Part shown: piece by piece, positions 1 to 64,000 of the stretch | How the letters are laid out: every line of letters starts with the position of its first letter | Numbering within the stretch: the stretch's first letter is position 1 | Assembly: GCF_000233695.2 (NCBI RefSeq) | Contig: NZ_CM001488.1 | Location: forward strand, 1,414,202 to 1,478,201 | Direction of reading: 5' to 3' | Length of the DNA: 64,000 bases | Origin: Desulfobacter postgatei 2ac9 | GTDB taxonomy: Bacteria; Desulfobacterota; Desulfobacteria; Desulfobacterales; Desulfobacteraceae | Program-made: the position numbers and the translations under genes | Notes under the pieces: model-generated | Told to the model about the DNA's origin: nothing | The model's database searches: none | What the model saw: only the letters and a program-made list of their open reading frames with translations

Positions 1-367
1 TTCTCCAACGTCTTTTGACTACAACTTTGAGTTCTTCCATATCAAAGGGTTTCAGAATATAATCTTCAGCCCCTTCTTTCATGGCAGAAACGGCTGTATC
101 TACTGTGCCATATGCTGTGATCATGATAAACATGATACCAGCATCGTATTTTTTTGCTGCTTTTAAAACCTGCTTACCGTCAATGCCAGGCAGTTTGAAA
201 TCTGAAATCACCAGATCAAATGAATGCTGCTTGATCTGTTTCAGGGCTTGTTCTCCGGACTTTGTGGAATATACATCGTACCCCATTTTTTTAATGACAT
301 GTACCAAGCCTCTGTTTAAAGTCATATCATCTTCCACGATTAATATTTTAAACGGAACCACACTCAT
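1..367 (-). CDS. Response regulator, receiver domain (partial)
   Basis: Receiver domain of a two-component response regulator; its C-terminal part lies beyond the window start. Reading leftwards from the ATG at 365-367, about 122 codons are visible. They hold the acidic pair of the phosphorylation pocket (ILIVEDD), the phospho-acceptor Asp in DLVISDFKLPG, the Thr switch in FIMITAYG, and the conserved Lys in EDYILKPFD. Such a receiver is often joined to a sigma54 activator domain, but the output domain is not visible, so the regulator class is open. It starts 7 bp after the stop of the histidine kinase at 374-2011 on the same strand, so the two form a pair in which the kinase is its likely phosphodonor. 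Confidence 0.9.
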   Translation of the reverse strand, partial: MSVVPFKILIVEDDMTLNRGLVHVIKKMGYDVYSTKSGEQALKQIKQHSFDLVISDFKLPGIDGKQVLKAAKKYDAGIMFIMITAYGTVDTAVSAMKEGAEDYILKPFDMEELKVVVKRRWR

Positions 368-373
368 ATTTTT

Positions 374-2011
374 CTAGCCCCCAGTTGGAAGTTCAAGGGT
401 GAAATTTGTCCCAGGTTTGCTCGCATCGTCCTGGGTTGCACTGACCACCTTTAAATCACCGCCCAGTTTCCTTGCCATTTCATAACTGATAAAAAGTCCC
501 AAGCCCGTTCCCTCCCCCGGCTTTTTGGTTGAATAGAACGGATTAAATATATTTGACATATCCTCCTGGCAGATACCGATACCGGAATCTGTCACCTCAA
601 TTTTTACCAGTTTCAAGACTGGAATATAGCGGGTGCTCAATGTAAGAACGCCGCCATCAGGCATGGCCTCGATGGCGTTTGCCACAAGATTCGTAATGAT
701 GGACTGCAGGGTGCTGGGATCTGCCAAAACATCTGGGATATCAGGCATTAAAGTCATTTCAACATGAATATTTTTTGCGTCACAGTGAGGAATAGTGATT
801 TCCATCAATTTTGTCAGAAGATCATTGCAATTGACTGTTTGCAGGTCACTTTGTGTGTGTCTTGAGAAATACAAAAGATTTTTTATGACACTGCTGCCAT
901 GCTTAATTTCATCAATCACAGTCAACAAATGCTGAGATATGCTCTCCTTGTCAAAAGGTTGCTCTTCCATCTCCTCAAGGGCAATTTGCGTATAAAGCAA
1001 CGCATTTGCCAAAGGCGTGTTCAATTCATGGGCGAGGCCGGAGGTTAGAAGACCCATAGATGCTAATTTTTCTTTCTGAATCGCCTGAAATTCCATTTGC
1101 TTTTCACGCTGGTATTTTTCCTTGACCATATTTGCAATGGACGTTGATATAAAAAAAGCCAAAACCAAAACAAGTCCTCCGGTTATGAGGGCATAAAAAA
1201 ATGCCTTTTTCTCCAGCGTCTTGATACGATTCAGTATCTCTACCATGTCCTGATCCGCCATTACGATCCAGCCAAACGGATCGACATTCTGGCTGGCCTG
1301 CAGAACAGATTTACCCCGATAGTCAATGGCCTGATATGCAGGCAAATTACCTTCGGGCAATTGTTTTTTCATTGAAATCTTGGTTTCAAGGATTTTGGCG
1401 CCAAATCGGGATGTGGATAAAAACAATCCCTCTTCGTTAACCAAATAGACTTCGCCGGTCGCCTCCATATTATTGTCTCTGAGCAACACACTTATTGATC
1501 TAAAGTCGATCAGGCAATATAAAAAATGCCTATCTTTTGTGACTGTACCCGATGACAGGGGTTTTGACAGCATTAATACTGGGATGTAATTATTGTTTTT
1601 AGTCATGCTGAATATTTTCGGCATTTTTATTCCCTGCCAGGATAGTGTATCGCATGCCGCCATCTCCAGAACTTTTGAATCAATCTTTTCTTCTCCTGTA
1701 CTGAAGACGAATTGCCCGGATTGCGTCATGATGAAAACGTCAACATAGGGTCTATGCTGGTCGTTCACTATTTGATCAATATGAGCGCTGAAGTTTGTCT
1801 CTGAAATATCCCAAATACTGCTGATCAGATGAATATCATTCACCCGCTCTATCATGAACAGTTTAATGGCTTCAGCGTTTCTTTTGGCCTGATTGGTTAA
1901 ATAGGACGCTGCTTTGTCTTCAATCATCTGCTTGCCTTTGGAAAACCCATTAAACCCCAAAAACACCAGTGGTACCAATGCAATTAACATAAATACAGAA
2001 ATCAGAAGCAA
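374..2011 (-). CDS. Membrane sensor histidine kinase
   Basis: Sensor kinase of about 545 residues. It has an N-terminal membrane segment (MLLISVFMLIALVPLVFLGF), a periplasmic region of about 240 residues of the Cache type, a second membrane segment near residues 270-292, a HisKA domain with the phospho-acceptor in GLAHELNTPLAN, and an ATPase domain with N-box (NLVANAIEA), G1 (DSGIGI) and G2 (GEGTGLGL). The start is uncertain: TTG at 2011 is the first usual start in frame, but the open frame continues upstream with basic residues (FQKFR) typical of the cytoplasmic side of a first membrane helix, without an ATG. It is followed directly by its response regulator. The signal is unknown. Confidence 0.9.
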   Translation of the reverse strand: MLLISVFMLIALVPLVFLGFNGFSKGKQMIEDKAASYLTNQAKRNAEAIKLFMIERVNDIHLISSIWDISETNFSAHIDQIVNDQHRPYVDVFIMTQSGQFVFSTGEEKIDSKVLEMAACDTLSWQGIKMPKIFSMTKNNNYIPVLMLSKPLSSGTVTKDRHFLYCLIDFRSISVLLRDNNMEATGEVYLVNEEGLFLSTSRFGAKILETKISMKKQLPEGNLPAYQAIDYRGKSVLQASQNVDPFGWIVMADQDMVEILNRIKTLEKKAFFYALITGGLVLVLAFFISTSIANMVKEKYQREKQMEFQAIQKEKLASMGLLTSGLAHELNTPLANALLYTQIALEEMEEQPFDKESISQHLLTVIDEIKHGSSVIKNLLYFSRHTQSDLQTVNCNDLLTKLMEITIPHCDAKNIHVEMTLMPDIPDVLADPSTLQSIITNLVANAIEAMPDGGVLTLSTRYIPVLKLVKIEVTDSGIGICQEDMSNIFNPFYSTKKPGEGTGLGLFISYEMARKLGGDLKVVSATQDDASKPGTNFTLELPTGG

Positions 2012-2086
2012 ACGAAATTTCTGAAAATACGACTCTGTAAATTTTGTATCGATAACTTTACCACCATTGATTTGAAGTATTAAATT

Positions 2087-2213
2087 TATATCACTAAAGT
2101 ACTTTTATCATGCAAAAGCGTAATAACCAAGAAAGGATGACATGAAAAAAAAGCATTATAGGTTGGTGTCTGACAATCAAAATCCTAAACAAAGGATTGC
2201 TCCAAAATTCACC
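2087..2213. repeat. Dispersed repeat, copy A (uninterrupted)
   Basis: About 127 bp shared with 25264-25516. The common part includes TCTGACAATCAAAATCCTAA and ends at TTCACC in both places. Copy A has the uninterrupted string acttTTATcatgc, whereas in copy B a 124-bp inverted-repeat element splits the same place. No protein frame is conserved between the copies: one has eight A's and the other six after the shared ATG. I do not recognise the sequence; it may be a decayed mobile-element end. Confidence 0.75.
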
Positions 2214-2382
2214 AGTTTTCAAAACGCCAACGGCCATTTGCGGTCATAGACTTTGAATGAAAAAATTGTTAAGGTTAAATTAGAGATTGTAAAACCGGGG
2301 AGTTAGGATTCAGACGCCCTACTTCGTATGCTGGATAGACTGGATTTTTCATTCGCCGTTTTTTTATTCGTTGGTGATTTTC

Positions 2383-2424
2383 TTGATCCAAATCAAGGCG
2401 GAGCGGCGAGGAAGCGGGTAGTAT
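2383..2424 (+). promoter_or_regulatory. FNR/DNR-type box and -10 element ahead of RIC gene
   Basis: TTGATCCAAATCAA at 2383-2396 matches the Crp/Fnr consensus TTGAT-N4-ATCAA exactly. A -10-like TAGTAT lies at 2419-2424. If transcription starts near 2431, the box is centred at about -41.5, the classical activating position. This fits induction of the RIC gene at 2456 by an anaerobic or NO-responsive Crp/Fnr regulator; the encoded regulator at 32670-33368 is a candidate but is not proven. Confidence 0.75.
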
Positions 2425-2455
2425 CTCCACAACATTAAGAGAAAAAGGAGAGGCT

Positions 2456-3223
2456 ATGAATAAATCAAACGCAGAAAAAAACCGTCCGTTAAAGATCAGC
2501 CCGGAGCAAACCGTCCGCGAACTGGTGGTACAGCACCCTCAGCTGCGGTCACAGTTGGAAAAGCTTGGGATCGACTATTGCTGCGGAGGACTGCGTCCTT
2601 TGTCCGCCGCGGTGCAGGCGGCCGGGCTGAACTGGCGCACGGTTGAAGACAAACTGAAACAGGCCTGGAGTTCCGCGCAAAAAGAGGAGCCTGCTACGGA
2701 CTGGAATGCGGCCACGCTCACCGTCTTGGCCGACCATATTCTCGACAAGCACCACGCCTTCACAAAGGAAGAGCTATTGCGTCTCGACGGACTGCTGCAG
2801 AAGGTTCAGCGCGCTCACGACGAAAAACACGGTGAGCTGCTGAATCAGCTGCGGCAACTGTTTGACGGGCTCGCTGAAGAACTCTCGGCGCACCTGCTGA
2901 AAGAGGAGCAGATTCTCTTCCCAGCCATCAAGGGCATTGATGCCTTTATGTCGGGAACCGGCCCTCGGCCGGTCGTCCACTGCGGAACAATTGAAAACCC
3001 GATTCGACAGATGATGCTGGAGCATGATTACGCGGGGAATGTCTTGGTAGACATCCGCAAGCTGACCGGAAATTACCGGCTTCCCGCCGATGGCTGCCGG
3101 ACCTTTGCGGCGCTCTACGACGGACTTCAGGCTTTGGAGGCCGACCTGCACGAGCACATTCATCTGGAAAACAACATCCTGTTCCCGAAAAGCACGGCGC
3201 AGGAAGCGATGATAAATTCCTGA
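2456..3223 (+). CDS. Iron-sulfur cluster repair di-iron protein (RIC/ScdA/YtfE family)
   Basis: Di-iron protein that helps restore iron-sulfur clusters damaged by NO or oxidants. The N-terminal ScdA_N/DUF542 domain is seen as TVRELVVQHPQLRSQLEKLG followed by IDYCCGG. The rest is a four-helix hemerythrin-like domain with ligand-type His/Glu motifs (HILDKHHAF, HLLKEEQILFP, EHDYAG, HEHIHLENNILFP). The length of 255 residues is slightly above the usual 220-240. The ATG at 2456 follows a good ribosome site (AAAAGGAGAGG). A perfect FNR-type box lies upstream. The gene is visibly GC-richer than the DNA before it, which may mark acquisition. A second, broken RIC tail lies at about 34180-34401. Confidence 0.93.
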   Translation: MNKSNAEKNRPLKISPEQTVRELVVQHPQLRSQLEKLGIDYCCGGLRPLSAAVQAAGLNWRTVEDKLKQAWSSAQKEEPATDWNAATLTVLADHILDKHHAFTKEELLRLDGLLQKVQRAHDEKHGELLNQLRQLFDGLAEELSAHLLKEEQILFPAIKGIDAFMSGTGPRPVVHCGTIENPIRQMMLEHDYAGNVLVDIRKLTGNYRLPADGCRTFAALYDGLQALEADLHEHIHLENNILFPKSTAQEAMINS

Positions 3224-3295
3224 TCCCGGAGTCGAGCGTTTGGTGTGGCCTTTTCCGGTAAGGATGAGTAACATCCAGGATACAGGAGGCATTTG

Positions 3296-3352
3296 ATGAA
3301 TCGAAACATAGCACAGAATATTACCGAACTGCTTGGTAATATACCCATAGTA
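3296..3352 (+). pseudogene. Cysteine synthase (cysK) N-terminal remnant
   Basis: A good ribosome site (CAGGAGG) precedes ATG at 3296, and the first 19 codons read MNRNIAQNITELLGNIPIV. This resembles the start of O-acetylserine sulfhydrylase (typical: ITELIGNTPLV). Similarity then stops and the frame runs on to 3478 as unrelated, low-complexity sequence. It is the stub of a gene lost by deletion, with its translation signals still present. Whether a 61-residue peptide is made is unknown. Confidence 0.6.
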
Positions 3353-3437
3353 ACTTTTCGTACCATTGGACTTCAAACCCCGAGGGTACTGCAGAGGGGC
3401 TTTTTCTTCAGCATCAACAGTTTTTCAAAAAAACTGG

Positions 3438-3483
3438 TTGACAACTCTTGTTTAAAAAAAATAAAAGAAAGTAATTAATTACT
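3438..3483 (+). promoter_or_regulatory. Promoter and palindromic operator of the TetR-exporter operon
   Basis: TTGACA at 3438-3443 is followed after 17 bp by ATAAAA at 3461-3466. The perfect 14-bp palindrome AGTAATTAATTACT at 3470-3483 overlaps the expected transcription start and lies 18 bp before the TetR gene. This position is typical of an operator for autorepression by the TetR protein. Confidence 0.6.
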
Positions 3484-3501
3484 ATCTTTTATAGAGGTCC
3501 T

Positions 3502-4110
3502 ATGAACTCATCAAATAAACATCTTCCGGCTGAGAAACGACGGATGGCGACGATAGAGGCGGTGGTAGAGTTGGCTGGTGAACAGAACCCGAGCGAGATT
3601 ACCACGGCTGCCATAGCCGAACGTATGGGAGTGACCCAGGGTGCTATTTTTCGTCATTTTTCAAACAAGGATGCCATCTTACAGGCCGTTATGGAATGGG
3701 TGGCAGAACGGTTAATGTCCCGCATCGAAAAAGCAGTAAACGCAGAGTCATCTCCTCTTGCCGCACTTGAAAGCATGTTTATGGCGCATGTAGATTTTAT
3801 AACAAAGCATCCCGGTATTCCCCGTATGCTGGTTGGGGAATTGCAGCGCTCTGAAGATACCGCTCCCAAGCGGATGGTTCAAACGCTCATCGGCCGTTAT
3901 TCAGATCGCCTAAATCTTTTGTTTGACCAGGGAAAGACCTGCGGTGAAGTTGACAGAAATCTTGATAAGGAGACTGCGGCCACGCTTTTCATCGGCACCA
4001 TTCAGGGATTGGTCATGCAGTCGTTGATAGCTGGGGATGTGGGTTATATGAGCCGCATTGCGCCAAAAGTCTTTGCAATCTATCAAAGAGGCATCAGGAG
4101 TGCATCATGA
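3502..4110 (+). CDS. TetR/AcrR family transcriptional regulator
   Basis: 202 residues. The N-terminal helix-turn-helix is seen around residues 20-65 (ITTAAIAERMGVTQGAIFRHFSNKDAIL), followed by an all-helical ligand-binding and dimerisation domain. It is the first gene of a tightly packed operon: its last four bases overlap the ATG of the membrane fusion protein. It probably represses this exporter operon through the palindrome at 3470-3483 and is released by an exported compound, whose identity cannot be read from the sequence. Confidence 0.92.
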   Translation: MNSSNKHLPAEKRRMATIEAVVELAGEQNPSEITTAAIAERMGVTQGAIFRHFSNKDAILQAVMEWVAERLMSRIEKAVNAESSPLAALESMFMAHVDFITKHPGIPRMLVGELQRSEDTAPKRMVQTLIGRYSDRLNLLFDQGKTCGEVDRNLDKETAATLFIGTIQGLVMQSLIAGDVGYMSRIAPKVFAIYQRGIRSAS

Positions 4111-5258
4111 AAAAATTGCCTTTCCAAAAACGTACATTGGCGCTGGCAGCTGTACTTGTTCCTCTACTTGCTCTTTTTGTTTATGTAGCCTTACGTTCCG
4201 GGCCGCTTGCCCCGGTAGCCGTTGTCTTGGTCACGGTCGAGAATAAGAGCCTTTCCCCGGCACTATTCGGCATCGGAACCCTTGAAGCCCGTCATACCTA
4301 CAAGATTGGTCCAACAGTTTCGGGACGGGTCAAGCGCCTGGACGTACACGTAGGAGATCGTGTCAAGGCTGGGCAAGTCCTTGGTGAAATGGACCCGGTA
4401 GATCTTATTGAACATATTAGGGCTCAAGATGCCACGCTGAAACAAGCAGACGCTCAATTAAACGAAGCGCAGGTGCGTCGGGATTATGCCCAGACACAGG
4501 CTTTGCGTTACGAGCAGTTACTTCAGGCACGTTCCACCAGCGAGGAAGTGGTAGCCACTAAGCAACACGACCTATTGGTTGCAAAAGCGGGGTTGATTGC
4601 GGCACGGGAGGAGGTATCCCGTTTACATGCCGAACGGGACGCGTTAGAGGCGCAGCGCAGTAATTTGTCTCTTATTGCGCCAGTTGACAGTCTGGTCGTT
4701 TCGCGTGATGCCGAACCGGGAACCACCGTGGTCGCAGGTCAGGATGTCGTAGAGCTGATCGATCCAAACACGCTCTGGGTCAATGCCCGATTTGATCAAA
4801 TTCGTGCACAGGGTCTCGCCGCTGGTTTATCAGCCCGGATCGTATTACGTTCCCAGGCAGGAGAACAGAGGGCAGGACACGTTCTGAGAATTGAACCCAT
4901 GGCCGACGCGGTAACGGAGGAAACGCTTGCCAAGGTTGTCTTCGATCAAATTCCTGATCCGCTGCCGCCTGTCGGCGAACTGGTGGAAGTCACGGTCACC
5001 TTGCCGACCCTTGGGGCAACGCCGATTGTCCCCAATGCCGCCATCCACAACATTGACGGCAGACTGGGCGTGTGGCAGGTCACCCATGACGATCTTCACT
5101 TTACACCCGTTTCACTGGGGATTGCAGACTTGGAGGGCCGTGTGCAGATACAAGAAGGGCTCAAGGCGGGTGACCGGATAGTGGTCTACAGCGAAAACAC
5201 CTTGAATGCGCACAGCCGGATTCACGTCGTTGACCATATTCCGGGGGTGACGCCATGA
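4107..5258 (+). CDS. Periplasmic membrane fusion protein of ABC exporter
   Basis: HlyD/AcrA-type adaptor of 383 residues bridging the inner-membrane ABC complex and the outer-membrane channel. It has an N-terminal signal/anchor helix (LALAAVLVPLLALFVYVAL), a barrel-sandwich hybrid (GRVKRLDVHVGDRVKAGQVLGEMD), a long alpha-hairpin at about residues 105-195 rich in Ala, Gln and Glu, the returning lipoyl half (LIAPVDSLVVSRDAEPGTTV), and beta-barrel domains. It overlaps the TetR gene before it and the permease gene after it by four bases each, so the genes are probably translationally coupled. The family resembles DevB of DevBCA exporters. Confidence 0.92.
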   Translation: MKKLPFQKRTLALAAVLVPLLALFVYVALRSGPLAPVAVVLVTVENKSLSPALFGIGTLEARHTYKIGPTVSGRVKRLDVHVGDRVKAGQVLGEMDPVDLIEHIRAQDATLKQADAQLNEAQVRRDYAQTQALRYEQLLQARSTSEEVVATKQHDLLVAKAGLIAAREEVSRLHAERDALEAQRSNLSLIAPVDSLVVSRDAEPGTTVVAGQDVVELIDPNTLWVNARFDQIRAQGLAAGLSARIVLRSQAGEQRAGHVLRIEPMADAVTEETLAKVVFDQIPDPLPPVGELVEVTVTLPTLGATPIVPNAAIHNIDGRLGVWQVTHDDLHFTPVSLGIADLEGRVQIQEGLKAGDRIVVYSENTLNAHSRIHVVDHIPGVTP

Positions 5259-6460
5259 TCAGTTTGGCAGGACGCGACATCATGCACTCATGGGGAAAGT
5301 TCGTCTTTACCGGTATGGGCCTTGGGCTGCTCATCGGCATCACACTGTCTATGGCAGGGATTTATCGTGGCATGGTGGACGATGCCAAAGTATTGCTCGA
5401 CAACAGCGGTGCTGAGCTTTGGGTGGTGCAGAAGAACACACTTGGTCCCTACGCCGAGTCATCAAGTCTATACGATGATCTCTGGCGTGGGATTCGAGGC
5501 ATGGCGGGGGTGAAACGGGCGGCGAACATCACGTATCTAACCATGCAGGTGGCCAAACAAGAAGGTGACGTGCGTGCCATGGTTACCGGCATCACGCCCG
5601 GAGGGCCAGGAACACCCGGCTGGCCTCCCCATCTCGTCGCGGGTCGTCAGATTACTCGAAGCCATTACGAGGCCGTCGCCGACATCGCTTCCGGATTTAA
5701 ACTTGGTGACCGTATCCAGATCCGCCGTAACCAATACACCGTAGTCGGGCTGACCAGGAGGATGGTCTCTTCCAATGGCGACCCGATGGTGTTCATTCCG
5801 CTTAAAGATGCCCAGGAAGCCCAGTTTCTCAAGGATAATGACGCCATCCGGAGGCAGCGTCGACGCACGGCCGAGGACCCTTCCTTCAACCGGCCCGAAG
5901 TGCCCGGTCTGTTTGATGCGGTTATTGCCTCGCAAACCACCAACCCTTACGTCAATGCTGTTTTAGTGCGGGTTGAAGCAGGCCATAACCCGGAAGAAGT
6001 CGCTGAGTCGATCCGCCGCTGGAAGCGCTTAACCGTCTACACCCGCAGCCAGATGGAGGAGATTCTGGTTGGCAAGCTGATCGCTACCTCCGCCAGACAG
6101 ATCTTCATGTTCCTGGTGATCCTTTCGATTGTCAGCTCCGCCATTGTCGCCTTCATCATCTACACCCTGACGCTCGGAAAAATTCGTGAAATTGCCGTCT
6201 TGAAACTGATTGGCACCAGGAATCGCACCATTGTCGGCTTGATCATGCAACAGTCCATCGCTCTGGGTTTGATCGGCTTTGTGGTGGGAAAGATCTCGGC
6301 AACTTTATTAATGGCGCCAATCTTTCCCAAATATGTGCTGCTGCAACCACTCGACTCCGTTATGGGTTTTATGGCCGTGGTCATGATCTGCGTACTGTCG
6401 AGCATTATCGCCATTCGTGCCGCACTCAGGGTCGACCCGGCCGAGGCCATAGGGGGCTGA
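5255..6460 (+). CDS. ABC transporter permease (FtsX/DevC-like)
   Basis: 401-residue permease with the MacB/DevC layout: an N-terminal membrane helix (about residues 15-40), a large periplasmic domain (about 45-260), then three C-terminal helices with the FtsX signature (IREIAVLKLIGTRNRTI). It works with the ATPase encoded next and with the fusion protein before it. Type VII ABC systems of this kind act as mechanotransmitters that drive export through a TolC-like duct, not as classical translocators. Start ATG overlaps the preceding stop (ATGA). Confidence 0.92.
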   Translation: MISLAGRDIMHSWGKFVFTGMGLGLLIGITLSMAGIYRGMVDDAKVLLDNSGAELWVVQKNTLGPYAESSSLYDDLWRGIRGMAGVKRAANITYLTMQVAKQEGDVRAMVTGITPGGPGTPGWPPHLVAGRQITRSHYEAVADIASGFKLGDRIQIRRNQYTVVGLTRRMVSSNGDPMVFIPLKDAQEAQFLKDNDAIRRQRRRTAEDPSFNRPEVPGLFDAVIASQTTNPYVNAVLVRVEAGHNPEEVAESIRRWKRLTVYTRSQMEEILVGKLIATSARQIFMFLVILSIVSSAIVAFIIYTLTLGKIREIAVLKLIGTRNRTIVGLIMQQSIALGLIGFVVGKISATLLMAPIFPKYVLLQPLDSVMGFMAVVMICVLSSIIAIRAALRVDPAEAIGG

Positions 6461-6461
6461 T

Positions 6462-7172
6462 ATGACTGCTAAAGGTATTCGTATCCAGGGATTAAAAAAA
6501 CGTTATGGAAGCGGCGATACCGCCGTTGATGCTCTGAAGGAGGTAGACATGCACGTTGCGCCGGGCGAGGTCGTTGGACTGATAGGTCCTTCTGGATCTG
6601 GAAAAAGTACGCTCCTTAAATGTTTGGGAGCGGTGATTGAGCCGACCGCCGGAAAAATGATACTCGGAGATGACGTCATTTATGACGACGGGTGGAAGGT
6701 CAAAGATCTTCGTGCCTTGCGGCGGGATCGGATCGGCTTTGTATTCCAGGCACCTTATCTGATTCCTTTCCTCGACGTCACCGACAACGTCGCTCTTCTG
6801 CCCATGCTGGCGGGAATGCCAAACGCCGGGGCGCGTAAACGGGCAATAGAATTGTTCAAAGCACTTGATGTGGAACATCGCGCCAAGGCCATGCCTTCTC
6901 AACTCTCTGGTGGAGAACAGCAGCGAGTGGCTATTGCACGGGGACTGGTCAATCGTCCCCCGGTAATATTGGCCGATGAACCGACCGCTCCGCTTGATAG
7001 TGAGCGCGCCCTGGCTGTAATCCGGATATTGAATGATATGGCCAAAAAATTTGAGACCGCCATTATTGTCGTCACCCACGATGAAAAAATCATTCCCACC
7101 TTTAAACGCATTTATAACATCCGTGACGGGGTAACCTATGAAGAAGAAGGTGAAGGACGTGACTTCGAATGA
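6462..7172 (+). CDS. ABC transporter ATPase (MacB/LolD/DevA type)
   Basis: 236 residues with Walker A (GPSGSGKST), Q-loop (FVFQAPYLIPF), signature (LSGGEQQR), Walker B (VILADEPT), D-loop (APLDSE; the usual G of TGxLD is A-P here) and H-switch (VVTHD). It powers the permease at 5255-6460. It starts two bases after the permease stop and its own stop overlaps the frame of the channel gene, placing all five genes in one transcript. Confidence 0.95.
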   Translation: MTAKGIRIQGLKKRYGSGDTAVDALKEVDMHVAPGEVVGLIGPSGSGKSTLLKCLGAVIEPTAGKMILGDDVIYDDGWKVKDLRALRRDRIGFVFQAPYLIPFLDVTDNVALLPMLAGMPNAGARKRAIELFKALDVEHRAKAMPSQLSGGEQQRVAIARGLVNRPPVILADEPTAPLDSERALAVIRILNDMAKKFETAIIVVTHDEKIIPTFKRIYNIRDGVTYEEEGEGRDFE

Positions 7173-7216
7173 GGTTAATCCAAAAAGGCCATTTAAAAAA
7201 TTCAAGGAGCATTTTT

Positions 7217-8734
7217 ATGAAAAATAATAATAAGATTGTTCATTATGCTTTAATAGGAGTGTGTCTTCTGACGTTTGCAGGATGTGCTGTTGGGCCTGAC
7301 TTCCAGCGTCCAGCATCCCCTGATGTGAGTGGTTATACTTCCTCCCCGCTGGCTGCAAATTTAAATTCCTCCCCCACCATGCTGGGTGATCCACAAAACA
7401 TTATTAAAGAAGAACGCTTAAATAAATATTGGTGGCGAGCGATGGGCACCGAACAACTAGAAACGCTTATCTGTGAAGCCCTGGAACATAACCCAACCCT
7501 GATGGCGGCAGAGGCTACCTTGCGTCAGGCCCAGGAACTTTATGCGGCGAAGGCTGGTTCGACACTTTATCCCCAGGTTGAAGCCAACCTCACCGGCCAG
7601 CGCCAGCGATTCAACCCCAATTCATCGGGGCTGACCGACGATGCCAGGGAATTCGGTCTTTACAACGCCGGTGTAGGCGTTACATATACATTTGATCTGG
7701 CCGGAGGTAATCGTAGGGCGTTGGAAGCTCTGGCCGCCCGAAGCGATTATCAGCAGTTCCAATTAGAAGGCGCTCGCTTGACACTGGTGGCAAATATCGT
7801 AACAACGGCCATTACTCAGGCAAGCCTGAAAAGGCAGACTGAAATTATAGAAAACATCTTAAAGTCGCAGGAAAATCAACTCGAACTTACCCTGGAACGT
7901 ATTCGTCTTGGTCATAAAGAACCGGACGATGCGTTGGCCTTGCAAACACAGTTGGAGCAAACGCGCGCCCAAATACCGTCGTTACATTATCAACTTCAAC
8001 AAAACGAACATTTTTTAGCCGTTCTTGTCGGTAAAGCTCCAGGAGAGAACCTGCTGCCGTCGTTTACCCTGGAGGATTTCACCTTGCCGCCGGAGTTGCC
8101 GCTGTTAATCCCCTCTGAACTGGTACATGCAAGGCCGGATATTCTCGGTGCGGAAGCGCTGCTGCATGCCTCTAATGCAGAATACGGGGTTGCAATATCG
8201 AAACTATATCCCCAACTCAACCTTAATACCGATCTTGGATCGCAGGCTCTGACGACCGGTGCGTTGTTCGGCGGTGGTTCTGCTGTTTGGAGTCTGGTGG
8301 GGCAGCTTACACAACCCCTGTTCAATCCGGGCTTGCCCGCTGAAAAGAGAGCGGCTCTTGCCGCCTTTGATACGGCTGCGGCAAACTACCGGTCCGTCGT
8401 TCTGGAAGCGTTTCGCAACGTGGCAGATGTATTGCGAGCACTGGAGAATGATTCAAAAAGGCTGGGGGCTCTTTCTGCCGCTGATTCCGCTTCTGAAAAG
8501 TCTTTAGAGTCAACACAGCGTCGGTATAGGCTTGGAGCAGCCAGCTATTACGATCTGGTTATCGCACAACAGCAACGGCTTCAGACCGAAGTCGATCTGA
8601 TAGAAGGTCAAGCCAAACGGCTGGTCAACACTGTTGCTTTTTACCAGGCAATGGGCGGCGGATTAAATGGCATTACCGGAAGCACTGGCCATGTGTCGGA
8701 GGCTCAAAGCGCAGGGCGGATCTCCTCACGATAG
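7217..8734 (+). CDS. Outer-membrane efflux lipoprotein (TolC/NodT family)
   Basis: 505-residue outer-membrane channel. The start ATG at 7217 is chosen over in-frame codons back to 7169 because it follows a ribosome site (CAAGGAGC) and gives a clean lipoprotein signal peptide, KIVHYALIGVCLLTFAGC, with the lipid-modified Cys in the lipobox FAGC. The mature part starts AVGPDFQRP, as in NodT/OprM proteins, and carries two OEP repeats with long helical stretches. It closes the tripartite exporter operon. The substrate is unknown. Confidence 0.93.
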   Translation: MKNNNKIVHYALIGVCLLTFAGCAVGPDFQRPASPDVSGYTSSPLAANLNSSPTMLGDPQNIIKEERLNKYWWRAMGTEQLETLICEALEHNPTLMAAEATLRQAQELYAAKAGSTLYPQVEANLTGQRQRFNPNSSGLTDDAREFGLYNAGVGVTYTFDLAGGNRRALEALAARSDYQQFQLEGARLTLVANIVTTAITQASLKRQTEIIENILKSQENQLELTLERIRLGHKEPDDALALQTQLEQTRAQIPSLHYQLQQNEHFLAVLVGKAPGENLLPSFTLEDFTLPPELPLLIPSELVHARPDILGAEALLHASNAEYGVAISKLYPQLNLNTDLGSQALTTGALFGGGSAVWSLVGQLTQPLFNPGLPAEKRAALAAFDTAAANYRSVVLEAFRNVADVLRALENDSKRLGALSAADSASEKSLESTQRRYRLGAASYYDLVIAQQQRLQTEVDLIEGQAKRLVNTVAFYQAMGGGLNGITGSTGHVSEAQSAGRISSR

Positions 8735-8773
8735 TCATATGAGGATATGCTTGCGGTACTTTTTCATTACCAA

Positions 8774-8899
8774 CTACAGAAAGGATCTTGCGGGGATAAT
8801 TATGGCCGCGCCGTTCGAATGTTTAATGGTGGCCCCGTACTCCATGATGGTACCGATATTCACCATGTCTTCCCCCGTCTTTGTTGACGATTCCACGAA
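8774..8899 (-). pseudogene. Possible phage virion-morphogenesis protein scrap
   Basis: On the minus strand a short open stretch ends at the TAG at 8774-8776. It reads, in part, MVNIGTIMEYGATIKHSNG and then AAIIIPARSFL. A region of the form 'EYG...I.IPARSFL' is characteristic of phage gp10/virion morphogenesis proteins. Only about 40 residues remain and there is no complete gene around it, so this is a weak call. Confidence 0.3.
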
Positions 8900-8901
8900 G
8901 A

Positions 8902-10002
8902 ATGAAAACAACACCGTTATCAACCAGGCGATCTGTCCAGATAATCTTTTCAGGTATCGTTGTTTTTATCGGTATCAGATTTTATTTATTTGTCTCCTGT
9001 CTTGAAAACGGGGTGCTTCCAGAGATTGAAAGACCTGCCGGTGTTGAGGCTTTTTTACCTATTAGTGCCCTTGTGAGTCTAAAGCATTGGCTTTATACCG
9101 GCATCATTAACTCAATTCATCCATCAGCGCTTGTGTTGTTCCTAATCATCTGTGCCACTGCGGTGGTTACTAAAAAAGGCTTCTGCAGTTGGGTCTGCCC
9201 AATTGGCTTCTTATCAGAAGGTGCCGCCAAGCTGAACGGGATGCTGTTAAAAAAAACGCTGAGGCTGCCAGCCATTTTTGACGTTTTATTGCGCTCTTTG
9301 AAGTATTTGATCGCCGGTTTTTTTATCTATCAGATATTCTATAAAATGTCGGTCTCCAGTATAGAGCAGTTTATCCATAGCCCGTATAATCAATTTGCCG
9401 ATATCAAAATGCTCAAATTTTTCAAGGATATGTCCACAACGGCTTTCATTGTTATCGTTGTGCTGATCTGCTTGACGATCACTATTCGAAATTTCTGGTG
9501 CCGGTACCTGTGTCCATACGGCGCGTTACTGGGAATTATCGGATTTTTGAGCCTGGGAAGAATTCATCGGCAGCCATCTCATTGCATTGATTGCGGCAGG
9601 TGTGAAACTGTCTGCCCCGGCAATATCGACATTCGGCAGAAAACGTGGATCAATTCCCTTGAATGCTCGACGTGTATGAGCTGCATTGAAACCTGCCCGG
9701 AAAAAAAGGTGTTGGGATTTAAGCTGGTACCAGGTCGAAAGTCCTTGGGCGCAATGGCCATCGCTATATTTTTTGTATTGATTTTTACAGCAGGAATCAC
9801 TACTGCCGGATTGTCCGGGCACTGGAAGAACAACATTCCACTTCAGGCGTATTTGCAGCATGCTACACCTGATACGGCTCCGTCATCCAAAACGCTTAAT
9901 CACATTAGTCCGGAAAAAATGCAGCGGATGATCCTGATGATGAACCAATTCCGGGCACAGAATATGCAGAATCTACAAAAATCAAACGAAGCTCAAAAAT
10001 GA
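8902..10002 (+). CDS. Membrane-bound 4Fe-4S protein, NapH/NosR/CcoG-like
   Basis: About 366 residues. It has several membrane helices, two CxxxCP motifs on cytoplasmic loops (CSWVCPIG and CRYLCPYG), and a double [4Fe-4S] ferredoxin module (CIDCGRCETVCPGNID, CSTCMSCIETCPEKKV), followed by a late membrane helix and a Met/Gln-rich tail. These are the marks of NapH/NosR/RdxA-type proteins, which pass electrons from quinol towards periplasmic reductases or maturation factors. The start is uncertain: ATG 8902 (MKTTPLSTRRS) is preferred, with TTG 8881 also in frame; no strong ribosome site is visible. No partner reductase is adjacent. Confidence 0.85.
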   Translation: MKTTPLSTRRSVQIIFSGIVVFIGIRFYLFVSCLENGVLPEIERPAGVEAFLPISALVSLKHWLYTGIINSIHPSALVLFLIICATAVVTKKGFCSWVCPIGFLSEGAAKLNGMLLKKTLRLPAIFDVLLRSLKYLIAGFFIYQIFYKMSVSSIEQFIHSPYNQFADIKMLKFFKDMSTTAFIVIVVLICLTITIRNFWCRYLCPYGALLGIIGFLSLGRIHRQPSHCIDCGRCETVCPGNIDIRQKTWINSLECSTCMSCIETCPEKKVLGFKLVPGRKSLGAMAIAIFFVLIFTAGITTAGLSGHWKNNIPLQAYLQHATPDTAPSSKTLNHISPEKMQRMILMMNQFRAQNMQNLQKSNEAQK

Positions 10003-10086
10003 CGACTCCATGGATATGCTGAACGGCCATTGCTGTCAACCCTTTACAAAGTCAAAAAAACCTCTCAGAAAAAAAGGAACAAGTCG

Positions 10087-10786
10087 ATGAGAATTCATTA
10101 TCTGCAACATGTCCCATTTGAAGATCTTGGCATGATGGCTCCGGTATTAGTGACGGGCGGCCATCAGTTAAGCAAGACACAATTTTTTAAATCCTGCACA
10201 CTTCCGTCAGTTAACGATTTTGACTGCTTGATTGTTATGGGAGGTCCCATGGGGGCAAATGATGAGCCTTCCTATCCCTGGCTTTATGAAGAAAAAAAGT
10301 TAATTGAGCAGGCTGTCAGGCACAAAAAAAATATCCTGGGAATCTGCCTGGGAGCTTAATTGATTGCACAGGTGATGGGGGCGAATGTCCATAAAAATAA
10401 ATATCGAGAAATCGGCTGGTTTGACATAGAAACCAGCAAAGCGATCAATGATACTATTCTGGCAGGTATTTTCCCGCAGCAGACATGTGTTTTCCACTGG
10501 CATGGGGATACTTTTGATATCCCAAAAGGAGCAGTGCATATCGCAAAAAGCCAGGCCTGTCTGAACCAAGGGTTTGTTTTTGGAGATCATATTATTGGAT
10601 TCAATTTCACCTGGAATCAACACGGCAGACTGTCGAAAGCCGATTTTGAACTGTAAGGATGAAATTGACGGATCAAAATACGTTCAGTCGAAAACAGAAA
10701 TTTTATCAACGGAAAATAATTTTTCCCACATCAATAAGATCATGCATGGCGTTTTGGATTCATTTACCCGGCAAACAGCAAAATAA
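10087..10786 (+). pseudogene. Class I glutamine amidotransferase pseudogene
   Basis: The frame starts MRIHYLQHVPFEDLG and shows the oxyanion strand (VMGGPMGANDEPSYPWL) and the nucleophile elbow GICLGA. It stops at TAA 10357-10359, exactly where the family has Gln (GICLGAQLI), and goes on in frame as LIAQVMGANVHKNKYREIGW. Two further lesions are visible. One base is missing near 10600-10606, which moves FHLESTRQTVES out of frame. A second shift near 10641-10650 is needed to read the C-terminal ILNCKDEIDGSKYVQSKTEI. With three lesions it is surely dead. The family acts on GMP-synthase-like or glutamate-amide substrates; the original substrate is unknown. Confidence 0.85.
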
Positions 10787-10814
10787 ATTTTTTAGAATGT
10801 GAAAGGAAAAATCC

Positions 10815-10851
10815 ATGAAAGTTTTAAAACTCACAGAAACCAACGAATTTA
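10815..10851 (+). pseudogene. Truncated 5' end of a cupin gene
   Basis: The leader GTGAAAGGAAAAATCC and the first 12 codons (MKVLKLTETNEF) nearly match the intact cupin gene at 25715-26035 (MKVLKLTETNEF then KPGAMKR). Similarity ends abruptly at 10851, and an unrelated tail follows to a stop. It is a second copy of the same gene, cut off by the insertion of the palindromic and intron DNA to the right. Confidence 0.8.
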
Positions 10852-10859
10852 CCCGAACA

Positions 10860-10880
10860 GGGCAGATATGGAATCTGCCC
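10860..10880. repeat. Short perfect hairpin
   Basis: GGGCAGAT and ATCTGCCC flank a five-base loop (8-bp perfect stem). It sits just after the point where the cupin remnant breaks off. There is no T-tract, so a terminator is unlikely; it may be a dispersed REP-like unit or a mobile-element end. Confidence 0.5.
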
Positions 10881-10967
10881 CTACCCAATACATGGCCGAA
10901 AGGATGATCAAGGCCCTTTTGATAATAGATTGTGGGGTTTTGTTTTCCTAAAAAAATACTGGAAATC

Positions 10968-11050
10968 AATCGCGGTGCTGACCGGCGCCGTGCGCCGATC
11001 AAGCAAACGCAGTTTGATTGCTCGGTGTGCGGTGCCCGGTCCAGTACCTT
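10968..11050. repeat. Left half of a three-armed palindrome (target of the outer intron)
   Basis: Three pieces are seen: arm AATCGCGGTGCTGAC at 10968-10982, an imperfect hairpin of about 25 bp at 10983-11038 (arms meeting around CGCAG), and arm GTCCAGTACCTT at 11039-11050. The first and third arms find perfect complements to the right of the intron (14921-14935 and 14906-14917). With the intron removed the DNA would fold as a Y-shaped, three-way palindrome of about 135 bp. It does not show the RYYYAAC/GTTRRRY ends of an integron attC site. Confidence 0.7.
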
Positions 11051-11598
11051 GTGTACGCCCGGCATGGGCGTGAACTTATGGGGTGCAAGTCCCCTATACG
11101 TGAATCCTGTTAATGCATACAGCATTATCAGAAGTATTAGCCGAAAACAAGGGCGGAACCGCGAGGAACCGTCTGAAGGAAGTTGGAGTGCAAAACTATG
11201 AGCCGACGAACAGAAACAGCATATAAGGCCTGGTCTCCGGGTAAGCCAGCACAACATGTCGAAGCCCAGGATTCAGGAGACAGGGTAAATGCTGCGGTTG
11301 TGTAGTGACAGTTCACGTTCTTATCCGGGGAGATCTGTTTTGCATGCGTTGAGCACCTTTTGCAACAACTCCCGGCTCGGACCATACCGGGAAACCAAGG
11401 TCCAGGCATCACCGGCTGTCGCCGACGGTGATGAGACACGAACAATAGGCAGCACTTGCAAAAGACGTTTCATTGCGCCTTTCAGGGTAACCTGTCTGGT
11501 GACAGAGCAGAAGTCAGCAGACGTCATAGTAGCCAAACGCCGGGAGTAATGTCCCGGACATGGTGAAGGACTGAACATTAAGAGAAAAGGAGGTGTTC

Positions 11599-12346
11599 AT
11601 GTGCTTTGTAGCTATAGTGAATCCGAATGGAGGAGTAGAGTACAAGCGCGTCATGAAAGAACCATTTTCAAATGATCATCTACTGGAACGTATCCTGTCA
11701 ACGGAAAATGTCCACCAAGCCTGGAAACAGGTACGTGCCAACAAAGGGGCTCCCGGGATCGACGGTGTACCTGTCGATGAATTCCCGGATGCCTTCCGTA
11801 AGTTATGGCCGAAGATACGTACAGACTTATTCGAAGGGGCATACGTCCCTTCCCCTGTTCTTAGGGTGGAAATACCAAAACCGGACGGCAGTAAACGTCC
11901 ACTTGGTATCCCAACAGTGCTGGATAGAGTTATCCAGCAGGCAATCGCCCAGGTCATGGGGTTAATATTTGATCCGCTATTTTCGGAATCAAGTTGCGGC
12001 TTCAGACCCGGAAGGTCGGCCCATGATGGTGTCCGGCAGGTAAAACAGTTCATAGGGCAGGGCTTTAAAGTAGCCGTTGATACCGATTTGTCGAAATTTT
12101 TTGATAAAGTGAATCATGATGTCCTTATGGTCAGGGTTGCCCGCCGGGTAAAGGATAAGCGTGTGTTAAGACTTATCGGTAAATACCTCCGGGCCGGTGT
12201 TATGGTCAACAATCGCCTTCAGGCAACACCAACCGGCGTTCCCCAGGGGGGGCCACTTTCACCACTGCTCGCTAACATTCTTCTCGATGATCTTGACAAG
12301 GAGCTGGAGAGGCGCGGTCACCAGTTTACCCGGTACGCTGACGACT
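11599..12346 (+). pseudogene. Outer-intron reverse transcriptase/maturase, 5' part (intron-interrupted)
   Basis: ATG 11599 follows AAAAGGAGG. The protein shows RT motifs: KGAPGIDGV, the RPLGIPTV block, CGFRPGRSAHD, DTDLSKFFDKVNHD, and GVPQGGPLSPLLANILLDDLD. The reading reaches the catalytic motif RYADD and is cut after one base of the next codon by the inner intron at 12347. Joined to 14213-14805 it restores a 446-residue RT/maturase with the expected RYADDFIIMVKS. As the DNA stands, the frame runs ten codons into the inner intron and stops at 12378. It should be functional only if the inner intron splices. Confidence 0.9.
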
Positions 12347-14212
12347 GTGTGCCACGAAGGCAGACACTGTTGCAATAAACAGTGCAGCCATGCTGCACAA
12401 AAGATGAGGGAAGGCCCCTCGAAGCCGCCATGCAGGTGGAGGCTTCAAACCACCGTAAGCTGCGCCGGTTAAGAGCCGGGGTGGTGAGCGTTACGGAAAA
12501 GGCAGGACAAGATCTTGTCAGGTAGGTTCCAAGGAGACGAACGCAAGTGAATCACTATTGAAGTGTCGAAAGCGTAGGGATGAGGTCAAAACCGGGGGGT
12601 AGTCGTTAACCCGGGATAAGTTCGGCGGTTACCTGTTTACTGGCCGGGCGGCCTCCGGCATAAAGGTGGCGTGAACTTGGGACAGGCTTTTGTGTGGAAC
12701 GTGGGAACCTGTCGCCCTGATGCTAAGGGAGAAATACAAGCGGAGGACCCGTAAGTATGAGAGTACCGATGCAGGGCACAGGGGCGGAGCGACCCGTAGT
12801 AGTGATGAAGATTCTGTAATGGAATTGGAGCGAAGGGGAAGCATTGACCAGCTTGAAGTAAAGAAAACAACTGGAAACAGGAGGATTGGATTGAACCAAG
12901 CAAAGCCGTTTTGTATTCCTAAACTTGAGGTTATGGAGGCATATGAACGGGTTAAAGCCAACAAAGGGGCTGCCGGTGTAGACGGACAGTCAATCGAAGA
13001 GTTTGAGTCTAACTTAAAGGACAATCTTTACAAGCTCTGGAATCGGATGTCCTCCGGCAGTTATTTCCCTCCTCCGGTAATGAGGGTGGAAATACCCAAG
13101 GGAGACGGTCGAATGAGGCCGTTGGGAATACCGACAGTGTCGGACAGAATCGCTCAGCAGATAGTCAAACAGCAATTGGAGCCGGAATTGGAAAAACATT
13201 TTCATCCGGATTCGTATGGCTATCGACCGGAGAAATCTGCTTTGGATGCAGTTGGGAAAGCCCGGGAGAATTGCTGGAAATATGACTGGGTATTGGATCT
13301 TGATATTAAAGGATTTTTCGATAATATTGACCATGATCTTTTGATGAAAGCAGTTCGGTATCACACGGATGACAGATGGGTGCTTCTGTATATAGAACGG
13401 TGGCTGAAAGCCCCTGTGATGATGACAGACCACACACTATTCCATCCAAAGAAGGGAACCCCGCAAGGAGGTGTTATCAGTCCCTTGCTGGCCAATCTCT
13501 TTTTGCATTATGCATTTGACAACTGGATGGAAAGGCAGTGCCCGGCCACACCGTTTGAGCGTTATGCGGATGATGCAGTGTGCCATTGTAAAAGCCTTGC
13601 CCAGGCTGAATATTTGCTTAGAAAGCTGAATGAGCGAATGGAGAATGTGGGACTGGAATTACATCCGGAGAAGACGAAAATAGTCTACTGCAAGGATACA
13701 GACCGGCAAAAGGATTATGCCCTGACAAGTTTTGATTTTCTGGGTTATACATTTCGTGCTCGGAAATCAAAGAACCGATGGAGAAAATTCTTCATTAATT
13801 TTTCTCCTGCTGTCAGCAATAAAGCAGCAAAAGCAATTCGGCAAACCTCACGAAAGTGGAATTGGCCCAGGCGCAGTGACAAGAGCCTGGAAGATTTAGC
13901 CCACATGTTCAATCCTGTCATTCAAGGTTGGATTAACTACTATGGCAGGTTTTATAAATCTGCACTCTACCCGGCCTTAAGGTGCCTGGATCGCCGGTTG
14001 GTGATTTGGGCAACAAGGAAATACAAACGTTTTAGGGGACATCGACGAAGGGCAAGTCAGTGGCTGGCTCGAATTGCACGAAGACAGCCAAATTTGTTTG
14101 CCCATTGGAGACTACTCTATGCATAGGCTGGTCAATAGGAGCCGGATGAGCGGAGACGTTCACGTCCGGTTCTGTGAGGGCCTGAGGGGGTGGTTCCCTC
14201 GGGCTACTCGAC
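12347..14212 (+). mobile_element. Inner group II intron, nested in the outer intron's RT gene
   Basis: A complete 1866-bp group II intron. The 5' end GTGTG at 12347 fits the GUGYG rule. A 34-nt domain V lies at 14139-14172 (GAGCCGGATGAGCGGAGACG ... CCGGTTC), and domain VI ends CTACTCGAC at 14212. Removing it rejoins the host frame exactly. AGTCGTT at 12601-12607 can pair fully (one G-U) with GACGACT at 12340-12346 (EBS1-IBS1), and AGCGTA at 12571-12576 pairs with TACGCT at 12334-12339 (EBS2-IBS2). These pairings explain insertion in the YADD codons. Confidence 0.95.
12819..14126 (+). CDS. ltrA: Inner-intron reverse transcriptase/maturase
   Basis: 435-residue group II intron-encoded protein. 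It shows fingers and palm motifs (KANKGAAGVDG, RPLGIPTVSDRIAQQ, SYGYRPEKSALDA, DLDIKGFFDNIDHDLL, GTPQGGVISPLLANLFL), the catalytic YADD in FERYADDAVCHC, the thumb/maturase region (FDFLGYTFRARKSKN) and a maturase X domain (NPVIQGWINYYGRFY). No HNH endonuclease domain is visible at the C terminus. ATG 12819 is chosen because the protein family starts close to this point; the frame is open back to 12690. The gene lies between domains I-III and V as usual and is uninterrupted, so the intron may still be active. Confidence 0.92.
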   Translation: MELERRGSIDQLEVKKTTGNRRIGLNQAKPFCIPKLEVMEAYERVKANKGAAGVDGQSIEEFESNLKDNLYKLWNRMSSGSYFPPPVMRVEIPKGDGRMRPLGIPTVSDRIAQQIVKQQLEPELEKHFHPDSYGYRPEKSALDAVGKARENCWKYDWVLDLDIKGFFDNIDHDLLMKAVRYHTDDRWVLLYIERWLKAPVMMTDHTLFHPKKGTPQGGVISPLLANLFLHYAFDNWMERQCPATPFERYADDAVCHCKSLAQAEYLLRKLNERMENVGLELHPEKTKIVYCKDTDRQKDYALTSFDFLGYTFRARKSKNRWRKFFINFSPAVSNKAAKAIRQTSRKWNWPRRSDKSLEDLAHMFNPVIQGWINYYGRFYKSALYPALRCLDRRLVIWATRKYKRFRGHRRRASQWLARIARRQPNLFAHWRLLYA

Positions 14213-14805
14213 TTATCATTATGGTAAAAAGTTTGAGTGCCGGAAACCGTGTGATGGCCAGTATCAAGAGGTTCCTTGAAAATAAGCTTCGGCTCAGGAT
14301 TAATGAAAAGAAAAGCAAGGTGGTGCCTGTGGAAGAGTGTGGTTTTCTTGGTTTTGTCTTTGTAAACGGCAAAATCAGATGGAGTGAAAAATCCTTTCTG
14401 GAATTTAAACGGCGGCTACGTCTGTTTACCGGAAGGAGCTGGTTTGTATCCATGGAGTACCGGTACAAGAAGTTAGCGGAATATGTGCGCGGCTGGATGA
14501 ACTATTACGGAATATCGGAGTACTATCGTCCCATCCCGTTAATAGATGAATGGCTCCGCCGCCGGATACGGATGTGCTACTGGAAACAGTGGCGGTATAC
14601 CCGTACCAAAGTCCGCCACCTGCTTAAACTCGGAACCTCCCAAAAACAGGCCATAATGACCGCTCTCAGCCGAAGGGGGCCATGGCATCTTTCCAGAACC
14701 ATGGCTACGCAATCGGGCATGACCAATAAATGGCTGTCTGAACAAGGGTTAATATCTGTCAAAGACCAGTGGGTGAAAATTCATTACCCGGCTACGGCCC
14801 GGTAA
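14213..14805 (+). pseudogene. Outer-intron reverse transcriptase/maturase, 3' part
   Basis: Continuation of the outer RT after the inner intron: FIIMVKS (with one base from 12346), then LRLRINEKKSKV, GFLGFVF and the maturase domain (VRGWMNYYGISEYY) through to the C-terminal GPWHLSRTMATQSG. It stops at 14805, eight bases before domain V of the outer intron. It has no start of its own and depends on splicing. Confidence 0.9.
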
Positions 14806-14882
14806 CCTTAATGAACCGCCCTATGCGGACCCGCTTGTGGGGTGGTGTGGGGCTGGGGGATTAAAACCCCCGGCTACCCGAT

Positions 14883-14956
14883 TCAGGCGCCAGGGGCGCC
14901 GGGACAAGGTACTGGACGAAGTCAGCACCGCGATTCACGGCGGCGGAGCCGCCGTG
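14883..14956. repeat. Right half of the palindrome plus an abutting hairpin
   Basis: AAGGTACTGGAC at 14906-14917 and GTCAGCACCGCGATT at 14921-14935 are perfect complements of arms left of the intron. The arm is followed without a gap by a 9-bp perfect hairpin at 14936-14956 (CACGGCGGC, loop GGA, GCCGCCGTG). Between the intron end and the first arm there is GGCGCCAGGGGCGCC, another small palindrome. The next 57 bases up to 15013 hold nothing I recognise. Confidence 0.65.
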
Positions 14957-15013
14957 AACGTCGCTAATCAGCCGCGCGGCTTTTCACATCGGCTGAATTT
15001 GCTTAGTTGGCTG

Positions 15014-15934
15014 TCATAGGATCATCATTTTTTCTTTTCCTCTTACAGGCCAGAGATAAAATTCCGATAACGGCTTATATCCAACGCCAATAGATCCGTC
15101 TACCATATACAATACCCATGCATAATTCGTATCATACATACTTGTGGTTGAAGACCAATAAAATTCCTGTACATCATTAAATAAATGACCATCCAGCAAA
15201 GCTGGAGAATGTTGGCTTATATCTGTTAAACTCTCCAGTTCAATAATATTGGGGATTCGCCAATCATTGTGTCCATATACCAGTTCTGTATTCATCTTTG
15301 AAATCAAATTAAAAGCCGAAGCCCAATCCGTCATTTCACTATGGAAAGTTGCATCTCGTAACCATGTCAGACCTGTATCATTGTCATAGATAGTCTGTTT
15401 ATTTTTTATGAAACGATCCCTGGTGAACTCAATGCCTGCCTGTAACTCGCCATCTTGACCGGTATCATGACAATCTATAATAATACCGCTTTCATCAAAA
15501 CAAGTCTTTTGCCCGGTCTGAAACAATTTGCTTTTATTTGGGCTTTCTACAGTTCGGACAGGCCAAACCATATATGAACCATATTTCATTCCCTTGAATA
15601 CTCTGGCACCTCCCAAATGAATGTACCATGCCTGATCAGGCAATCTTGCACAAGTTGAAGAAGTCCAATAGTAACCGGTAAATACGTTTGTAAAAGGATG
15701 GTCGATTGGCAGACTTGGATTAATCGTATTATGACTCATCAAACTCAATAATTCTTTACGATTGGGGATTTTCCAATTTTGGTAGCCATAAAGGGTTGAT
15801 TTGTTGAGCTCTTTAACAATATTTAAAGCCTCACTCCAACTCATGGGGAAATCTAATAAAGCGGCATTTTTTGTCCACATCAAACCCGTCTGCCTATCAA
15901 TTACAGTTTCATTCTCTAACAAAAAACGATTCAT
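15014..15934 (-). CDS. Tandem DUF1566 (Lcl C-terminal-like) protein
   Basis: 306 residues from the ATG at 15934. This start is set by a strong ribosome site (AAGGAGGAGA), although the frame is open to 16048. Two DUF1566 units are seen, each with the family's marks: T(G)LMW/TGLTW, a WSEAL-type helix, Y..NWKIPNRKEL / H.DWRIPNIIELESL, YYWTSST / FYWSSTT, and a terminal WPVR. Such domains occur in surface or secreted proteins and are thought to bind glycans or other ligands. No signal peptide is visible, so export is doubtful. The gene stands alone next to the intron complex. Confidence 0.85.
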   Translation of the reverse strand: MNRFLLENETVIDRQTGLMWTKNAALLDFPMSWSEALNIVKELNKSTLYGYQNWKIPNRKELLSLMSHNTINPSLPIDHPFTNVFTGYYWTSSTCARLPDQAWYIHLGGARVFKGMKYGSYMVWPVRTVESPNKSKLFQTGQKTCFDESGIIIDCHDTGQDGELQAGIEFTRDRFIKNKQTIYDNDTGLTWLRDATFHSEMTDWASAFNLISKMNTELVYGHNDWRIPNIIELESLTDISQHSPALLDGHLFNDVQEFYWSSTTSMYDTNYAWVLYMVDGSIGVGYKPLSEFYLWPVRGKEKMMIL

Positions 15935-16212
15935 TCTCCTCCTTGTTTTTAAATGAAAGCTCTCACGGTAGGAAAGCCAGTTATCGGCACCTATAAGTGC
16001 AGCAGAGAGGTCTCCCTGTCCCACTCTCTGGGCAGTTACCCGGGTCAACCGACAATTTCTCAGGCGAAACCTTCATCCGCTGGTATCCCGCGCCCTCGCG
16101 GCGCCCCAATATGTTGTATCCGGTACAGCTCTCTGAAAAACGAACACTTATAGACAAAAGGCTCGCTCGATTGTATTTCTAAAAGCGGTGCTATTGAGAA
16201 ATTTATGTTACT
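15935..16212. other. Unassigned intergenic stretch
   Basis: About 280 bp between the DUF1566 gene and the CopA terminator. Short frames are open on both strands, for example ALIGADNWLSYRESF in frame upstream of the DUF1566 start, but none has a ribosome site or a family resemblance I can name. It may be the edge of a lost element. Confidence 0.4.
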
Positions 16213-16252
16213 AAAAAATGCAGCCGTTAGAACGAATCTTAAACGGTTGCAT
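16213..16252 (-). terminator. Rho-independent terminator of the copA operon
   Basis: ATGCAGCCGTT pairs with AAACGGTTGCAT across a 12-nt loop. On the minus strand the stem is followed by TTTTTTAG. It lies 33 bp after the copA stop. Confidence 0.75.
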
Positions 16253-16284
16253 TCTTATTACTATGGGTGTCGCTAAAATACTTT

Positions 16285-16506
16285 TTATTGCTTATGTGCT
16301 TCAATTCCCAAGACTTTGTAACCCGCATCAGTTATCACCTGGGTAACAAGAGCCTCGTCCACGGGAGAATTTGAGTCCACAATCGCATGCTTTTCTTCAA
16401 GATTAACCGTGGTTGAAAAAATCCCCTCTACACCATTGAGTTTCTCTGTTACGGTTTTTGCACAATGCATACAACTCATACCATCAATGTTGATTTTTGT
16501 TTTCAT
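16285..16506 (-). CDS. Possible independently translated CopZ-like copper chaperone (in-frame within copA)
   Basis: Within the copA frame an ATG at 16504-16506 is preceded by AAGGAGACGGAA, a strong ribosome site at ideal distance. The product would be a 73-residue HMA protein starting [15 protein letters not shown], the normal length and start of CopZ. Two readings are possible: a simple gene fusion that kept the chaperone's start signals, or a dual product (full-length CopA plus free chaperone). E. coli copA is known to make a free chaperone by frameshifting; here the route would be internal initiation. Confidence 0.5.
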
Positions 16507-19002
16507 TTCCGTCTCCTTGTTTTCAGATTTTATATTTTGATCAGGATACTGTATTCCTTCATCCGGTTTAAAATATCTTAATCTCAAGGCATTGGTTACA
16601 ACTGATACAGAACTCATTGCCATGGCTGCAGCAGCAAACATCGGGTTCAATACCGGTCCTCCAAATAAATATAGAACGCCTGCTGCCACGGGAATCCCCG
16701 CTGTATTGTAGGCAAATGCCCAAAACAGATTCTCTTTTATATTCCGTAAAGTCGCCCGGCTCAGTTGTATTGCTGTCACAACGCCACTCAGGCTGTTCTG
16801 CATTAAAACAATACCTGCAGATTCCATAGCCACATCGGTTCCAGATCCAATTGCGAATCCAATATCTGACTGAGCCAATGCAGGTGCATCGTTTATACCA
16901 TCGCCAACCATAGCCACAAACGAGCCGTCAGCTTGAAGTTGTTTAACGTTCTCCGCTTTTTCGCCAGGCATGACCTGCGATACGACTTCATCTATTTTCA
17001 CCTGTTTTGCTATGGCGGCAGCCGTTAGTTTGTTGTCACCGGTCAGCATTACCGTTTTAATTCCCATCTTGTGGAGTTTTGCAATGGCATCCGCTGAATC
17101 GGATTTCACGACGTCTGCAACCGCAATGATACCGGCTAATTTCCCATCCAATGCCAAATACATGACTGTTTTACCTTCCTTAGATAAGATGTCGGCTTCT
17201 GGAATATCGTTTGCAGAGATATTATTTTCAGTCATGAATTCAATATTACCAAGCATCAGATTTCTATCATTTACTTTTGCCCGAATGCCCCGGCCTGCCA
17301 CTGCAGCAAAATCGTTCAGCTGATGGAAGGGCGTATCCAGCTTTTCATATTCTTTTACAATGGCGGCACCTAAAGAATGTTCAGATCCTTTTTCTGCTGA
17401 TGCTGAAAACTGTAAAACGTCATTTTTTTCAAAACCGTTAAATGCGATAACATCGGTCACCTTTGGTTCACCCTCTGTGATAGTGCCGGTTTTATCAAAC
17501 ACAATGGTTTTAACCCGGCTGGCGATTTCCAAAGGTTGACCACCCTTGATCAAAATACCCAGAGAAGCCCCCCGTCCCGTACCGACCATAATTGCCGTTG
17601 GCGTTGCAAGTCCCAAGGCGCAGGGGCAGGCAATCACAAGTACTGCAATAAAAATTTTCAGCGCAAAGCTTATTTCTGCACCGCCGATAAACCAGGCACT
17701 ACTTGAAACCAGGGCGATACCAATAACCACCGGAACAAAATAGCCGGCAATGATATCAGCCATTCTTGCAATAGGCGCCTTACTCCCCTGGGCCTCCTCA
17801 ACCAACTGAATGATCTGGGCAAGCGCTGTTTCTTTGCCGACTCGGTCTGCGCGGTAACGAATCGTTCCGGTCTGATTCATGCTGGCACCAGTAACGGTAT
17901 CTCCAGCTGTTTTGTCAACCGGGATACTTTCCCCTGTTAACATAGATTCATCGACCGATGTGCGTCCCTCAAGGACAGTGCCGTCCACAGCAATTTTTTC
18001 TCCAGGCTTTGCCAACAGCACATCACCTGGAACAACTTGCTCAATCGGCACAATGGATTCCTTACCCTCTTTCACAAGGATAGCTGTTTTAGGCTGCAAC
18101 CCCATCAGTTTTTTTATCGCACCTGATGTTTTGCCTTTGCTGACAGCCTCCATATATTTTCCAACCTTGATTAATGCGATGATCACCCCGGCAGTTTCAT
18201 AATACAGGTGCATCACAAGGTCCGTCCTGCCTGTCAGTATCAAGACGGTATTAAACGCACTGTAAACGATAGCTGAGGTTGTACCTATGGCGATCAGAGA
18301 ATCCATATTTGGATGCCCCCTGAAAAGGGCAGGATACCCTTTAACATAAAAATGGAGACCGCAAAAAATTATGGGAATCGTGAGGAATAGTTGACTCACA
18401 GCAAACGTTTTCGGGCTGTGCATCGGACTGATAAAGTCCGGAAGGGGAATGCCGACCATCTCAAGCATGGCAATAAGAAGCAATGGAATCGCAAAACCTA
18501 TGGAAACAACAAGGCTGGTAAATTGCCGTTTAAGTTCTATGTTTTTCTTATTTTCAGACTCTTCTTCACCGGCTTCCACAAGTTGGTAGCCTGCTGTTTC
18601 AACCACATGGAAAATATCAGAAAGATCCAGTTCATTATCTGAAAAAGTTATACGGACTTTCTCGGTTGCCAAATTAACTGTTGCCGATTTTATCCCTTTC
18701 ACATCGGCAATTGCATCTTCTACTCTCTTTACACATGCTGCGCAGGTCATCCCTTTGACGCCAAACGTCTTTGAATTTTCCGTCTTCTCAGGATATCCTT
18801 CGTATCCTGCTTTCTTTATTGCTGCTGTTAGATCCTCTATTTTAAATTTTTCAGGTTGGTATGAAACTTTCAACTTTTCTGTCGCAAAATTTACCGAAGC
18901 GTCTTTAACGCCCGGCACCTCTTTTGCGGCATTTTCGACATGACGAACGCATGCGCCGCATGTCATGCCATTGATATCTAATAGTTGGGTCTTAATACTC
19001 AT
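16285..19002 (-). CDS. copA: Copper-translocating P-type ATPase with C-terminal CopZ-like domain
   Basis: 905-residue P1B-ATPase exporting Cu(I) from the cytoplasm. It has two N-terminal metal-binding HMA domains (GMTCGAC near residue 13 and GMTCAAC near 82), eight membrane helices, the actuator TGES, the transport motif CPC ([12 protein letters not shown]), phosphorylation DKTGT and hinge [10 protein letters not shown]. Unusually, a third HMA domain (GMSCMHC, about residues 840-846) is joined at the C terminus after a short charged linker. This last part may also be made separately from an internal start at 16506. Upstream, separated by 14 bp, is the CsoR repressor gene in the same operon. 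Confidence 0.95.
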
Positions 19003-19016
19003 AATGACCCCCCTTT

Positions 19017-19286
19017 TTATATTCGCTTGCTTAAGAGCTGCATTAATTCTTCAATCTTTTCTAAAATATCGTTTTCATTTTTTGACTGCACTGCATGCAT
19101 TAAGCAATGCTGCATATGTGATTTGAGTATCTCCTGCTCGACTTTGTGAACAGCCGCTTTAACTGCTTTGAGCTGAGTTAAAATGTCAACACAGTACCGG
19201 CGGTCCTCTACCATTTTTTTGATACCTTTAATCTGTCCTTCAATACGATTTAAACTGGGTATCTGGTCTTTATATCCGGGGTTCAT
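19017..19286 (-). CDS. csoR: CsoR-family copper-sensing repressor
   Basis: 89-residue all-helical repressor of the CsoR/FrmR (DUF156) family. The Cu(I) ligands are in place: Cys32 (RRYCVDI), His57 and Cys61 (SHMQHC), with the same spacing as the C-H-C triad of CsoR, which argues for copper and against formaldehyde (FrmR). Basic residues in [14 protein letters not shown] line the DNA face. It is the first gene of the operon with copA and probably represses itself through the inverted repeat upstream; Cu(I) binding would release the DNA. Confidence 0.9.
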
Positions 19287-19315
19287 GTGCCTCCTTTATA
19301 ATTGATATGTCATAC

Positions 19316-19343
19316 CATATACTATGCCCTGGTAGGGTATATG
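19316..19343 (-). promoter_or_regulatory. Candidate CsoR operator
   Basis: CATATAC at 19316-19322 and GTATATG at 19337-19343 form an inverted repeat around a G/C-containing core (TATGCCCTGGTAGG), 30 bp before the csoR start. CsoR sites are GC-cored pseudo-palindromes near the promoter, which fits. Confidence 0.55.
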
Positions 19344-19561
19344 TCAAGGTCGGCATTTCCCATGTGTTCTTTGTAGGTTCTCAATAGACTTCGATGGTGT
19401 GATCTTTAATTATAGCTTATATATCAATCAAGTCATCCAGCATCATATCCATGATATGGTGCCTAATAATTATCCGCCTTCTGCCTAAAAATTAACCAGT
19501 CAATTTTAATTAAGATCTCAAAAACATGGACATTGCATGTGATATCAGCATGATACAGTTT

Positions 19562-19577
19562 TGGCATAGTTGTTGAA
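19562..19577 (+). promoter_or_regulatory. Possible sigma54 promoter of the ZraP-like gene
   Basis: TGGCAT-N5-TTGA at 19562-19576 resembles the sigma54 consensus TGGCAC-N5-TTGC with the right spacing but a mismatch at the -12 C. It is 65 bp before the ZraP-like gene. A ZraR-like sigma54 activator is encoded nearby, and in enterobacteria zraP is transcribed this way. The rest of 19344-19640 shows no further site I can support. Confidence 0.35.
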
Positions 19578-19640
19578 TTATACAATTACAAATGCGTTGG
19601 CATTGATTTTAGCAACCCAAATATAAAGGAGTTTATAGAC

Positions 19641-20114
19641 ATGACTAATCATTCAATCAAAAAAGTTTTTATTCTCGGAACCATCCTTCTTCTTACCGGT
19701 TTTGCAGCCTATGCATTTGCCCATGGCAGTGGCTATAACATGGGGGGCGGCTATCACAGAGGTGGTTACGGCATGATGAATGGCTCCCATATGGGCGGCC
19801 ACATGTGGAATGATCTGTCCGTGGAAGATCAGCAGATGATGCACGACCAGATGAATAAATTTTTCTCAGAAACTCAGGAGGTTAGAAGTGAATATTACCA
19901 GAAACGCGTCGAATTGAATAAGGAATATTCAAAGCCTGAGAAAGACCAGGCTAAAATAGACGCGTTAGAAAAAGAACTGTTTGATCTGTCTTCAAAGATT
20001 GAAAAAAAACGTTTTGACCATAAAAGAGAAATGCAGAAGCTTTTTTCTGACAAAGCCCCTGGTTTTAATTACGGCATGGGCAGGGGTGGACACGGATACG
20101 GCGGCTGTTTCTAA
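19641..20114 (+). CDS. Periplasmic metal-binding stress protein, ZraP/Spy-like
   Basis: 157 residues. The signal peptide (IKKVFILGTILLLTGFAAYAFA) is followed by a Gly/Met/His-rich segment (GYNMGGGYHRGGYGMMNGSH) and a helical heavy-metal-resistance domain (about residues 55-135) made of charged coiled-coil helices, ending in another Gly/His/Tyr-rich tail with a final Cys. ZraP proteins are periplasmic zinc-binding chaperones that also dampen the ZraS sensor. The nearby kinase/regulator pair (21443-24567) supports a ZraPSR-like circuit. Ribosome site AAAGGAG precedes the ATG. Confidence 0.85.
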   Translation: MTNHSIKKVFILGTILLLTGFAAYAFAHGSGYNMGGGYHRGGYGMMNGSHMGGHMWNDLSVEDQQMMHDQMNKFFSETQEVRSEYYQKRVELNKEYSKPEKDQAKIDALEKELFDLSSKIEKKRFDHKREMQKLFSDKAPGFNYGMGRGGHGYGGCF

Positions 20115-20219
20115 ACATTGATCACAATGTCGGGGTATACGTTTGACCTTACCCCGGCATTTAGTCTTTGGTTAAGTCGCCTGAGGAGAGCTTCAATACT
20201 AAAATGAAAGCAGGTGAAG

Positions 20220-20537
20220 ATGATGAAAAATATAATTTCCCTTGGCATATGGGTATTAGCCATACTATTTGTATTTACAGGAAGTTCCATTGCCGGATGG
20301 GGTAACACCCAGGCCTTCTATCCAGGCGCTCACATGATGGGCGGCGGATATATGGGCTGGTCGATGATTTTTTTCTGGGTAATCCTTCTGGTTATATTAA
20401 TCCTTGTTGTCCGGTGGATAATTAAGCTGAGCCAGTCAGACAATGCCCATCAGACCGCGTTGGATTTATTGAAAAAACGATTGGCAAATGGTGAAATTGA
20501 TATCGAAGAATTTAAAGAAAAAAGCAAATTTTTATGA
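20220..20537 (+). CDS. Small membrane protein with SHOCT domain
   Basis: About 105 residues. There is an N-terminal hydrophobic segment, a short Gly/Met-rich loop (YPGAHMMGGGYMGWS), a second membrane helix (IFFWVILLVILILVVRWII) and a C-terminal SHOCT motif (ALDLLKKRLANGEIDIEEF). ATG at 20220 (or 20223) is preferred to GTG 20214 because AGCAGGTGAAG serves as ribosome site. The Met-rich loop and its place next to the ZraP-like gene suggest a role in metal or envelope stress; no activity is known. Confidence 0.75.
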   Translation: MMKNIISLGIWVLAILFVFTGSSIAGWGNTQAFYPGAHMMGGGYMGWSMIFFWVILLVILILVVRWIIKLSQSDNAHQTALDLLKKRLANGEIDIEEFKEKSKFL

Positions 20538-20589
20538 CCATCCCTTCATTATTAAAGTTACCACTACCAGAATTAAAGTTATCTGTATT

Positions 20590-21072
20590 TCATTTGACCG
20601 GGATGTTACTGGAACCTGAAGAGACGATCTCCGTAATTTCCGGGACCAGTCCCTGGTCTGAATTCATGCGCTCGGATATTTTCCGGACAATGTAAAATCC
20701 GAAAACAAGACTGACAAATCCACCAATTATGGCTGAGAGGCTGTTGTCGATGGTCAAAAAATCCCCAAGAGAAGACCCGACAAAGGCCCCTGCAATCAGG
20801 AAAATAACTGGGATCAAATAAAAAGCGGCAGCCCCTTTCATGATTTTTGCCCGGCTCATACTGACCGTAACAATGTCCCCTTCCTCAGCACCTTTGGAAT
20901 TGTGAACCCTGGCTTTTATTTTCGTTCCTGTCAGACAGGAGCGGCACTTGTCCACCTTCCTTGTATCACACCCTGAACAGGCACTTTTTCGATCCATGAC
21001 GACCTGTGCAAATCCGTTCTTTTCTTTTTTAATAACAAGCCCTCTTGTATGCATCATATCTTCTTTTTTCAT
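20590..21072 (-). CDS. RseC/MucC family membrane protein
   Basis: 160 residues. The N-terminal part has the four-Cys cluster of RseC (CSGCDTRKVDKCRSCLTG), a hydrophilic beta region, then two membrane helices (GAAAFYLIPVIFLIAGAFVG and SLSAIIGGFVSLVFGFYIV). RseC proteins modulate sigma-E signalling or SoxR reduction through the Rsx/Rnf complex; neither is adjacent here. ATG at 21072 follows AAAGGAGA. A relic of a P-type ATPase end lies directly upstream and overlaps the start. Confidence 0.85.
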   Translation of the reverse strand: MKKEDMMHTRGLVIKKEKNGFAQVVMDRKSACSGCDTRKVDKCRSCLTGTKIKARVHNSKGAEEGDIVTVSMSRAKIMKGAAAFYLIPVIFLIAGAFVGSSLGDFLTIDNSLSAIIGGFVSLVFGFYIVRKISERMNSDQGLVPEITEIVSSGSSNIPVK

Positions 21073-21190
21073 TGTTCGTCTCCTTTGCGTTGTACAGTCT
21101 TAAACTGTTTGTGACCACGGATATGCTGCTTGCTGCTATGCCAAGGGCTGCAAGATTAGGATGCAACTGCCTTAAAAATTCCGGGAACAT
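21029..21190 (-). pseudogene. C-terminal relic of a heavy-metal P-type ATPase
   Basis: A 53-codon frame reads HPNLAALGIAASSISVVTNS and then LRLYNAK. This matches the extreme C-terminus of P1B-ATPases; compare [17 protein letters not shown] in the copA of this window. Nothing of the rest of the ATPase remains. It overlaps the start of the rseC gene in another frame, and its last codons now provide that gene's ribosome site. Confidence 0.6.
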
Positions 21191-21442
21191 GTCAAAATAT
21201 TTATGATTACTTTTAATACGATAAAGAGCAAGACACGTGCCGCCTTATATTTTTCATTCAACAATTTTAAATAAAATAGAATATTGATCTTTGAGCTTGA
21301 TGGGTTTTTATTTGATTAAGAAAGAGTGGATAATTTTTAGCCACTGATTTGGATAAAATATAGCCATCCTTATATTTTAAAATCTGTAATCAAGCATATC
21401 CTTTGCTGGATGGGATCAAGGGTATCAACCACCATCTCACAA
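21191..21442. other. Intergenic region without recognised elements
   Basis: AT-rich, about 250 bp between the ATPase relic and the stop of the sigma54 regulator. No gene, clear terminator or operator is visible. Confidence 0.5.
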
Positions 21443-22819
21443 TTAATCCATGACGCCGTATTCTTTGAGTTTTAGGTGAAGGGTCCTTCTGGCTATACCT
21501 AACCGCCTGGCGGTTTCACTCTTATTGTTTCCTGTCTTTTCCAGCATTTTCAATATGGCAAGTTTTTCAATCTCGTGCAGAGATCTGTCTCCTAAATCGA
21601 TTGAATTGTTGTTGCGATTTCCGGTCTCTGACGATTCGGCGCTTTTATCTTCGATCTGGATTTCATGGGCTCCCAGATAATTCTGGGTTGAAAGTATAAC
21701 ACTTCGCTCAATTGTATTCATTAACTCCCGGACATTTCCCGGCCAGTTATGATTTGTCAGCTTGTCCATTCCATCCGGGGTGAATCCCTTAATCGGTCTG
21801 TTGTTTTTTTCAGAATAGATCTTTAAAAAATGCTGTGCAAGAAGAGGTATATCGCCAGTCCTCTGCCTTAACGGAGGAACTTTGAGAGTGATCACATTCA
21901 AGCGGTAATACAGATCCTCTCTGAAATCATCGCTGGCTATCAGGTCAACAAGGTTCTTGTTGGTTGCCGCAATTATCCTGGTATCTATTTTGATTGATCT
22001 TTCCCCGCCAACAGGAGTGATTTCTCTTTCCTGCAGTGCTCTTAGCAGTTTGACCTGCATGGACATTGATGTCTCACTGATTTCATCTAAAAAAATGCTT
22101 CCATGGTCGGCCAGTTGAAATTTCCCTTCTTTACTGCGGTTTGCGCCTGTAAAAGCGCCTTTTTCATGGCCGAATAACTCAGATTCCAGTAATGTCTCCG
22201 TAATTGCCGCACAATTGATTTTTATAAAAGGTCCATTTTTGCGATGACTGTTGTAATGAAGCGCACCAGCGATCAACTCCTTCCCTGTGCCTGATTCCCC
22301 GTTGATTAGAACCGTGGCGTCTGTCCCGGCAACCTGAGAAACGGTCTGAATCAGTTCCTTCATGGATTCATGTCTGCCAATGATATTACTGCAGTCAAAA
22401 TTTTTTCCAAGACTCTCCCTGAGCTGTAGGTTTTCTTTTTTGAGTCGGGTGTGTTCAAGAGAACGTTGGATAGTAAGTTTCAACTTGTCGAAGTCAAACG
22501 GCTTGGTCAGGTAATCGTATGCACCATTCTTCAAAGCATCTACCGCAGTTTGGACGGAAGAAAAAGCCGTCATGATAATTACGGGTATGGCAGGATTTAT
22601 TTTTTTTATTTCGGCCAGGGCAACCAGTCCGGAGACTTTTATCATTTTAATATCCATAAGAATCAGATCGTAGGGCTTTTTTTCAACCAGATTAATGGCA
22701 ACCTGCCCGTCGTCCGCTTCCTCAATGAGATACCCCCATTTGGCCAATAATGTTTTAAGCATATTCCGGTGAGTCTGATCATCATCAACAACCAGAATCG
22801 TGCTTTTGTTTTTTTTCAT
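21443..22819 (-). CDS. Sigma54-dependent response regulator (ZraR/NtrC type)
   Basis: 458 residues in three domains. The receiver (1-~120) has phospho-acceptor Asp in DLILMDIKM. The AAA+ activator domain has Walker A GESGTGKE, the sigma54-contact loop GAFTGA, Walker B IFLDEI and Arg fingers in YYRLNVITLKVPPLRQR. The C-terminal Fis-type helix-turn-helix is NNKSETARRLGIARRTLHLKLKEYG. It is transcribed right after its kinase partner (2-bp gap). By context it probably activates the ZraP-like gene under metal or envelope stress. Confidence 0.95.
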   Translation of the reverse strand: MKKNKSTILVVDDDQTHRNMLKTLLAKWGYLIEEADDGQVAINLVEKKPYDLILMDIKMIKVSGLVALAEIKKINPAIPVIIMTAFSSVQTAVDALKNGAYDYLTKPFDFDKLKLTIQRSLEHTRLKKENLQLRESLGKNFDCSNIIGRHESMKELIQTVSQVAGTDATVLINGESGTGKELIAGALHYNSHRKNGPFIKINCAAITETLLESELFGHEKGAFTGANRSKEGKFQLADHGSIFLDEISETSMSMQVKLLRALQEREITPVGGERSIKIDTRIIAATNKNLVDLIASDDFREDLYYRLNVITLKVPPLRQRTGDIPLLAQHFLKIYSEKNNRPIKGFTPDGMDKLTNHNWPGNVRELMNTIERSVILSTQNYLGAHEIQIEDKSAESSETGNRNNNSIDLGDRSLHEIEKLAILKMLEKTGNNKSETARRLGIARRTLHLKLKEYGVMD

Positions 22820-22821
22820 AT

Positions 22822-24567
22822 TCAGGATATCCTTTTGGGTAAAAAAACTTTAAATACCGTACCTTTTCCCTGTTTGCTCGAAACCTCTATTCTCCCTTTA
22901 TGAGCCTTTACGATATTATGCACGATAGACAGTCCAAGTCCTGTGCCGGAAAGCTTTGTCGTGAAATAAGGTTCAAAAATATCATGAAGTTCTTCCTGCT
23001 TTATTCCGCATCCTGTATCAGACACTTCAATAATAATGGTTTCACCAGACATTTCATTATATATTTTAATATTCAATACACCTGAATTTTCCATGGCCTG
23101 AATTGCATTGAGGCAGAGATTAAGCAATACCTGTTTCAATCTGTCCGCATCCGCATTGATCTGGGGCAGCCCAGGTTCGATAGCTGTGTTTATTTCGATA
23201 TGTTCTGCATCCGGTTCATAGGCGATCAACTGCAGGCATTCGGAAACAAGCGCGCCAACATCGACTGGACTTCCTGAAACAGCTACCGGTTTGGCAAGTT
23301 CTACCAGCTCCCCAACCACTCGATTCAGCCTGTCTACCTCTTTGGTCATCGTGTCGGCTATCGTGAAGTTTTCAGAATCAGGATCAAAAATCTCTTTGAA
23401 AAAAGTAGCGTATCCTTTCAGGGAACTCAAAGGGTTCCTTATCTCATGGGCCACGCCAGCCGCAAGCCTGCCGATTGCAGCAAGCCGTTTATTTTGTTCA
23501 ATCTCAGTTCTAAGACGATGAAGTTCTGTTTTATCACGCAGGATCAGCAGGGTGCCCAGAGAAGTTCCCTCTTTATCAAATAGCGGACTGACAATTGCTT
23601 CCAGTGTACTCTCTGACTTGTCACCTCTTTTAATTATAATCTCTTTTTCAATCAGGCCCTTTTCGCCTGGAATTGTTTCAAGCAGATGTCTGATTTCACC
23701 GGGAAGAACATTGTCGATCCCCTGTAGATTGAGATCCTGAGAGATATCCAGAATAGCTGAAGCTGCGGGATTGATTGAAATGACCCGGCTGTTCATATCA
23801 GTGGCGATCAGCCCTATCGGCATATTTTCCACAAGATTATCGGAGAATACCTGTATTCTTGAAAGAGATGATCTAGCCTGGCTGTACCGCTGAACGATAA
23901 ATACCAGGACAAACCCGGTAAACCCTATCAACGCCAGAATTATTCCCATCATTATCGCATGCTGGGTATCACTCCTGTCCGCACTTGTGATCAATTCCAT
24001 GTCAAGGCCGACAAAAATTATCGTATCTTTATACAAATCAATCTCATTGAACCAATTGCCATGCATTCTGCGATGCATGCCCATCATCAAGTTTGAGCGA
24101 TGTGATCTGTTCGTGTTTAGCGGTGAAAATTTTTTGTGTACCTCAAATACCTGATTACCGCTTTGATCTTCTATAATTCTCCATCCGGTTTTATTCTCCT
24201 TAATCACAGCCTGAAGATCCAGATCCCGGCCATACAGGTTTCCTTCTTTTTTTTTCTGATTGTGAACCAGTATTTCCCCATCCTTATTTACAATAAACAG
24301 GTAAGAAATGTCGGGCAGTGCAGCGGTTTCTGCCAGCAGATTTTCCACAGCAGTACCAGACCACCTCATATTCATCATCCCTGTATAGGTTCCGGCCTCA
24401 AATGCCCTGATCAATGCAGTGCCCTTTTCAAGCAGCAGGTTTATACTTTGCTCTTTTTGCTTGTTGATCCTGTCAATCGTCATAAAGGCGAAAATTGGGA
24501 AAAGAACAATAATCGTTCCAATGAGAATCAGGGGAGGGATGTTCGTTGTGATTTTAATTTTTTTCAT
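22822..24567 (-). CDS. Sensor histidine kinase (ZraS-like)
   Basis: 581 residues. There are two membrane helices (about residues 10-30 and 207-230) bounding a periplasmic sensor domain that carries a Met/His-rich stretch (MMGMHRRMHGNWF), a plausible metal ligand site. A PAS domain (ENMPIGLIATDMNSRVISIN), HisKA with phospho-His in GVAHEIRNPLSSL, and an ATPase domain (NLCLNAIQAM, DTGCGI, GTGLGLSI) follow. It is the upstream partner of the sigma54 regulator. The signal, zinc or copper, is an inference from the motif and the neighbours. Confidence 0.93.
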   Translation of the reverse strand: MKKIKITTNIPPLILIGTIIVLFPIFAFMTIDRINKQKEQSINLLLEKGTALIRAFEAGTYTGMMNMRWSGTAVENLLAETAALPDISYLFIVNKDGEILVHNQKKKEGNLYGRDLDLQAVIKENKTGWRIIEDQSGNQVFEVHKKFSPLNTNRSHRSNLMMGMHRRMHGNWFNEIDLYKDTIIFVGLDMELITSADRSDTQHAIMMGIILALIGFTGFVLVFIVQRYSQARSSLSRIQVFSDNLVENMPIGLIATDMNSRVISINPAASAILDISQDLNLQGIDNVLPGEIRHLLETIPGEKGLIEKEIIIKRGDKSESTLEAIVSPLFDKEGTSLGTLLILRDKTELHRLRTEIEQNKRLAAIGRLAAGVAHEIRNPLSSLKGYATFFKEIFDPDSENFTIADTMTKEVDRLNRVVGELVELAKPVAVSGSPVDVGALVSECLQLIAYEPDAEHIEINTAIEPGLPQINADADRLKQVLLNLCLNAIQAMENSGVLNIKIYNEMSGETIIIEVSDTGCGIKQEELHDIFEPYFTTKLSGTGLGLSIVHNIVKAHKGRIEVSSKQGKGTVFKVFLPKRIS

Positions 24568-24593
24568 TAAGGGCTCATGTCGCGTTTTGGGTC

Positions 24594-25271
24594 TTAGTTA
24601 ATCATCAGCTCAATAAGTGAGTGAAACAGGGATTTTCCTCGTTTACCAACATTATGAACGAACGCCAAAAATCCGAGGTAAAAAGGAAGTTTCTCCTATG
24701 AGATACCTCGATGTGGGCGAATCCAGCTTCGGAGTAATGACCAGAAGCCCTCCATTGTATTCACATGGACTTCATAAAATCCGTCTCCATCGTCATCTCT
24801 GCTATATTCACCGGCTCCATGCTTCACATTTTCATGATCATAAACCCATTCGTCCAAACGGTCATAAATGGCAGACTCATCGGTGTAGACCAATGTTCCT
24901 GGTTGTATAGTGGCCCTTATCAAAGGCTCAATGGTGGTCTGCCGGACATTGGGGCGCATTTGAATCACAACCTGCCCACACCGTTGTATCATCCCGAAAA
25001 TAGGTGGCTTCTCTTTTTCCTGCGTACCACGCTCTATAGCACCTTTTAATCGGTTACGGCGACCATCTCGACGTTTTTTTGATACAGCCTCGGGGTTGCC
25101 TTTGTGCTCTGCAACGATATATATACACCTCATCGCACTCAACCTCTTCCTGAAGGGTTATCTGAGGCTTTTTTTTACCACGCCTTCGCGTAGTTGAGTA
25201 GCCATATTGTGAATAGCTCCACGATTAAGATCCAACTCTGAGTGTAATTGCACATTGGGAAAATATATCAT
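24594..25271 (-). pseudogene. IS1595-type transposase pseudogene
   Basis: Minus-strand coding remnants of an ISXO2/IS1595 transposase: PIFGMIQRCGQVVIQMRPNV, VYTDES, YDHENVKHGAGEY, and NTMEGFWSLLRSWI. It is disabled twice. There is a frameshift in the ATATAT run near 25125, where VECDEVYI should flow into VAEHKGNPEAV. A TAG at 24696-24698 interrupts GIS|EKLPFYLGFLAFVHNVG before the true C-terminus (stop 24594). The N-terminal part continues to about 25271 (NRGAIHNMATQLREG). No matching terminal repeats could be found. Confidence 0.85.
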
Positions 25272-25516
25272 TAAAGGACTTTTATCACTACAGCGACACT
25301 TGTTTTTTCATACAAAAAAAAAGGGGGGGGGGAATCACCACATTTTAGCTGATTTAAAGCTATAAAATACTCCATCGACAGAGGCGATTTCGGAAGTGTC
25401 GCTGTAGTGTTATCATACAAAAACGTAATACCCAAAAAAGGATGACATGAAAAAAGCATCATGGGTTGGTGTCTGACAATCAAAATCCTAAACAAAGGAT
25501 AGCTCCCAAATTCACC
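25264..25516. repeat. Dispersed repeat, copy B (split by an insertion)
   Basis: Second copy of the repeat at 2087-2213, sharing ATCAAAATCCTAAACAAAGG and flanks, but interrupted at 25286-25413 by a 124-bp inverted-repeat element plus a duplicated TTAT. Without the insert the copy is about 125 bp. Confidence 0.75.
25286..25409. mobile_element. 124-bp MITE-like element with 16-bp terminal inverted repeats
   Basis: Ends CACTACAGCGACACTT (25286-25301) and AAGTGTCGCTGTAGTG (25394-25409) are perfect inverted repeats. TTAT flanks both sides (25282-25285, 25410-25413), as a 4-bp target duplication would. The related repeat at 2087-2213 shows the same site unoccupied. The inside is non-coding and contains a striking A-run followed by a G-run near 25312-25331. 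The parent transposon is not in the window. Confidence 0.85.
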
Positions 25517-25584
25517 TATGCGTATATTGGTTAAAGGTCATAACCTCTGCCTCAAAAAAAATGAATAATTTTGATCGATAATGC

Positions 25585-25635
25585 ATTGACATATATCAAG
25601 TTCTCTCTTTTTTTGAGAACTTGATATATGTCAAT
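25585..25635. promoter_or_regulatory. Perfect 21-bp inverted repeat carrying two FNR-like boxes
   Basis: Left arm 25585-25605 starts ATTGACATATATCAAG. The right arm 25615-25635 is its exact reverse complement. The loop is nine bases, T-rich. Each arm contains TTGACATATATCAA/TTGATATATGTCAA, close to the Crp/Fnr consensus TTGAT-N4-ATCAA. It lies 80 bp before the cupin gene, so it could be a double operator; in RNA it would form a very stable hairpin. Confidence 0.6.
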
Positions 25636-25714
25636 GAAACAACCCGGTATTTCCGATAAGAAAGAGTCAGCATGACAATTTAAAACAAAGACAATAAATG
25701 TGAAAGGGAAAAAC

Positions 25715-26035
25715 ATGAAAGTTTTGAAACTCACAGAGACAAACGAGTTTAAACCTGGAGCCATGAAAAGATTTTTTTTAGTTCAAACGTCAGAATTTTT
25801 CAAAATCATCAATTTTAATCTTGATGCCGGCGTGACGTTTCCAGTGCACTCCCACGATCTGGACGGGGAATTGTCCATCCAGGTTCTTGAAGGAAAAGGG
25901 TGGTTTCTGGGGGAAAATGATACAAAAATTCCAGCCAATGAAGGTGATATTTTGATTTCTGAAATCAGGGAACCCCACGGGGTCATGGCGGATACCAAAA
26001 TGCGGATCATCGTCACCATTGCTCCGCCGATCTGA
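25715..26035 (+). CDS. Small cupin-domain protein
   Basis: 106-residue single-domain cupin. The metal-binding strands are seen as PVHSHDLDGELSIQVLEGKG (His, His, Glu) and the second motif around ISEIREPHGVMAD. ATG 25715 is chosen because GTGAAAGGGA acts as ribosome site and because a second truncated copy at 10815 starts at the same residue. The function is unknown; small cupins often sense or sequester metals or small ligands. The double FNR-like palindrome upstream suggests anaerobic or NO-linked control. Confidence 0.85.
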   Translation: MKVLKLTETNEFKPGAMKRFFLVQTSEFFKIINFNLDAGVTFPVHSHDLDGELSIQVLEGKGWFLGENDTKIPANEGDILISEIREPHGVMADTKMRIIVTIAPPI

Positions 26036-26060
26036 TGGGACACAGCCCGGCGGCAAACCT

Positions 26061-26108
26061 AAAAATGCAGCCGCTCAAAGTAACTTGGGCGGCTGCATTT
26101 ACGTTTTG
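26061..26108. terminator. Bidirectional terminator between cupin and Hao genes
   Basis: ATGCAGCCGCTCA pairs with TGGGCGGCTGCAT (12-bp GC-rich stem, short loop), with A-rich sequence on the left and T-rich on the right. It can end transcription from both converging genes. The stem resembles the copA terminator at 16218 (both start ATGCAGCCG). Confidence 0.75.
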
Positions 26109-26114
26109 CATTAA

Positions 26115-27505
26115 CTATTGTTTGAAAATTTCAGGTGGTTTTGTCGTACTACCGGTGGCGTTTGGATAATTTTCCGCTTTGTAGGATTTTTCACCGGTTT
26201 CAATCAGGTGGTTGGCTTCTTCCATAAACGTGTTGAACCGTTTTTTACATTCATAAAATCCATGCCACCACGAGTAGTCCGGGGCCATCATTGCAGCCCC
26301 CATCCTTGCCCGGCGCCCTTCGTGGTGCCATAGTTCATAGTACTCCACCTCAAGAGGCTCATCAAAAAAACGGGTTTTGTCGAGCAAGCCTTTTGCGTAG
26401 AGTTCGTCAAGCTTGGCCTTAGCCGGTTTGAAATAAACCTCATTATATTCTTTGATGGTCTGATCCATCTGGCTGTAATGGGATTCGGTCCACCTTTTTC
26501 CATGACACTGCATACAGATTTCCTGCATTTTAGTCCGTTCTTCCTGCCAGTTTGTCTGGGCCGGAAGCGGTTTAAAATCTTCGGGCCTGATTGTCAATGG
26601 GGCTTGCAATTCCCAGGATAATCTTTCAGTGACATCATGGGAGGTCATCACACTGCCGGCACCGGACATATGACACGAGGCACAGGTTGGTCCCCTGAAA
26701 TCAACACCAGGACTCCATGTGCCCGGAGCGGCGGTCCAGTTGTATTCATCCCCAAATGCATCGTAAATATCCCCATGTTTTGACTCTGTAAAAATTTCAA
26801 TCTGGGGATGATCCGGACCAAGGTGGCATTGCCCGCAGGCCTGGGGTTTTCTGGCCTCCATAACAGAAAAACGATGTCTTGTATGGCAACTTGTGCAACT
26901 GCCTTTACTGCCGTCAAGATTCAGCCGTCCCACACCGACGTTGGGCCAGGTTGTCGGATCAAGTTCTTTGTCTTTTAATTTTAAAATGGTGCCGTGGCAA
27001 TGGTAACAGCCGTTTACCCGCTCAAAGTCACTGTTCATGCCATCGTTGAGCCAGGGATCTATTTTCCAGATAATCTCAAGGGTATTGGCATGTTTACTCT
27101 TGCTGTATTGCATTGCTTCATCCGGATGGCAGCGGGAGCAGTCTTTGGGGGTGACCACGGCGGAAACCGGAACCATGTATTTTTTTTGCCCGTATTTCGT
27201 ATCGTTTGCTTCGTACTCTTTAAAGTGTGATTGACTGACGTCCGGATCATGAGCCTCGGCAGCGTGACAGTCGTAACAGGTGATATTGGCGCCGGCATGA
27301 CGGCTGGCCGCCCAGTCGGAAAAATGCCGGGATGCTGCTTTTTATGACATTCGATACACGCCATAGCCTCAGGTGACATGGACCGCTCGATTCTAAACTC
27401 TTTTGATTTTGGTATATTCATCTGGACATCCGAACATAAAACTGCGGATGTGGATATGCCGGTGATAAATACACCCGCCAGAAGTGCACTCAATTTTTTT
27501 TTCAT
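26115..27505 (-). pseudogene. Octaheme hydroxylamine oxidoreductase-like cytochrome c (frameshifted)
   Basis: Periplasmic octaheme cytochrome of the Hao family. The signal peptide starts at 27505 (MKKKLSALLAGVFITG). Heme motifs in order are CIECH, CYDCH, CSRCH, CYHCH, CTSCH, CGQCH, CASCH, CMQCH. The first is in one frame and the other seven in another: an A5 run at 27320-27324 is one base short, so HPGIF breaks off where SDWAASRHAG should follow. Repairing it gives about 463 residues. The fault could be a real mutation or a homopolymer sequencing error. The NapC/NrfH partner next door suggests reduction of nitrite or hydroxylamine to ammonium, not oxidation. Confidence 0.85.
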
Positions 27506-27550
27506 GGTATCCCCTTATTTTATGTGTAACCGTTACAAGGTTTATAAAGC

Positions 27551-28114
27551 CTAAATCCCCAATCCTCTATAAGGTGCCTGTTTTTCTTTATACTTATAAA
27601 TTTCACTGTCCACATGGACCAGATTTCTGTGGCAGTCTACACACTTTTTTTCATATCCTTTTTTAGGGTATAGAACTGTCCGGTGGGCCAGCATGGCTCC
27701 CCTTTTATCCGGCATATTCAAAAGATTTCGGTGACATTTTCGGCATTGTGCATTTTTAAAGGTTGCATAAGTATGCTCACGGCTCTTTTCCCGATCATAG
27801 GTCCCATAGGCAAAATGGACGAATACATCTTTGATGCCGTGGGCTGTTTTTGTATAAAAAAAGTTAATTGTATCCTGCGGGGCAGGCAGGTGGCAATCCA
27901 TACAATCAGCCACAAACCCCTGGGCGTTGTTTACATGGGTAGAGGTCTTCCAGGCATTAAAAGCGGGTTGAATTTCGTGGCAGGAGGCGCAGAATCCAGG
28001 CGTTGATGTTCTCACCATTGTATAGTAGGTCAGGCTAAATACAGGAAAAGCGATAATAATGCCGATAAAGACAAAAATTGCGGGTTTGAGCATTTTTTTC
28101 ATTTGAAACCTCAC
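27551..28114 (-). CDS. NapC/NrfH-family tetraheme quinol dehydrogenase
   Basis: 187 residues. One N-terminal membrane anchor (AIFVFIGIIIAFPVFSLTYY) is followed by four heme sites (CASCH, CMDCH, CRKCH, CVDCH). Proteins of this family take electrons from menaquinol and hand them to periplasmic multiheme reductases; here that is the Hao-like octaheme encoded 46 bp downstream on the same strand. ATG 28114 or 28102 (MKKMLKP) can be the start. It has the usual length for NrfH/HaoC types. Confidence 0.92.
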   Translation of the reverse strand: MRFQMKKMLKPAIFVFIGIIIAFPVFSLTYYTMVRTSTPGFCASCHEIQPAFNAWKTSTHVNNAQGFVADCMDCHLPAPQDTINFFYTKTAHGIKDVFVHFAYGTYDREKSREHTYATFKNAQCRKCHRNLLNMPDKRGAMLAHRTVLYPKKGYEKKCVDCHRNLVHVDSEIYKYKEKQAPYRGLGI

Positions 28115-28227
28115 GCCTGTTAACCTATTAAAATTTATTTTCGAAATAAAATTGCCCGAGCTTCCAGGTATAATTTATGCTGATTCTTAAAAATTTTAAC
28201 ATAGATAACCGGGGAAACTTGGAATTC

Positions 28228-28653
28228 TTACCTCCGAGCATTCTCTAACTCAGCCAACCTCTTTCGATTCTCCCGTTCTTCCTTGTATCTCTTAGTAATG
28301 TCTCTCGCGCTTGACAACGCCCCAATCACATTCTTTGCGGAATCTAAAACAATAGAAAAACCGAGTTCAACGTAAATGACAGACCCGTCTGCATGTAAAG
28401 ATTTCGTAGGCAAGGACTTCCCAACATACTTTGTTTCCCCCCTTTGCATCGCTTGTTCATATCCGCGCCAGTGGGCCTTTCGTAAGTTTTGCGGAACTAT
28501 GATGTCTAAGTTTGATCCGATTGCTTCCTCTTTGGTAAATCCAAAAATACGCTCAGCCGCCAGATTCCATACACGTATTGTCCCTTCAGTATCAGCAAAT
28601 ATCATTGCATCGGGATTTTGCTCTATAAGGCTGTCCATGAATCCGTTGTTCAT
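28228..28653 (-). CDS. Single PAS-domain protein
   Basis: 141 residues, essentially one PAS domain (MIFADTEGTIRVWNLAAERI, GFTKEEAIGSNLDIIVPQNL, LSSARDITKRYKEE) with a basic C-terminal tail and no output domain. It has a family resemblance to PAS sensor boxes found beside nitrogen-oxide genes. It lies upstream of the NapC/Hao pair on the same strand, with a gap of 113 bp. It could sense redox or ligand and act through a partner; none is obvious. Confidence 0.8.
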   Translation of the reverse strand: MNNGFMDSLIEQNPDAMIFADTEGTIRVWNLAAERIFGFTKEEAIGSNLDIIVPQNLRKAHWRGYEQAMQRGETKYVGKSLPTKSLHADGSVIYVELGFSIVLDSAKNVIGALSSARDITKRYKEERENRKRLAELENARR

Positions 28654-29190
28654 ATTTACATCGTCTCCGCAAGATGTGGGGTTGTTGGAATCCTACTTCC
28701 CGGCACTATAATATTAACCTTACCGGCCATAGGATAAGAGTACCGGTAACTTTGGTCGTCCAGGGTAGTGAGGTGTAAATTCTCTTTTAACTACGGATAT
28801 AGCTTTGCTTCGTAGCCGTATAGCTGCGTTATAACGAACAAGGCGAAACAACGCTTCCGCAGTACGATATTATCGGGCTATTTGCCAGACCGCGCCCGTT
28901 TGACCACATGAACGTCTCGCATCAGTGGGTTGGGCTTTGGCCATGCCCAACTGCATGCGCTTGTGTGTGTCGGGCACGGTACCTGTTTTTAAAAGTAAAT
29001 CAAATGTATAAAATTCCGATACATTTGGCAAGTCATAGGCCATTTTATCGTTCAGACACAAAATGTTTATATATTTTTATAAGAAACCATAGATAAGAGG
29101 GCGAAGCGCCTGCAGCGCCCGTTTTAGCCTGCATTGTTGGTATCTTTAGTTTCATTGTTTGTTGTGGGTTTGCGGCCCATGTACGTTATA
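28654..29190. other. Long intergenic region upstream of the PAS gene
   Basis: About 540 bp. Short frames exist on both strands but none has a ribosome site together with recognisable protein. The part 28760-28870 has repeated TAGCTTTGC/TAGCTGCG-like strings and looks like decayed coding DNA. No FNR-type box was found. Confidence 0.4.
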
Positions 29191-29192
29191 AA

Positions 29193-29240
29193 AACCGGTA
29201 TGCTTTCAGTTGCTGAAAAAACAATACCGGTTCTATTTTT
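29193..29240 (-). terminator. Terminator of the hcp transcript
   Basis: AACCGGTAT pairs with ATACCGGTT around a 20-nt loop. On the minus strand the stem is followed by TTTTTATAA. It lies just after the hcp stop. Confidence 0.65.
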
Positions 29241-29257
29241 TACGAGTTCGGGCAGGA

Positions 29258-30919
29258 TTAATTGCCGGCCATCATGGCTGCAATATCCTCGTCCACCGTA
29301 CCAATGGGCTTGATGTCAAATTTTTCCACCAAAACCTTGGCCACGGCCGGAGACAAAAAGGCCGGAAGTGTGGGTCCAAGGCGGATGCCCTTGACACCGA
29401 GGGAAAGCAGGGCCAGGAGCACGGCCACGGCTTTCTGCTCATACCAGGCAATGTCGTAGGAGATGGGCAAATCATTAATGTCGTCCAGACCAAACACCTC
29501 TTTGAGTTTCAGGGCAATGACCGCCAGGGAGTAGGAATCGTTGCATTGACCCGCATCCAGTACCCTGGGAATACCTCCGATATCGCCTAAGTCAAGCTTG
29601 TTGTAGCGGTACTTGGCACAGCCGGCTGTGAGGATCACCGTATCCTTGGGCAGCTTTTCAGCAACTTCTGTATAGTAATTGCGGTTTTTCTGCCGGCCGT
29701 CGCAGCCTGCCATGACCACAAAACGTTTAATGGCGCCGGATTTTACCGCATCAACCACCTTGTCGGCCAGGGCCAGGACCTGGTTGTGGGCAAATCCGCC
29801 CACAATGGTGCCCGTCTCAATCTCTTCGGGAAGAGCGCATGTTTTGGCCCTTTCAATCAGGGCTGAAAAATCCTTGGCTCCGCCTTCGGGCCGGTCTGCA
29901 ATGTGTACCGCGTTTTCATACCCCACCACGCCGGTGGTAAAAAGGCGGTCCAGGTAGGTGTTGCTCTTTTTCAGAGGTACCAGGCAGTTGGTGGTCAGCA
30001 GGATAGGACCGTTAAAGGATTCAAATTCTTTATTCTGCTGCCACCATGAGCCCCCGTAGTTGCCCACGAAATGATCGTATTTTTTAAATGCCGGATAATA
30101 GTTGGCCGGCAGCATTTCACCGTGGGTGTATACATCAATGCCGGTGCCGGCGGTCTGTTTGAGCAGATCTTCCATGTCTTTAAGATCATGGCCTGAGATC
30201 AGAATTCCTGGATTTTTACCCACACCGATGTTGACTTCGGTAATCTCCGGATTTCCGTAGGCTGTTGTATTGGCTTCATCAAGCAGGGCCATGGTGTTAA
30301 CGGCGATTTCTCCGGCCTTCATGACCATGGCGATCATCTCATCCACGGACAGGTCCTTTGTGGTGGAGACCAAAGCTTCCATGATAAAATCGTTGATTTC
30401 ATCTTTTTGACATCCCAGGACAGCGGCGTGGTCGGCATAGGCGGCCACCCCTTTAAGGCCGATAATCAGCAATTCGCGCAGGGAACGGACATCCTCGTTT
30501 TCCGTGGCCAGAATGCCTACGGTTTTTGCCTTTTCTGCAAAATCGGACACATCCCCGGTCCAGGTAGCTGCTTCAGGCAGTAGACCGTCAAACGCTGTAT
30601 TGTTTTTCTCTTTGTATGCGGCCAAAAACCTTGACCGGATCAGGTCTTTGCGCTTCAGACCGTCATTGATCATACTGACAAATCGTGCATCGTCCCAGTT
30701 GGCATTGGTAATGGTGGCAAACAGGCATTGTACCACAAAATCGTCATTGGACCGGTCGGGATTGCCCAGTTCTTTGAGCTTTTCACCATAGACAGAGATT
30801 CCCTTGAGCACGAAAATCAGCAAATCCTGGAGGTTGGCGGTTTCTTCGGGCTTTCCGCAGACACCTTTTACGGTGCAGCCGATGTTTTTTGCGGTTTCCT
30901 GACATTGAAAACAAAACAT
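29258..30919 (-). CDS. hcp: Hybrid cluster protein (hydroxylamine reductase / NO-related)
   Basis: 553 residues. N-terminal cysteines C3, C6, C15 and C21 follow the C-x2-C-x8-C-x5-C pattern of Hcp from strict anaerobes. Later Cys/Glu/His motifs for the hybrid [4Fe-2O-2S] cluster are present ([46 protein letters not shown]). Hcp reduces hydroxylamine in vitro and NO in vivo and takes part in S-nitrosylation control. It follows the flavodiiron gene on the same strand after about 60 bp, forming an NO-detoxification pair. Confidence 0.97.
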
Positions 30920-30979
30920 GATTATTTGCTCCTTTTTTGGGCTATGATACGGGTGTGGATAAAATTAAACAGGTTGTTT

Positions 30980-32158
30980 TTATCTATAATCGTTTTCTTT
31001 GTGTTTCCGGGCGATGGCACCTGCCAGATCATCTAGGGCATTGAATACACTTGCGGTTGGGACGCCTTTGCAGAGAACCGGATCAATTACCTCGACCTTA
31101 AGGTTGGGAATCATCCCGGCAAGAGTATCCACGGTTTTGCCACCCCAGCCATAGGAGCCTACTACAGAGAGAAATTTTGTGTTGGGCCGCAGGGCGTTGG
31201 CCAGAAAAGCGGCATAGGCGGCATAAGGATGGGGGCCGGCCAGGATGGTAGGAGTTCCCACAACAATGGTAGCGGCATCTACCAGGGCCATGGCCAGCTT
31301 TCCGATATCGGTGACAGCCAGGTTAAACTGTTCCACCCTGACCCCCTTGTCCACCAGGGCACCCACAAGGTGCTCCACCATGAGTCTTGTACTTTCGTGC
31401 ATGGATACATAGGGGATAACAACGGTGTTTCTGGGGGCACCCTCGGTCCACTTTTTATATGCATCAAGAATAAAACCGGCATCGGGAAATATCTGGCCGT
31501 GGCCCGGGGCGATCATTTTAATGTCATAGGGGGCCAGCTTTTCCATATTTTTTTTAATGATGCTTCTAAAGGGCATCATGATTTCGGCAAAATACCGTTT
31601 GGCCGCCTCATACACCCGGCCCTGATCCGTAACAAACAGGTCGCTTGAGGCAATATGGGAACCGAAGAAATCGCAACTGAACAGAATTTTGTCCTCTTCC
31701 AGAAAGGTTACCATGGTTTCAGGCCAGTGAACCCAGGGGGTAAAAATAAATTTCAGGGTTTTATCCCCCAAAGAGAGTGTCTCCCCGTCTTCTATGGAAA
31801 CGAAAAAATTTTCCGGAATATTCAGAAGATCCTTGAGAAGATCCTTGGCCTTGGGCGTGGATATGAGTTTAGCATTGGGATATTTTTCAAGGACCTGCAT
31901 GATCGTTCCTGAATGGTCCTGTTCCGCGTGGCTTGAGATGATGTAATCGATATTTTTGACCCCTTTAAGCTGGCCCATGAATTCTTTGGCCATGGGAGGA
32001 TCAACCGTGTCAATCAATGCCGTTTTCTCACTTCCTTTAATAAGATAAGCGTTGTAGCTGGTCCCATCCGGAAGGGGAACAAGGGCGTCAAACAGTCGAC
32101 GGTCCCAATCCACTGAGCCCATCCAGTAAATGTCTTCTTTGATCTTTCGTGCTTTCAT
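30980..32158 (-). CDS. A-type flavodiiron protein (NO/O2 reductase)
   Basis: 392 residues. The N-terminal metallo-beta-lactamase-like domain has the di-iron ligands (SSHAEQDHSG with H-x-E-x-D; later the DFFGSH and APGHG histidines). The C-terminal flavodoxin domain begins near VVIPYVSMHESTRLM. It lacks the rubredoxin extension of NorV, so it is class A (FprA/ROO type). It reduces NO to N2O or O2 to water with electrons from rubredoxin or other donors. Operon order is DUF1858 protein, flavodiiron, hcp. Confidence 0.95.
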   Translation of the reverse strand: MKARKIKEDIYWMGSVDWDRRLFDALVPLPDGTSYNAYLIKGSEKTALIDTVDPPMAKEFMGQLKGVKNIDYIISSHAEQDHSGTIMQVLEKYPNAKLISTPKAKDLLKDLLNIPENFFVSIEDGETLSLGDKTLKFIFTPWVHWPETMVTFLEEDKILFSCDFFGSHIASSDLFVTDQGRVYEAAKRYFAEIMMPFRSIIKKNMEKLAPYDIKMIAPGHGQIFPDAGFILDAYKKWTEGAPRNTVVIPYVSMHESTRLMVEHLVGALVDKGVRVEQFNLAVTDIGKLAMALVDAATIVVGTPTILAGPHPYAAYAAFLANALRPNTKFLSVVGSYGWGGKTVDTLAGMIPNLKVEVIDPVLCKGVPTASVFNALDDLAGAIARKHKENDYR

Positions 32159-32168
32159 AGCGTTCCTC

Positions 32169-32411
32169 CTATTTTATGGTTTTTGTTCTTGAATTTGTTG
32201 GTATGGCTGTATTTTGAATAACCCTGTTAATCTGATCGACAAAATGATTCAGATTAAGTCCATATTCTCCTGCAATATCCGTCACTGTGTGAAAGGTCTC
32301 TGCCGGACAGCCGATACAGAGCAGCCCCATGTCCATAAATAATTTGATAAGCGTCGGATATTGGTCTATTAATTCTTTGATCGTGATGTTCTTTAACTCA
32401 GGACTGTTCAA
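32169..32411 (-). CDS. DUF1858-domain small protein
   Basis: 80 residues starting MNSPELKNITIKELIDQYPT, with the family's Cys pair in LLCIGCPAE. This helical domain resembles the N-terminal ScdA domain of RIC proteins and may bind a metal or an iron-sulfur intermediate. It starts the operon with flavodiiron and hcp genes (10 bp before the flavodiiron start), consistent with a role in nitrosative-stress repair. Confidence 0.85.
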   Translation of the reverse strand: MNSPELKNITIKELIDQYPTLIKLFMDMGLLCIGCPAETFHTVTDIAGEYGLNLNHFVDQINRVIQNTAIPTNSRTKTIK

Positions 32412-32669
32412 AATCGTTTTCCTTTTAAATAACGGCCATACCCTGAAGGGCAGAAACCCGGAACCACCAGGACATACGATTCAACGTTGCCTGAAATAAC
32501 GGTTGGACTTTAGGCTTAATTCTTCCGGCCTTTAATAGTAAAGATAGAAATAAACCTTATTTGAGACGGCTTCTTTGTTCTGGCGCAAACAATGGAAAGC
32601 TATTTTTACTGATGATGAAACATTTAACTTAAAAATTACAATCCGCCGAACAAACAAAATAACATATTT
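32412..32669. other. Intergenic region between DUF1858 and Crp/Fnr genes
   Basis: About 260 bp holding the promoter of the DUF1858-flavodiiron-hcp operon. I looked for TTGAT-N4-ATCAA or an HcpR-type palindrome and found none that is convincing. Confidence 0.4.
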
Positions 32670-33368
32670 TCATCCGATTTCGGCAAATTTGTTCAGGGAA
32701 TGGGGATCGGTGATAATAATTTGTTCACGGCCGGATTTTATCCAGCCTTTTTTTTCCCAGGCACTGAGGGTGCGGCTGACGGTGTATAAAGTGGTCCCTG
32801 CATAGTCGGCAATATTCTGACGGCTTAAGGGCATATCAATCTGAATCCCCGACCGGGTTCTGGTCCCGGCCCGCCTCATGATCCGCAGCAGGGTACGGGC
32901 AATCCGCTGATTTACATGCTCGGTACACACTTCAAGGTATCGATTCTGCAAATCATCAATACGTTCCAAAATGGTGTTTAGCAGATTGGCTGTGACAGCC
33001 GGATATTTTTGCATGAGGTGCAATATTGTCGGTTTGTCCCACAAGGTTACCTCGGTCTTTTCTATTGCCTCAGCAGTGACCGGGTAATCCCAATTTTTAA
33101 GTACAGCCACTGCGGCTGTCAATTCTCCGGTACTGATATAGCGGAGAATGACCTCTTTGCCCTGCTCGTTCAGTTTGCTCAGTTTTAACCGGCCCCGGTT
33201 CACCAGTACAACATTTACGGCTGGATCTCCTTGATGAAACAGAATACTTTTTTGGGGCATGATTACCCTGCGTCCACTTTTTAATACATCTGCATATTCC
33301 TGGTCGGCAAGATCTTTGAAAATTTCTGACAGATCAGTTTCATCAAAAATATTTGGCATTGCATTCAT
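32670..33368 (-). CDS. Crp/Fnr-family regulator (HcpR/DNR-like by context)
   Basis: 232 residues: a cyclic-nucleotide-like sensor barrel (about 20-140), a long dimer helix, and a C-terminal winged helix (SRQNIADYAGTTLYTVSRTL). There is no N-terminal Cys cluster, so it is not an FNR iron-sulfur sensor; DNR/HcpR proteins sense NO through heme. The recognition helix has Tyr where FNR and DNR have the Glu that reads the TTGAT box, so its site may differ. It lies upstream of the hcp operon on the same strand and is a likely controller. A TATAAT lies near 33390 on its promoter side. Confidence 0.85.
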   Translation of the reverse strand: MNAMPNIFDETDLSEIFKDLADQEYADVLKSGRRVIMPQKSILFHQGDPAVNVVLVNRGRLKLSKLNEQGKEVILRYISTGELTAAVAVLKNWDYPVTAEAIEKTEVTLWDKPTILHLMQKYPAVTANLLNTILERIDDLQNRYLEVCTEHVNQRIARTLLRIMRRAGTRTRSGIQIDMPLSRQNIADYAGTTLYTVSRTLSAWEKKGWIKSGREQIIITDPHSLNKFAEIG

Positions 33369-33588
33369 GAGGGCTTCCGTGTGGATTGAGTAGTTTATTA
33401 TACTTCATTCGTTTTAGCAGGAGCGGATGATATGTCAAGAAGAAACCAGCTGAAAACTTAGGCTTTACGCCCTAAAAATCCAAATTGTAAAATAGTGAGG
33501 AAAATTTTGCCATATGATATAATAAAGGGGTTTATCAAAAAAATTTTGCTTGACCCAAGCCTGAATTCTCTGTTAACCAATACTCGCT

Positions 33589-34401
33589 ATGAAGGTTAAC
33601 CAAATATTGCCGGATAAAAGGCAGATGATTCTTAAAGTTTTGTACCAGTCGGATGAAGAACCTGTTTCAGCGGTCAAAATCAGTGAAGCTGCCGGAATTT
33701 CCTGGATAACGGTCTGGAAACACATTAAGGCCCTGAAATAAGCTATCGTGGATATTAAAGCCCTGCCAACAAAGTACAAACTTCAAGATGCCGGCAACCT
33801 GCTGTATCCTTTTTGTTTCCCTCAGGACAAAATTTTCCACTTCTCGGAACTTGATTCTACCATGGACTAAGCCCGGGAGACGGCCCGGCAAGATCAAGGG
33901 GTCCACTATAATAGTTGCGTCATTGCCGAAGTCCAGACAACCTCCAGGGGCCGGCTGAACAGACAGTGGTCCTCTGCCCGGGGCGGGCTTTGGTTTACCC
34001 TGATCCTTAAACCGGATTTGCCGCCCCCCTTGGCTTGGACCGTGAACTTTGTCACATCTACCTGCACGACCGAAGTGCTGACCGATTTATTTGACTTCGA
34101 TGTCTGCGTCAAATGCTCCAATGACCTAATTCTCAAAGGCCGCAAACTGTCCGGAATGCTGTCAGATTGTCCGGATATAGAACGAATCAAAAGAACTCTG
34201 AAAACACTTTATAAAGAACACGATGAAATTGGTGATGCAGTTTATAAGATTCGCAAACTTGCAGGTGATTACAAAATTCCAAAAGACGCATGCAACACAT
34301 TTGTGCTCACGTTCAAAAAATTAAATGAGTTTGAAGACGATCTGCATAAGCATGTCCATCTTGAAAACAATATTCTTTTTCCAAAAGCAGGACGACTCTA
34401 A
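33589..34401 (+). pseudogene. birA remnant fused to a RIC C-terminal remnant
   Basis: One frame throughout. It begins as BirA: HTH (VSAVKISEAAGISWITVWKH), then FSELDSTMD, the biotin-ligase loop region SRGRLNRQWSSARGGLWFTL, and VKCSNDLILKGRKLSGML (normally VKWPNDILVNGRKLSGML). Two TAA stops interrupt it (after HIKALK and after STMD). Right after GRKLSGMLSD the sequence becomes the end of a hemerythrin-like RIC protein (YKEHDEIGDAVYKIRKLAGD ... HVHLENNILFPKAG). A deletion has joined the middle of birA to the last third of a RIC gene. The stops are TAA, so Sec or Pyl read-through is ruled out. Confidence 0.88.
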
Positions 34402-34413
34402 TACTTTTTGTCT

Positions 34414-34436
34414 TATGTTTTTTTGAAAAAAACATA
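34414..34436. terminator. A/T-rich perfect hairpin
   Basis: TATGTTTTTTT, one G, then AAAAAAACATA: an 11-bp perfect stem just after the RIC remnant. It has no GC-rich stem, so terminator strength would be low. Confidence 0.35.
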
Positions 34437-34670
34437 GAATCATCTTAAGTTTAAAGCGGACTTCTTCCAGTTTTTTTTAAATGGTTCAATCTTGGCATCC
34501 TAAGATGACGCGTGAGGCGGAAAATTTTTTAAAGGCGGTTTAGCCCCCGTTTTGGCATGGTCTTCAATCAAGGATAAAAAACGCCTCAAATTAACCTATG
34601 TCAATGACAACAGAGAGATTTCAGATAAACTCCTGTGTACCAATAACCTGTAATTAGTACAGGAGATATT

Positions 34671-35037
34671 ATGATTACATTCAAAGGAAAAACCGCAGTT
34701 ATTACATAAGGAGGTAGTGACGGTATCGGATTTGCCATTGCCAAGAACTTCGCTGCCCATGGTGCAGATCTTGTTATCATAGGAAGATACCTAAACAATT
34801 GGCGGAAAAGGCCTACAACCTACCCTGAAGGGCGACCACGTTTTGCCCGTGGAGGCGGATATGTTACAGGCGGGTGTTTTGAAAAATTTTTTTCATTCAG
34901 TCGAAAAACAGGGCGTCCGGGGGGATATCCTGGTCAACAATACTAGGATCGGTTGGTTCACACCCTTTTCCCAGATGTTGAAGGCTGATTCTGACCGGCA
35001 CTTTTCCCTAAACGTCCAGGCACGTTTGCGGCGATGA
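34671..35037 (+). pseudogene. Short-chain dehydrogenase/reductase pseudogene
   Basis: The gene starts with a good ribosome site (ACAGGAG) and MITFKGKTAVIT, then a TAA, then GGSDGIGFAIAKNFAAHGAD, the Rossmann TGxxxGIG loop of SDR enzymes. After a frame change it resumes as VEADMLQAGVLKNFFHSVEK and DILVNNTRIG (normally DILVNNAGIG) and ends near 35037 without the catalytic YxxxK half. It is dead by a stop, a frameshift and a truncation. Confidence 0.85.
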
Positions 35038-35208
35038 TTTAAAAGGTATTTTCATACTTTTTCCCTTCCGGTAAACACCGCCACCATTTTTGATGGTTTT
35101 GAATCTTAACTGCAGCTATCATGGTCCAGTTACATTTTAATCTATCTTTTTGAAGCTATGTAGAGTTGTGTTTTTATTTCAGTTGGTTATGAATTTTAAA
35201 TAGTGCGT

Positions 35209-35333
35209 TATAGCACTACACTTGTGGATTGTCCTCATAACCCAATGAAAATATGGATTTTTTAAGTAGGCCATTAACATAAAAAATTTCATCAAATGAT
35301 ACGATATTGCATTGCGAATGGTGTAGTGCTATA
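35209..35333. mobile_element. 125-bp palindrome-ended element (MITE-like)
   Basis: TATAGCACTACAC at 35209-35221 and GTGTAGTGCTATA at 35321-35333 are perfect inverted repeats enclosing about 100 bp of AT-rich non-coding DNA. Size and end sequence (both contain CACTACA) resemble the 124-bp element at 25286-25409, though the interiors differ. Confidence 0.6.
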
Positions 35334-35403
35334 CAAAAATATAACTATTATGATTTCATAGACTTAATATTTTTTGTTCGAAAAGATGGGTTAAAAAATC
35401 ATC

Positions 35404-35499
35404 GTTGAGCATAGCGAATAAGGTCCGTTGAGTGAAGCGAATAAGGCAGGACGTAAAGTTGAACACCTTGAAAAGTGGGCCTACTTTACATGTCCTGCC
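35404..35499. repeat. Tandem 23-bp repeat followed by an inverted repeat
   Basis: GTTGAGCATAGCGAATAAGG at 35404 recurs as GTTGAGTGAAGCGAATAAGG at 35427. Then GGCAGGACGTAAAGT (35445-35459) faces ACTTTACATGTCCTGCC (35483-35499). It lies 140 bp beyond the 3' end of the integrase gene and may be recombinase or element-end DNA. Confidence 0.5.
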
Positions 35500-35640
35500 C
35501 TCCTATCCTCGAAGATTTATACAGAATATTCGAGATAAATACAGATATTTGGAGAATTCTTCAAAAATCTACATTTTTCGATAAAAAACATGCAGAAATC
35601 TATGAAAAGTATACAGAAATCTATAATAATCGCTAAATTT

Positions 35641-36489
35641 TTATTCAAGTTTGTCACTTATTAAATTAACAGCGGATTTTGCCTGGGAAGGTGCTAAATG
35701 AGCATACCGCATTGTAATATTAATACTGCTGTGGCCAAGCAATTTACTGACCACCTCAAGTTTAACCCCATCCTGGACAAGCCAACTTGCAAACGTATGT
35801 CGCAATGTGTGGAAGACAACTTTATGCCTGGAATCTTTGATCCCATCATTCAGGCCGGATTCTTTAACAGCCTGTTCAAATATTTTTGGTGCGGAAAAGG
35901 TAAATATTTTATTACTTTTTTTATCCGAGATTATTTTAAAAGCTGTGCCATTTAAAGGAACGACTCTGTTTTTATGAGTTTTAGAGTCTAAAACACAAAT
36001 ATGCCGGTCACTGTCGTTGATATTTTCAGAACCGAGATTAAATATCTCCCCTCGCCGCAGCCCGGTGTTAACGGCAAATAATGATATTTCAAACCAGGCA
36101 TTTGATTTTTGCTTTAAAATATTTAGAAGACCGTCCAATTCTGGCTTTGAAAGATAACGCAACCTACGGTTGTCAAATTTTGGCATCACATTTTTGAATT
36201 TAGGCACCTGCACAGAGTGGTCATAATCGACAACCCGGTTAAGGATTCTACGCAGTAAGGATAAGCAATGAAAAACAGTCTGAGGACTCAAATTTTTTGA
36301 TTCCAACGATTTGCGTAGTTCAAGAAGATCGTAAATGGTCAATTCCTTAATGGTTTTTTCTCCAACTATCGGGGCAATATGGTTTTTCCATCTGCCTGTC
36401 TCCGTCGTTTTACATCTCTTTGAAAATGATTGTAAGATAAAATCATTATAAAACTTCCACGCTTCATCAACTTTTCTGATCTCTTTCAA
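35641..36489 (-). CDS. Tyrosine recombinase / phage-type integrase
   Basis: 282 residues. An N-terminal SAM-like core-binding domain (about 1-95) precedes the catalytic domain with Arg in NTGLRRGEIFNLG, the HxxR box in HTLRHTFASWL, His in LLGHSSINITMRY and the nucleophile Tyr in the same stretch (RYAHL). It is complete. A tRNA-Cys-like sequence lies 200 bp beyond its 5' end and is a likely attachment site. The integrase could mobilise the mosaic DNA to its left. Confidence 0.93.
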   Translation of the reverse strand: MKEIRKVDEAWKFYNDFILQSFSKRCKTTETGRWKNHIAPIVGEKTIKELTIYDLLELRKSLESKNLSPQTVFHCLSLLRRILNRVVDYDHSVQVPKFKNVMPKFDNRRLRYLSKPELDGLLNILKQKSNAWFEISLFAVNTGLRRGEIFNLGSENINDSDRHICVLDSKTHKNRVVPLNGTAFKIISDKKSNKIFTFSAPKIFEQAVKESGLNDGIKDSRHKVVFHTLRHTFASWLVQDGVKLEVVSKLLGHSSINITMRYAHLAPSQAKSAVNLISDKLE

Positions 36490-36691
36490 TTAAATACCCC
36501 CTAAATAGGAAAATTATGTAACACAATTCAAGTAAATGCAAAATCCATACTAAAAGATAGTCTTAGTGAATTTAGATAGTTATGGCTTAGCGTACTTGTT
36601 GGGAAGTTACAAAATCTGCACTTAACTAAAATAATTGTTGCTTTTTTTTGAAAGCAGCCTATACTGTGCGTTAAGCGTAAGGTTTTAGAAA

Positions 36692-36766
36692 GAAGTCTTT
36701 ACGGAAAGGTAAGGTGACGGCCTGCAAAGCCGTTATTCCCCGGTTCAAATCCGGGAGCCGCCTCCA
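36692..36766 (+). tRNA. tRNA-Cys(GCA)-like sequence, probably an attachment-site copy
   Basis: The anticodon arm (ACGGC-CTGCAAA-GCCGT, anticodon GCA), variable loop, T-arm (CCCGG-TTCAAAT-CCGGG) and 3' acceptor with encoded CCA (AGCCGCCTCCA) are intact. The 5' acceptor strand reads GAAGTCT where GGCGGCT would be needed, giving three mismatches of seven. This pattern, a good 3' part and a wrong 5' end next to an integrase, is expected for the att copy left by an element integrated in a tRNA gene. It may therefore not be a working tRNA. Confidence 0.75.
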
Positions 36767-36777
36767 ACCCAAATTTT

Positions 36778-36815
36778 AAGGGCTTAGAAGAATCTTTTCT
36801 TCTGAGCCCTTTTTT
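36778..36815 (+). terminator. Rho-independent terminator after the tRNA-Cys-like sequence
   Basis: AAGGGCTTAGAAGA pairs with TCTTCTGAGCCCTT, followed by TTTTTT. Confidence 0.8.
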
Positions 36816-36882
36816 ATTTGGGCTCTCCTTAAGTGGCAGTCTGGAAAAAGATACCAGATCACCTGTCTTAAATCCTTTTTTT

Positions 36883-38195
36883 GCAATACCGCAAAACTCA
36901 CCTTTTTTGATTATCCTGTGGTAATTCCAGCCAGCGTGCCGTCAATTTTTCCAGTTCCGTTCGAACTTTTTTGCCGGAACGGGTATGGAGTTTGAAACGA
37001 TTACGGTGATTGCAAAGTCGTTGTCACTCTTCACGGAATACCTCCATATCAACAGATGAGAATGCGCTAATCGTTTCCTCAAGATTTCCCGGGCGCGGAA
37101 TCAATTCCCACGCTCCAGAACATTGGATCATACGCTTTGTAGCTCCTTTTTGCCCTGTTGTTCGCAGTAGGCGCTGATTGAGTCCGCGGAATTCACTTTC
37201 CCGATCATTATTCGTTCTCGGCAAAGCAGGTAGATCATAAGTGTGAAACAAGCCGGAGGCGTAATTACGAGTAGTTTTACGGATCTTGCTTGCGAATATG
37301 AACAGTGTCGGATTATCCTTGTTTTGCTCAAGTAACTGGTCCAGGTACTCAACCAGTTCGTTTTCTACCTCATCTCCCGTTCGAGACGGGTTTTCGTCTG
37401 GGTCGAGCAACGTCGAGATATGAATCAACCAGCCGGCAACTTCACTCAATTGATCATAGTCATCCGTAAAGCATTTGAGGGCTTCACTCAGACCGTGCTG
37501 TAACCGGATCGACTGAATGTTGTTCCGTTTTCCCATCGGCAGTAGGATTTTCAATGACAGCTGACGGCAGCAAACCCGTTACCGTCAATACTCCGGGTTG
37601 TTCCAGATGCTCCGGGCGGATGATCTCGCCAGCCTTTTCCCGGACCGTTTTCCTGAGTTCAACTTTCATTGTCTCATCAGTCGATGCTGCCGGTTCAGCA
37701 ATATTTTTGAGATAATGCAACTGGCAGAAAGGGTGTCGGGCTTCACTGATGGTGATTCTGCCGGCTAAATCCGAGTGAATCTCTTCGAAAGTACATCTGC
37801 TGGCCTGTCGTTGCCATCCGATCGTTGTAATGACGTCAAAACCATAGGTGCAATACATCGGAGCAATTTGCTGCCATTCAGAGGATCGCCACTTTTCCCC
37901 GTAATTGGTGCAACCGGGACTGTCGCACTGCTTGGGCCAATAACCGACTTCCACTGTCGATGACAGGTTTTGTACAATTTTATGTCCGCTTGAATAACGA
38001 CTCAACTTCAGTTGTTCACCACATAACGGACATTGATCTAATTCGCAAATATACATTTCCGATGTTTGAGGGTATAATGTACAGCGTGTTCTCATGGCAT
38101 ATTCTCCTTTGGGAGTCTTTGTTTTTGGCAAAACATTTATTGCCATGAGAACTTCCTTTATTCAACCCTTTTCGGGGTGAGTTTTGCGGTATTGC
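36883..38195. mobile_element. Insertion sequence relic with 20-bp terminal inverted repeats
   Basis: GCAATACCGCAAAACTCACC at 36883-36902 and its exact reverse complement at 38176-38195 bound a 1313-bp element. Its single minus-strand transposase is broken, and is shorter than family members because an internal stretch is missing. The right end lies directly against a DUF4338 protein gene that has lost its 5' part, so the element probably inserted into that gene. Confidence 0.88.
36898..38095 (-). pseudogene. Transposase pseudogene of the 1.3-kb IS
   Basis: Start ATG 38095 follows AAAGGAGAA. The N-terminal zinc-ribbon part reads CELDQCPLCGEQLKLSRYSS, followed by VGYWPKQCDSPGCTNYGEKW and APMYCTYGFDVITTIGWQRQ. 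The middle then jumps from GRITISEA straight to RHPFCQLHYLKNIAEPA, so the stretch expected to hold catalytic residues is deleted. A frameshift follows at about 37484-37554. The C-terminal part reads LFHTYDLPALPRTNNDRESE ... GAWELIPRPGNLEET. A TGA at 37024-37026 precedes the last piece (NHRNRFKLHTRSGKKVR). I recognise it as a transposase family but cannot name the IS family with confidence. Confidence 0.8.
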
Positions 38196-38197
38196 CA

Positions 38198-38536
38198 AAT
38201 TTGCATTTGATTGTGAATAATGCCAGATTCCTTATTTTGCCATGGATTCAATCAAAAAATTTGGCATCCAAAGTTCTCTCATTAATCACACACCGACTCC
38301 CTGATGATTGGCACAACAAGTATAATATCCGACCTGTCCTGCTTGAGACGTTTGTTCAAAAAGATCGTTTCGCAGGGACCTGTTATAAAGCCGCAAACTG
38401 GCAAATTGTTGGAGAAACTAAAGGGCGTGGTAAATTAGGTGCTAACCCAAAGAAAGGGACGGTGATTGTTCCCATCAAAGATGTTTGGGTTTATCCTCTG
38501 GACCAGAATTTTAGGACTTTACTCAAATCAACTTAA
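38198..38536 (+). pseudogene. DUF4338 protein, 5'-truncated
   Basis: The frame gives LHLIVNNARFLILPWIQSKN, LASKVLSLITHRLPDDW, RPVLLETFVQKDRFAGTCYK and VGETKGRGK, the core of the DUF4338 domain found in large transposase-associated and Druantia-type proteins. The N-terminal part is missing because the IS end at 38195 abuts it, and it stops at 38536 without downstream domains. Confidence 0.75.
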
Positions 38537-38575
38537 AAATGACTAACCCGAATATTTACTTTGGAATCACAGCTT

Positions 38576-38689
38576 ATGGAGTATTTTGAATATGTTAACC
38601 AGAATCCCAAACCGATTCAGTGGTCTTACACAAAAGTTAAAATGTTGGAAAAATTTGACACTCAAAATCAATATAAACTAGCGGCATAA
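38576..38689 (+). pseudogene. IS630-type transposase C-terminal scrap
   Basis: MEYFEYVNQNPKPIQWSYTK then VKMLEKFDTQ resembles the end of IS630-family transposases ('NENPKPFxWTxT'). Only 37 codons remain. The following 100 bp (to about 38790) keeps another short open stretch (QRWVLSLGIDGQIGPWRYWE) that I do not recognise. Confidence 0.5.
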
Positions 38690-38794
38690 TTACAGCGCTG
38701 GGTACTTAGTCTGGGTATTGATGGTCAGATTGGTCCATGGCGTTATTGGGAGCCTTACCTGGCTCGTTCAGTCTACGCTGCCGGAATAAGTTGT

Positions 38795-40402
38795 TCAGAC
38801 AAGAGGAATTTTGTCTCTAAGCAGTGCATGGCAAAACATTGAGACGTCCCGGCTCCATTTACTATACCGCTCAGGGAAGGGGACGATATCAGGAATGGTT
38901 TCGAACAACGAGGCTAAATGCGCTTCTTTTATCGTTAACTGCTTGATTTTAGAGATGTCTTCCTTATTAAGACCGCCCCTGGCGATAATTTCTATAGGTC
39001 CTGCAGGGATTAAATAGTCCTCCCCTGCTTTTGTCATTACAGCCTGCATTCCGGAAAGATAGCACCCTGTCGGTACTTTTTCAGTCTGACTGCATATCTC
39101 CTTCATGCTTGAATGTTTAGCTAAAACATTAATGATTCCCTGTTGCATGCGGGGAAGATATTCGCTTTGGTAATATCCTCCAATACACCCAATACCTCTT
39201 GCCAGAGAAATACTGGTGTAACATGTGAAAAGGGATGGCAGCAAACCGCCATTTTTAAGCGCATCAATAACGCTTAAAGGTGCAAAAGGAAGCGTATAAA
39301 TCTTACCGTGCTCATCCTTTCCTTTTAACCGGAGTTGACCGGATGACCGGCCTTCGAGGACCATGGGAATCAATTTGTTTTTTAAACCCACACCCCAGAA
39401 AAAATGGGTTCCGCAATTTGCTAAAGCCTTTTTAACACCATTGTTGCTACAATCTTCCATCAATCTGAGGTCAAGTTTTTTTCCCTGCCAACAAGCCGGG
39501 GCCCCATCCAGATTCGATATCAGATCCCCGGCAATATCGGGGTCAAACATCAGCCTGTGAATCAAAGATGACGCGTCTGCCAAATCTTTTATCAAAAGCC
39601 TGGAAACAATTGCTTCCAGATCCATGTAAACCAGGTCCAGTGGCATATCAGAATTTGAAAACATGCGTTTCCACAGCCGATGATTTAAAACAACGGACTG
39701 CTCTGAATAACTTTGCCATCCCTGGGAAACTGTTTGGGCATAATCTGTTTCGAGGATATCATGCAGTACATTGCCATATTCGGGCAAAAGTTCTCCCTGG
39801 GTTATCAGCTTTCCGTTCCGGTCAATTGCCCTTTTAACCTGATCTCTGTCAATGGGGCCAACTAAACTGACGTAACTTGTTTTTAATTTGTCCGAGAATA
39901 GAGGCATTTTTTGTGGCATGCCGGCACAATCGTTTTTAGCCGTGTGATAAAGTAACATACCCCTGGGAAACGTCAGATTGTTTAAAGGCACATTGGCACA
40001 GGCAATTACCGGTATCGTGGATTGTGTCGGATTCATGAAAGAGAGAATGAGGGAAAAAAGAAAGGTCCCCTGTACCGATTGGGCGAAAAAGTCGACACCA
40101 TGATGATTCGCGGTCAGTGCGACCGGTGTCATAGAAAGGTCCATCACGGTCCGACGGGCAATGGATTCACCATGAATTGGCAGGAGGTAATCATAAACAA
40201 TTTCATAAAAATCGTCCTTTTTTTGACAACCATTCCCCAGTGGCAAAGGGTAGTGGGCTATGTACTCGGCGATGGTTGCATCACCTTGTTCTGCAAGGAC
40301 TTTTTTAATTATAGATGAATGCTTGCAAACTAAGTCAAAATAGACATTCGTCAAAGCCTGCAGGCTAGTATCTTGTTTAGAATGTGAAAAAATAGGTTTC
40401 AT
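38795..40402 (-). CDS. Large uncharacterised protein, partner of a DapF-like epimerase
   Basis: 535 residues from ATG 40402 (TTG 40405 also possible; no clear ribosome site). I do not recognise the family. It is soluble, without signal peptide or membrane helices. Notable strings are ALTANHHGVDFFAQSVQGT, IPVIACANVPLNNLTFPRGM, CGTHFFWGVGLKNKLIPMVL and CYTSISLARGIGCIGGYYQS; their His, Cys, Asn and Gly content suggests an enzyme, not a structural protein. It follows the DapF-like gene on the same strand with an 83-bp gap, so the two are probably co-transcribed. Intact frame and ordinary codon use argue that it is a functional gene. Confidence 0.8.
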   Translation of the reverse strand: MKPIFSHSKQDTSLQALTNVYFDLVCKHSSIIKKVLAEQGDATIAEYIAHYPLPLGNGCQKKDDFYEIVYDYLLPIHGESIARRTVMDLSMTPVALTANHHGVDFFAQSVQGTFLFSLILSFMNPTQSTIPVIACANVPLNNLTFPRGMLLYHTAKNDCAGMPQKMPLFSDKLKTSYVSLVGPIDRDQVKRAIDRNGKLITQGELLPEYGNVLHDILETDYAQTVSQGWQSYSEQSVVLNHRLWKRMFSNSDMPLDLVYMDLEAIVSRLLIKDLADASSLIHRLMFDPDIAGDLISNLDGAPACWQGKKLDLRLMEDCSNNGVKKALANCGTHFFWGVGLKNKLIPMVLEGRSSGQLRLKGKDEHGKIYTLPFAPLSVIDALKNGGLLPSLFTCYTSISLARGIGCIGGYYQSEYLPRMQQGIINVLAKHSSMKEICSQTEKVPTGCYLSGMQAVMTKAGEDYLIPAGPIEIIARGGLNKEDISKIKQLTIKEAHLASLFETIPDIVPFPERYSKWSRDVSMFCHALLRDKIPLV

Positions 40403-40485
40403 CAAAAACGTTCGTAATGATTTTTATCTTTTAAAGAATAGAATGTAACAAAATTTTCTGTCATGCTTTTCCTGTCGCCCATATT

Positions 40486-41595
40486 TTATAAATGATTTAA
40501 CTCAAATTCACCATTAACCAGCATGACAGGAAACCCTATTATTCGGCACTCTCCGGTTTCATTTTCATGAATTTTAATTTTAGATTCCGGTTCATGAAGC
40601 CGGCATCGATATGGCAAAATAGTGTTTTCCCCAGGTATGATTTTATTTAACCGTTTGGATATGTAAGAAACCGCCACAGCGCCGGTTCCACATGCCAGTG
40701 TTTCCTTGAAGATACCCCTTTCAAAACAACGATATTCAAGAATCCCTTTTTCTCCAGGGGTTGAAATCGGTCTGGCAAAATTGATGCTTATTCCTGCAGG
40801 AAACATATTTTTATAGGTATTGTTCAAAGCCAGACCAATGCGATCGACCAGCCAGATACCAAAATCAACACGACGCTCAGCAGGTTTTCCTAAAGTTGAG
40901 GTGTACTCTGATGTCGCAAAAAAAACCTCTTCAAAGCCGCTCAGTATCCCGTCTTTTTCCGGATAAATAACCATGTGAGGCTCTCCTGTAAAAACAATAT
41001 AGCCTTTAAGGGTTAATCGGGTCTGATTGGAAAATGGTTCAAGGTCATGGGCACGAAAGCCAATTTCAAGGTTGTCTACCGTCAAGATGATATCGTCATA
41101 CAATTGGGCAATTTCCGGTTTAAACAAATCCTGCGTAATTTTACGTGGCTGCCCTAGATTGGCCCAGCTTGACTGCCCATCACGTTCCGTTCCGATATCA
41201 ATTATTTTAGGGTGGTTAGTGGGTATTTCCGTAACTATTTTAACGGATGCCAGTTGGTAGGTTCTAAACAAGTAATTGGCGATACACATCAGCCCGTTCC
41301 CGCAGGAAAACGCCTCTGTTCCATCGGGTTCAAACATTCTGAATATAAAATCCGCCTCATGTAGGTCCGGGAGTTCATCCCAGTACCCCCTGACCTGATT
41401 GATTGAATCAAGAACCTTTCTTGTACATCTTTGAACAACCAAAAAATTGTCTGAGCCAATTCCGAAATACATATTGGTGGCAAAGTGGGCAAATCGCCCC
41501 TTTTCTGTTTCGCCGAAAATAGGAGAATTCACTTCGTCAACAATTACAAAATTGTTTCCGTACGAGGTAAATTTGCTGAAGGGGATTTTTTTCAT
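40486..41595 (-). CDS. Diaminopimelate epimerase-like PLP-independent epimerase/racemase
   Basis: 369 residues, clearly longer than housekeeping DapF (about 275). Both catalytic Cys motifs are present: FSCGNGLMCIANYLF and ETLACGTGAVAVSYI, along with the family's start (FSKFTSYGNNFVIVDE) and GEPHMVIY. Extra segments around residues 50-85 and 140-200 set it apart. DapF-fold enzymes include amino-acid racemases in metallophore pathways (CntK-type histidine racemase), so the substrate here may not be diaminopimelate. It leads a two-gene unit with the unknown 535-residue protein. Confidence 0.85.
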   Translation of the reverse strand: MKKIPFSKFTSYGNNFVIVDEVNSPIFGETEKGRFAHFATNMYFGIGSDNFLVVQRCTRKVLDSINQVRGYWDELPDLHEADFIFRMFEPDGTEAFSCGNGLMCIANYLFRTYQLASVKIVTEIPTNHPKIIDIGTERDGQSSWANLGQPRKITQDLFKPEIAQLYDDIILTVDNLEIGFRAHDLEPFSNQTRLTLKGYIVFTGEPHMVIYPEKDGILSGFEEVFFATSEYTSTLGKPAERRVDFGIWLVDRIGLALNNTYKNMFPAGISINFARPISTPGEKGILEYRCFERGIFKETLACGTGAVAVSYISKRLNKIIPGENTILPYRCRLHEPESKIKIHENETGECRIIGFPVMLVNGEFELNHL

Positions 41596-42140
41596 TTATT
41601 ATTTTTCTCTTAATTTACGATTAGAATTCAGAGAAAAAAATTTCGACCTTAAAGATGAGAACATTATAAAACACGATCTCCATATCATCAGGTTTAAATT
41701 GTCTTTGCTTTTAAAGACTTAGTAAAAATCATAAGGAAATGTTTCCTTTTTAACACTCTGATACCTGAAAGTCAATAATGCCTGGTATCCCTAACAGGGC
41801 CGGGCATTTCTCCACTGAGAATTGCCGATCCGTTGTCGCAACAGGGTTGGCTTTTTCGCAGGGGGAGACATTTATGCTTGGTTAACTCTTTCATAAGAAT
41901 TTCAGTACATAAACCGACCTGTTTAATGTTTGTGATAATCGGAAATTTTAAAAATATGGTTACAATTATCTGACAAGGTTGTATAGTAAACAAACATATA
42001 ATTTTATTCTGATCCAGAGCCATTGCTGACCAGTTATTCAAAGACATTTTGATTTAGAATTGAATGATGATCTATGTATCTTTGAAAAAGTTATATGTCT
42101 GATTCGTCATTTCATTAATTTAAATTGAAGGAGAAAAATT
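41596..42140. other. AT-rich intergenic region
   Basis: About 545 bp between divergent genes, holding promoters for both sides (GAAGGAG at 42128 serves the gene at 42141). A 91-codon minus-strand frame at 41772-42047 has no ribosome site and no family resemblance and is not called. Confidence 0.5.
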
Positions 42141-42449
42141 ATGGAAGTTAAGGATTATTGTAAGGCAATGTTGGCTGAAGTTAATGGTTGGAAAGAAAAA
42201 TTGGAAGCGTTGAAAAAGGTTTCAGATAAGTATGATGCTGCACAAAAAGAAAAAATTTTACCACTCATAGGGCAGATTGAACAGCAGGTAGCGGCTGCTC
42301 AGGCTCGCGTTGATGAATTAGAAAATGAATGCCCGTCAGACTGGTCTCCGATGAAAGATGAACTGGATGATTTGTTTGGAACAGTCGGCAATAGTGTTGA
42401 CAGGGCCTGGAGAGATTTTGACAGGGGCTGGGTAGATCTTGAAGGGTAA
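42141..42449 (+). CDS. Small hypothetical coiled-coil protein
   Basis: 102 residues, acidic and helical. Heptad-like stretches (LEALKKVSDKYDAAQKEKIL, IGQIEQQVAAAQARVDELE) are followed by a conserved-looking Trp/Asp-rich end (DSVDRAWRDFDRGWVDLEG-like). There is a strong ribosome site (GAAGGAG) and its own terminator. No signal peptide and no known domain. The monocistronic layout suggests a stress or housekeeping accessory protein. Confidence 0.75.
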   Translation: MEVKDYCKAMLAEVNGWKEKLEALKKVSDKYDAAQKEKILPLIGQIEQQVAAAQARVDELENECPSDWSPMKDELDDLFGTVGNSVDRAWRDFDRGWVDLEG

Positions 42450-42497
42450 CGTGAACAGTTAATGGAATTTAAACTTTTTTATGCTCAATTAGACGTT

Positions 42498-42535
42498 AAG
42501 GCCTCAGTTTTCAAAAATTGAGGCCTTTTGTTGTT
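42498..42535 (+). terminator. Rho-independent terminator
   Basis: AAGGCCTCA pairs with TGAGGCCTT around a 12-nt loop, followed by TTGTTGTTTT. It ends the small coiled-coil gene. Confidence 0.8.
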
Positions 42536-42637
42536 TTACCGCTTCATCTGTTGTGATTTGGAGATGCTATGTGCTTCTTTGAAAATACCATGCGGTGACG
42601 GCGATTTTCATGGGCGTTTCCCTGACGTTATTTTTTT

Positions 42638-43600
42638 TCAGATGTTCAATCTGTCCTCGATAGATTGAATCGCATCCTTTGCCGCATCCTTGAGATCTTC
42701 GTGGGACAGGGCCTCCTGCTGTGCGGCAATCCAGTTGCGGGTGTCGGGGGTGCCGATTTCTCCCAATGCGTATAAAATATCACCCTGGACAGGGATATCT
42801 TTGGTGCTGAATACCTCAATTAAAATTTTTTCCAAATCCGAACACAGGGCTGGTGCCTTTTCAGCAAGAGCTTCTACAACCACCATGGCACCTAAACGCA
42901 CAGACCAGGTTTCATGGAGAAGAAGTCCGGAAAATCCTTTGAACAAGCGGTTGGTGGTGAGCATCCGTTGGGTAATCCATTCTGCCCGGCCATCTTCCAG
43001 TATGGTTTTCAGGGCCTTTGTATCCAGGTCCATGCTCTCCTTATTGACGATCATGTCCACAATTTCTTCTTCCGCCACTGCCCCGGTCCATCGGGTATCA
43101 TCGTTGAGAATCAGGCAGGGTGCGGACATCGCTTTATCTTCCTGGGCTTTGTCAGGGAACAGGGAGCCGTCAATGATATGAAGATAAATTTTTTCACAGG
43201 CGGCTGCAAGGGGAATCAGCCGCTCAACCATCCCCGGGCAGTGGGGACACTGCAGGGCAATATAGAGGGTCAGTCGGCAGGGCGCTTCGATATTGTCCAA
43301 AGTTTTTTGAATATCATTAACCGGATGCGGCTTTTCAAGGGAGTCCAGGCCTTTTAAAAAAGGTAACAGTTCACGCTCCAGGGGAAGAGCGGAATATAGA
43401 ATATTATTTTTCAGGAAAAAGCCGGGCAGGGCGGCAGGTTGAGTACTCTGCCTCCAGGATATGGCAGCCGATATCTCCTGGCATTGGCGGGCAAAGGTTT
43501 CGAATTTTTTTTGCTCGGGATGTTCTGTGTTTGCAATGCCTAAGGTTGGACGTCCCAAAGGCGTCCAGGCCTTGATCCGTTCTTTTGTCATATTGTCCAT
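42638..43600 (-). CDS. Thioredoxin-fold protein with HEAT-like repeats
   Basis: 320 residues. The middle has a thioredoxin-like fold with the redox motif CPHCP (LTLYIALQCPHCPGMVERL), similar to one half of a PDO/AhpF-N type glutaredoxin-like protein. The C-terminal third (about residues 205-318) consists of helical repeats (WSVRLGAMVVVEALAEKAPA, IPVQGDILYALGEIGTPDTR) of the HEAT type. The combination suggests a disulfide reductase or oxidant-sensing adaptor that docks on a partner. No close redox partner lies beside it. Cytoplasmic; no signal peptide. Confidence 0.75.
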   Translation of the reverse strand: MDNMTKERIKAWTPLGRPTLGIANTEHPEQKKFETFARQCQEISAAISWRQSTQPAALPGFFLKNNILYSALPLERELLPFLKGLDSLEKPHPVNDIQKTLDNIEAPCRLTLYIALQCPHCPGMVERLIPLAAACEKIYLHIIDGSLFPDKAQEDKAMSAPCLILNDDTRWTGAVAEEEIVDMIVNKESMDLDTKALKTILEDGRAEWITQRMLTTNRLFKGFSGLLLHETWSVRLGAMVVVEALAEKAPALCSDLEKILIEVFSTKDIPVQGDILYALGEIGTPDTRNWIAAQQEALSHEDLKDAAKDAIQSIEDRLNI

Positions 43601-43724
43601 AATTGCGCTCCAGTTGGTTTGGGTTGCTTGTCCGGCATTATTTATCAGAATCCGGGTTTTAAATTAAGTGTAAATCATGTACATAATGGCCTGATACAAA
43701 ATTAACACTTCACGGACAGGTTTC

Positions 43725-46700
43725 ATGAAATATATAGCAGATCTGCATATCCATTCAAAATATTCCCGGGCCACGGCCAAAAATTTGGACCTGGAGCATA
43801 TTTACCACAGCGCCCAGGTTAAAGGCATTACCCTGGTGGGCACAGGGGATTTTACCCATCCGGCCTGGATACAGGAGATAGAAGCTAAACTTGAGCCTGC
43901 CGAACCCGGCCTGTTTGCCTTAAAAGATGAAATTGCAAAACAGATTGACGCCCACGTGCCGTTTCTGTGCAAGGGAGCTGTGCGTTTTATTCTCCAGGCT
44001 GAGATTTCCAATATATATAAGAAAGGTACAAGGGTCCGCAAAAATCATAATCTGATCTATCTGCCGGATCTGGACACGGCAAAGAAATTTAATGCCCGCC
44101 TGGATGCCATCGGCAATATCAAATCCGACGGTCGACCTATTTTAGGGCTGGATGCAAGGAACCTGCTGGAGATCATGCTGGAGACATCCGAACAGGGCTT
44201 TTTTGTCCCGGCTCATATCTGGACTCCCTGGTTTTCCATGTTCGGGTCCAAGTCCGGATTTGATACCATTGAAGAGTGCTTTGGTGATTTAAGTTCCCAT
44301 ATCTTTGCCTGTGAGACCGGCCTGTCATCGGACCCGCCCATGAACTGGCGGGTGAAAGATCTGGACCGGGTCCGGCTGATATCCAACTCCGATGCCCATT
44401 CCCCGGGATATCTGGGCCGCAACGCTTCGGTGTTTGATACGGATCTGGCCTTTGGTGCGGTGAGACGTGCCCTTGAAACCCATGACCTGACCGCTTACAA
44501 AGGCACCCTGGATATGTATCCACACCAGGGAAAATACCACTATGACGGCCACCGCAAATGCGGGGTGTGCCTTAATCCCGACCAGACTGCGGCTTTGGGC
44601 GGGATTTGTCCCGAATGCGGCAAACCCCTGACCCTGGGCGTGCTTTACCGGGTCCGGGAACTGGCTGACAGGCCGGAGGGGTTTACACCTGAAAACCGGC
44701 ATCCCCATTCCTATCTGGTGCCCCTGGCCGATATTTTAGCCCAGATTTTTGAGGTTGGTCCCAATACCAAAAAGGTGAAAACCCATTATGACAAGGCTGT
44801 CAATGCCCTGGGGCCGGAACTTGCCATACTTACACAGCTTTCGCCTGAAATCATTGAAGGTGCCGGTGTGCCTTTACTGGCCCAGGCCATACAAAAGATA
44901 AGAGCCGGGGATATTCACATTGATCCCGGATATGACGGTGAGTATGGAACGGTCAATATTTTTACCCGGGAGGAAAAGGAGCGTATCCAGGGAGAAAAAA
45001 GCCTGTTTACCGGTCCTTTGCCCCGTAAAAAAGCAAAAAAAACGACCGACGAACCGCTTCGCCATAAAAAGCCTCAAAGCAAAGATGTGATATTGCCGTC
45101 ATCTGAAAAAAAAGAGACCCCGGCATCTGTCAGCTCGAAAAATATCCTTGATGGGCTGAACCCGGAGCAGGAAAGAGCGGTTAAATCCGAATCAAGGGCC
45201 GTGGTGATCCAGGCAGGGCCGGGTACGGGAAAAACTCGAACCCTTACGGCCAGAATCGCCTGGCTGCTCCGGGAAAACAGGGCTGCCCCTGAAAACATCC
45301 TGGCGTTGACCTTTACAAATAAGGCGGCCGGCGAATTAACCGGTCGGATTGAATCCTTTATGCCAAAACAGGGACACCTTGTGACAGCTGCTACCTTTCA
45401 CGGCTTCTGCCTTAACACGCTTAAGCGTTATGCAGATTTTAAGCGGGGGCTTATGGAGGATGATCTGCGGTTTGAGGTACTGGGACTGGCCGTCAAAGCG
45501 GTGACAGGCGAAAAAAAGGTGCCCAAAAAAACAGTCTCAAAAATAGATGCCTGGATCAGCCTGCAAAAGCAACAATTAAAGGCGCCTGGTGATGAAAGTT
45601 TGCATGACGCTGAAGAGAGCGTCCTTGAAGATTTTGATCCGGTCTGGACCGAGGTGTACAAAACCTATGACCGGCTGCTTCAAGAACGCAGCCTGGCAGA
45701 TTTTGAGGATTTGATTTTCATCTGTTTCAGACTTTTTTCTAAGGATGCGGCTCTGCTTGAACGGGTGCGTCAACAGTATACGTATATTTTTGTGGATGAA
45801 TACCAGGACCTGAATTCGGGCCAGTACAGACTGGTGAAGCTTCTTGCACAAAACAGTCATATTTTCGTGATTGGTGATCCTGATCAGTCCATTTACGGAT
45901 TCAGAGGGTCGGACAGCCGGTTTTTCAACCGGTTTGAACACGATTTTTTAGGGTGCGAACAGATACGCCTGCGCCGCAATTACCGGTCCACCCAAACCAT
46001 CCTGGATGCCTCTTTCCAGGTGATTAGTATGGGTGATGATAAGGATAATGAGGGGCGTAAAATTTATGCAAGCCTTGACGGTACACAAAAAATTTTGATC
46101 AATGAAACTGCGAGTGAAAGCGCCGAGGCCGTTGCAGTGGGAAAGATCATTGAAAAAGGGGTAGGGGGCCTCTCTTTTCTCTCCATGGATAAGGGCACGG
46201 GATCGGATTCCGGAACGGACAGAGAATATGCCTTTTCCGACTTTGCCGTTCTCTACCGAACCCGGCATCAGGCCATGGCCTTTGCCAAGGCCTTTGAGAA
46301 GGCCGGCATCCCTTTTCAGACCGCAGACCGGGAACACTGGGTCGACATGGCAGGTATAAAAGATCTGTTGGCCCTGGTGCGGATTTTTCTTGGCCGTGGC
46401 AGTGAGGCTGATCAGCAGCAGTTTGCACAATTTTTACCCAGGATTGCAGAACTTTCACTCCCCATGAACACGTCAAAACTTCTTGGTACCTTGGCAGGTT
46501 GGCTGGATATTAAGGCCCTGGGCAACACAGATGAAACGCTGGCAGCAGCATTGCATCGCCTTAACGCACTGGCAGACCGGTACTCCTCTCCCTGTGATCT
46601 TCTGGACGCCTTACGGCTGGACCAGGACCCTGACTTCCTGGACAAAACGGTTGAAAAAGTCTCTTTGATGACCATGCATGCCGCCAAAGGTCTTGAATTT

Positions 46701-46991
46701 CCAGTTGTTTTTGTTACAGGCTGCGAAACCGGCACGATCCCCTTTGCCCGGGACGGAAAAACCGTGGAAGACCCGGATGAGGAACGCCGCCTTTTTTACG
46801 TGGCCATGACCCGGGCAAAGGAGATGCTTTATTTGACATATGCACGAAAAAGACGCATATTCGGCCGGGAGCAGCACAGAAACCGGTCCTGTTTTATTGA
46901 TGATATCGAAAAGGAACTGGCCCGGTATGAAAAGGGAAAAACGCAGGTTAAAAAACAAAAATCCAAGGATATTCAGTTGGAATTATTTTGA
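43725..46991 (+). CDS. EndoQ-like PHP nuclease fused to UvrD/Rep-type helicase
   Basis: 1088 residues. The N-terminal PHP domain (MKYIADLHIHSKYSRATAKN, GTGDFTHPAW, SNSDAHSP) and a zinc ribbon (CGVCLNPDQ and CPECGKPLTLGVLYRV, about residues 278-305) have the layout of endonuclease Q, which nicks DNA 5' of deaminated bases. After a charged linker (about 420-475) comes a complete SF1A helicase: AGPGTGKTRT, VDEYQDLNSGQ, GDPDQSIYGFRGSD, RNYRST, TMHAAKGLEFPVVFV and VAMTRAKE. The fused protein should couple recognition and nicking of damaged bases to strand unwinding. Intact, starting at ATG 43725, and monocistronic with the next two genes possibly following. Confidence 0.9.
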   Translation: MKYIADLHIHSKYSRATAKNLDLEHIYHSAQVKGITLVGTGDFTHPAWIQEIEAKLEPAEPGLFALKDEIAKQIDAHVPFLCKGAVRFILQAEISNIYKKGTRVRKNHNLIYLPDLDTAKKFNARLDAIGNIKSDGRPILGLDARNLLEIMLETSEQGFFVPAHIWTPWFSMFGSKSGFDTIEECFGDLSSHIFACETGLSSDPPMNWRVKDLDRVRLISNSDAHSPGYLGRNASVFDTDLAFGAVRRALETHDLTAYKGTLDMYPHQGKYHYDGHRKCGVCLNPDQTAALGGICPECGKPLTLGVLYRVRELADRPEGFTPENRHPHSYLVPLADILAQIFEVGPNTKKVKTHYDKAVNALGPELAILTQLSPEIIEGAGVPLLAQAIQKIRAGDIHIDPGYDGEYGTVNIFTREEKERIQGEKSLFTGPLPRKKAKKTTDEPLRHKKPQSKDVILPSSEKKETPASVSSKNILDGLNPEQERAVKSESRAVVIQAGPGTGKTRTLTARIAWLLRENRAAPENILALTFTNKAAGELTGRIESFMPKQGHLVTAATFHGFCLNTLKRYADFKRGLMEDDLRFEVLGLAVKAVTGEKKVPKKTVSKIDAWISLQKQQLKAPGDESLHDAEESVLEDFDPVWTEVYKTYDRLLQERSLADFEDLIFICFRLFSKDAALLERVRQQYTYIFVDEYQDLNSGQYRLVKLLAQNSHIFVIGDPDQSIYGFRGSDSRFFNRFEHDFLGCEQIRLRRNYRSTQTILDASFQVISMGDDKDNEGRKIYASLDGTQKILINETASESAEAVAVGKIIEKGVGGLSFLSMDKGTGSDSGTDREYAFSDFAVLYRTRHQAMAFAKAFEKAGIPFQTADREHWVDMAGIKDLLALVRIFLGRGSEADQQQFAQFLPRIAELSLPMNTSKLLGTLAGWLDIKALGNTDETLAAALHRLNALADRYSSPCDLLDALRLDQDPDFLDKTVEKVSLMTMHAAKGLEFPVVFVTGCETGTIPFARDGKTVEDPDEERRLFYVAMTRAKEMLYLTYARKRRIFGREQHRNRSCFIDDIEKELARYEKGKTQVKKQKSKDIQLELF

Positions 46992-47036
46992 ATCCTGCCA
47001 AAACATGTAATAACAACCAAAGTAAATAATTTGAAA

Positions 47037-47426
47037 ATGGAACGAATACCTTATAAAAAGTTAGATTTTGACTATGGCCGCTCTCTTGAAATTTTTGACG
47101 ATTCAAGAAAAATCGGGGCAGATGCCTGGGTAGTGATCATGACCGCGACAATGAAGATTCCTGTGGAAATGTCATTGTTCACATCTGAACCGTTGTCTGA
47201 TACTGAATTTGATGATATTTTAAATATATTAGGGTCTCCCATTGAATATCGCTACCGGCTGGAACGTAACATGATCATGGATCATGAAAAGGATGCCGTG
47301 CTGGAAAATCTGGTAAATACATTTCTTGAAAATACCGGCCGATATGTGGCAAACCCTAAGTTTCCTGAAAAACTTGCATTAAAGGAGTATAAGGATCGGG
47401 TTGAAAAGCGCAAAAGGAAAAGATAG
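47037..47426 (+). CDS. Hypothetical protein
   Basis: About 129 residues, starting MERIPYKKLDFDYGRSLEIF (ATG 47037; TTG 47031 also in frame). No signal peptide, no known motif; a very basic tail (RVEKRKRKR). It lies 45 bp after the helicase gene and its last codons overlap the start of the transglycosylase gene, so it is probably co-transcribed with both. Its compact alpha/beta composition suggests a small folded protein. Function unknown. Confidence 0.7.
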   Translation: MERIPYKKLDFDYGRSLEIFDDSRKIGADAWVVIMTATMKIPVEMSLFTSEPLSDTEFDDILNILGSPIEYRYRLERNMIMDHEKDAVLENLVNTFLENTGRYVANPKFPEKLALKEYKDRVEKRKRKR

Positions 47427-48033
47427 GTCGGTAAAGGTTCCGGGGTTTAGGGCGATATTTTTTCTTTTCGCATGGCTGTGCCTGACATCTCCCTGCACGG
47501 CCCTGGGGGACATATACAAGTGCATTGAGCCCGATGGTGTGAATTTCACCAATACGCCTACTTCTAATAGAAACTGTACCTTTTATCTCAAGGAAAATAG
47601 CGGGGACGAGTTACTGGCCCGGACAAGAAGATTCAAGGCCGGGCCTGATGTCTACAACGATATTATTTCCAGAGCCGCCAGTGCCTTTGGTGTGGATCAC
47701 GCATTGATCAAGGCCGTGATCCATGCCGAGTCCTGTTTTGACCCCAATGCCGTGTCCACCCAAGGGGCAAGGGGGCTTATGCAGATCATGCCCCAGAACG
47801 ACGCCTCCCTGAATATCTCAAATCCCTTTGATCCGTCCCAGAATATTATGGGCGGAACCCGTTATTTGAAGCGGATGCTCATTCGGTATAATGAGAAACT
47901 TGCCCTGGCCCTCGCCGCCTATAACGCAGGTCCATCGGCTGTGGACAAATACAACAAAATTCCACCCTATGAAGAGACCCAGACCTATGTACAAAAGGTG
48001 ATGTCGTTGTATTCACGGTATAAAAGCAGCTGA
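47401..48033 (+). CDS. Lytic transglycosylase, SLT domain
   Basis: 210 residues. N-terminal export signal (AIFFLFAWLCLTSPCTALG), a short DUF4124-like segment (IYKCIEPDGVNFTNTP), and a family-1 SLT domain with the catalytic Glu in VIHAESCFDPNAVS, the GLMQIMP loop and AALAAYNAGPSAVDKY. It cleaves peptidoglycan glycan strands in the periplasm. The start TTG 47401 overlaps the preceding gene by 26 bases; AAAGGAAAAG lies inside the reading, so a slightly later start cannot be excluded. Confidence 0.9.
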   Translation: MKSAKGKDRSVKVPGFRAIFFLFAWLCLTSPCTALGDIYKCIEPDGVNFTNTPTSNRNCTFYLKENSGDELLARTRRFKAGPDVYNDIISRAASAFGVDHALIKAVIHAESCFDPNAVSTQGARGLMQIMPQNDASLNISNPFDPSQNIMGGTRYLKRMLIRYNEKLALALAAYNAGPSAVDKYNKIPPYEETQTYVQKVMSLYSRYKSS

Positions 48034-48042
48034 AGATCAGTC

Positions 48043-48912
48043 TCAGGCTTTGATCGTCTTTATGAAATCAAGCAGTTTGTCTCGCATTTCCGGTCGTTCA
48101 AGGGAAAAGGAAAGATTAGCCATTTGAAACCCGACCTTGTCGCCGCAGTCAAACCGGGTGCCCTTGAATTTATATCCAAAGATCGGTTGTTCGGTTAAAA
48201 GTCCCTTCATGGCATCGGTGAGCTGGATTTCACCGCCGGCACCGGCCTGTTTTTTTCCAAGATATTCCCAGATTCTCGGGGTAAGGATGTAGCGGCCCAC
48301 GATGGCCAGGTTGGACGGGGCGTCTTCGGGCTTCGGTTTTTCCACCATGTCATTGATTCTTACCATATCCTCTTCCAGAGGGGTTGCATCCAGAATGCCA
48401 TATTTATCGGTCTGATCCTTTTCCACTTCCATGACCGCGGCAATGGATGCCCGGAACCGTTCAAATTTTTCCACCATTTTCGTGAGTACAGGCTTATCCG
48501 GGGTTTGGATCATATCGTCGGCCAGAAGTACGGCAAAGGGTTCATCCCCCACAATGTCCCTGGCGCACCAGATGGCATGGCCAAGCCCTAGGGGATCATG
48601 TTGGCGGGTGTAAACAATGGTACCGGTTCGGGGGACCAGTTCATTGACCTGCCGCAACAAGTCTGTTTTCCCCTTGGTTTTGAGCATGGTCTCTAACTCA
48701 TAGCTGCGGTCAAAGTGATCTTCGAGGGCTTTTTTGCCCCGGCCCGTGACAAAAATAATTTGCTCAATACCGGCTGCAAACGCCTCTTCAACAGCATACT
48801 GGATAATGGGTTTATCCACTACGGTCAGCATCTCCTTGGCCATGGCCTTCGTAGCCGGGATAAACCGGGTGCCAAGACCTGCTACCGGGAATACCGCTTT
48901 TTTTACTCTCAT
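48043..48912 (-). CDS. galU: UTP-glucose-1-phosphate uridylyltransferase
   Basis: 289 residues with the nucleotidyltransferase signature GLGTRFIPATKAMAKEML, the sugar-binding VEKPKPEDAP and the C-terminal FDCGDKVGFQMANLSF. It makes UDP-glucose from UTP and glucose-1-phosphate for envelope polysaccharide and lipopolysaccharide synthesis. Start ATG 48912 follows AAGGAGTCG. It converges with the transglycosylase gene (9-bp gap) and has its own promoter region to the right. Confidence 0.96.
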   Translation of the reverse strand: MRVKKAVFPVAGLGTRFIPATKAMAKEMLTVVDKPIIQYAVEEAFAAGIEQIIFVTGRGKKALEDHFDRSYELETMLKTKGKTDLLRQVNELVPRTGTIVYTRQHDPLGLGHAIWCARDIVGDEPFAVLLADDMIQTPDKPVLTKMVEKFERFRASIAAVMEVEKDQTDKYGILDATPLEEDMVRINDMVEKPKPEDAPSNLAIVGRYILTPRIWEYLGKKQAGAGGEIQLTDAMKGLLTEQPIFGYKFKGTRFDCGDKVGFQMANLSFSLERPEMRDKLLDFIKTIKA

Positions 48913-48997
48913 AACGACTCCTTGAATACTTGATACTGAAATTTTCCCTGATTTTCGGGGCAGGGCATGTCAGAGCAGACCTAAATATTTTGTTGGT

Positions 48998-49038
48998 GTT
49001 TGAACGACTATTTTCGTCGAAGGTTTTTATGTTCAAAC
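48998..49038. repeat. Short palindrome related to the 125-bp repeat at 50059
   Basis: GTTTGAAC at 48998-49005 faces GTTCAAAC at 49031-49038, with an inner CGACTATTTTCGTCG. The ends match those of the long palindrome at 50059-50183 (GTTTGAACGA / TCGTTCAAAC), so it may be a collapsed copy. Confidence 0.45.
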
Positions 49039-49140
49039 AATTTTTATATTTTTAGATTAGCAGAGGCTGTCGTGTCAAACTCAAAATGAACAATCCTGTA
49101 GGGATTTGGGCTGCTTTGGTTAATGCATCAGGCTATCCAA

Positions 49141-49169
49141 TTGACATTATTGCCTATTTCCAGTATGAT
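49141..49169 (+). promoter_or_regulatory. Sigma70-type promoter
   Basis: TTGACA at 49141-49146 and TATGAT at 49164-49169 with a 17-bp spacer, 47 bp before the start of the YkgJ-family gene. This is one of the best housekeeping promoter matches in the window. Confidence 0.75.
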
Positions 49170-49215
49170 ATTTAATTTTTATATTGCTTGTTATTAATTG
49201 ATAAGGAAATAGTGA

Positions 49216-50046
49216 ATGAACGCTGAAAATAAGACAGATGCAACCCAGGCCCGGGCGGAAATTCCGCCGGAGCAGCTTAGCCTTAAAAGCCGGTTTAAAT
49301 TCAAATGCCATAAAGGCGTCTCCTGTTTTACAGAGTGTTGCAGGGGGATTGATATTATGCTCACCCCCTATGATATTTTAACCATGCGCAAAAAATTGGA
49401 CATTGATTCCGAGAAATTTTTGTCCATATTTACCACCCCCCAGCTTCTTGAAAAAGCGGATATGCCCGTGGTGACCCTCAAGCTCCTTGATGATGAGCGT
49501 AGGTCCTGCCCGTTTGTCCAGGACAAGGAGGGATGCATGGTTTATGAAGACCGTCCTACTACCTGCCGGTACTATCCCCTTGGGGTGGGCGCTTTGAGTT
49601 ATTCCGGCGAACAAAAGGATAACGATCAGGATGAGTTCTTTTTCATGATCAAGGAGCCCCATTGTAAAGGCTTTGATGAACCGGACGAATGGACCGTAGG
49701 GGAATGGCGTGAGGACCAGGGCGTCGATCTGCGTGATGAGGTCAATGAAGGTTGGCTGGATCTCATGGTCCGTAAAAAATCTTTGCCGTCCAGTATGCAG
49801 CTCTCCGAACAGGCCAAACAGATGTTTTTCATGGTCTGCTATAATATCGATAAGTTTAAACGGTTCGTGTTTGAATCCTCTTTTCTTACCCGGTACAATA
49901 TCCCGGCAGAACGGGTGGCCCAGATTAAAGATGATGATGTGAAACTGCTTCAGTTCGGATTTGAATGGTTAAAAACCACTTTTTTCCATACCGGAGAGGA
50001 TATGTTTAAGTCCAAAGAGAACGGCGGGGACTCAACGGGGTCATAA
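49216..50046 (+). CDS. YkgJ/CxxCxxCC-family cysteine cluster protein
   Basis: 276 residues. The conserved cysteines of the zinc/iron-chelating family are in FKCHKGVSCFTECCRGIDIM and, later, RSCPFVQDKEGCMVYEDRPT with TTCRYYPLG. The C-terminal third is helical and specific to this subgroup. Family members are of unknown function; the clustered Cys likely hold a metal or an iron-sulfur cluster. It is monocistronic with a clear sigma70 promoter and is followed by a long palindrome. Confidence 0.88.
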   Translation: MNAENKTDATQARAEIPPEQLSLKSRFKFKCHKGVSCFTECCRGIDIMLTPYDILTMRKKLDIDSEKFLSIFTTPQLLEKADMPVVTLKLLDDERRSCPFVQDKEGCMVYEDRPTTCRYYPLGVGALSYSGEQKDNDQDEFFFMIKEPHCKGFDEPDEWTVGEWREDQGVDLRDEVNEGWLDLMVRKKSLPSSMQLSEQAKQMFFMVCYNIDKFKRFVFESSFLTRYNIPAERVAQIKDDDVKLLQFGFEWLKTTFFHTGEDMFKSKENGGDSTGS

Positions 50047-50058
50047 ATTTACGGGACC

Positions 50059-50183
50059 GTGTTTGGACGAAAAGTTGCCCAGATGCAAGGCGCAGAAGAA
50101 TTTGCAACCGGAGCATACTAAAGTATGTGAGGATTGTAAATTCTTCTGCAACGCGGCAGATGGGTGACTTTTCGTTCAAACAC
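50059..50183. repeat. 125-bp imperfect palindrome (REP/BIME-like)
   Basis: Two arms of about 50 bp (starting GTGTTTGGACGAAAAGTTGC and ending GTGACTTTTCGTTCAAACAC) are largely complementary around a core CATACTAAAGTATG. It fills nearly the whole space between two converging genes (13 bp to the left gene, 3 bp to the right). No protein coding. It could serve as a transcription barrier and looks like a dispersed genomic repeat. Confidence 0.8.
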
Positions 50184-50185
50184 TA

Positions 50186-51220
50186 TTAATAATTATACCA
50201 CAACGCTTTATGGGCCGACGTATCATTCAGGCGGGCGTCAATATCCAGATTAAAGAAAGAGGCAACCGGCGCAAGAATTTCAGGGTTGTCTGCCTGTACT
50301 TTTTTTAAAGCGGAAAGCGCCATATCAAATCCTTTTTGGGTCATTTTCCCCAAGGGCTGGCGGCATGGGCCGGACGGCATGCCAAGGATCTGCATCATGG
50401 TTTTCAGGGGCAAAGGATTTCTGGCCCGGCATTTGACAGGTCCGTACTTGCTTTCCTCTTCGGTAGTGATGACCACAAGCTCCAGCAACGGAGACAATGC
50501 GGTCTCAATAGCCAGGGCTTCTTGGGTTTTACCCCGGTTAAGCAGTTCAACCATTTGGGTCATGAATGCCGGTGCAATATTTGACATGACTGAAATTGCA
50601 CCGCAGGCCCGGATCTGTTCATCTGCCATGACGCGGCATACCAGGGCATCGTCTCCGGAAAAGATATTGAAACCGTCCCCGCAAAGTTTTCTGGTCAGCT
50701 TCATGTTGTCTATATTGCCGGTGGCTTCCTTGACACTGGTTACATTGGCACAGTTGTCCGCAAGTATGGCAAGATCCTGGGGCAACATTTGTGCACCGGT
50801 ACGTCCCGGAATAATATAAGGAATGATATTCAGGCCCGGGGTTTCCCTTGCCACCGCCTCGTAATATTCCCGCCGGATTTCAAGGGAGGAGGGCCCGTTG
50901 TAATAGGGATCCACCAGAAGGACACCGTCCACGCCCTGTTCTGCGGCATGGGATGTACCGGTTATGGCTTCAGCCGTGTTGTTTGAGCCGGTGCCTGCGA
51001 TGCACGTGCACTTGCCCCTGGTCTGTTTGGCAATCAAATCAATAACCAGATTATGTTCTTCCCATTTAAATGTCGGGCTTTCACCAGTGGTGCCGGTGGC
51101 AAGAATTCCGGTAATCCGGTTTTCAATCTGGAAATCAATGAGCCCGGACAGGCCGTCCCGGTCCAGATCTCCTGCCGGGGTGAACGGGGTGATAAGTGCT
51201 GTGTAGCATCCTTGTTCCAT
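50186..51220 (-). CDS. dapA: Dihydrodipicolinate synthase/NAL family aldolase
   Basis: 344 residues in a (beta/alpha)8 barrel. It has the pyruvate-binding ATGTTGESPT, the Tyr relay DPYYNGPS, a second conserved YIIPGRTG, and the Schiff-base Lys in SVKEATGNIDN. It condenses pyruvate with aspartate semialdehyde in lysine/diaminopimelate synthesis. It is about 50 residues longer than usual at the C-terminus (after MTQKGFDMALSALKKV), so a different aldolase role is possible. It stands alone, with no other lysine genes beside it. Confidence 0.87.
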   Translation of the reverse strand: MEQGCYTALITPFTPAGDLDRDGLSGLIDFQIENRITGILATGTTGESPTFKWEEHNLVIDLIAKQTRGKCTCIAGTGSNNTAEAITGTSHAAEQGVDGVLLVDPYYNGPSSLEIRREYYEAVARETPGLNIIPYIIPGRTGAQMLPQDLAILADNCANVTSVKEATGNIDNMKLTRKLCGDGFNIFSGDDALVCRVMADEQIRACGAISVMSNIAPAFMTQMVELLNRGKTQEALAIETALSPLLELVVITTEEESKYGPVKCRARNPLPLKTMMQILGMPSGPCRQPLGKMTQKGFDMALSALKKVQADNPEILAPVASFFNLDIDARLNDTSAHKALWYNY

Positions 51221-51418
51221 AACTTACAAACTCCTGATGTTTATTTGCGCGGCATGCGCGGATAAAACAATTTGCCCAAAAACGTTGTGCCAATTCCTTA
51301 CGGGACGACGCTTAAGTTTCCCTGAAAGACCTTGACACCCGAATAAAAGAACTTATTATATAAAAATTTTATTTAAACACAATGATAAAGTCACAAAAAG
51401 CCAAAGGAGATATAAATA

Positions 51419-52087
51419 ATGGCCGATTCCAGAAACCTGCCTAAAAATGCAGACGAGCAGATCGCACGGCTCAGACACGCACTGGTCCAAAATGCCGAAT
51501 GCGGCACAACCCATTATAATCTGGCTGTTGCGCTGATCGGCAAGCAGGAGTTTGCGGAAGCGGAAAAAGAACTTCATGACGCCATTGACTGCAGCCCTAC
51601 CCTGTCCGAGGCTTATGTGCAGCTTGGCGGCCTGTGTCTGCAAAGTGGTGACCTTGAGGGGTGTTTCCGGTTCAACCAGCAGGCCACCAAGGCCCGGGCC
51701 GGCTTTGCCGAAGGCTATGCCAACATGGCCTTTGTTCTGCTGCAGCTGGTGGACGGCAAGGATGCCAAAGAAGATGAAGAAAAAGTGGACAAGGCCATTA
51801 AAAATTTAAAGAAGGCCATTATCCATAATAAAAATTTCATCCAGGCATACACGACGCTGGGAACCGCCTATTTTATGAAAGGACTGGTGGCAGAGGGGGT
51901 CAAGGCCAATCTTCAGGCCCTGTCCGTGGAACCTAACTTCCCTATTGCCCATAACAACCTGGCCGTGGCCTATCTGGAACTTAAAGATTACGAGCAGGCC
52001 ATCAAACATTGTGATATTGCCGTGGATTTAGGTTTTGAAGTCAACCCGGCACTGCTGGATGAGCTTGCACCCCATCGGGACATATAA
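51419..52087 (+). CDS. TPR-repeat protein
   Basis: 222 residues built almost wholly of tetratricopeptide repeats (AHYNLAVALIGKQEFAEAEK-like, SEAYVQLGGLCLQSGDLEGC, AYTTLGTAYFMKGLVAEGVK, AHNNLAVAYLELKDYEQAIK). It is cytoplasmic, without signal peptide. Strong ribosome site AAAGGAGAT. Directly upstream of dsrA but separated by 200 bp with a promoter, so it is an independent unit. It may scaffold a protein assembly in sulfate metabolism; that is inference from position only. Confidence 0.88.
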   Translation: MADSRNLPKNADEQIARLRHALVQNAECGTTHYNLAVALIGKQEFAEAEKELHDAIDCSPTLSEAYVQLGGLCLQSGDLEGCFRFNQQATKARAGFAEGYANMAFVLLQLVDGKDAKEDEEKVDKAIKNLKKAIIHNKNFIQAYTTLGTAYFMKGLVAEGVKANLQALSVEPNFPIAHNNLAVAYLELKDYEQAIKHCDIAVDLGFEVNPALLDELAPHRDI

Positions 52088-52111
52088 TCACACCGTGATG
52101 ACAGGTTTTTA

Positions 52112-52140
52112 TTGACATGCGGACTTATAAATTCTATATC
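52112..52140 (+). promoter_or_regulatory. Candidate dsr promoter
   Basis: TTGACA at 52112-52117, 17-bp spacer, TATATC at 52135-52140. A further TATAAT lies about 20 bp downstream. The leader to dsrA would be about 140 nt; a strong ribosome site (ACGGAGG) precedes the dsrA ATG. Confidence 0.5.
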
Positions 52141-52287
52141 ACCTATGTTTATTTGCTTATAATGTCTGCTTCAAAGCGTTAATTTTTTCACTAATGCTTT
52201 GGAATGATAGAGAAAAGAATATTAATGAGAAGTTTGGAAAATCTTTTCATTGTTGCATGTAAATCAACTTTTAACGGAGGTAAGTAA

Positions 52288-53613
52288 ATGGCTAAGCATG
52301 AAACTCCTTTCTTAGACGAGCTGGAAAACGGCCCGTGGCCTAGCTTTGTTTCTGACCTGAAACAGCAGGCAGAAGTCAGAGCCAAAAACGAAAAAGGCGT
52401 TGAATTCCAGATCCCCCAGGATTGTGTAGACGACCTTCTTGGTGTTGTAGAACTTTCTTACAAACATGGCCGGACCCACTGGAAACACGGCGGCATCGTT
52501 GGTGTATTCGGCTACGGCGGCGGCGTTATCGGCCGTTACTGCGATCAGCCCAAGCTGTTTCCCGGTGTAGAGCATTTCCACACCATGCGTGTAAACCAGC
52601 CTTGCGGTAAATACTATAGCACCGAGTATCTTAGACAATTGACTGAGCTGTGGGACTTCAGGGGCTCCGGAATTACCAATATGCACGGCGCCACCGGCGA
52701 CATCATTCTGCTGGGTACCACTACGCCCCAGCTGGAAGAGGTATTCTGGACACTGACCCATGATTTCAACCAGGATCTGGGCGGTTCCGGCTCCAACCTG
52801 AGAACCCCTGCCGACTGCCTTGGCCAGTCCAGGTGTGAATATTCCTGCTACGACACCAGCGCGCTTTGCCATTTCCTGACCAACGAATATCAGGATGAGC
52901 TGCATCGTCCGGCATTCCCCTACAAGTTTAAGTTTAAATTTGACGGCTGCCCCAACTGCTGTGTTGCTTCCATCGCACGTTCCGATATGTCCTTTATCGG
53001 TACCTGGAAAGACGACATCCGCATTGATCAGGACGCAGTCAACAAATATGTTGAAAACGATCCTGCATATCCTGCTAATGCCGGTGCCCACAAAGGTAAA
53101 GACTGGGGCCCCTTTAACATTCAAAAAGAAGTTGTCAGACTTTGCCCCACAGGCTGCATGAAGTTTGAGAACAAAACCCTGACCATTGACAATGCCAACT
53201 GCACCCGCTGCATGCATTGTATCAATGTTATGCCCAGAGCCCTGAAAATTGGTAAAGAAACCGGTCTCTCCATTCTCTGCGGTGCCAAGGCGCCTATCCT
53301 TGACGGTGCCCAGATGGGTTCATTGCTGGTTCCCTTTGTTGAAGTCAATGCCGACAATGATTACGAAGCAATTACCGAAATAATTGAAAATATCTGGGAT
53401 TGGTGGATGGAAGAAGGCAAGAACCGCGAACGTCTTGGTGAGCTGATCATGCGCCAGGGCTTCCAGAAACTTCTGGAAGTAACCGGCATCGAAGCGATGC
53501 CCCAGCATGTTGCCTACCCGAGAACCAACCCCTACATCTTCTGGAAAGAAGACGAAGTTCCGGGTGGCTGGGAACGTGACGTTGACGAATTCAGAAAACA
53601 TCACTTAAGATAA
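52288..53613 (+). CDS. dsrA: Dissimilatory sulfite reductase alpha subunit
   Basis: 441 residues. With DsrB it forms the alpha2beta2 enzyme that reduces sulfite, bound as a DsrC trisulfide, in the cytoplasm. The siroheme-[4Fe-4S] ligands are the C-x5-C in CLGQSRC and the C-x3-C in CPNCC. The inserted ferredoxin domain has LCPTGC and CTRCMHCINVMP. Length and order match bacterial-type DsrA. It is the first gene of dsrABD-dsrN and the marker of sulfate/sulfite respiration for this genome. Confidence 0.99.
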   Translation: MAKHETPFLDELENGPWPSFVSDLKQQAEVRAKNEKGVEFQIPQDCVDDLLGVVELSYKHGRTHWKHGGIVGVFGYGGGVIGRYCDQPKLFPGVEHFHTMRVNQPCGKYYSTEYLRQLTELWDFRGSGITNMHGATGDIILLGTTTPQLEEVFWTLTHDFNQDLGGSGSNLRTPADCLGQSRCEYSCYDTSALCHFLTNEYQDELHRPAFPYKFKFKFDGCPNCCVASIARSDMSFIGTWKDDIRIDQDAVNKYVENDPAYPANAGAHKGKDWGPFNIQKEVVRLCPTGCMKFENKTLTIDNANCTRCMHCINVMPRALKIGKETGLSILCGAKAPILDGAQMGSLLVPFVEVNADNDYEAITEIIENIWDWWMEEGKNRERLGELIMRQGFQKLLEVTGIEAMPQHVAYPRTNPYIFWKEDEVPGGWERDVDEFRKHHLR

Positions 53614-53628
53614 AAAGGGAGAATCATA

Positions 53629-54777
53629 ATGGCATTTATTTCAACAGGGTATGATCCCAAAAAACCGATGGAAAACAGAATCACCGACATCGGTCCCAGA
53701 GACTATAACGAATTTTATCCTCCTGTTATCGCAAACAACAAAGGCAAGTGGTCTCATCATGAAATTTTGGAACCCGGCGTACTGGTTCATGTTGCCGATT
53801 CCGGAGATGAAGTATACACCGTAAGAGTCGGCGGTTGCCGCCTGATGTCCACCACGCACATCAATGAAATCTGTGACATTGCAGACAAACATTGTGACGG
53901 GTATGTACGCTTCACCACTCGTAACAACATTGAGTTCATGGTTGACTCCAAAGACAAGGTAGAGCCCCTTAAAAACGATCTGGCTTCCAGAAAGTTCTCC
54001 GGCGGTTCCCATAAGTTCCCCATCGGCGGTACTGGTGCCGGCGTAACCAATATCGTTCACACCCAGGGCTGGATTCACTGCCATACCCCGGCCACCGATG
54101 CTTCCGGTACCGTAAAGGCTACCATGGATGCCCTGTTTGACGATTTCCAGCAGATGAGACTGCCGGCTCAGCTTCGTGTTTCCATGGCTTGCTGCCTGAA
54201 CATGTGTGGTGCGGTTCACTGCTCTGATATCGCCATCCTGGGTTACCACAGAAAACCGCCAATGCTTGACCATGAATACCTGGACAAGGTTTGCGAAATT
54301 CCTCTGGCCGTTGCTGCATGTCCCACCGCAGCCATTAAGCCCTCAAAAGTAAAACTGCCCAACGGTACTGAAGTAAAATCCGTTGAGGTTAAAAACGAAC
54401 GCTGCATGTACTGCGGTAACTGTTACACCATGTGTCCCTCCATGCCACTTGCCGACACCGAAGGTGACGGTATTGTTCTCATGGCTGGTGGTAAAGTATC
54501 CAACCGTATCTCCGAGCCGAAATTTTCCAAGGTTGTTGTGGCCTTCCTGCCCAATGAAATGCCCCGCTGGCCGTCCATGACCGACGCCATCAAAAAGATT
54601 GTTAACGCCTATTCAAACGGCGCGAACAAATACGAACGTCTGGGTGACTGGGCTGAGAGAATCGGATGGGAAAAATTCTTTAGTGCTTGTGAACTTGACT
54701 TCACCCACCACCTGATTGACGATTTCCGTCAGCAGGCTTACATGAGCTGGCGTCAGTCCACTCAGTTTAAATTCTAA
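53629..54777 (+). CDS. dsrB: Dissimilatory sulfite reductase beta subunit
   Basis: 382 residues. It has a sulfite reductase ferrodoxin half-domain, the siroheme-region cysteines ([12 protein letters not shown]) and a ferredoxin module ([13 protein letters not shown]). It partners DsrA, whose gene ends 15 bp before. The catalytic siroheme of the heterotetramer lies at the subunit interface. The ribosome site AAAGGGAG precedes the ATG. The C-terminal tail ([14 protein letters not shown]) is typical of the subunit. Confidence 0.99.
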
Positions 54778-54880
54778 TTTAAAAACTAATTTGGGTTTAA
54801 ACATTATTTAATATCGGATGGACCGGGGTGCATTTTGTTCTCCGGTTCATCCCTTTCAACCGAAAGGAAAGGAGTCTAAC

Positions 54881-55141
54881 ATGGCAAGCGATCTTTTGAA
54901 CGATAAAGAAGGAGCCGAAAAAGCCGTTATTGACTGGCTTCAGGGAAAGGCCGGCAGCAAAACCAAATTTTATATTAAAGACTTTTACAAGCTTTTCCCC
55001 GATGACAAACCCCGGGAAATCAAAAAAGTTGTTAACAAAATGGTTGAAAACGGCATTCTTGAATACTGGTCATCCGGATCCACCACTATGTACGGTCTGA
55101 AGGGTGCCGGTATCCAGCATTCTTCCGAAGGCGAAGAATAG
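54881..55141 (+). CDS. dsrD: DsrD, winged-helix allosteric activator of sulfite reductase
   Basis: 86 residues starting MASDLLNDKEGAEKAV. The start at 54881 is fixed by AAAGGAG; the frame is open further upstream without signal. The fold is a small winged helix (AVIDWLQGK, KFYIKDFYKLFPDDKPREIK, VVNKMVENGILEYWSSG). DsrD is characteristic of sulfate reducers and sulfur disproportionators and is absent from most sulfur oxidisers, so DsrAB here works in the reductive direction. It stimulates DsrAB activity. Confidence 0.97.
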   Translation: MASDLLNDKEGAEKAVIDWLQGKAGSKTKFYIKDFYKLFPDDKPREIKKVVNKMVENGILEYWSSGSTTMYGLKGAGIQHSSEGEE

Positions 55142-55161
55142 AGAATTTTTTCGCTTAATTC

Positions 55162-56604
55162 ATGACTGTCAGTAGGGAAAAAGTCCCTGGAGTTGTTATT
55201 GCCGGACTCAGGGGTGGTTCAGGCAAGACAATAATATCCCTTGGGATAACTGCCGCATGGAGAGCCCGGAATATAACGGTGGCTCCCTTTAAAAAGGGCC
55301 CTGACTATATTGACGCCGGCTGGCTATCACGGGCAGCCGGTCGCCCCTGCTATAATCTTGATACCTATCTGTGCGCCCAGTCGGTCGTACAAACCTCTTA
55401 TCTTACTCACTCCCAATCCTGCGATATTGCCATGGTTGAGGGCAACCGCGGCCTTTACGACGGCATTGATCTGGATGGGACCACCTCCACAAGCGAACTG
55501 GCCAAGCTGCTGGATCTGCCTGTGATACTGGTACTGGACTGCACCAAATCCACCCGTACCATGGCCGCTGTACTCATGGGCTGCATGCAGTTTGATCCGG
55601 ATATCAATATTTGCGGCGTTATCCTCAACCGTATGGCCGGAAAGCGCCATGAGGGAAAAGTTCGGGCAAATATTGAACACTTTTGCAATATTCCGGTTTT
55701 TGGCGCTCTGCCGAAGCTAAAGCAGGAAGATTTTCCCGAACGTCATATGGGGCTTGTCACTTCCGAAGAACACCAGGAAAGCGATACCTCTTTGGCCCGG
55801 GCCAGGCAGGTGGCCCTGGATAATATTGATGTTGATGAACTTTTCCGACGGATCACTTCGTTTAAGGGACAGGGTATGCCGCTTGTGGACAACGACCGGC
55901 AGGAATCGGTTCCTGCAATGAATACGGCAGAAAATAAAAAGCAGGCAACAGATATTTCCACTGTGACCATTGGCGTTGTTCGGGATTCCGCATTTCAGTT
56001 CTATTATCCTGATAATATTGAAGCCCTGGAAAATCTGGGTGCCGGGATTAAATTCATCAGTCCTTTATCCCAGTCCGATATTCCCGAAGTCGACGCCATC
56101 TACATGGGCGGCGGCTTTCCCGAAACCCACGCCACCCAGCTGTCTGCCAATCAGGTTTTCAGAGATAATTTAAAAGCGCTGTCCCGCAAAGGACTTCCCA
56201 TTTATGCCGAATGCGGTGGCCTGATATTCCTTGGCGAGAGTATTTGTCTTGATGATGTGGTTTACCCCATGACCGGTATCCTGCCCTTACGGTTTGGGCT
56301 TTCCAAACGGCCCCAGGGCCATGGCTACACGGAAGTTGAAGTGGTCAATGAAAATCCATTTTATGCCAAAGGAGAAGTGCTTCGCGGCCATGAATTCAGA
56401 TACTCCAAGGTGATTTCCATTGATTATGATGATAGTGCCATGGCATTTAAAATGACTAGGGGCAAGGGGATTATTGAAAAAAAGGACGGATTTTTTAAAG
56501 ACAATACCTTTGGCACCTATACCCACATCCATACCCTTGGTACCACCAGCTGGGCACCCTCTTTGATTGCTAAGGCCAGGCGCTTCAAAGCTTCACGTCA
56601 ATAA
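55162..56604 (+). CDS. dsrN: Siroheme amidase, CbiA/CobB family
   Basis: 480 residues. N-terminal ATP-dependent synthetase domain (AGLRGGSGKTIISLGITAAW, KKGPDYID) and C-terminal glutamine amidotransferase domain with nucleophile Cys in YAECGGLIFLG and His in RGHEFRYSKV. It resembles cobyrinate a,c-diamide synthase, but 20 bp behind dsrD the fitting job is amidation of siroheme, the cofactor of DsrAB. An alternative role in cobalamin synthesis cannot be excluded from the motif alone. Same strand and tight spacing imply one operon with dsrABD. Confidence 0.93.
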   Translation: MTVSREKVPGVVIAGLRGGSGKTIISLGITAAWRARNITVAPFKKGPDYIDAGWLSRAAGRPCYNLDTYLCAQSVVQTSYLTHSQSCDIAMVEGNRGLYDGIDLDGTTSTSELAKLLDLPVILVLDCTKSTRTMAAVLMGCMQFDPDINICGVILNRMAGKRHEGKVRANIEHFCNIPVFGALPKLKQEDFPERHMGLVTSEEHQESDTSLARARQVALDNIDVDELFRRITSFKGQGMPLVDNDRQESVPAMNTAENKKQATDISTVTIGVVRDSAFQFYYPDNIEALENLGAGIKFISPLSQSDIPEVDAIYMGGGFPETHATQLSANQVFRDNLKALSRKGLPIYAECGGLIFLGESICLDDVVYPMTGILPLRFGLSKRPQGHGYTEVEVVNENPFYAKGEVLRGHEFRYSKVISIDYDDSAMAFKMTRGKGIIEKKDGFFKDNTFGTYTHIHTLGTTSWAPSLIAKARRFKASRQ

Positions 56605-56696
56605 CCCATGATCCATATAATTACAGACCTATAAAATTCCTTACAACATGAAATTTTATATTGGGAGCACGAAAAATCCCATAAGATGAGAAAACG

Positions 56697-57524
56697 TTGA
56701 GTACAGGGGAGAAAATAGGAATTGTTGCGTTTGTCTTGGCAAGCGCCTTGTTTGTTTTGTGGGGACCGGTGTGGAGCATTTTTCCACTGGCGGGATTTAT
56801 TCTGGTGTGTCTGGCCGCTCCTTTTTTGACGGGATTCGGTTTTTTTTTGCCTGTTATCTGTCGGGGGTCCCGCAGCATTCGTTGTGTCTCTCTTACCTTT
56901 GACGACGGGCCTGACAGAACCACAACCCCTTTGGTTTTGACTCTCCTTGAAACTTACCAGGTGCCGGCCACGTTTTTTGTCACAGGAAAAAATGCCCGCA
57001 GGAATCCGGATCTCATTGCCCGAATTCTGGATCAGGGCCACACCATCGGCAACCATACCTATTCCCACGATCCTTTGATCATGCTCAAATCAGCTCAGCG
57101 CCTCAAAGAGGAGATCATTAAAACCCAGACGGTTCTTGCGGCCAATGGCATCCGGCCACTGGTTTTCCGGCCCCCGGCAGGTATCACCAACCCCAAATTG
57201 GGACCTGTTCTGGCAGAATTGGGATTAAGTGCTGTAAATTTTTCCTGCCGTGCCATGGATAAAGGCAACCGCAGGATATCCGGTATTGCGTCAAAAATTC
57301 TGCACCGGGTGAAACCCGGTGATATTATTTTGCTCCATGATTCAACGCCCTGGACTGAAAACCATGAGACACGGGATAACACAGTGCTCTTTTCGTTTTT
57401 AACCGAACTTGAGCGTCTATTGAATGGACTTAAAACCAGGAAACTGTCGGTCGTTCCGTTATCGGAGCTGATCGGGCAGGCGGTCATGGAGCAGTCCCTG
57501 CCTGAACGGCAGGGACTCCGGTAA
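56697..57524 (+). CDS. Membrane-anchored polysaccharide deacetylase (NodB domain)
   Basis: 275 residues. Two N-terminal membrane segments (IGIVAFVLASALFVLWGPVW and FPLAGFILVCLAAPFLTGFG) are followed by a NodB homology domain: TFDDGPD (metal Asp), HTIGNHTYSH (His-x3-His type), FRPPAG, and IILLHDS. It removes acetyl groups from an extracellular or cell-wall polysaccharide. Start TTG 56697 lacks a strong ribosome site, so an alternative start is possible. The AlgI/AlgJ-like acetylation genes lie 900 bp further on. Confidence 0.88.
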   Translation: MSTGEKIGIVAFVLASALFVLWGPVWSIFPLAGFILVCLAAPFLTGFGFFLPVICRGSRSIRCVSLTFDDGPDRTTTPLVLTLLETYQVPATFFVTGKNARRNPDLIARILDQGHTIGNHTYSHDPLIMLKSAQRLKEEIIKTQTVLAANGIRPLVFRPPAGITNPKLGPVLAELGLSAVNFSCRAMDKGNRRISGIASKILHRVKPGDIILLHDSTPWTENHETRDNTVLFSFLTELERLLNGLKTRKLSVVPLSELIGQAVMEQSLPERQGLR

Positions 57525-57782
57525 TTTAGATTAATTTGTCTTAAATCTCTTTACCGTTCAGGTAAATTTTAGGGATAATGGGGCTGTTTTTTTGCCCGAT
57601 ATTTTGATGGAGGCTTTGCTTTTTTATCTTTCGAGTTCTCGTTTTTCTTACACATACCATCAATCCGCCTCAGGTCAAGCACTTACTATCCCTGGGGAAA
57701 AGTTTGCAGTTTTATATGTGTTGCAAAGCTGATAATATAAATGTTAACTTGTCTTATGAAAATCAATCAAAGGAGGTCGCTT

Positions 57783-58204
57783 ATGAATTTTAAAGAATTG
57801 ACCCCGCAATCTATGTGTATTCATGCCGGAGCGTCGGTAAACGACTCCAGGGCTGTTGTTCAGCCGATTTATCAGACGTCGGCCTTCCGGTTTGATTCCA
57901 CCGGCCACGGGGCAGCTCTTTTTGCCGGGCGACAGGAAGGCTACATTTCAATGCATTTCTGGTACACAGGGGTATCAAAACCCTGGGAATCCGGATGGAA
58001 AAGCATGCGGAAAACGGCATGGCAATTGCCCGGTTCCTGGAAGCTCATCCCCAAATTGCCTGGGTTCGCTATCCGGGTCTGAAAAGTCATCCCCAGTATG
58101 ATCTTGGCCAGACGCAGCACAGTGGTCCGGGCGGGGTGATGGCATTTGAGCTTAAGGGCGGGTTTGAGGCCGGAGAGACGCTGCTTAATTCAGTGCCAAT
58201 ATGA
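57783..58204 (+). pseudogene. O-acetylhomoserine sulfhydrylase pseudogene (internally deleted)
   Basis: Good ribosome site AAAGGAGG and start [47 protein letters not shown], as in the PLP-dependent Cys/Met metabolism enzymes. Immediately after GYIS it switches, out of frame, to the C-terminal part: [55 protein letters not shown]. Some 200 central residues, including the PLP lysine, and the extreme C-terminus are gone. Confidence 0.88.
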
Positions 58205-58237
58205 ATGTTATCTCAAAGCTTTGAGATACCCTGGCCC

Positions 58238-58363
58238 AAAGTAAGTCAGGCGACCAATGAAATGAATGTCGGAAGCCATCAGGTAGAAACCAGTGCTGTG
58301 GAGCTGTCGAAACTTGCTGAACACCTGAACGAAATGGTTGGAAGATTTAAGATATCAACCTGA
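58238..58363 (+). pseudogene. Methyl-accepting chemotaxis protein C-terminal scrap
   Basis: The frame reads KVSQATNEMNVGSHQVETSA and VELSKLAEHLNEMVGRFKIS, the typical end of an MCP signalling coiled coil. It lies 34 bp after the sulfhydrylase remnant and has no start; another end of a deletion junction. Confidence 0.75.
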
Positions 58364-58420
58364 AAATTTGAGGTAAAACTCAATTATCTTATGAATGAGC
58401 TTTGCTTGCGGTAATGTCTT

Positions 58421-59335
58421 TTATAATATGGGACGGATATATGTCTTTAGAAAGTACTCAATGCCTGTTTTATTAAAGTGCATATGGTCGTAATAAAATT
58501 TTTTATCCTGCATGCACGATGCACAGTTGATGTAAAAGACCCCAGCTTCACGATCAGCAGTTTTCCTCAAGAACGCATCTACCTCAGGCAGGCCCGGAAA
58601 ATCGGGCATGAACAGTGGGAGCATGACATAGGTGATTGTGGCGCCATGGGTTTTCACCAGCCGATTAATGTCATCAACCACATGGCCGTAAGCGACAAAG
58701 TTGTTCTGATCATACTTTTTCAGATAATGTTTTTTTGCCTTCTCCATCTTTTCTTCATCGATTTTCTTAAGCGTACCTTCCGTGAGTCCGGGGGCTGCAT
58801 AGCGGGATATCTTTTGCCAGTCCGTGACCTTAATCATCTGCAGGTAGGAAGAGAGCCGGTCCAGGGGATAACGCTCCTTGATGAGCTTTAGGAAAATGAA
58901 CAGTTCAAAGGGCTCATCCCTGAGAAAGAAATCGTTGTGTTCATTGTTGATGGACGAATAGAAAATAAACGGGTCGACCAGGTAAATAACATGGTCTGTC
59001 GTATTTCCCTGATTCAGGAAAAAAGAGAGATGAACATCCATGGGCATCAGACCGCCGCCGCCCCCTTTGGAGAGGTTGGCAACCTTCCTGCCCAGGATTC
59101 TCTCCACCATTTCATGGTTTCCATCCCGGGAAAGCACGCGGCCCCTTGAGGTTCCCAGAAAGACGACCGGATAGTGTTCGTTTTCTCCAATGACCAGCAG
59201 GTTTGACTCGCTTTCGGCATATGACAGATGGATATCCCGGTGCCGCCCTGAAAAGCCATAGAGAAGGAGTGTGAGAATAAAAAGATTCAGCACCCCGAAT
59301 ATCACTAATTTTATAATAAAAAGTGTTCCGTTCAT
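58421..59335 (-). CDS. AlgJ/AlgX-like SGNH-fold acetylation protein
   Basis: 304 residues. N-terminal membrane segment (FIIKLVIFGVLNLFILTLLL), then a periplasmic domain. FLGTSRG resembles the nucleophile turn of SGNH hydrolases (GTSR-G type). YYDHMHFNKTG near the C-terminus resembles the Asp-x-x-His catalytic dyad. It is 12 bp behind an AlgI-like acyltransferase gene on the same strand. Together they should O-acetylate an exported polysaccharide: the AlgI-type protein moves acetyl across the membrane, this one transfers it. Confidence 0.8.
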   Translation of the reverse strand: MNGTLFIIKLVIFGVLNLFILTLLLYGFSGRHRDIHLSYAESESNLLVIGENEHYPVVFLGTSRGRVLSRDGNHEMVERILGRKVANLSKGGGGGLMPMDVHLSFFLNQGNTTDHVIYLVDPFIFYSSINNEHNDFFLRDEPFELFIFLKLIKERYPLDRLSSYLQMIKVTDWQKISRYAAPGLTEGTLKKIDEEKMEKAKKHYLKKYDQNNFVAYGHVVDDINRLVKTHGATITYVMLPLFMPDFPGLPEVDAFLRKTADREAGVFYINCASCMQDKKFYYDHMHFNKTGIEYFLKTYIRPIL

Positions 59336-59347
59336 TTTTTGCTTTTA

Positions 59348-60802
59348 TCAGAACTGAAAATAAATGAATTCCTGTTTTACGCCAAACACTCCCGAAATCA
59401 ATACAGACCAGAATGCAACCGTATAGATGGCCCAGCGGACCGTGAGTGGAAGATTTCCCACCAGTTCCTGGACCCATCCCCGACGTTCCCACATTTCTAC
59501 GCCAAAAAGCAACACAACCATAAAAAGCAGAGAAATAAATTGCGGGATGCCCACTACAGTGATCCCGGCCTGTTTTAAACCAAATCCGTCAATACCGATC
59601 AAAAACATTTTACGGATAATGGTAAATGCGTCCGACACCGAATTGGCCCGGAAAAAAATCCAGGCAAAAGAGATCATAGAGATCGTGATGGCCACCTGTA
59701 TCCCTTGATTCAGCCTGGAGGCCTTGCCCGTAAACAACCTGTCTGCCAGTCGCCTCTGGAAATGGCGTGTTGCGTTCTCCAAAATCAGTATAAAGCCATG
59801 CAAAGCGCCCCAGACGACAAATGTCCAGTTCGCCCCATGCCACAAACCGCTTATCAGAAAGGTAATAAAAATATTGTATCGCCACCGCCATATTGTCACT
59901 CTGTTTCCCCCTAACGGAACATATACATAATCCCGAAACCAGGTGGACAGGGAGATATGCCAGCGTTGCCAAAATTCGTGAAGAGACCTTGAAAAATAAG
60001 GATGCCTGAAGTTCTCCATCAGGTCATATCCTAAGACTTGAGCGCTGCCCCGGGCCATATCCGTATATCCTGAGAAATCACAGTAGATCTGGACGGTATA
60101 AAACAGGGTGGCGATAATGAGCGCAATGCCCTGATAATCCCCCACATGGTTGTAAACATGGTTAACATAGACGGCAAGATGGTCGGCAATGACCATTTTC
60201 TTGACAAGTCCCCAGAGTATGAGCCGTAACCCCTGGGTGACGTTCTGATAATCAAAGGCTCGGGGCTGTTTGAATTGGGGCATCAGGTCCCTGGCCCGGT
60301 TGATTGGACCTGAAAGCAACGGGGGAAAGAACGCCGTGAACAAGGCAAAAATATGTAGTTTGCGTTCCGCCGGAACTTTGTCGTTATAAACATCCAGAAT
60401 ATAGCCCAGGCCCTGGAATGTATAAAAGGAGATGCCCACCGGAAGGAGCAAGTCAAACATGGGAATATCCTGGTGGATATTCAGTGCCCCAAGCACACTG
60501 GCGGTTGATTTGTTGAAAAAGTTGAAATATTTGAACAAAAAAAGCGTTCCGATATTTAAGAAAACACCTGCCCACATATAAGGTTTTCTTTTGTTTTTCT
60601 GGGCGGTTGACATCAGGCGCCCTAGGGTATAATTGACCAGGGTTGATCCCATGAGAATAAAAATATATTCAATTTTTGCAAAGGAATAAAAAAAATAGCT
60701 TGATGATAAAAGCAAAACCCATCTGTACCGATGAGGGGTGAAATAGTAAAGTCCGATTAAAACAGGGAAAAAAATGGCGAATTGAAAGGAATTGAATAAC
60801 AC
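59348..60802 (-). CDS. MBOAT-family O-acyltransferase (AlgI-like)
   Basis: 484 residues, multi-spanning. It has the MBOAT signature: FFPPLLSGPINRARDLMPQF, YTDMARGSAQVLGYDLMENF, HEFWQRWHISLSTWFRDYVY, and the catalytic His in FLISGLWHGANWTFVVWGAL. It starts MLFNSFQFAIFFPVLIGLYY as usual for AlgI/DltB/PatA proteins. It provides the membrane step of polysaccharide O-acetylation, with the SGNH partner encoded next. It is read divergently from the beta-helix lipoprotein gene at 61065. Confidence 0.95.
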   Translation of the reverse strand: MLFNSFQFAIFFPVLIGLYYFTPHRYRWVLLLSSSYFFYSFAKIEYIFILMGSTLVNYTLGRLMSTAQKNKRKPYMWAGVFLNIGTLFLFKYFNFFNKSTASVLGALNIHQDIPMFDLLLPVGISFYTFQGLGYILDVYNDKVPAERKLHIFALFTAFFPPLLSGPINRARDLMPQFKQPRAFDYQNVTQGLRLILWGLVKKMVIADHLAVYVNHVYNHVGDYQGIALIIATLFYTVQIYCDFSGYTDMARGSAQVLGYDLMENFRHPYFSRSLHEFWQRWHISLSTWFRDYVYVPLGGNRVTIWRWRYNIFITFLISGLWHGANWTFVVWGALHGFILILENATRHFQRRLADRLFTGKASRLNQGIQVAITISMISFAWIFFRANSVSDAFTIIRKMFLIGIDGFGLKQAGITVVGIPQFISLLFMVVLLFGVEMWERRGWVQELVGNLPLTVRWAIYTVAFWSVLISGVFGVKQEFIYFQF

Positions 60803-61064
60803 GGTTGTCCCTAACGGGTGTTCATGTCAAATGGTCAATAAATAATTGCCGGGCCGTCTGTTTCCTTTGTTCTTTAACAACCCTGAAACCATTTTGCTTT
60901 TTTTTACGTACACTGGTGGACTATAAAGAGTCACATCGTCTGCGTCAATTGTAAAATTGACAACCACATCAATATACCGATATAATTTGCTTTGGTTCAT
61001 ATGATGACACGTCAACACGGATGACCCGTATAACAGATATCTACCTGAAAAGGCGAGCCTCTTG

Positions 61065-62873
61065 ATGCAAATTCTGAAAAATTTGAATCATGCAATGATT
61101 TCAAAAGTCATGATCATTTTTATTCTGCCTTATTTTTTATCGGTCGGATGCTATCAGGCCGGGGTGGAAAAACGAATATCCGGAGAAAAAGAAGGGTCGG
61201 CTTGTGTAGATAAAACAGCAAAAACGTGGACCCCTTCCGTATGGACGGATTTTGTCAGGAACGGCCCCACAGGTACCCGCCTGCCCGATTTTTCAAGAGC
61301 CGGGTATGGTATGGCGGAAAAAACAATACCCGAAATAAAAAAACCGCTCTTCAATGTCACCCATGTGCGATTCGGCGCTGTTCCCGATGACGGCAAGGAA
61401 GACACGTTGGCGATCCAGGCGGCCATTGATGCTGCGGCAGCAGCCGGGGGCGGTGTTGTATTTCTGCCCAAAGGCCGATACGACATTCATCAGACAAAAA
61501 CGTCTCCCTATCTTCAAATTCGTTCTGACCGTATCGTTTTGCGGGGCCAGGGCTCCGGTAAAACCGGCACCATCCTTTTCATGGGTGCGCCGGGAGAAGA
61601 TGGGCGGGTCCGCCGTCTGGGAACCGTTTCAGCCGAAATAGAAGCCCGGTCTCATACGGCTGTAGCAGTTATAGGCCCTGAGGAGGGTAACGAACTGGCC
61701 GCGTTTACACAAGACGTGGTCCGGGGACAAAGAGATATTCGGGTTACCGATACCGGAAAATTTTTTGAAGGACAGGTGGTGACTGTCGTATGCAACGATC
61801 CTCTCATCGACCCCGCACATCCGGCACCACATAAAGCGGATATCCCTGTGCAACTGACCACACCTTTTGCGCTCAGTTCTGTCCAGAACGATACGTTTGG
61901 GGCTTCGGTTCAGAAACTTTCCTGGATTGCCGGCATTGAAAAGATTCTCGATGCCCATACCATCCGTCTAACCCGTCCGGCAAGGTTTGATCAGCCCTTA
62001 CGCTATACCCCTGAAATTTTCTCTTTTAACGGCATTCACGAGATCGGCATCGAACACCTGCGCATCGAAAGTGCGTGGTCCGGCGGCTACCGGCACCACA
62101 AACCGTTCAAGGATACGGATGGAAAGATTATCCGTACCGCCAAGGAGCAGGATTATCTCTGGGGTGGCATCTGGATCAGCAGCGCAGTGAACGGATGGGT
62201 ACAAGATGTGACCTTTGCCGACATGACCCAGGGAATTATCCTCAGCCAATCTGCCCAGTGGACCCTGAAGGACCTTACATTTACAGGACAGGAAGGACAT
62301 GCCGGTGTCACCATCGGATGGGGAAACGACAACCTGGTCAGAAACGTTCACTTCCATGCCCGGTTGGTTCATCCGGTGACGCTTACAATGACGGCATCAG
62401 GAAACGTTATCACAGAATGCACGGCACATTATGAAGGCAGAAATTCATATTCAGGCACGGACACGGCCATGGATTTTCACGGCATTTTTCCTTTTGAAAA
62501 TCTCTTTGAAAAAATGAAGGGGTTCTATGTCTGTCCGGGTGGAGATTTGAGCGTGATGCCCCATGCCGGTGTAAGAAACGTTTTCTGGAATATCGAGGCA
62601 CCTGCAAAGATCACCGGCTACGGCGACTATGCAAAAGATTCCTTCGTGCAAACCTATGATTTTGTGAACACCTCATCCAAAACGCCTGCCACCATGCATG
62701 AACACTATCCCCAGGCATTCTACATTGGTATCCACAGGAGGGGCAATCGCTGCGTCACCCTGGCCGGATCAACCGAAGACGGTCACACCCGGTGGATGAC
62801 CGTGGAAGGATTGAATCATCCGGATATCGCCATTCCTTCCCTGTACGAGCGGCAAAGAAAAGAAGCACAGTAG
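61065..62873 (+). CDS. Beta-helix lipoprotein of the pectate lyase superfamily
   Basis: 602 residues from ATG 61065. The lipoprotein signal is VMIIFILPYFLSVGC with Cys in LSVGC. The mature part opens with a Pectate_lyase_3-type segment (FGAVPDDGKEDTLAIQAAID, AAGGGVVFLPKGRYDI, IVLRGQG) and continues as parallel beta-helix coils (FADMTQGIILSQSAQW, GHAGVTIGWGNDNLVRNVHF, TASGNVITECTAHYEG). Likely an envelope-bound lyase or epimerase acting on an acidic polysaccharide. The divergent AlgI/AlgJ-like genes suggest that the same polymer is acetylated. No proof of the catalytic residues. Confidence 0.85.
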   Translation: MQILKNLNHAMISKVMIIFILPYFLSVGCYQAGVEKRISGEKEGSACVDKTAKTWTPSVWTDFVRNGPTGTRLPDFSRAGYGMAEKTIPEIKKPLFNVTHVRFGAVPDDGKEDTLAIQAAIDAAAAAGGGVVFLPKGRYDIHQTKTSPYLQIRSDRIVLRGQGSGKTGTILFMGAPGEDGRVRRLGTVSAEIEARSHTAVAVIGPEEGNELAAFTQDVVRGQRDIRVTDTGKFFEGQVVTVVCNDPLIDPAHPAPHKADIPVQLTTPFALSSVQNDTFGASVQKLSWIAGIEKILDAHTIRLTRPARFDQPLRYTPEIFSFNGIHEIGIEHLRIESAWSGGYRHHKPFKDTDGKIIRTAKEQDYLWGGIWISSAVNGWVQDVTFADMTQGIILSQSAQWTLKDLTFTGQEGHAGVTIGWGNDNLVRNVHFHARLVHPVTLTMTASGNVITECTAHYEGRNSYSGTDTAMDFHGIFPFENLFEKMKGFYVCPGGDLSVMPHAGVRNVFWNIEAPAKITGYGDYAKDSFVQTYDFVNTSSKTPATMHEHYPQAFYIGIHRRGNRCVTLAGSTEDGHTRWMTVEGLNHPDIAIPSLYERQRKEAQ

Positions 62874-62893
62874 AAGGATCAACCTACCCACCT

Positions 62894-63153
62894 CTATTTA
62901 ACAGCCTGAACTATATATCCGCCAGGAAATGCCATTTTTTCTGCCTGTACAAGTTGTTTCTCAGTCCGTTTTCTTTCTTCTATCTCGTGCTGAAGCTTGA
63001 CAGTCTGTTTTTCCAGATCTTTCTGGTATGCCTCATTCTCAGCAATGAGCTTGGGGCGATCTATCGCTTTTTCAAAAAAAATTATCCAGATTATCAAGAA
63101 ACAGATCCGTTAAAAATGGATCAAAATGTTTACCCGTCTCGCTTTTGAAAAGT
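62894..63153 (-). pseudogene. HD-GYP / sensor kinase junction fragment
   Basis: Minus strand. It begins KSETGKHFDPFLTDLFLDN, the usual end of an HD-GYP domain. A T8 run (about 63077-63085) then shifts the frame, and it continues as AENEAYQKDLEKQTVKLQHE, IEERKRTEKQLVQAEKMA, the coiled coil that precedes a HisKA domain (normally KMASLG). It stops at 62894 before the kinase domain. A remnant with a frameshift and both flanks missing. Confidence 0.7.
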
Positions 63154-63160
63154 GCAATAA

Positions 63161-64000
63161 TTAATTTTGGGGTTTAAGGTTATCCGGGTTTCGCCAGCAC
63201 AGGGGATCCGACGCCAGAAAATCTCCTGTGAGCTGGAAGGCTGCGCCCCGGCACCCGTAACAGATGTCATTTTTTTCACAGGTGCGGCAGTATCCTTTGA
63301 TGGTTTGCCGGTGATTTTTCAGCAGGCGAAGTTCGCGGGAATGGTCCAGAATATCCTTAAGGCGGGTTTCCCGTATGTTGCCTATGGATTTTGTAATCCC
63401 CACACAGGGTTGGACATTGCCGATGGAGGTGACGGTGCAGGAAAACTGGTGCCGCATACACTGGTTGCCCATGAGCGGCGGCTGGGGGTCCCATTCAATG
63501 CCGTAGCGCTCCCGGTCAACGGCACATATTTCCTCGAACACCACTTTGAGTTCCAGGGGAGAAAGTTCAAGGGAGGTATTGTTTTTTGCCTGGCCCTGGG
63601 GGGTAATGATTTCAAAATAGGGCGCCATGTTGTTGTCCCTGATCCAGGTCCACAAGTTAATCAGTTCATCCCGGTTCTGGCGGCAGATAATGGTGCTCAA
63701 GGCCAGGAACGCATCTTTGGCGGGATAGCCTGCGGCTTTAAGGTTGCCAAGGGCATTGTGGATAATATGAAACGCCCCTTTTTTACCTGCAAGGGCATCC
63801 TGTCTGGCCTCATCAAAGGAGTTCATTTTCAGGACCACCCTTACCCCGGCTGCGCGAAGTTCCCGGGAAAAATCAGGGGTAATGCCGGTACCGTTGGTAA
63901 AGATCTCTGTTTCAAGATGATGGCTTTTTAAAAATTCAATGACCTGCCGGATATGGGGGTAGATGCTGGGCTCTCCGCCCAACAGAATAATTTTCCCGGC
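63161..64000 (-). CDS. Radical SAM/SPASM-domain protein (partial)
   Basis: The N-terminal part, including the CxxxCxxC cluster loop, lies beyond the window. The visible 279 residues contain the SAM-binding GGEPSIYP motif, the TIM-barrel part (EIFTNGTGITPDF, MNSFDEARQDALAG) and a C-terminal SPASM region rich in Cys (NQCMRHQFSCTVTSIGNVQP, YCRTCEKNDICYGCRG). SPASM proteins hold auxiliary [4Fe-4S] clusters and modify peptides or mature enzymes, or act in heme d1-like pathways. A codon at 63982 could be misread as a start; the frame is open through to the window edge. Confidence 0.9.
   Translation of the reverse strand, partial: AGKIILLGGEPSIYPHIRQVIEFLKSHHLETEIFTNGTGITPDFSRELRAAGVRVVLKMNSFDEARQDALAGKKGAFHIIHNALGNLKAAGYPAKDAFLALSTIICRQNRDELINLWTWIRDNNMAPYFEIITPQGQAKNNTSLELSPLELKVVFEEICAVDRERYGIEWDPQPPLMGNQCMRHQFSCTVTSIGNVQPCVGITKSIGNIRETRLKDILDHSRELRLLKNHRQTIKGYCRTCEKNDICYGCRGAAFQLTGDFLASDPLCWRNPDNLKPQN

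Follow-up and report, generated by a model that had tools for sequence, protein, structure and literature searches.

Within the window, the 64,000-nt stretch of Desulfobacter postgatei 2ac9 DNA analyzed here, one complete group II intron lies inside another, forming a bacterial twintron in which both introns have defined ends (Table 1). The 5′ part of the outer RT gene, whose start codon (11599) was picked by eye, stops at Tyr-Ala-Asp-Asp plus the first base of the following codon; at this point the inner intron (12347-14212, 1866 nt) splits the YADD codons in frame, the junction reading CGG TAC GCT GAC GAC T / GTGTGCC...CTACTCGAC / TT ATC ATT ATG GTA (inner intron between slashes). Joined without the inner intron, the flanks translate as RYADD-FIIMVKS, so that the original prediction of an outer frame that breaks after RYADD at 12346 and resumes at 14213 as FIIMVKS holds. 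The ends of the inner intron, set by the frame, by its copies elsewhere, and by an intron-free version of a different host RT, fit the GTGYG/AY rule (GTGTG at 12347, AC at 14211-14212).

Table 1. Features of the two nested introns, in window coordinates
Feature	Position	Strand	Evidence
Long palindrome directly 5′ of outer intron	10974..11048	+	Hairpin; part of outer target element, repeated in genome
Outer group II intron, 5′ GTACG, 3′ CCCGAT	11053..14882	+	Empty target repeats; Rfam D1D4-3, D1D4-1
Outer ribozyme, Rfam group-II-D1D4-3	11155..11319	+	135.9 bits, E 6.6e-28
Outer ribozyme, Rfam group-II-D1D4-1	11476..11571	+	61 bits, E 1.7e-8
Outer RT gene, 5′ part	11599..12346	+	RVT_1 E 2.8e-30; group_II_RT_mat E 2e-87
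IBS2, TACGCT	12334..12339	+	6/6 pairs with EBS2
IBS1, GACGACT (Asp-Asp codons + T)	12340..12346	+	7/7 pairs with EBS1, one G-T
Inner group II intron, complete	12347..14212	+	Frame, Rfam, near-identical copies elsewhere, empty host copy
Inner ribozyme, Rfam group-II-D1D4-2	12406..12523	+	118.4 bits, E 7.4e-24
EBS2, AGCGTA	12571..12576	+	Same or nearly so in YADD-directed relatives
EBS1, AGTCGTT, between arms of short stem	12601..12607	+	GTCGTT identical in 40/40 YxDD sites
Inner RT/maturase gene, 411 aa	12891..14126	+	RVT_1 E 7.9e-44, GIIM E 1.5e-16
Inner domain V, 34 nt	14139..14172	+	Within Rfam Intron_gpII match; hairpin fold
Outer RT gene, 3′ part, FIIMVKS to stop, maturase domain	14213..14805	+	GIIM E 1e-15
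Candidate domain V hairpin, outer intron	14815..14846	+	Fold only

The inner element has the ends, catalytic domains, RT with maturase, and EBS/IBS pairing (13 of 13, including one G-T pair) of a mobile group II intron. Besides the above-threshold Rfam match to its D1-D4 region, Intron_gpII matches its D5-D6 region, also above threshold (14137-14212, E 7.7e-10), and the domain V hairpin folds stably (14137-14173, z -4.9), bearing out the expectation of a complete intron with a GTGTG start and a 34-nt domain V in the RT gap. The inner RT also matches RdRP_1 (E 3.2e-7) and group_II_RT_mat (E 6.5e-136, above cut-off), its Pfam matches include no endonuclease domain, and its own YADD is followed by Ala.

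The ends of the outer intron are set by empty repeats of its palindromic target: five intron-free copies (L279-L283), reading CCTTGT/TC[AT][AG]GCGCCAG, run across the insertion point and place the intron start at 11053, which rules out 11051 and corrects the earlier assignment by 2 nt. The intron thus begins 4 nt behind the hairpin at 10974-11048, the stem-loop insertion typical of group IIC (fold of 10973-11052: -51.6 kcal/mol, z -7.7), and the D. postgatei genome holds eight more matches to 10962-11052, one of which is a 22-nt piece. The outer RT matches the group II RT profile of the generic kind only, and the intron is a candidate member of class C by its protein type and its hairpin. At its candidate domain V (14815-14846), Rfam returns nothing, and the fold of 14796-14886 has a z of -1.8 (10 of 200 shuffles are as good).

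In the genome of D. postgatei, the inner intron is present as five full copies and two partial ones (eight DNA matches in all, with the eighth, L008, of 49 nt at 82%, left out of the count). Five of the seven copies sit at YxDD codons of RT genes of three types, although two of these five show the 3′ exon only; the other two lie in the YVDD and RYGDD codons of non-RT genes. The full copies, at TACGCTGACGACT, TTTGCTGATGATT (twice), TATGTCGATGACT, and TATGGTGATGACT, are identical at 1865 of 1866 bases, with position 1436 being A in the window copy and G in the other four. Both partial copies have the 3′ exon TTGTGATACTCTG, which derives from the third RT type (YADDFVILC); this type also occurs free of the intron, once intact (L236) and once damaged (L246). 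For the second host RT there is an empty copy whose frame continues across the junction; it shows no difference from the occupied copy L002 over 1500 nt upstream or in the first 674 nt downstream. Intron-free copies therefore exist for two of the three host types, and these empty homologues read across the predicted junction, whose absence from them would have spoken against it. As the other four full copies lie at like codon sites and the empty host RT is intact there, the insertion in the window is not a chance event; moreover, since the three host RT types are 34-46% alike (three comparisons), a single host does not account for all of the copies.

We extended the comparison to other genomes, keeping the best 80 of 271 relatives; of 82 related loci, 65 have a located 5′ junction. 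Of these junctions, 34 lie at the YxDD of another RT (backed by tblastn on one flank or both), 8 were set aside as incomplete, and 23 lie elsewhere. Hosts at YxDD sites include retron-like and UG4-type RTs, and RVT_1 is found in 34 of 35 host 5′ fragments. Members of the YADD-directed lineage as defined here, the inner intron of the window among them, combine residence at the YxDD of an RT with EBS1 and EBS2 sequences complementary to TAYGCNGAYGAYT; L042 and L092 carry the EBS1 AGTCGTT yet lie outside RT genes. On the RT tree, the RT-target label is clustered (8 changes versus 26.5 when shuffled, with 0 of 500 shuffles as low), with labels that include 3′-only, incomplete, and provisional calls. 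Among these, the transposase label of L074 is unfounded and that of L079 comes from the 3′ flank; both loci belong to the 17 of 82 without a located 5′ junction in the site counts. Judging from the eight changes that the label needs on the tree, YADD homing is not the property of one unbroken clade.

The broad pattern GTGYGCCACGANGG matched in 81 of 395 genomes, but its reversed control also matched in some; being noisy, it served only to choose 14 stretches, of which four are at YADD (L214, L216, L217, and L225) and only L225 entered the 40 sites considered below. A viral scan returned 61 stretches, of which a crude filter, blind to 7 stretches with too little downstream sequence, kept 7; credible by eye are L136 (HADD) and two already known retron-like cases. 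Plasmids also gave matches, many of them from pathogens.

Across the 40 YxDD sites, which are not independent in that L002/L003, L006/L007, and several loci per genome may share events, the guide base opposite the third positions of Tyr, Asp, and Asp (-11, -5, and -2) is G in 37, 40, and 40 cases, whereas the exon there varies between C and T (T in 30, 28, and 21). Because G pairs with either base, one guide serves the synonymous codons of the motif. Exon T at -5 and -2 stands opposite guide G in 49 of 49 instances; in the 23 relatives at other sites, IBS1 exon T is opposite A in 23 instances and G in 10. At position -7, the guide has U opposite an invariant G, rather than the stronger C. On average, YADD guides form 12.1 of 13 pairs at the site they occupy, compared with 11.6 at the remaining YADD sites and 6.6 at sites of other kinds. 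The proposed EBS1 (12601-12607) and EBS2 (12571-12576) are kept across the family and, in each intron, pair with the exon next to it. Folding gave mixed results for the EBS region: the stem around EBS1 appears by family comparison (184 of 195 cells paired in 41 distinct hairpins), a test that is weak against a slide of one column (0.944 versus 0.904 at +1), but not in the single-sequence fold of 12544-12636 (z 0.27).

The same guide may largely spare the genes of its bearers. The base after YADD is G in all 35 of the introns' own RTs, versus T in 33 of 40 targets, and T follows YADD in none of the 66 lineage RTs examined, where G or A is found instead. Self-insertion may thus be disfavored by the G or A that takes the place of T, and such a one-base exclusion may be leaky, given that position -1 is mismatched in 4 of the 40 sites and position -8 pairs in only 17.

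From these observations, we consider it very probable that the inner element belongs to a lineage of mobile group II introns homing to the catalytic YxDD codons of RT genes. The original prediction that the intron targets the YADD of RTs agrees with the placement of 5 of 7 copies in the D. postgatei genome and of 34 of 65 located related junctions; its wording that this strategy guarantees target sites was too strong, as intron-free RTs in the same genome include YCDD-V and YMDD-M types, 2 of the 7 copies lie in non-RT genes, and 23 of the 65 relatives lie elsewhere.

The alternative that fares best, although unlikely, is that the intron is a generalist that has hit many sites, its copies in the RTs of selfish elements having been kept as harmless to the cell. 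The pattern TWYGNNGAYGAYT has 35 matches in the D. postgatei genome, about as many as its reversed control (33), and full copies adjoin five of the 35, three in RT genes and two elsewhere. Set against this are guides that match YADD codons and are kept in distant relatives, and an insertion point that is the same to the base and in its codon phase, which random entry would not yield; selection may nonetheless sharpen the pattern. Somewhat less probable again is that the inner intron has lost the ability to splice, leaving the outer RT dead. Against this, the intact RT frame, the Rfam D1-D4 and D5-D6 matches, the EBS/IBS pairing, and the near-identical copies suggest recent activity. Passive sharing, in which the intron entered an RT once and then spread by duplication or transfer of its host without target preference, might explain L002 and L003, whose host introns are nearly identical, and L006 and L007, which have a common 3′ exon, since in either pair a single insertion could have been duplicated along with its host; as a general account it is very improbable, given the same intron in three unlike RT types of one genome (two of them also intron-free), two copies that sit at this codon pattern in genes other than RTs, and relatives in many unlike RTs. 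Wrong joining of intron repeats to RT genes is scarcely credible, for although 100-N gaps within two intron copies indicate that the repeats troubled assembly, the in-frame precision, the sister sites that stand empty, and the recurrence of this arrangement in many separate assemblies, two of them titled complete genome (L081 and L098), speak against it.

The sites, the pairing, the codon tolerance, the repeated insertion, and the empty sites of this RT-homing intron can be read directly in the DNA; from them we infer reverse splicing, splicing, and a need of the outer intron for splicing of the inner one. In the proposed mechanism, the excised intron RNA and its RT/maturase would recognize TAY-GCN-GAY-GAY-T by base pairing, EBS2 with TAYGCN and EBS1 with GAYGAYT. 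Reverse splicing would then take place behind the first base of the codon that follows YADD, and the inserted RNA would be copied into DNA. Inserted in the sense orientation, the intron could be spliced out to restore the host RT, joining GACGACT to TTATCATT; before splicing, the host RT would end after YADD and lack its maturase part. Many relatives look like parasites specialized on other retroelements. We regard it as probable, if with distinctly less confidence than the homing itself, that they form a widespread hyperparasitic lineage whose codon-degenerate guide lets it enter nearly any RT with T after YADD (group II introns, retron-like, and UG4-type), largely sparing its own RT, with sister lineages doing likewise on transposase motifs. 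If so, this retroelement lineage lives on the one motif that is hard for other retroelements to alter, its RNA guide being fitted to the genetic code and not to a single DNA site, and it follows a one-base rule for self and non-self. It would offer a testable model of retroelement hyperparasitism in which outer introns may depend on a second ribozyme, and the interrupted retron-like and UG4-type RTs would be of kinds linked to phage defense.

Twintrons are already known; for homing on RT active-site codons we found no report in the open literature, most subscription papers lying outside this scope, and individual nested cases may well be listed in intron databases. Such nests readily escape notice: one published collection pipeline sets twintron candidates aside (PMC4028801), and another is unable to recognize the outer member of a nested pair (PMC8919778). 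Introns of group IIC (class C) sit behind terminators or attC sites, as the outer intron sits behind its hairpin, and the same source describes repeated site-specific homing to other group II introns in Methanosarcina acetivorans, its cited part containing no codon-level targeting of an RT motif (PMC4424553). In the mat1f twintrons of Porphyridium, one inner intron occurs in two outer introns and a third gene; these are in the plastid, and the cited part describes no YADD insertion site (PMC4476101). In Streptococcus suis, intron families are each directed to one short, conserved motif in ICE proteins, with splicing said to be necessary for full-length proteins, but the motifs given in the cited part are those of VirB4, helicase, and coupling proteins, not RTs, and it contains no analysis of guide against wobble (PMC12479173). 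In Thermosynechococcus elongatus, TeI3 introns are nested in the RT genes of TeI4 introns at one conserved position, with identical inner copies in diverged outer introns and proliferation by twintron formation; this position falls between the first and second ATG codons, which allows the protein to start without splicing, and the inner introns are ORF-less (PMC2882425). The intron described here, unlike TeI3, sits in the catalytic motif, carries its own RT, and has unlike RTs as its hosts.

The inner group II intron lies within the reverse transcriptase (RT) gene of an outer group II intron, inserted after the first base of the codon immediately downstream of the Y-A-D-D codons of the catalytic motif (generally YxDD). 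The original prediction of this nested arrangement stands, except that intron-free target copies shift the outer intron's start by 2 nt. Five such copies of its palindromic target in the same genome (L279 to L283; CCTTGT/TC[AT][AG]GCGCCAG, with the slash at the junction) fix the ends of the outer intron; two others (L284 and L285) end before the junction. This target is one copy of a long palindromic repeat, perhaps of attC or REP type, that has eight further genome matches (one only 22 nt), three of which cluster within about 3.1 kb at 3.760–3.764 Mb. Rfam matches cover D1–D4 in both introns and D5–D6 in the inner intron, whose 411-aa RT carries RVT_1 and GIIM domains, with no endonuclease domain among its Pfam matches. 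As follows from the frame, splicing of the inner intron would rescue the host RT, and the outer intron would have to wait on the inner one.

Features of the nested introns and copies of the inner intron in the Desulfobacter postgatei genome (window positions unless a contig is named)
Feature	Position	Description
Outer intron	11053-14882	group II intron
Palindromic repeat around outer intron	10962-11052, 14883-14960	
Outer RT gene	ATG 11599 to 12346 (first base of a codon), then 14213 to stop 14805	446 residues in total
Inner intron (copy 1)	12347-14212	1866 nt, complete; in outer group II intron RT, at YADD
Copies 2, 3 (L002, L003)		in a second RT gene (two gene copies), at FADD
Copy 4		in gene with formiminotransferase-domain matches in its 5' part, at YVDD codons
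Copy 5		in gene whose 5' part lacks a Pfam match, at RYGDD codons
Copies 6, 7 (L006, L007)		partial, 5' parts lost in 100-N gaps; 3' exon FVILCKGKIDA... is a third RT
Intron-free RT gene, YCDD-V (L238)	G000:C1:3246916-3247602	open frame
Intron-free RT gene, YMDD-M (L241)	G000:C1:1913477-1914058	open frame

Five full and two partial copies of the inner intron exist in this genome, the full ones identical in 1865 of 1866 positions (A at 1436 is unique to the window copy). RT genes hold five of the seven, all at one codon boundary; two of these were assigned from the 3' exon only. Likeness among the three host RT types is 34 to 46% (three comparisons), so entry into these dissimilar hosts was separate, although L002 and L003 may share one insertion event, and L006 and L007 likewise. 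Empty versions of these hosts occur in the same genome: L229/L237 runs uninterrupted across RFADD-FIAGF (host of copies 2 and 3), as do L236 (intact) and L246 (damaged) across RYADD-FVILC (host of copies 6 and 7). Three RT types were never found occupied here (YCDD-V, YMDD-M, and the intron's own YADD-A), and none has T at −1, the last exon position before the 5' junction. Intron and RT copies terminate in N runs at L006, L007 (100 N each), and L244, and the assembly looks incomplete at intron/RT repeats.

A search with the inner RT against 84,980 species genomes returned 271 relatives, the best 80 of which were analysed together with 2 from viral contigs; the search was not selective for target, with the caveat that a neighboring RT might help a locus to be detected. 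The 5' junction was located in 65 of these 82 loci. In 34, the 5' exon codes for [YFL]xDD with one extra base, and tblastn shows RT homology for one flank or both; 23 are inserted elsewhere; and eight similar but incomplete or altered loci (L049, L053, L059, L071, L080, L083, L088, and L089) belong to neither group. The 34 strict cases span Pseudomonadota, Bacillota, Bacteroidota, Thermodesulfobacteriota, Methylomirabilota, and viral contigs, and a separate genome sample from the window's phylum yielded YADD insertions in genomes G357 and G371 (L214, L216, L217, and L225; 4 of 14 stretches inspected). RT-like 3' exons also occur in four loci whose 5' side could not be used (L068, L070, L100, and L103) and in L041, which has a non-RT 5' exon. 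The 3' exons of L070 and L041 encode the C-terminal half of an RT that belongs to the introns' own RT class, so these two introns also invade or border their kin; because the L070 piece shares 75% identity with the inner RT of the window, siblings can be hosts. Related introns in three Bacteroidota loci (L114, L119, and L120) share one common insertion motif, in a frame ending VGAVKV, possibly within a conjugation gene.

All 35 host 5' fragments (the 34 plus the window) end in DD, and 34 of 35 match RVT_1, as do 34 of 35 group_II_RT_mat at E up to 1e-5. PADLOC, run on five fragments only, placed L121 best against retron-type RT models, L043 against UG4 RT (E 1.1e-81), and L087, L117, and the window against a general RT model. 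The L122 host looks like that of L121, the L044 and L061 hosts look like that of L043, and the remainder, judged by eye, are mostly group II intron RTs. On viral contigs L121 and L122, a relative of the inner intron splits a retron-like RT gene at its YADD codons (5' exon ends 1197 and 2455); RTs of this class are linked to phage defense. In Paraglaciecola (L043, L044, and L061), three introns with identical RTs occupy [YF]MDD of UG4-type RT genes, and their guides (EBS2 AATGTA, EBS1 CGTCGTT) fit TWYATG and a G at −1 (not A, in L043).

Alignment of the introns' 5' 480 nt puts the guides EBS1 and EBS2 at fixed places. Across 40 sites (five from this genome, the 34 strict cases, and L225), EBS1 is [ACT]GTCGTT and EBS2 is AGCGTA or close. 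Third codon positions vary in the exon, with T at −11, −5, and −2 in 30, 28, and 21 of 40, and the opposing guide base is G in 37, 40, and 40 of 40. All four bases occur in the exon at −8, the four-fold alanine position (T 17, C 8, G 9, A 6), and pairing there is seen in only 17 of 40. An identical guide serves GAC-GAC, GAT-GAT, and GAT-GAC sites in the own genome, and GAC-GAC and GAC-GAT in Pelosinus fermentans; such single-genome cases, with one guide at synonymous sites, are the cleanest evidence for codon tolerance. Among the 23 relatives at other sites, IBS1 exon T stands opposite A 23 times and opposite G 10 times, and guides pair with their own sites at an average of 9.3 of 13, a value partly lowered by taking EBS places from the window's intron. 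Four of the relatives lie in IS3-like transposase genes (L078 by a Pfam rve domain; L090, L094, and L108 by frame likeness) at GAY-AAY-G; EBS1 is CGTTGTT in three, with G opposite both third codon positions, and AGTTATT in the fourth. The transposase site comprises W-D-N codons (Y-D-N in L094), and L109 is added by its 3' flank only. A predicted EBS1-holding stem is supported by compatible changes, with 184 of 195 cells paired versus a mean of 157.6 and a maximum of 168 in shuffles, a one-column slide also pairing 150 of 166; single-sequence folding does not produce it.

The base after the intron's own YADD codons is G in all 35 YADD-directed introns, against which the first EBS1 base is unpaired in 29, with three G-T and three G-C pairs making up the rest. 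In 31 relatives outside the YADD-directed count this base is G (18) or A (13), and T follows the own YADD in 0 of 66 introns examined. Self-protection, if real, seems to characterize the lineage as a whole and to predate the YADD habit. It would not be absolute, since −1 is mismatched at 4 of the 40 sites in use and a sibling serves as host at L070. Mapped on an 83-row RT tree, the RT-target label changes 8 times versus 26.5 when shuffled (0 of 500 as low), under labels looser than the strict set (46 rows called RT, some by one flank or incomplete; L074 and L079 provisional); the habit is clustered, yet lost or gained several times.

Most likely, the inner intron would move by EBS1/EBS2-guided reverse splicing and copying by its own RT, the combination known as retrohoming. 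Bacteria, archaea, and plastids are already known to contain twintrons, and introns that target conserved motifs in other mobile elements are known too; the literature searched, much of the subscription literature being beyond reach, contained no report of homing on YADD codons or of a codon-tolerant guide. The nearest known motif-directed introns are ICE-directed families from Streptococcus suis (PMC12479173), and T. elongatus introns enter RT genes between two start codons rather than at the RT active site (PMC2882425).
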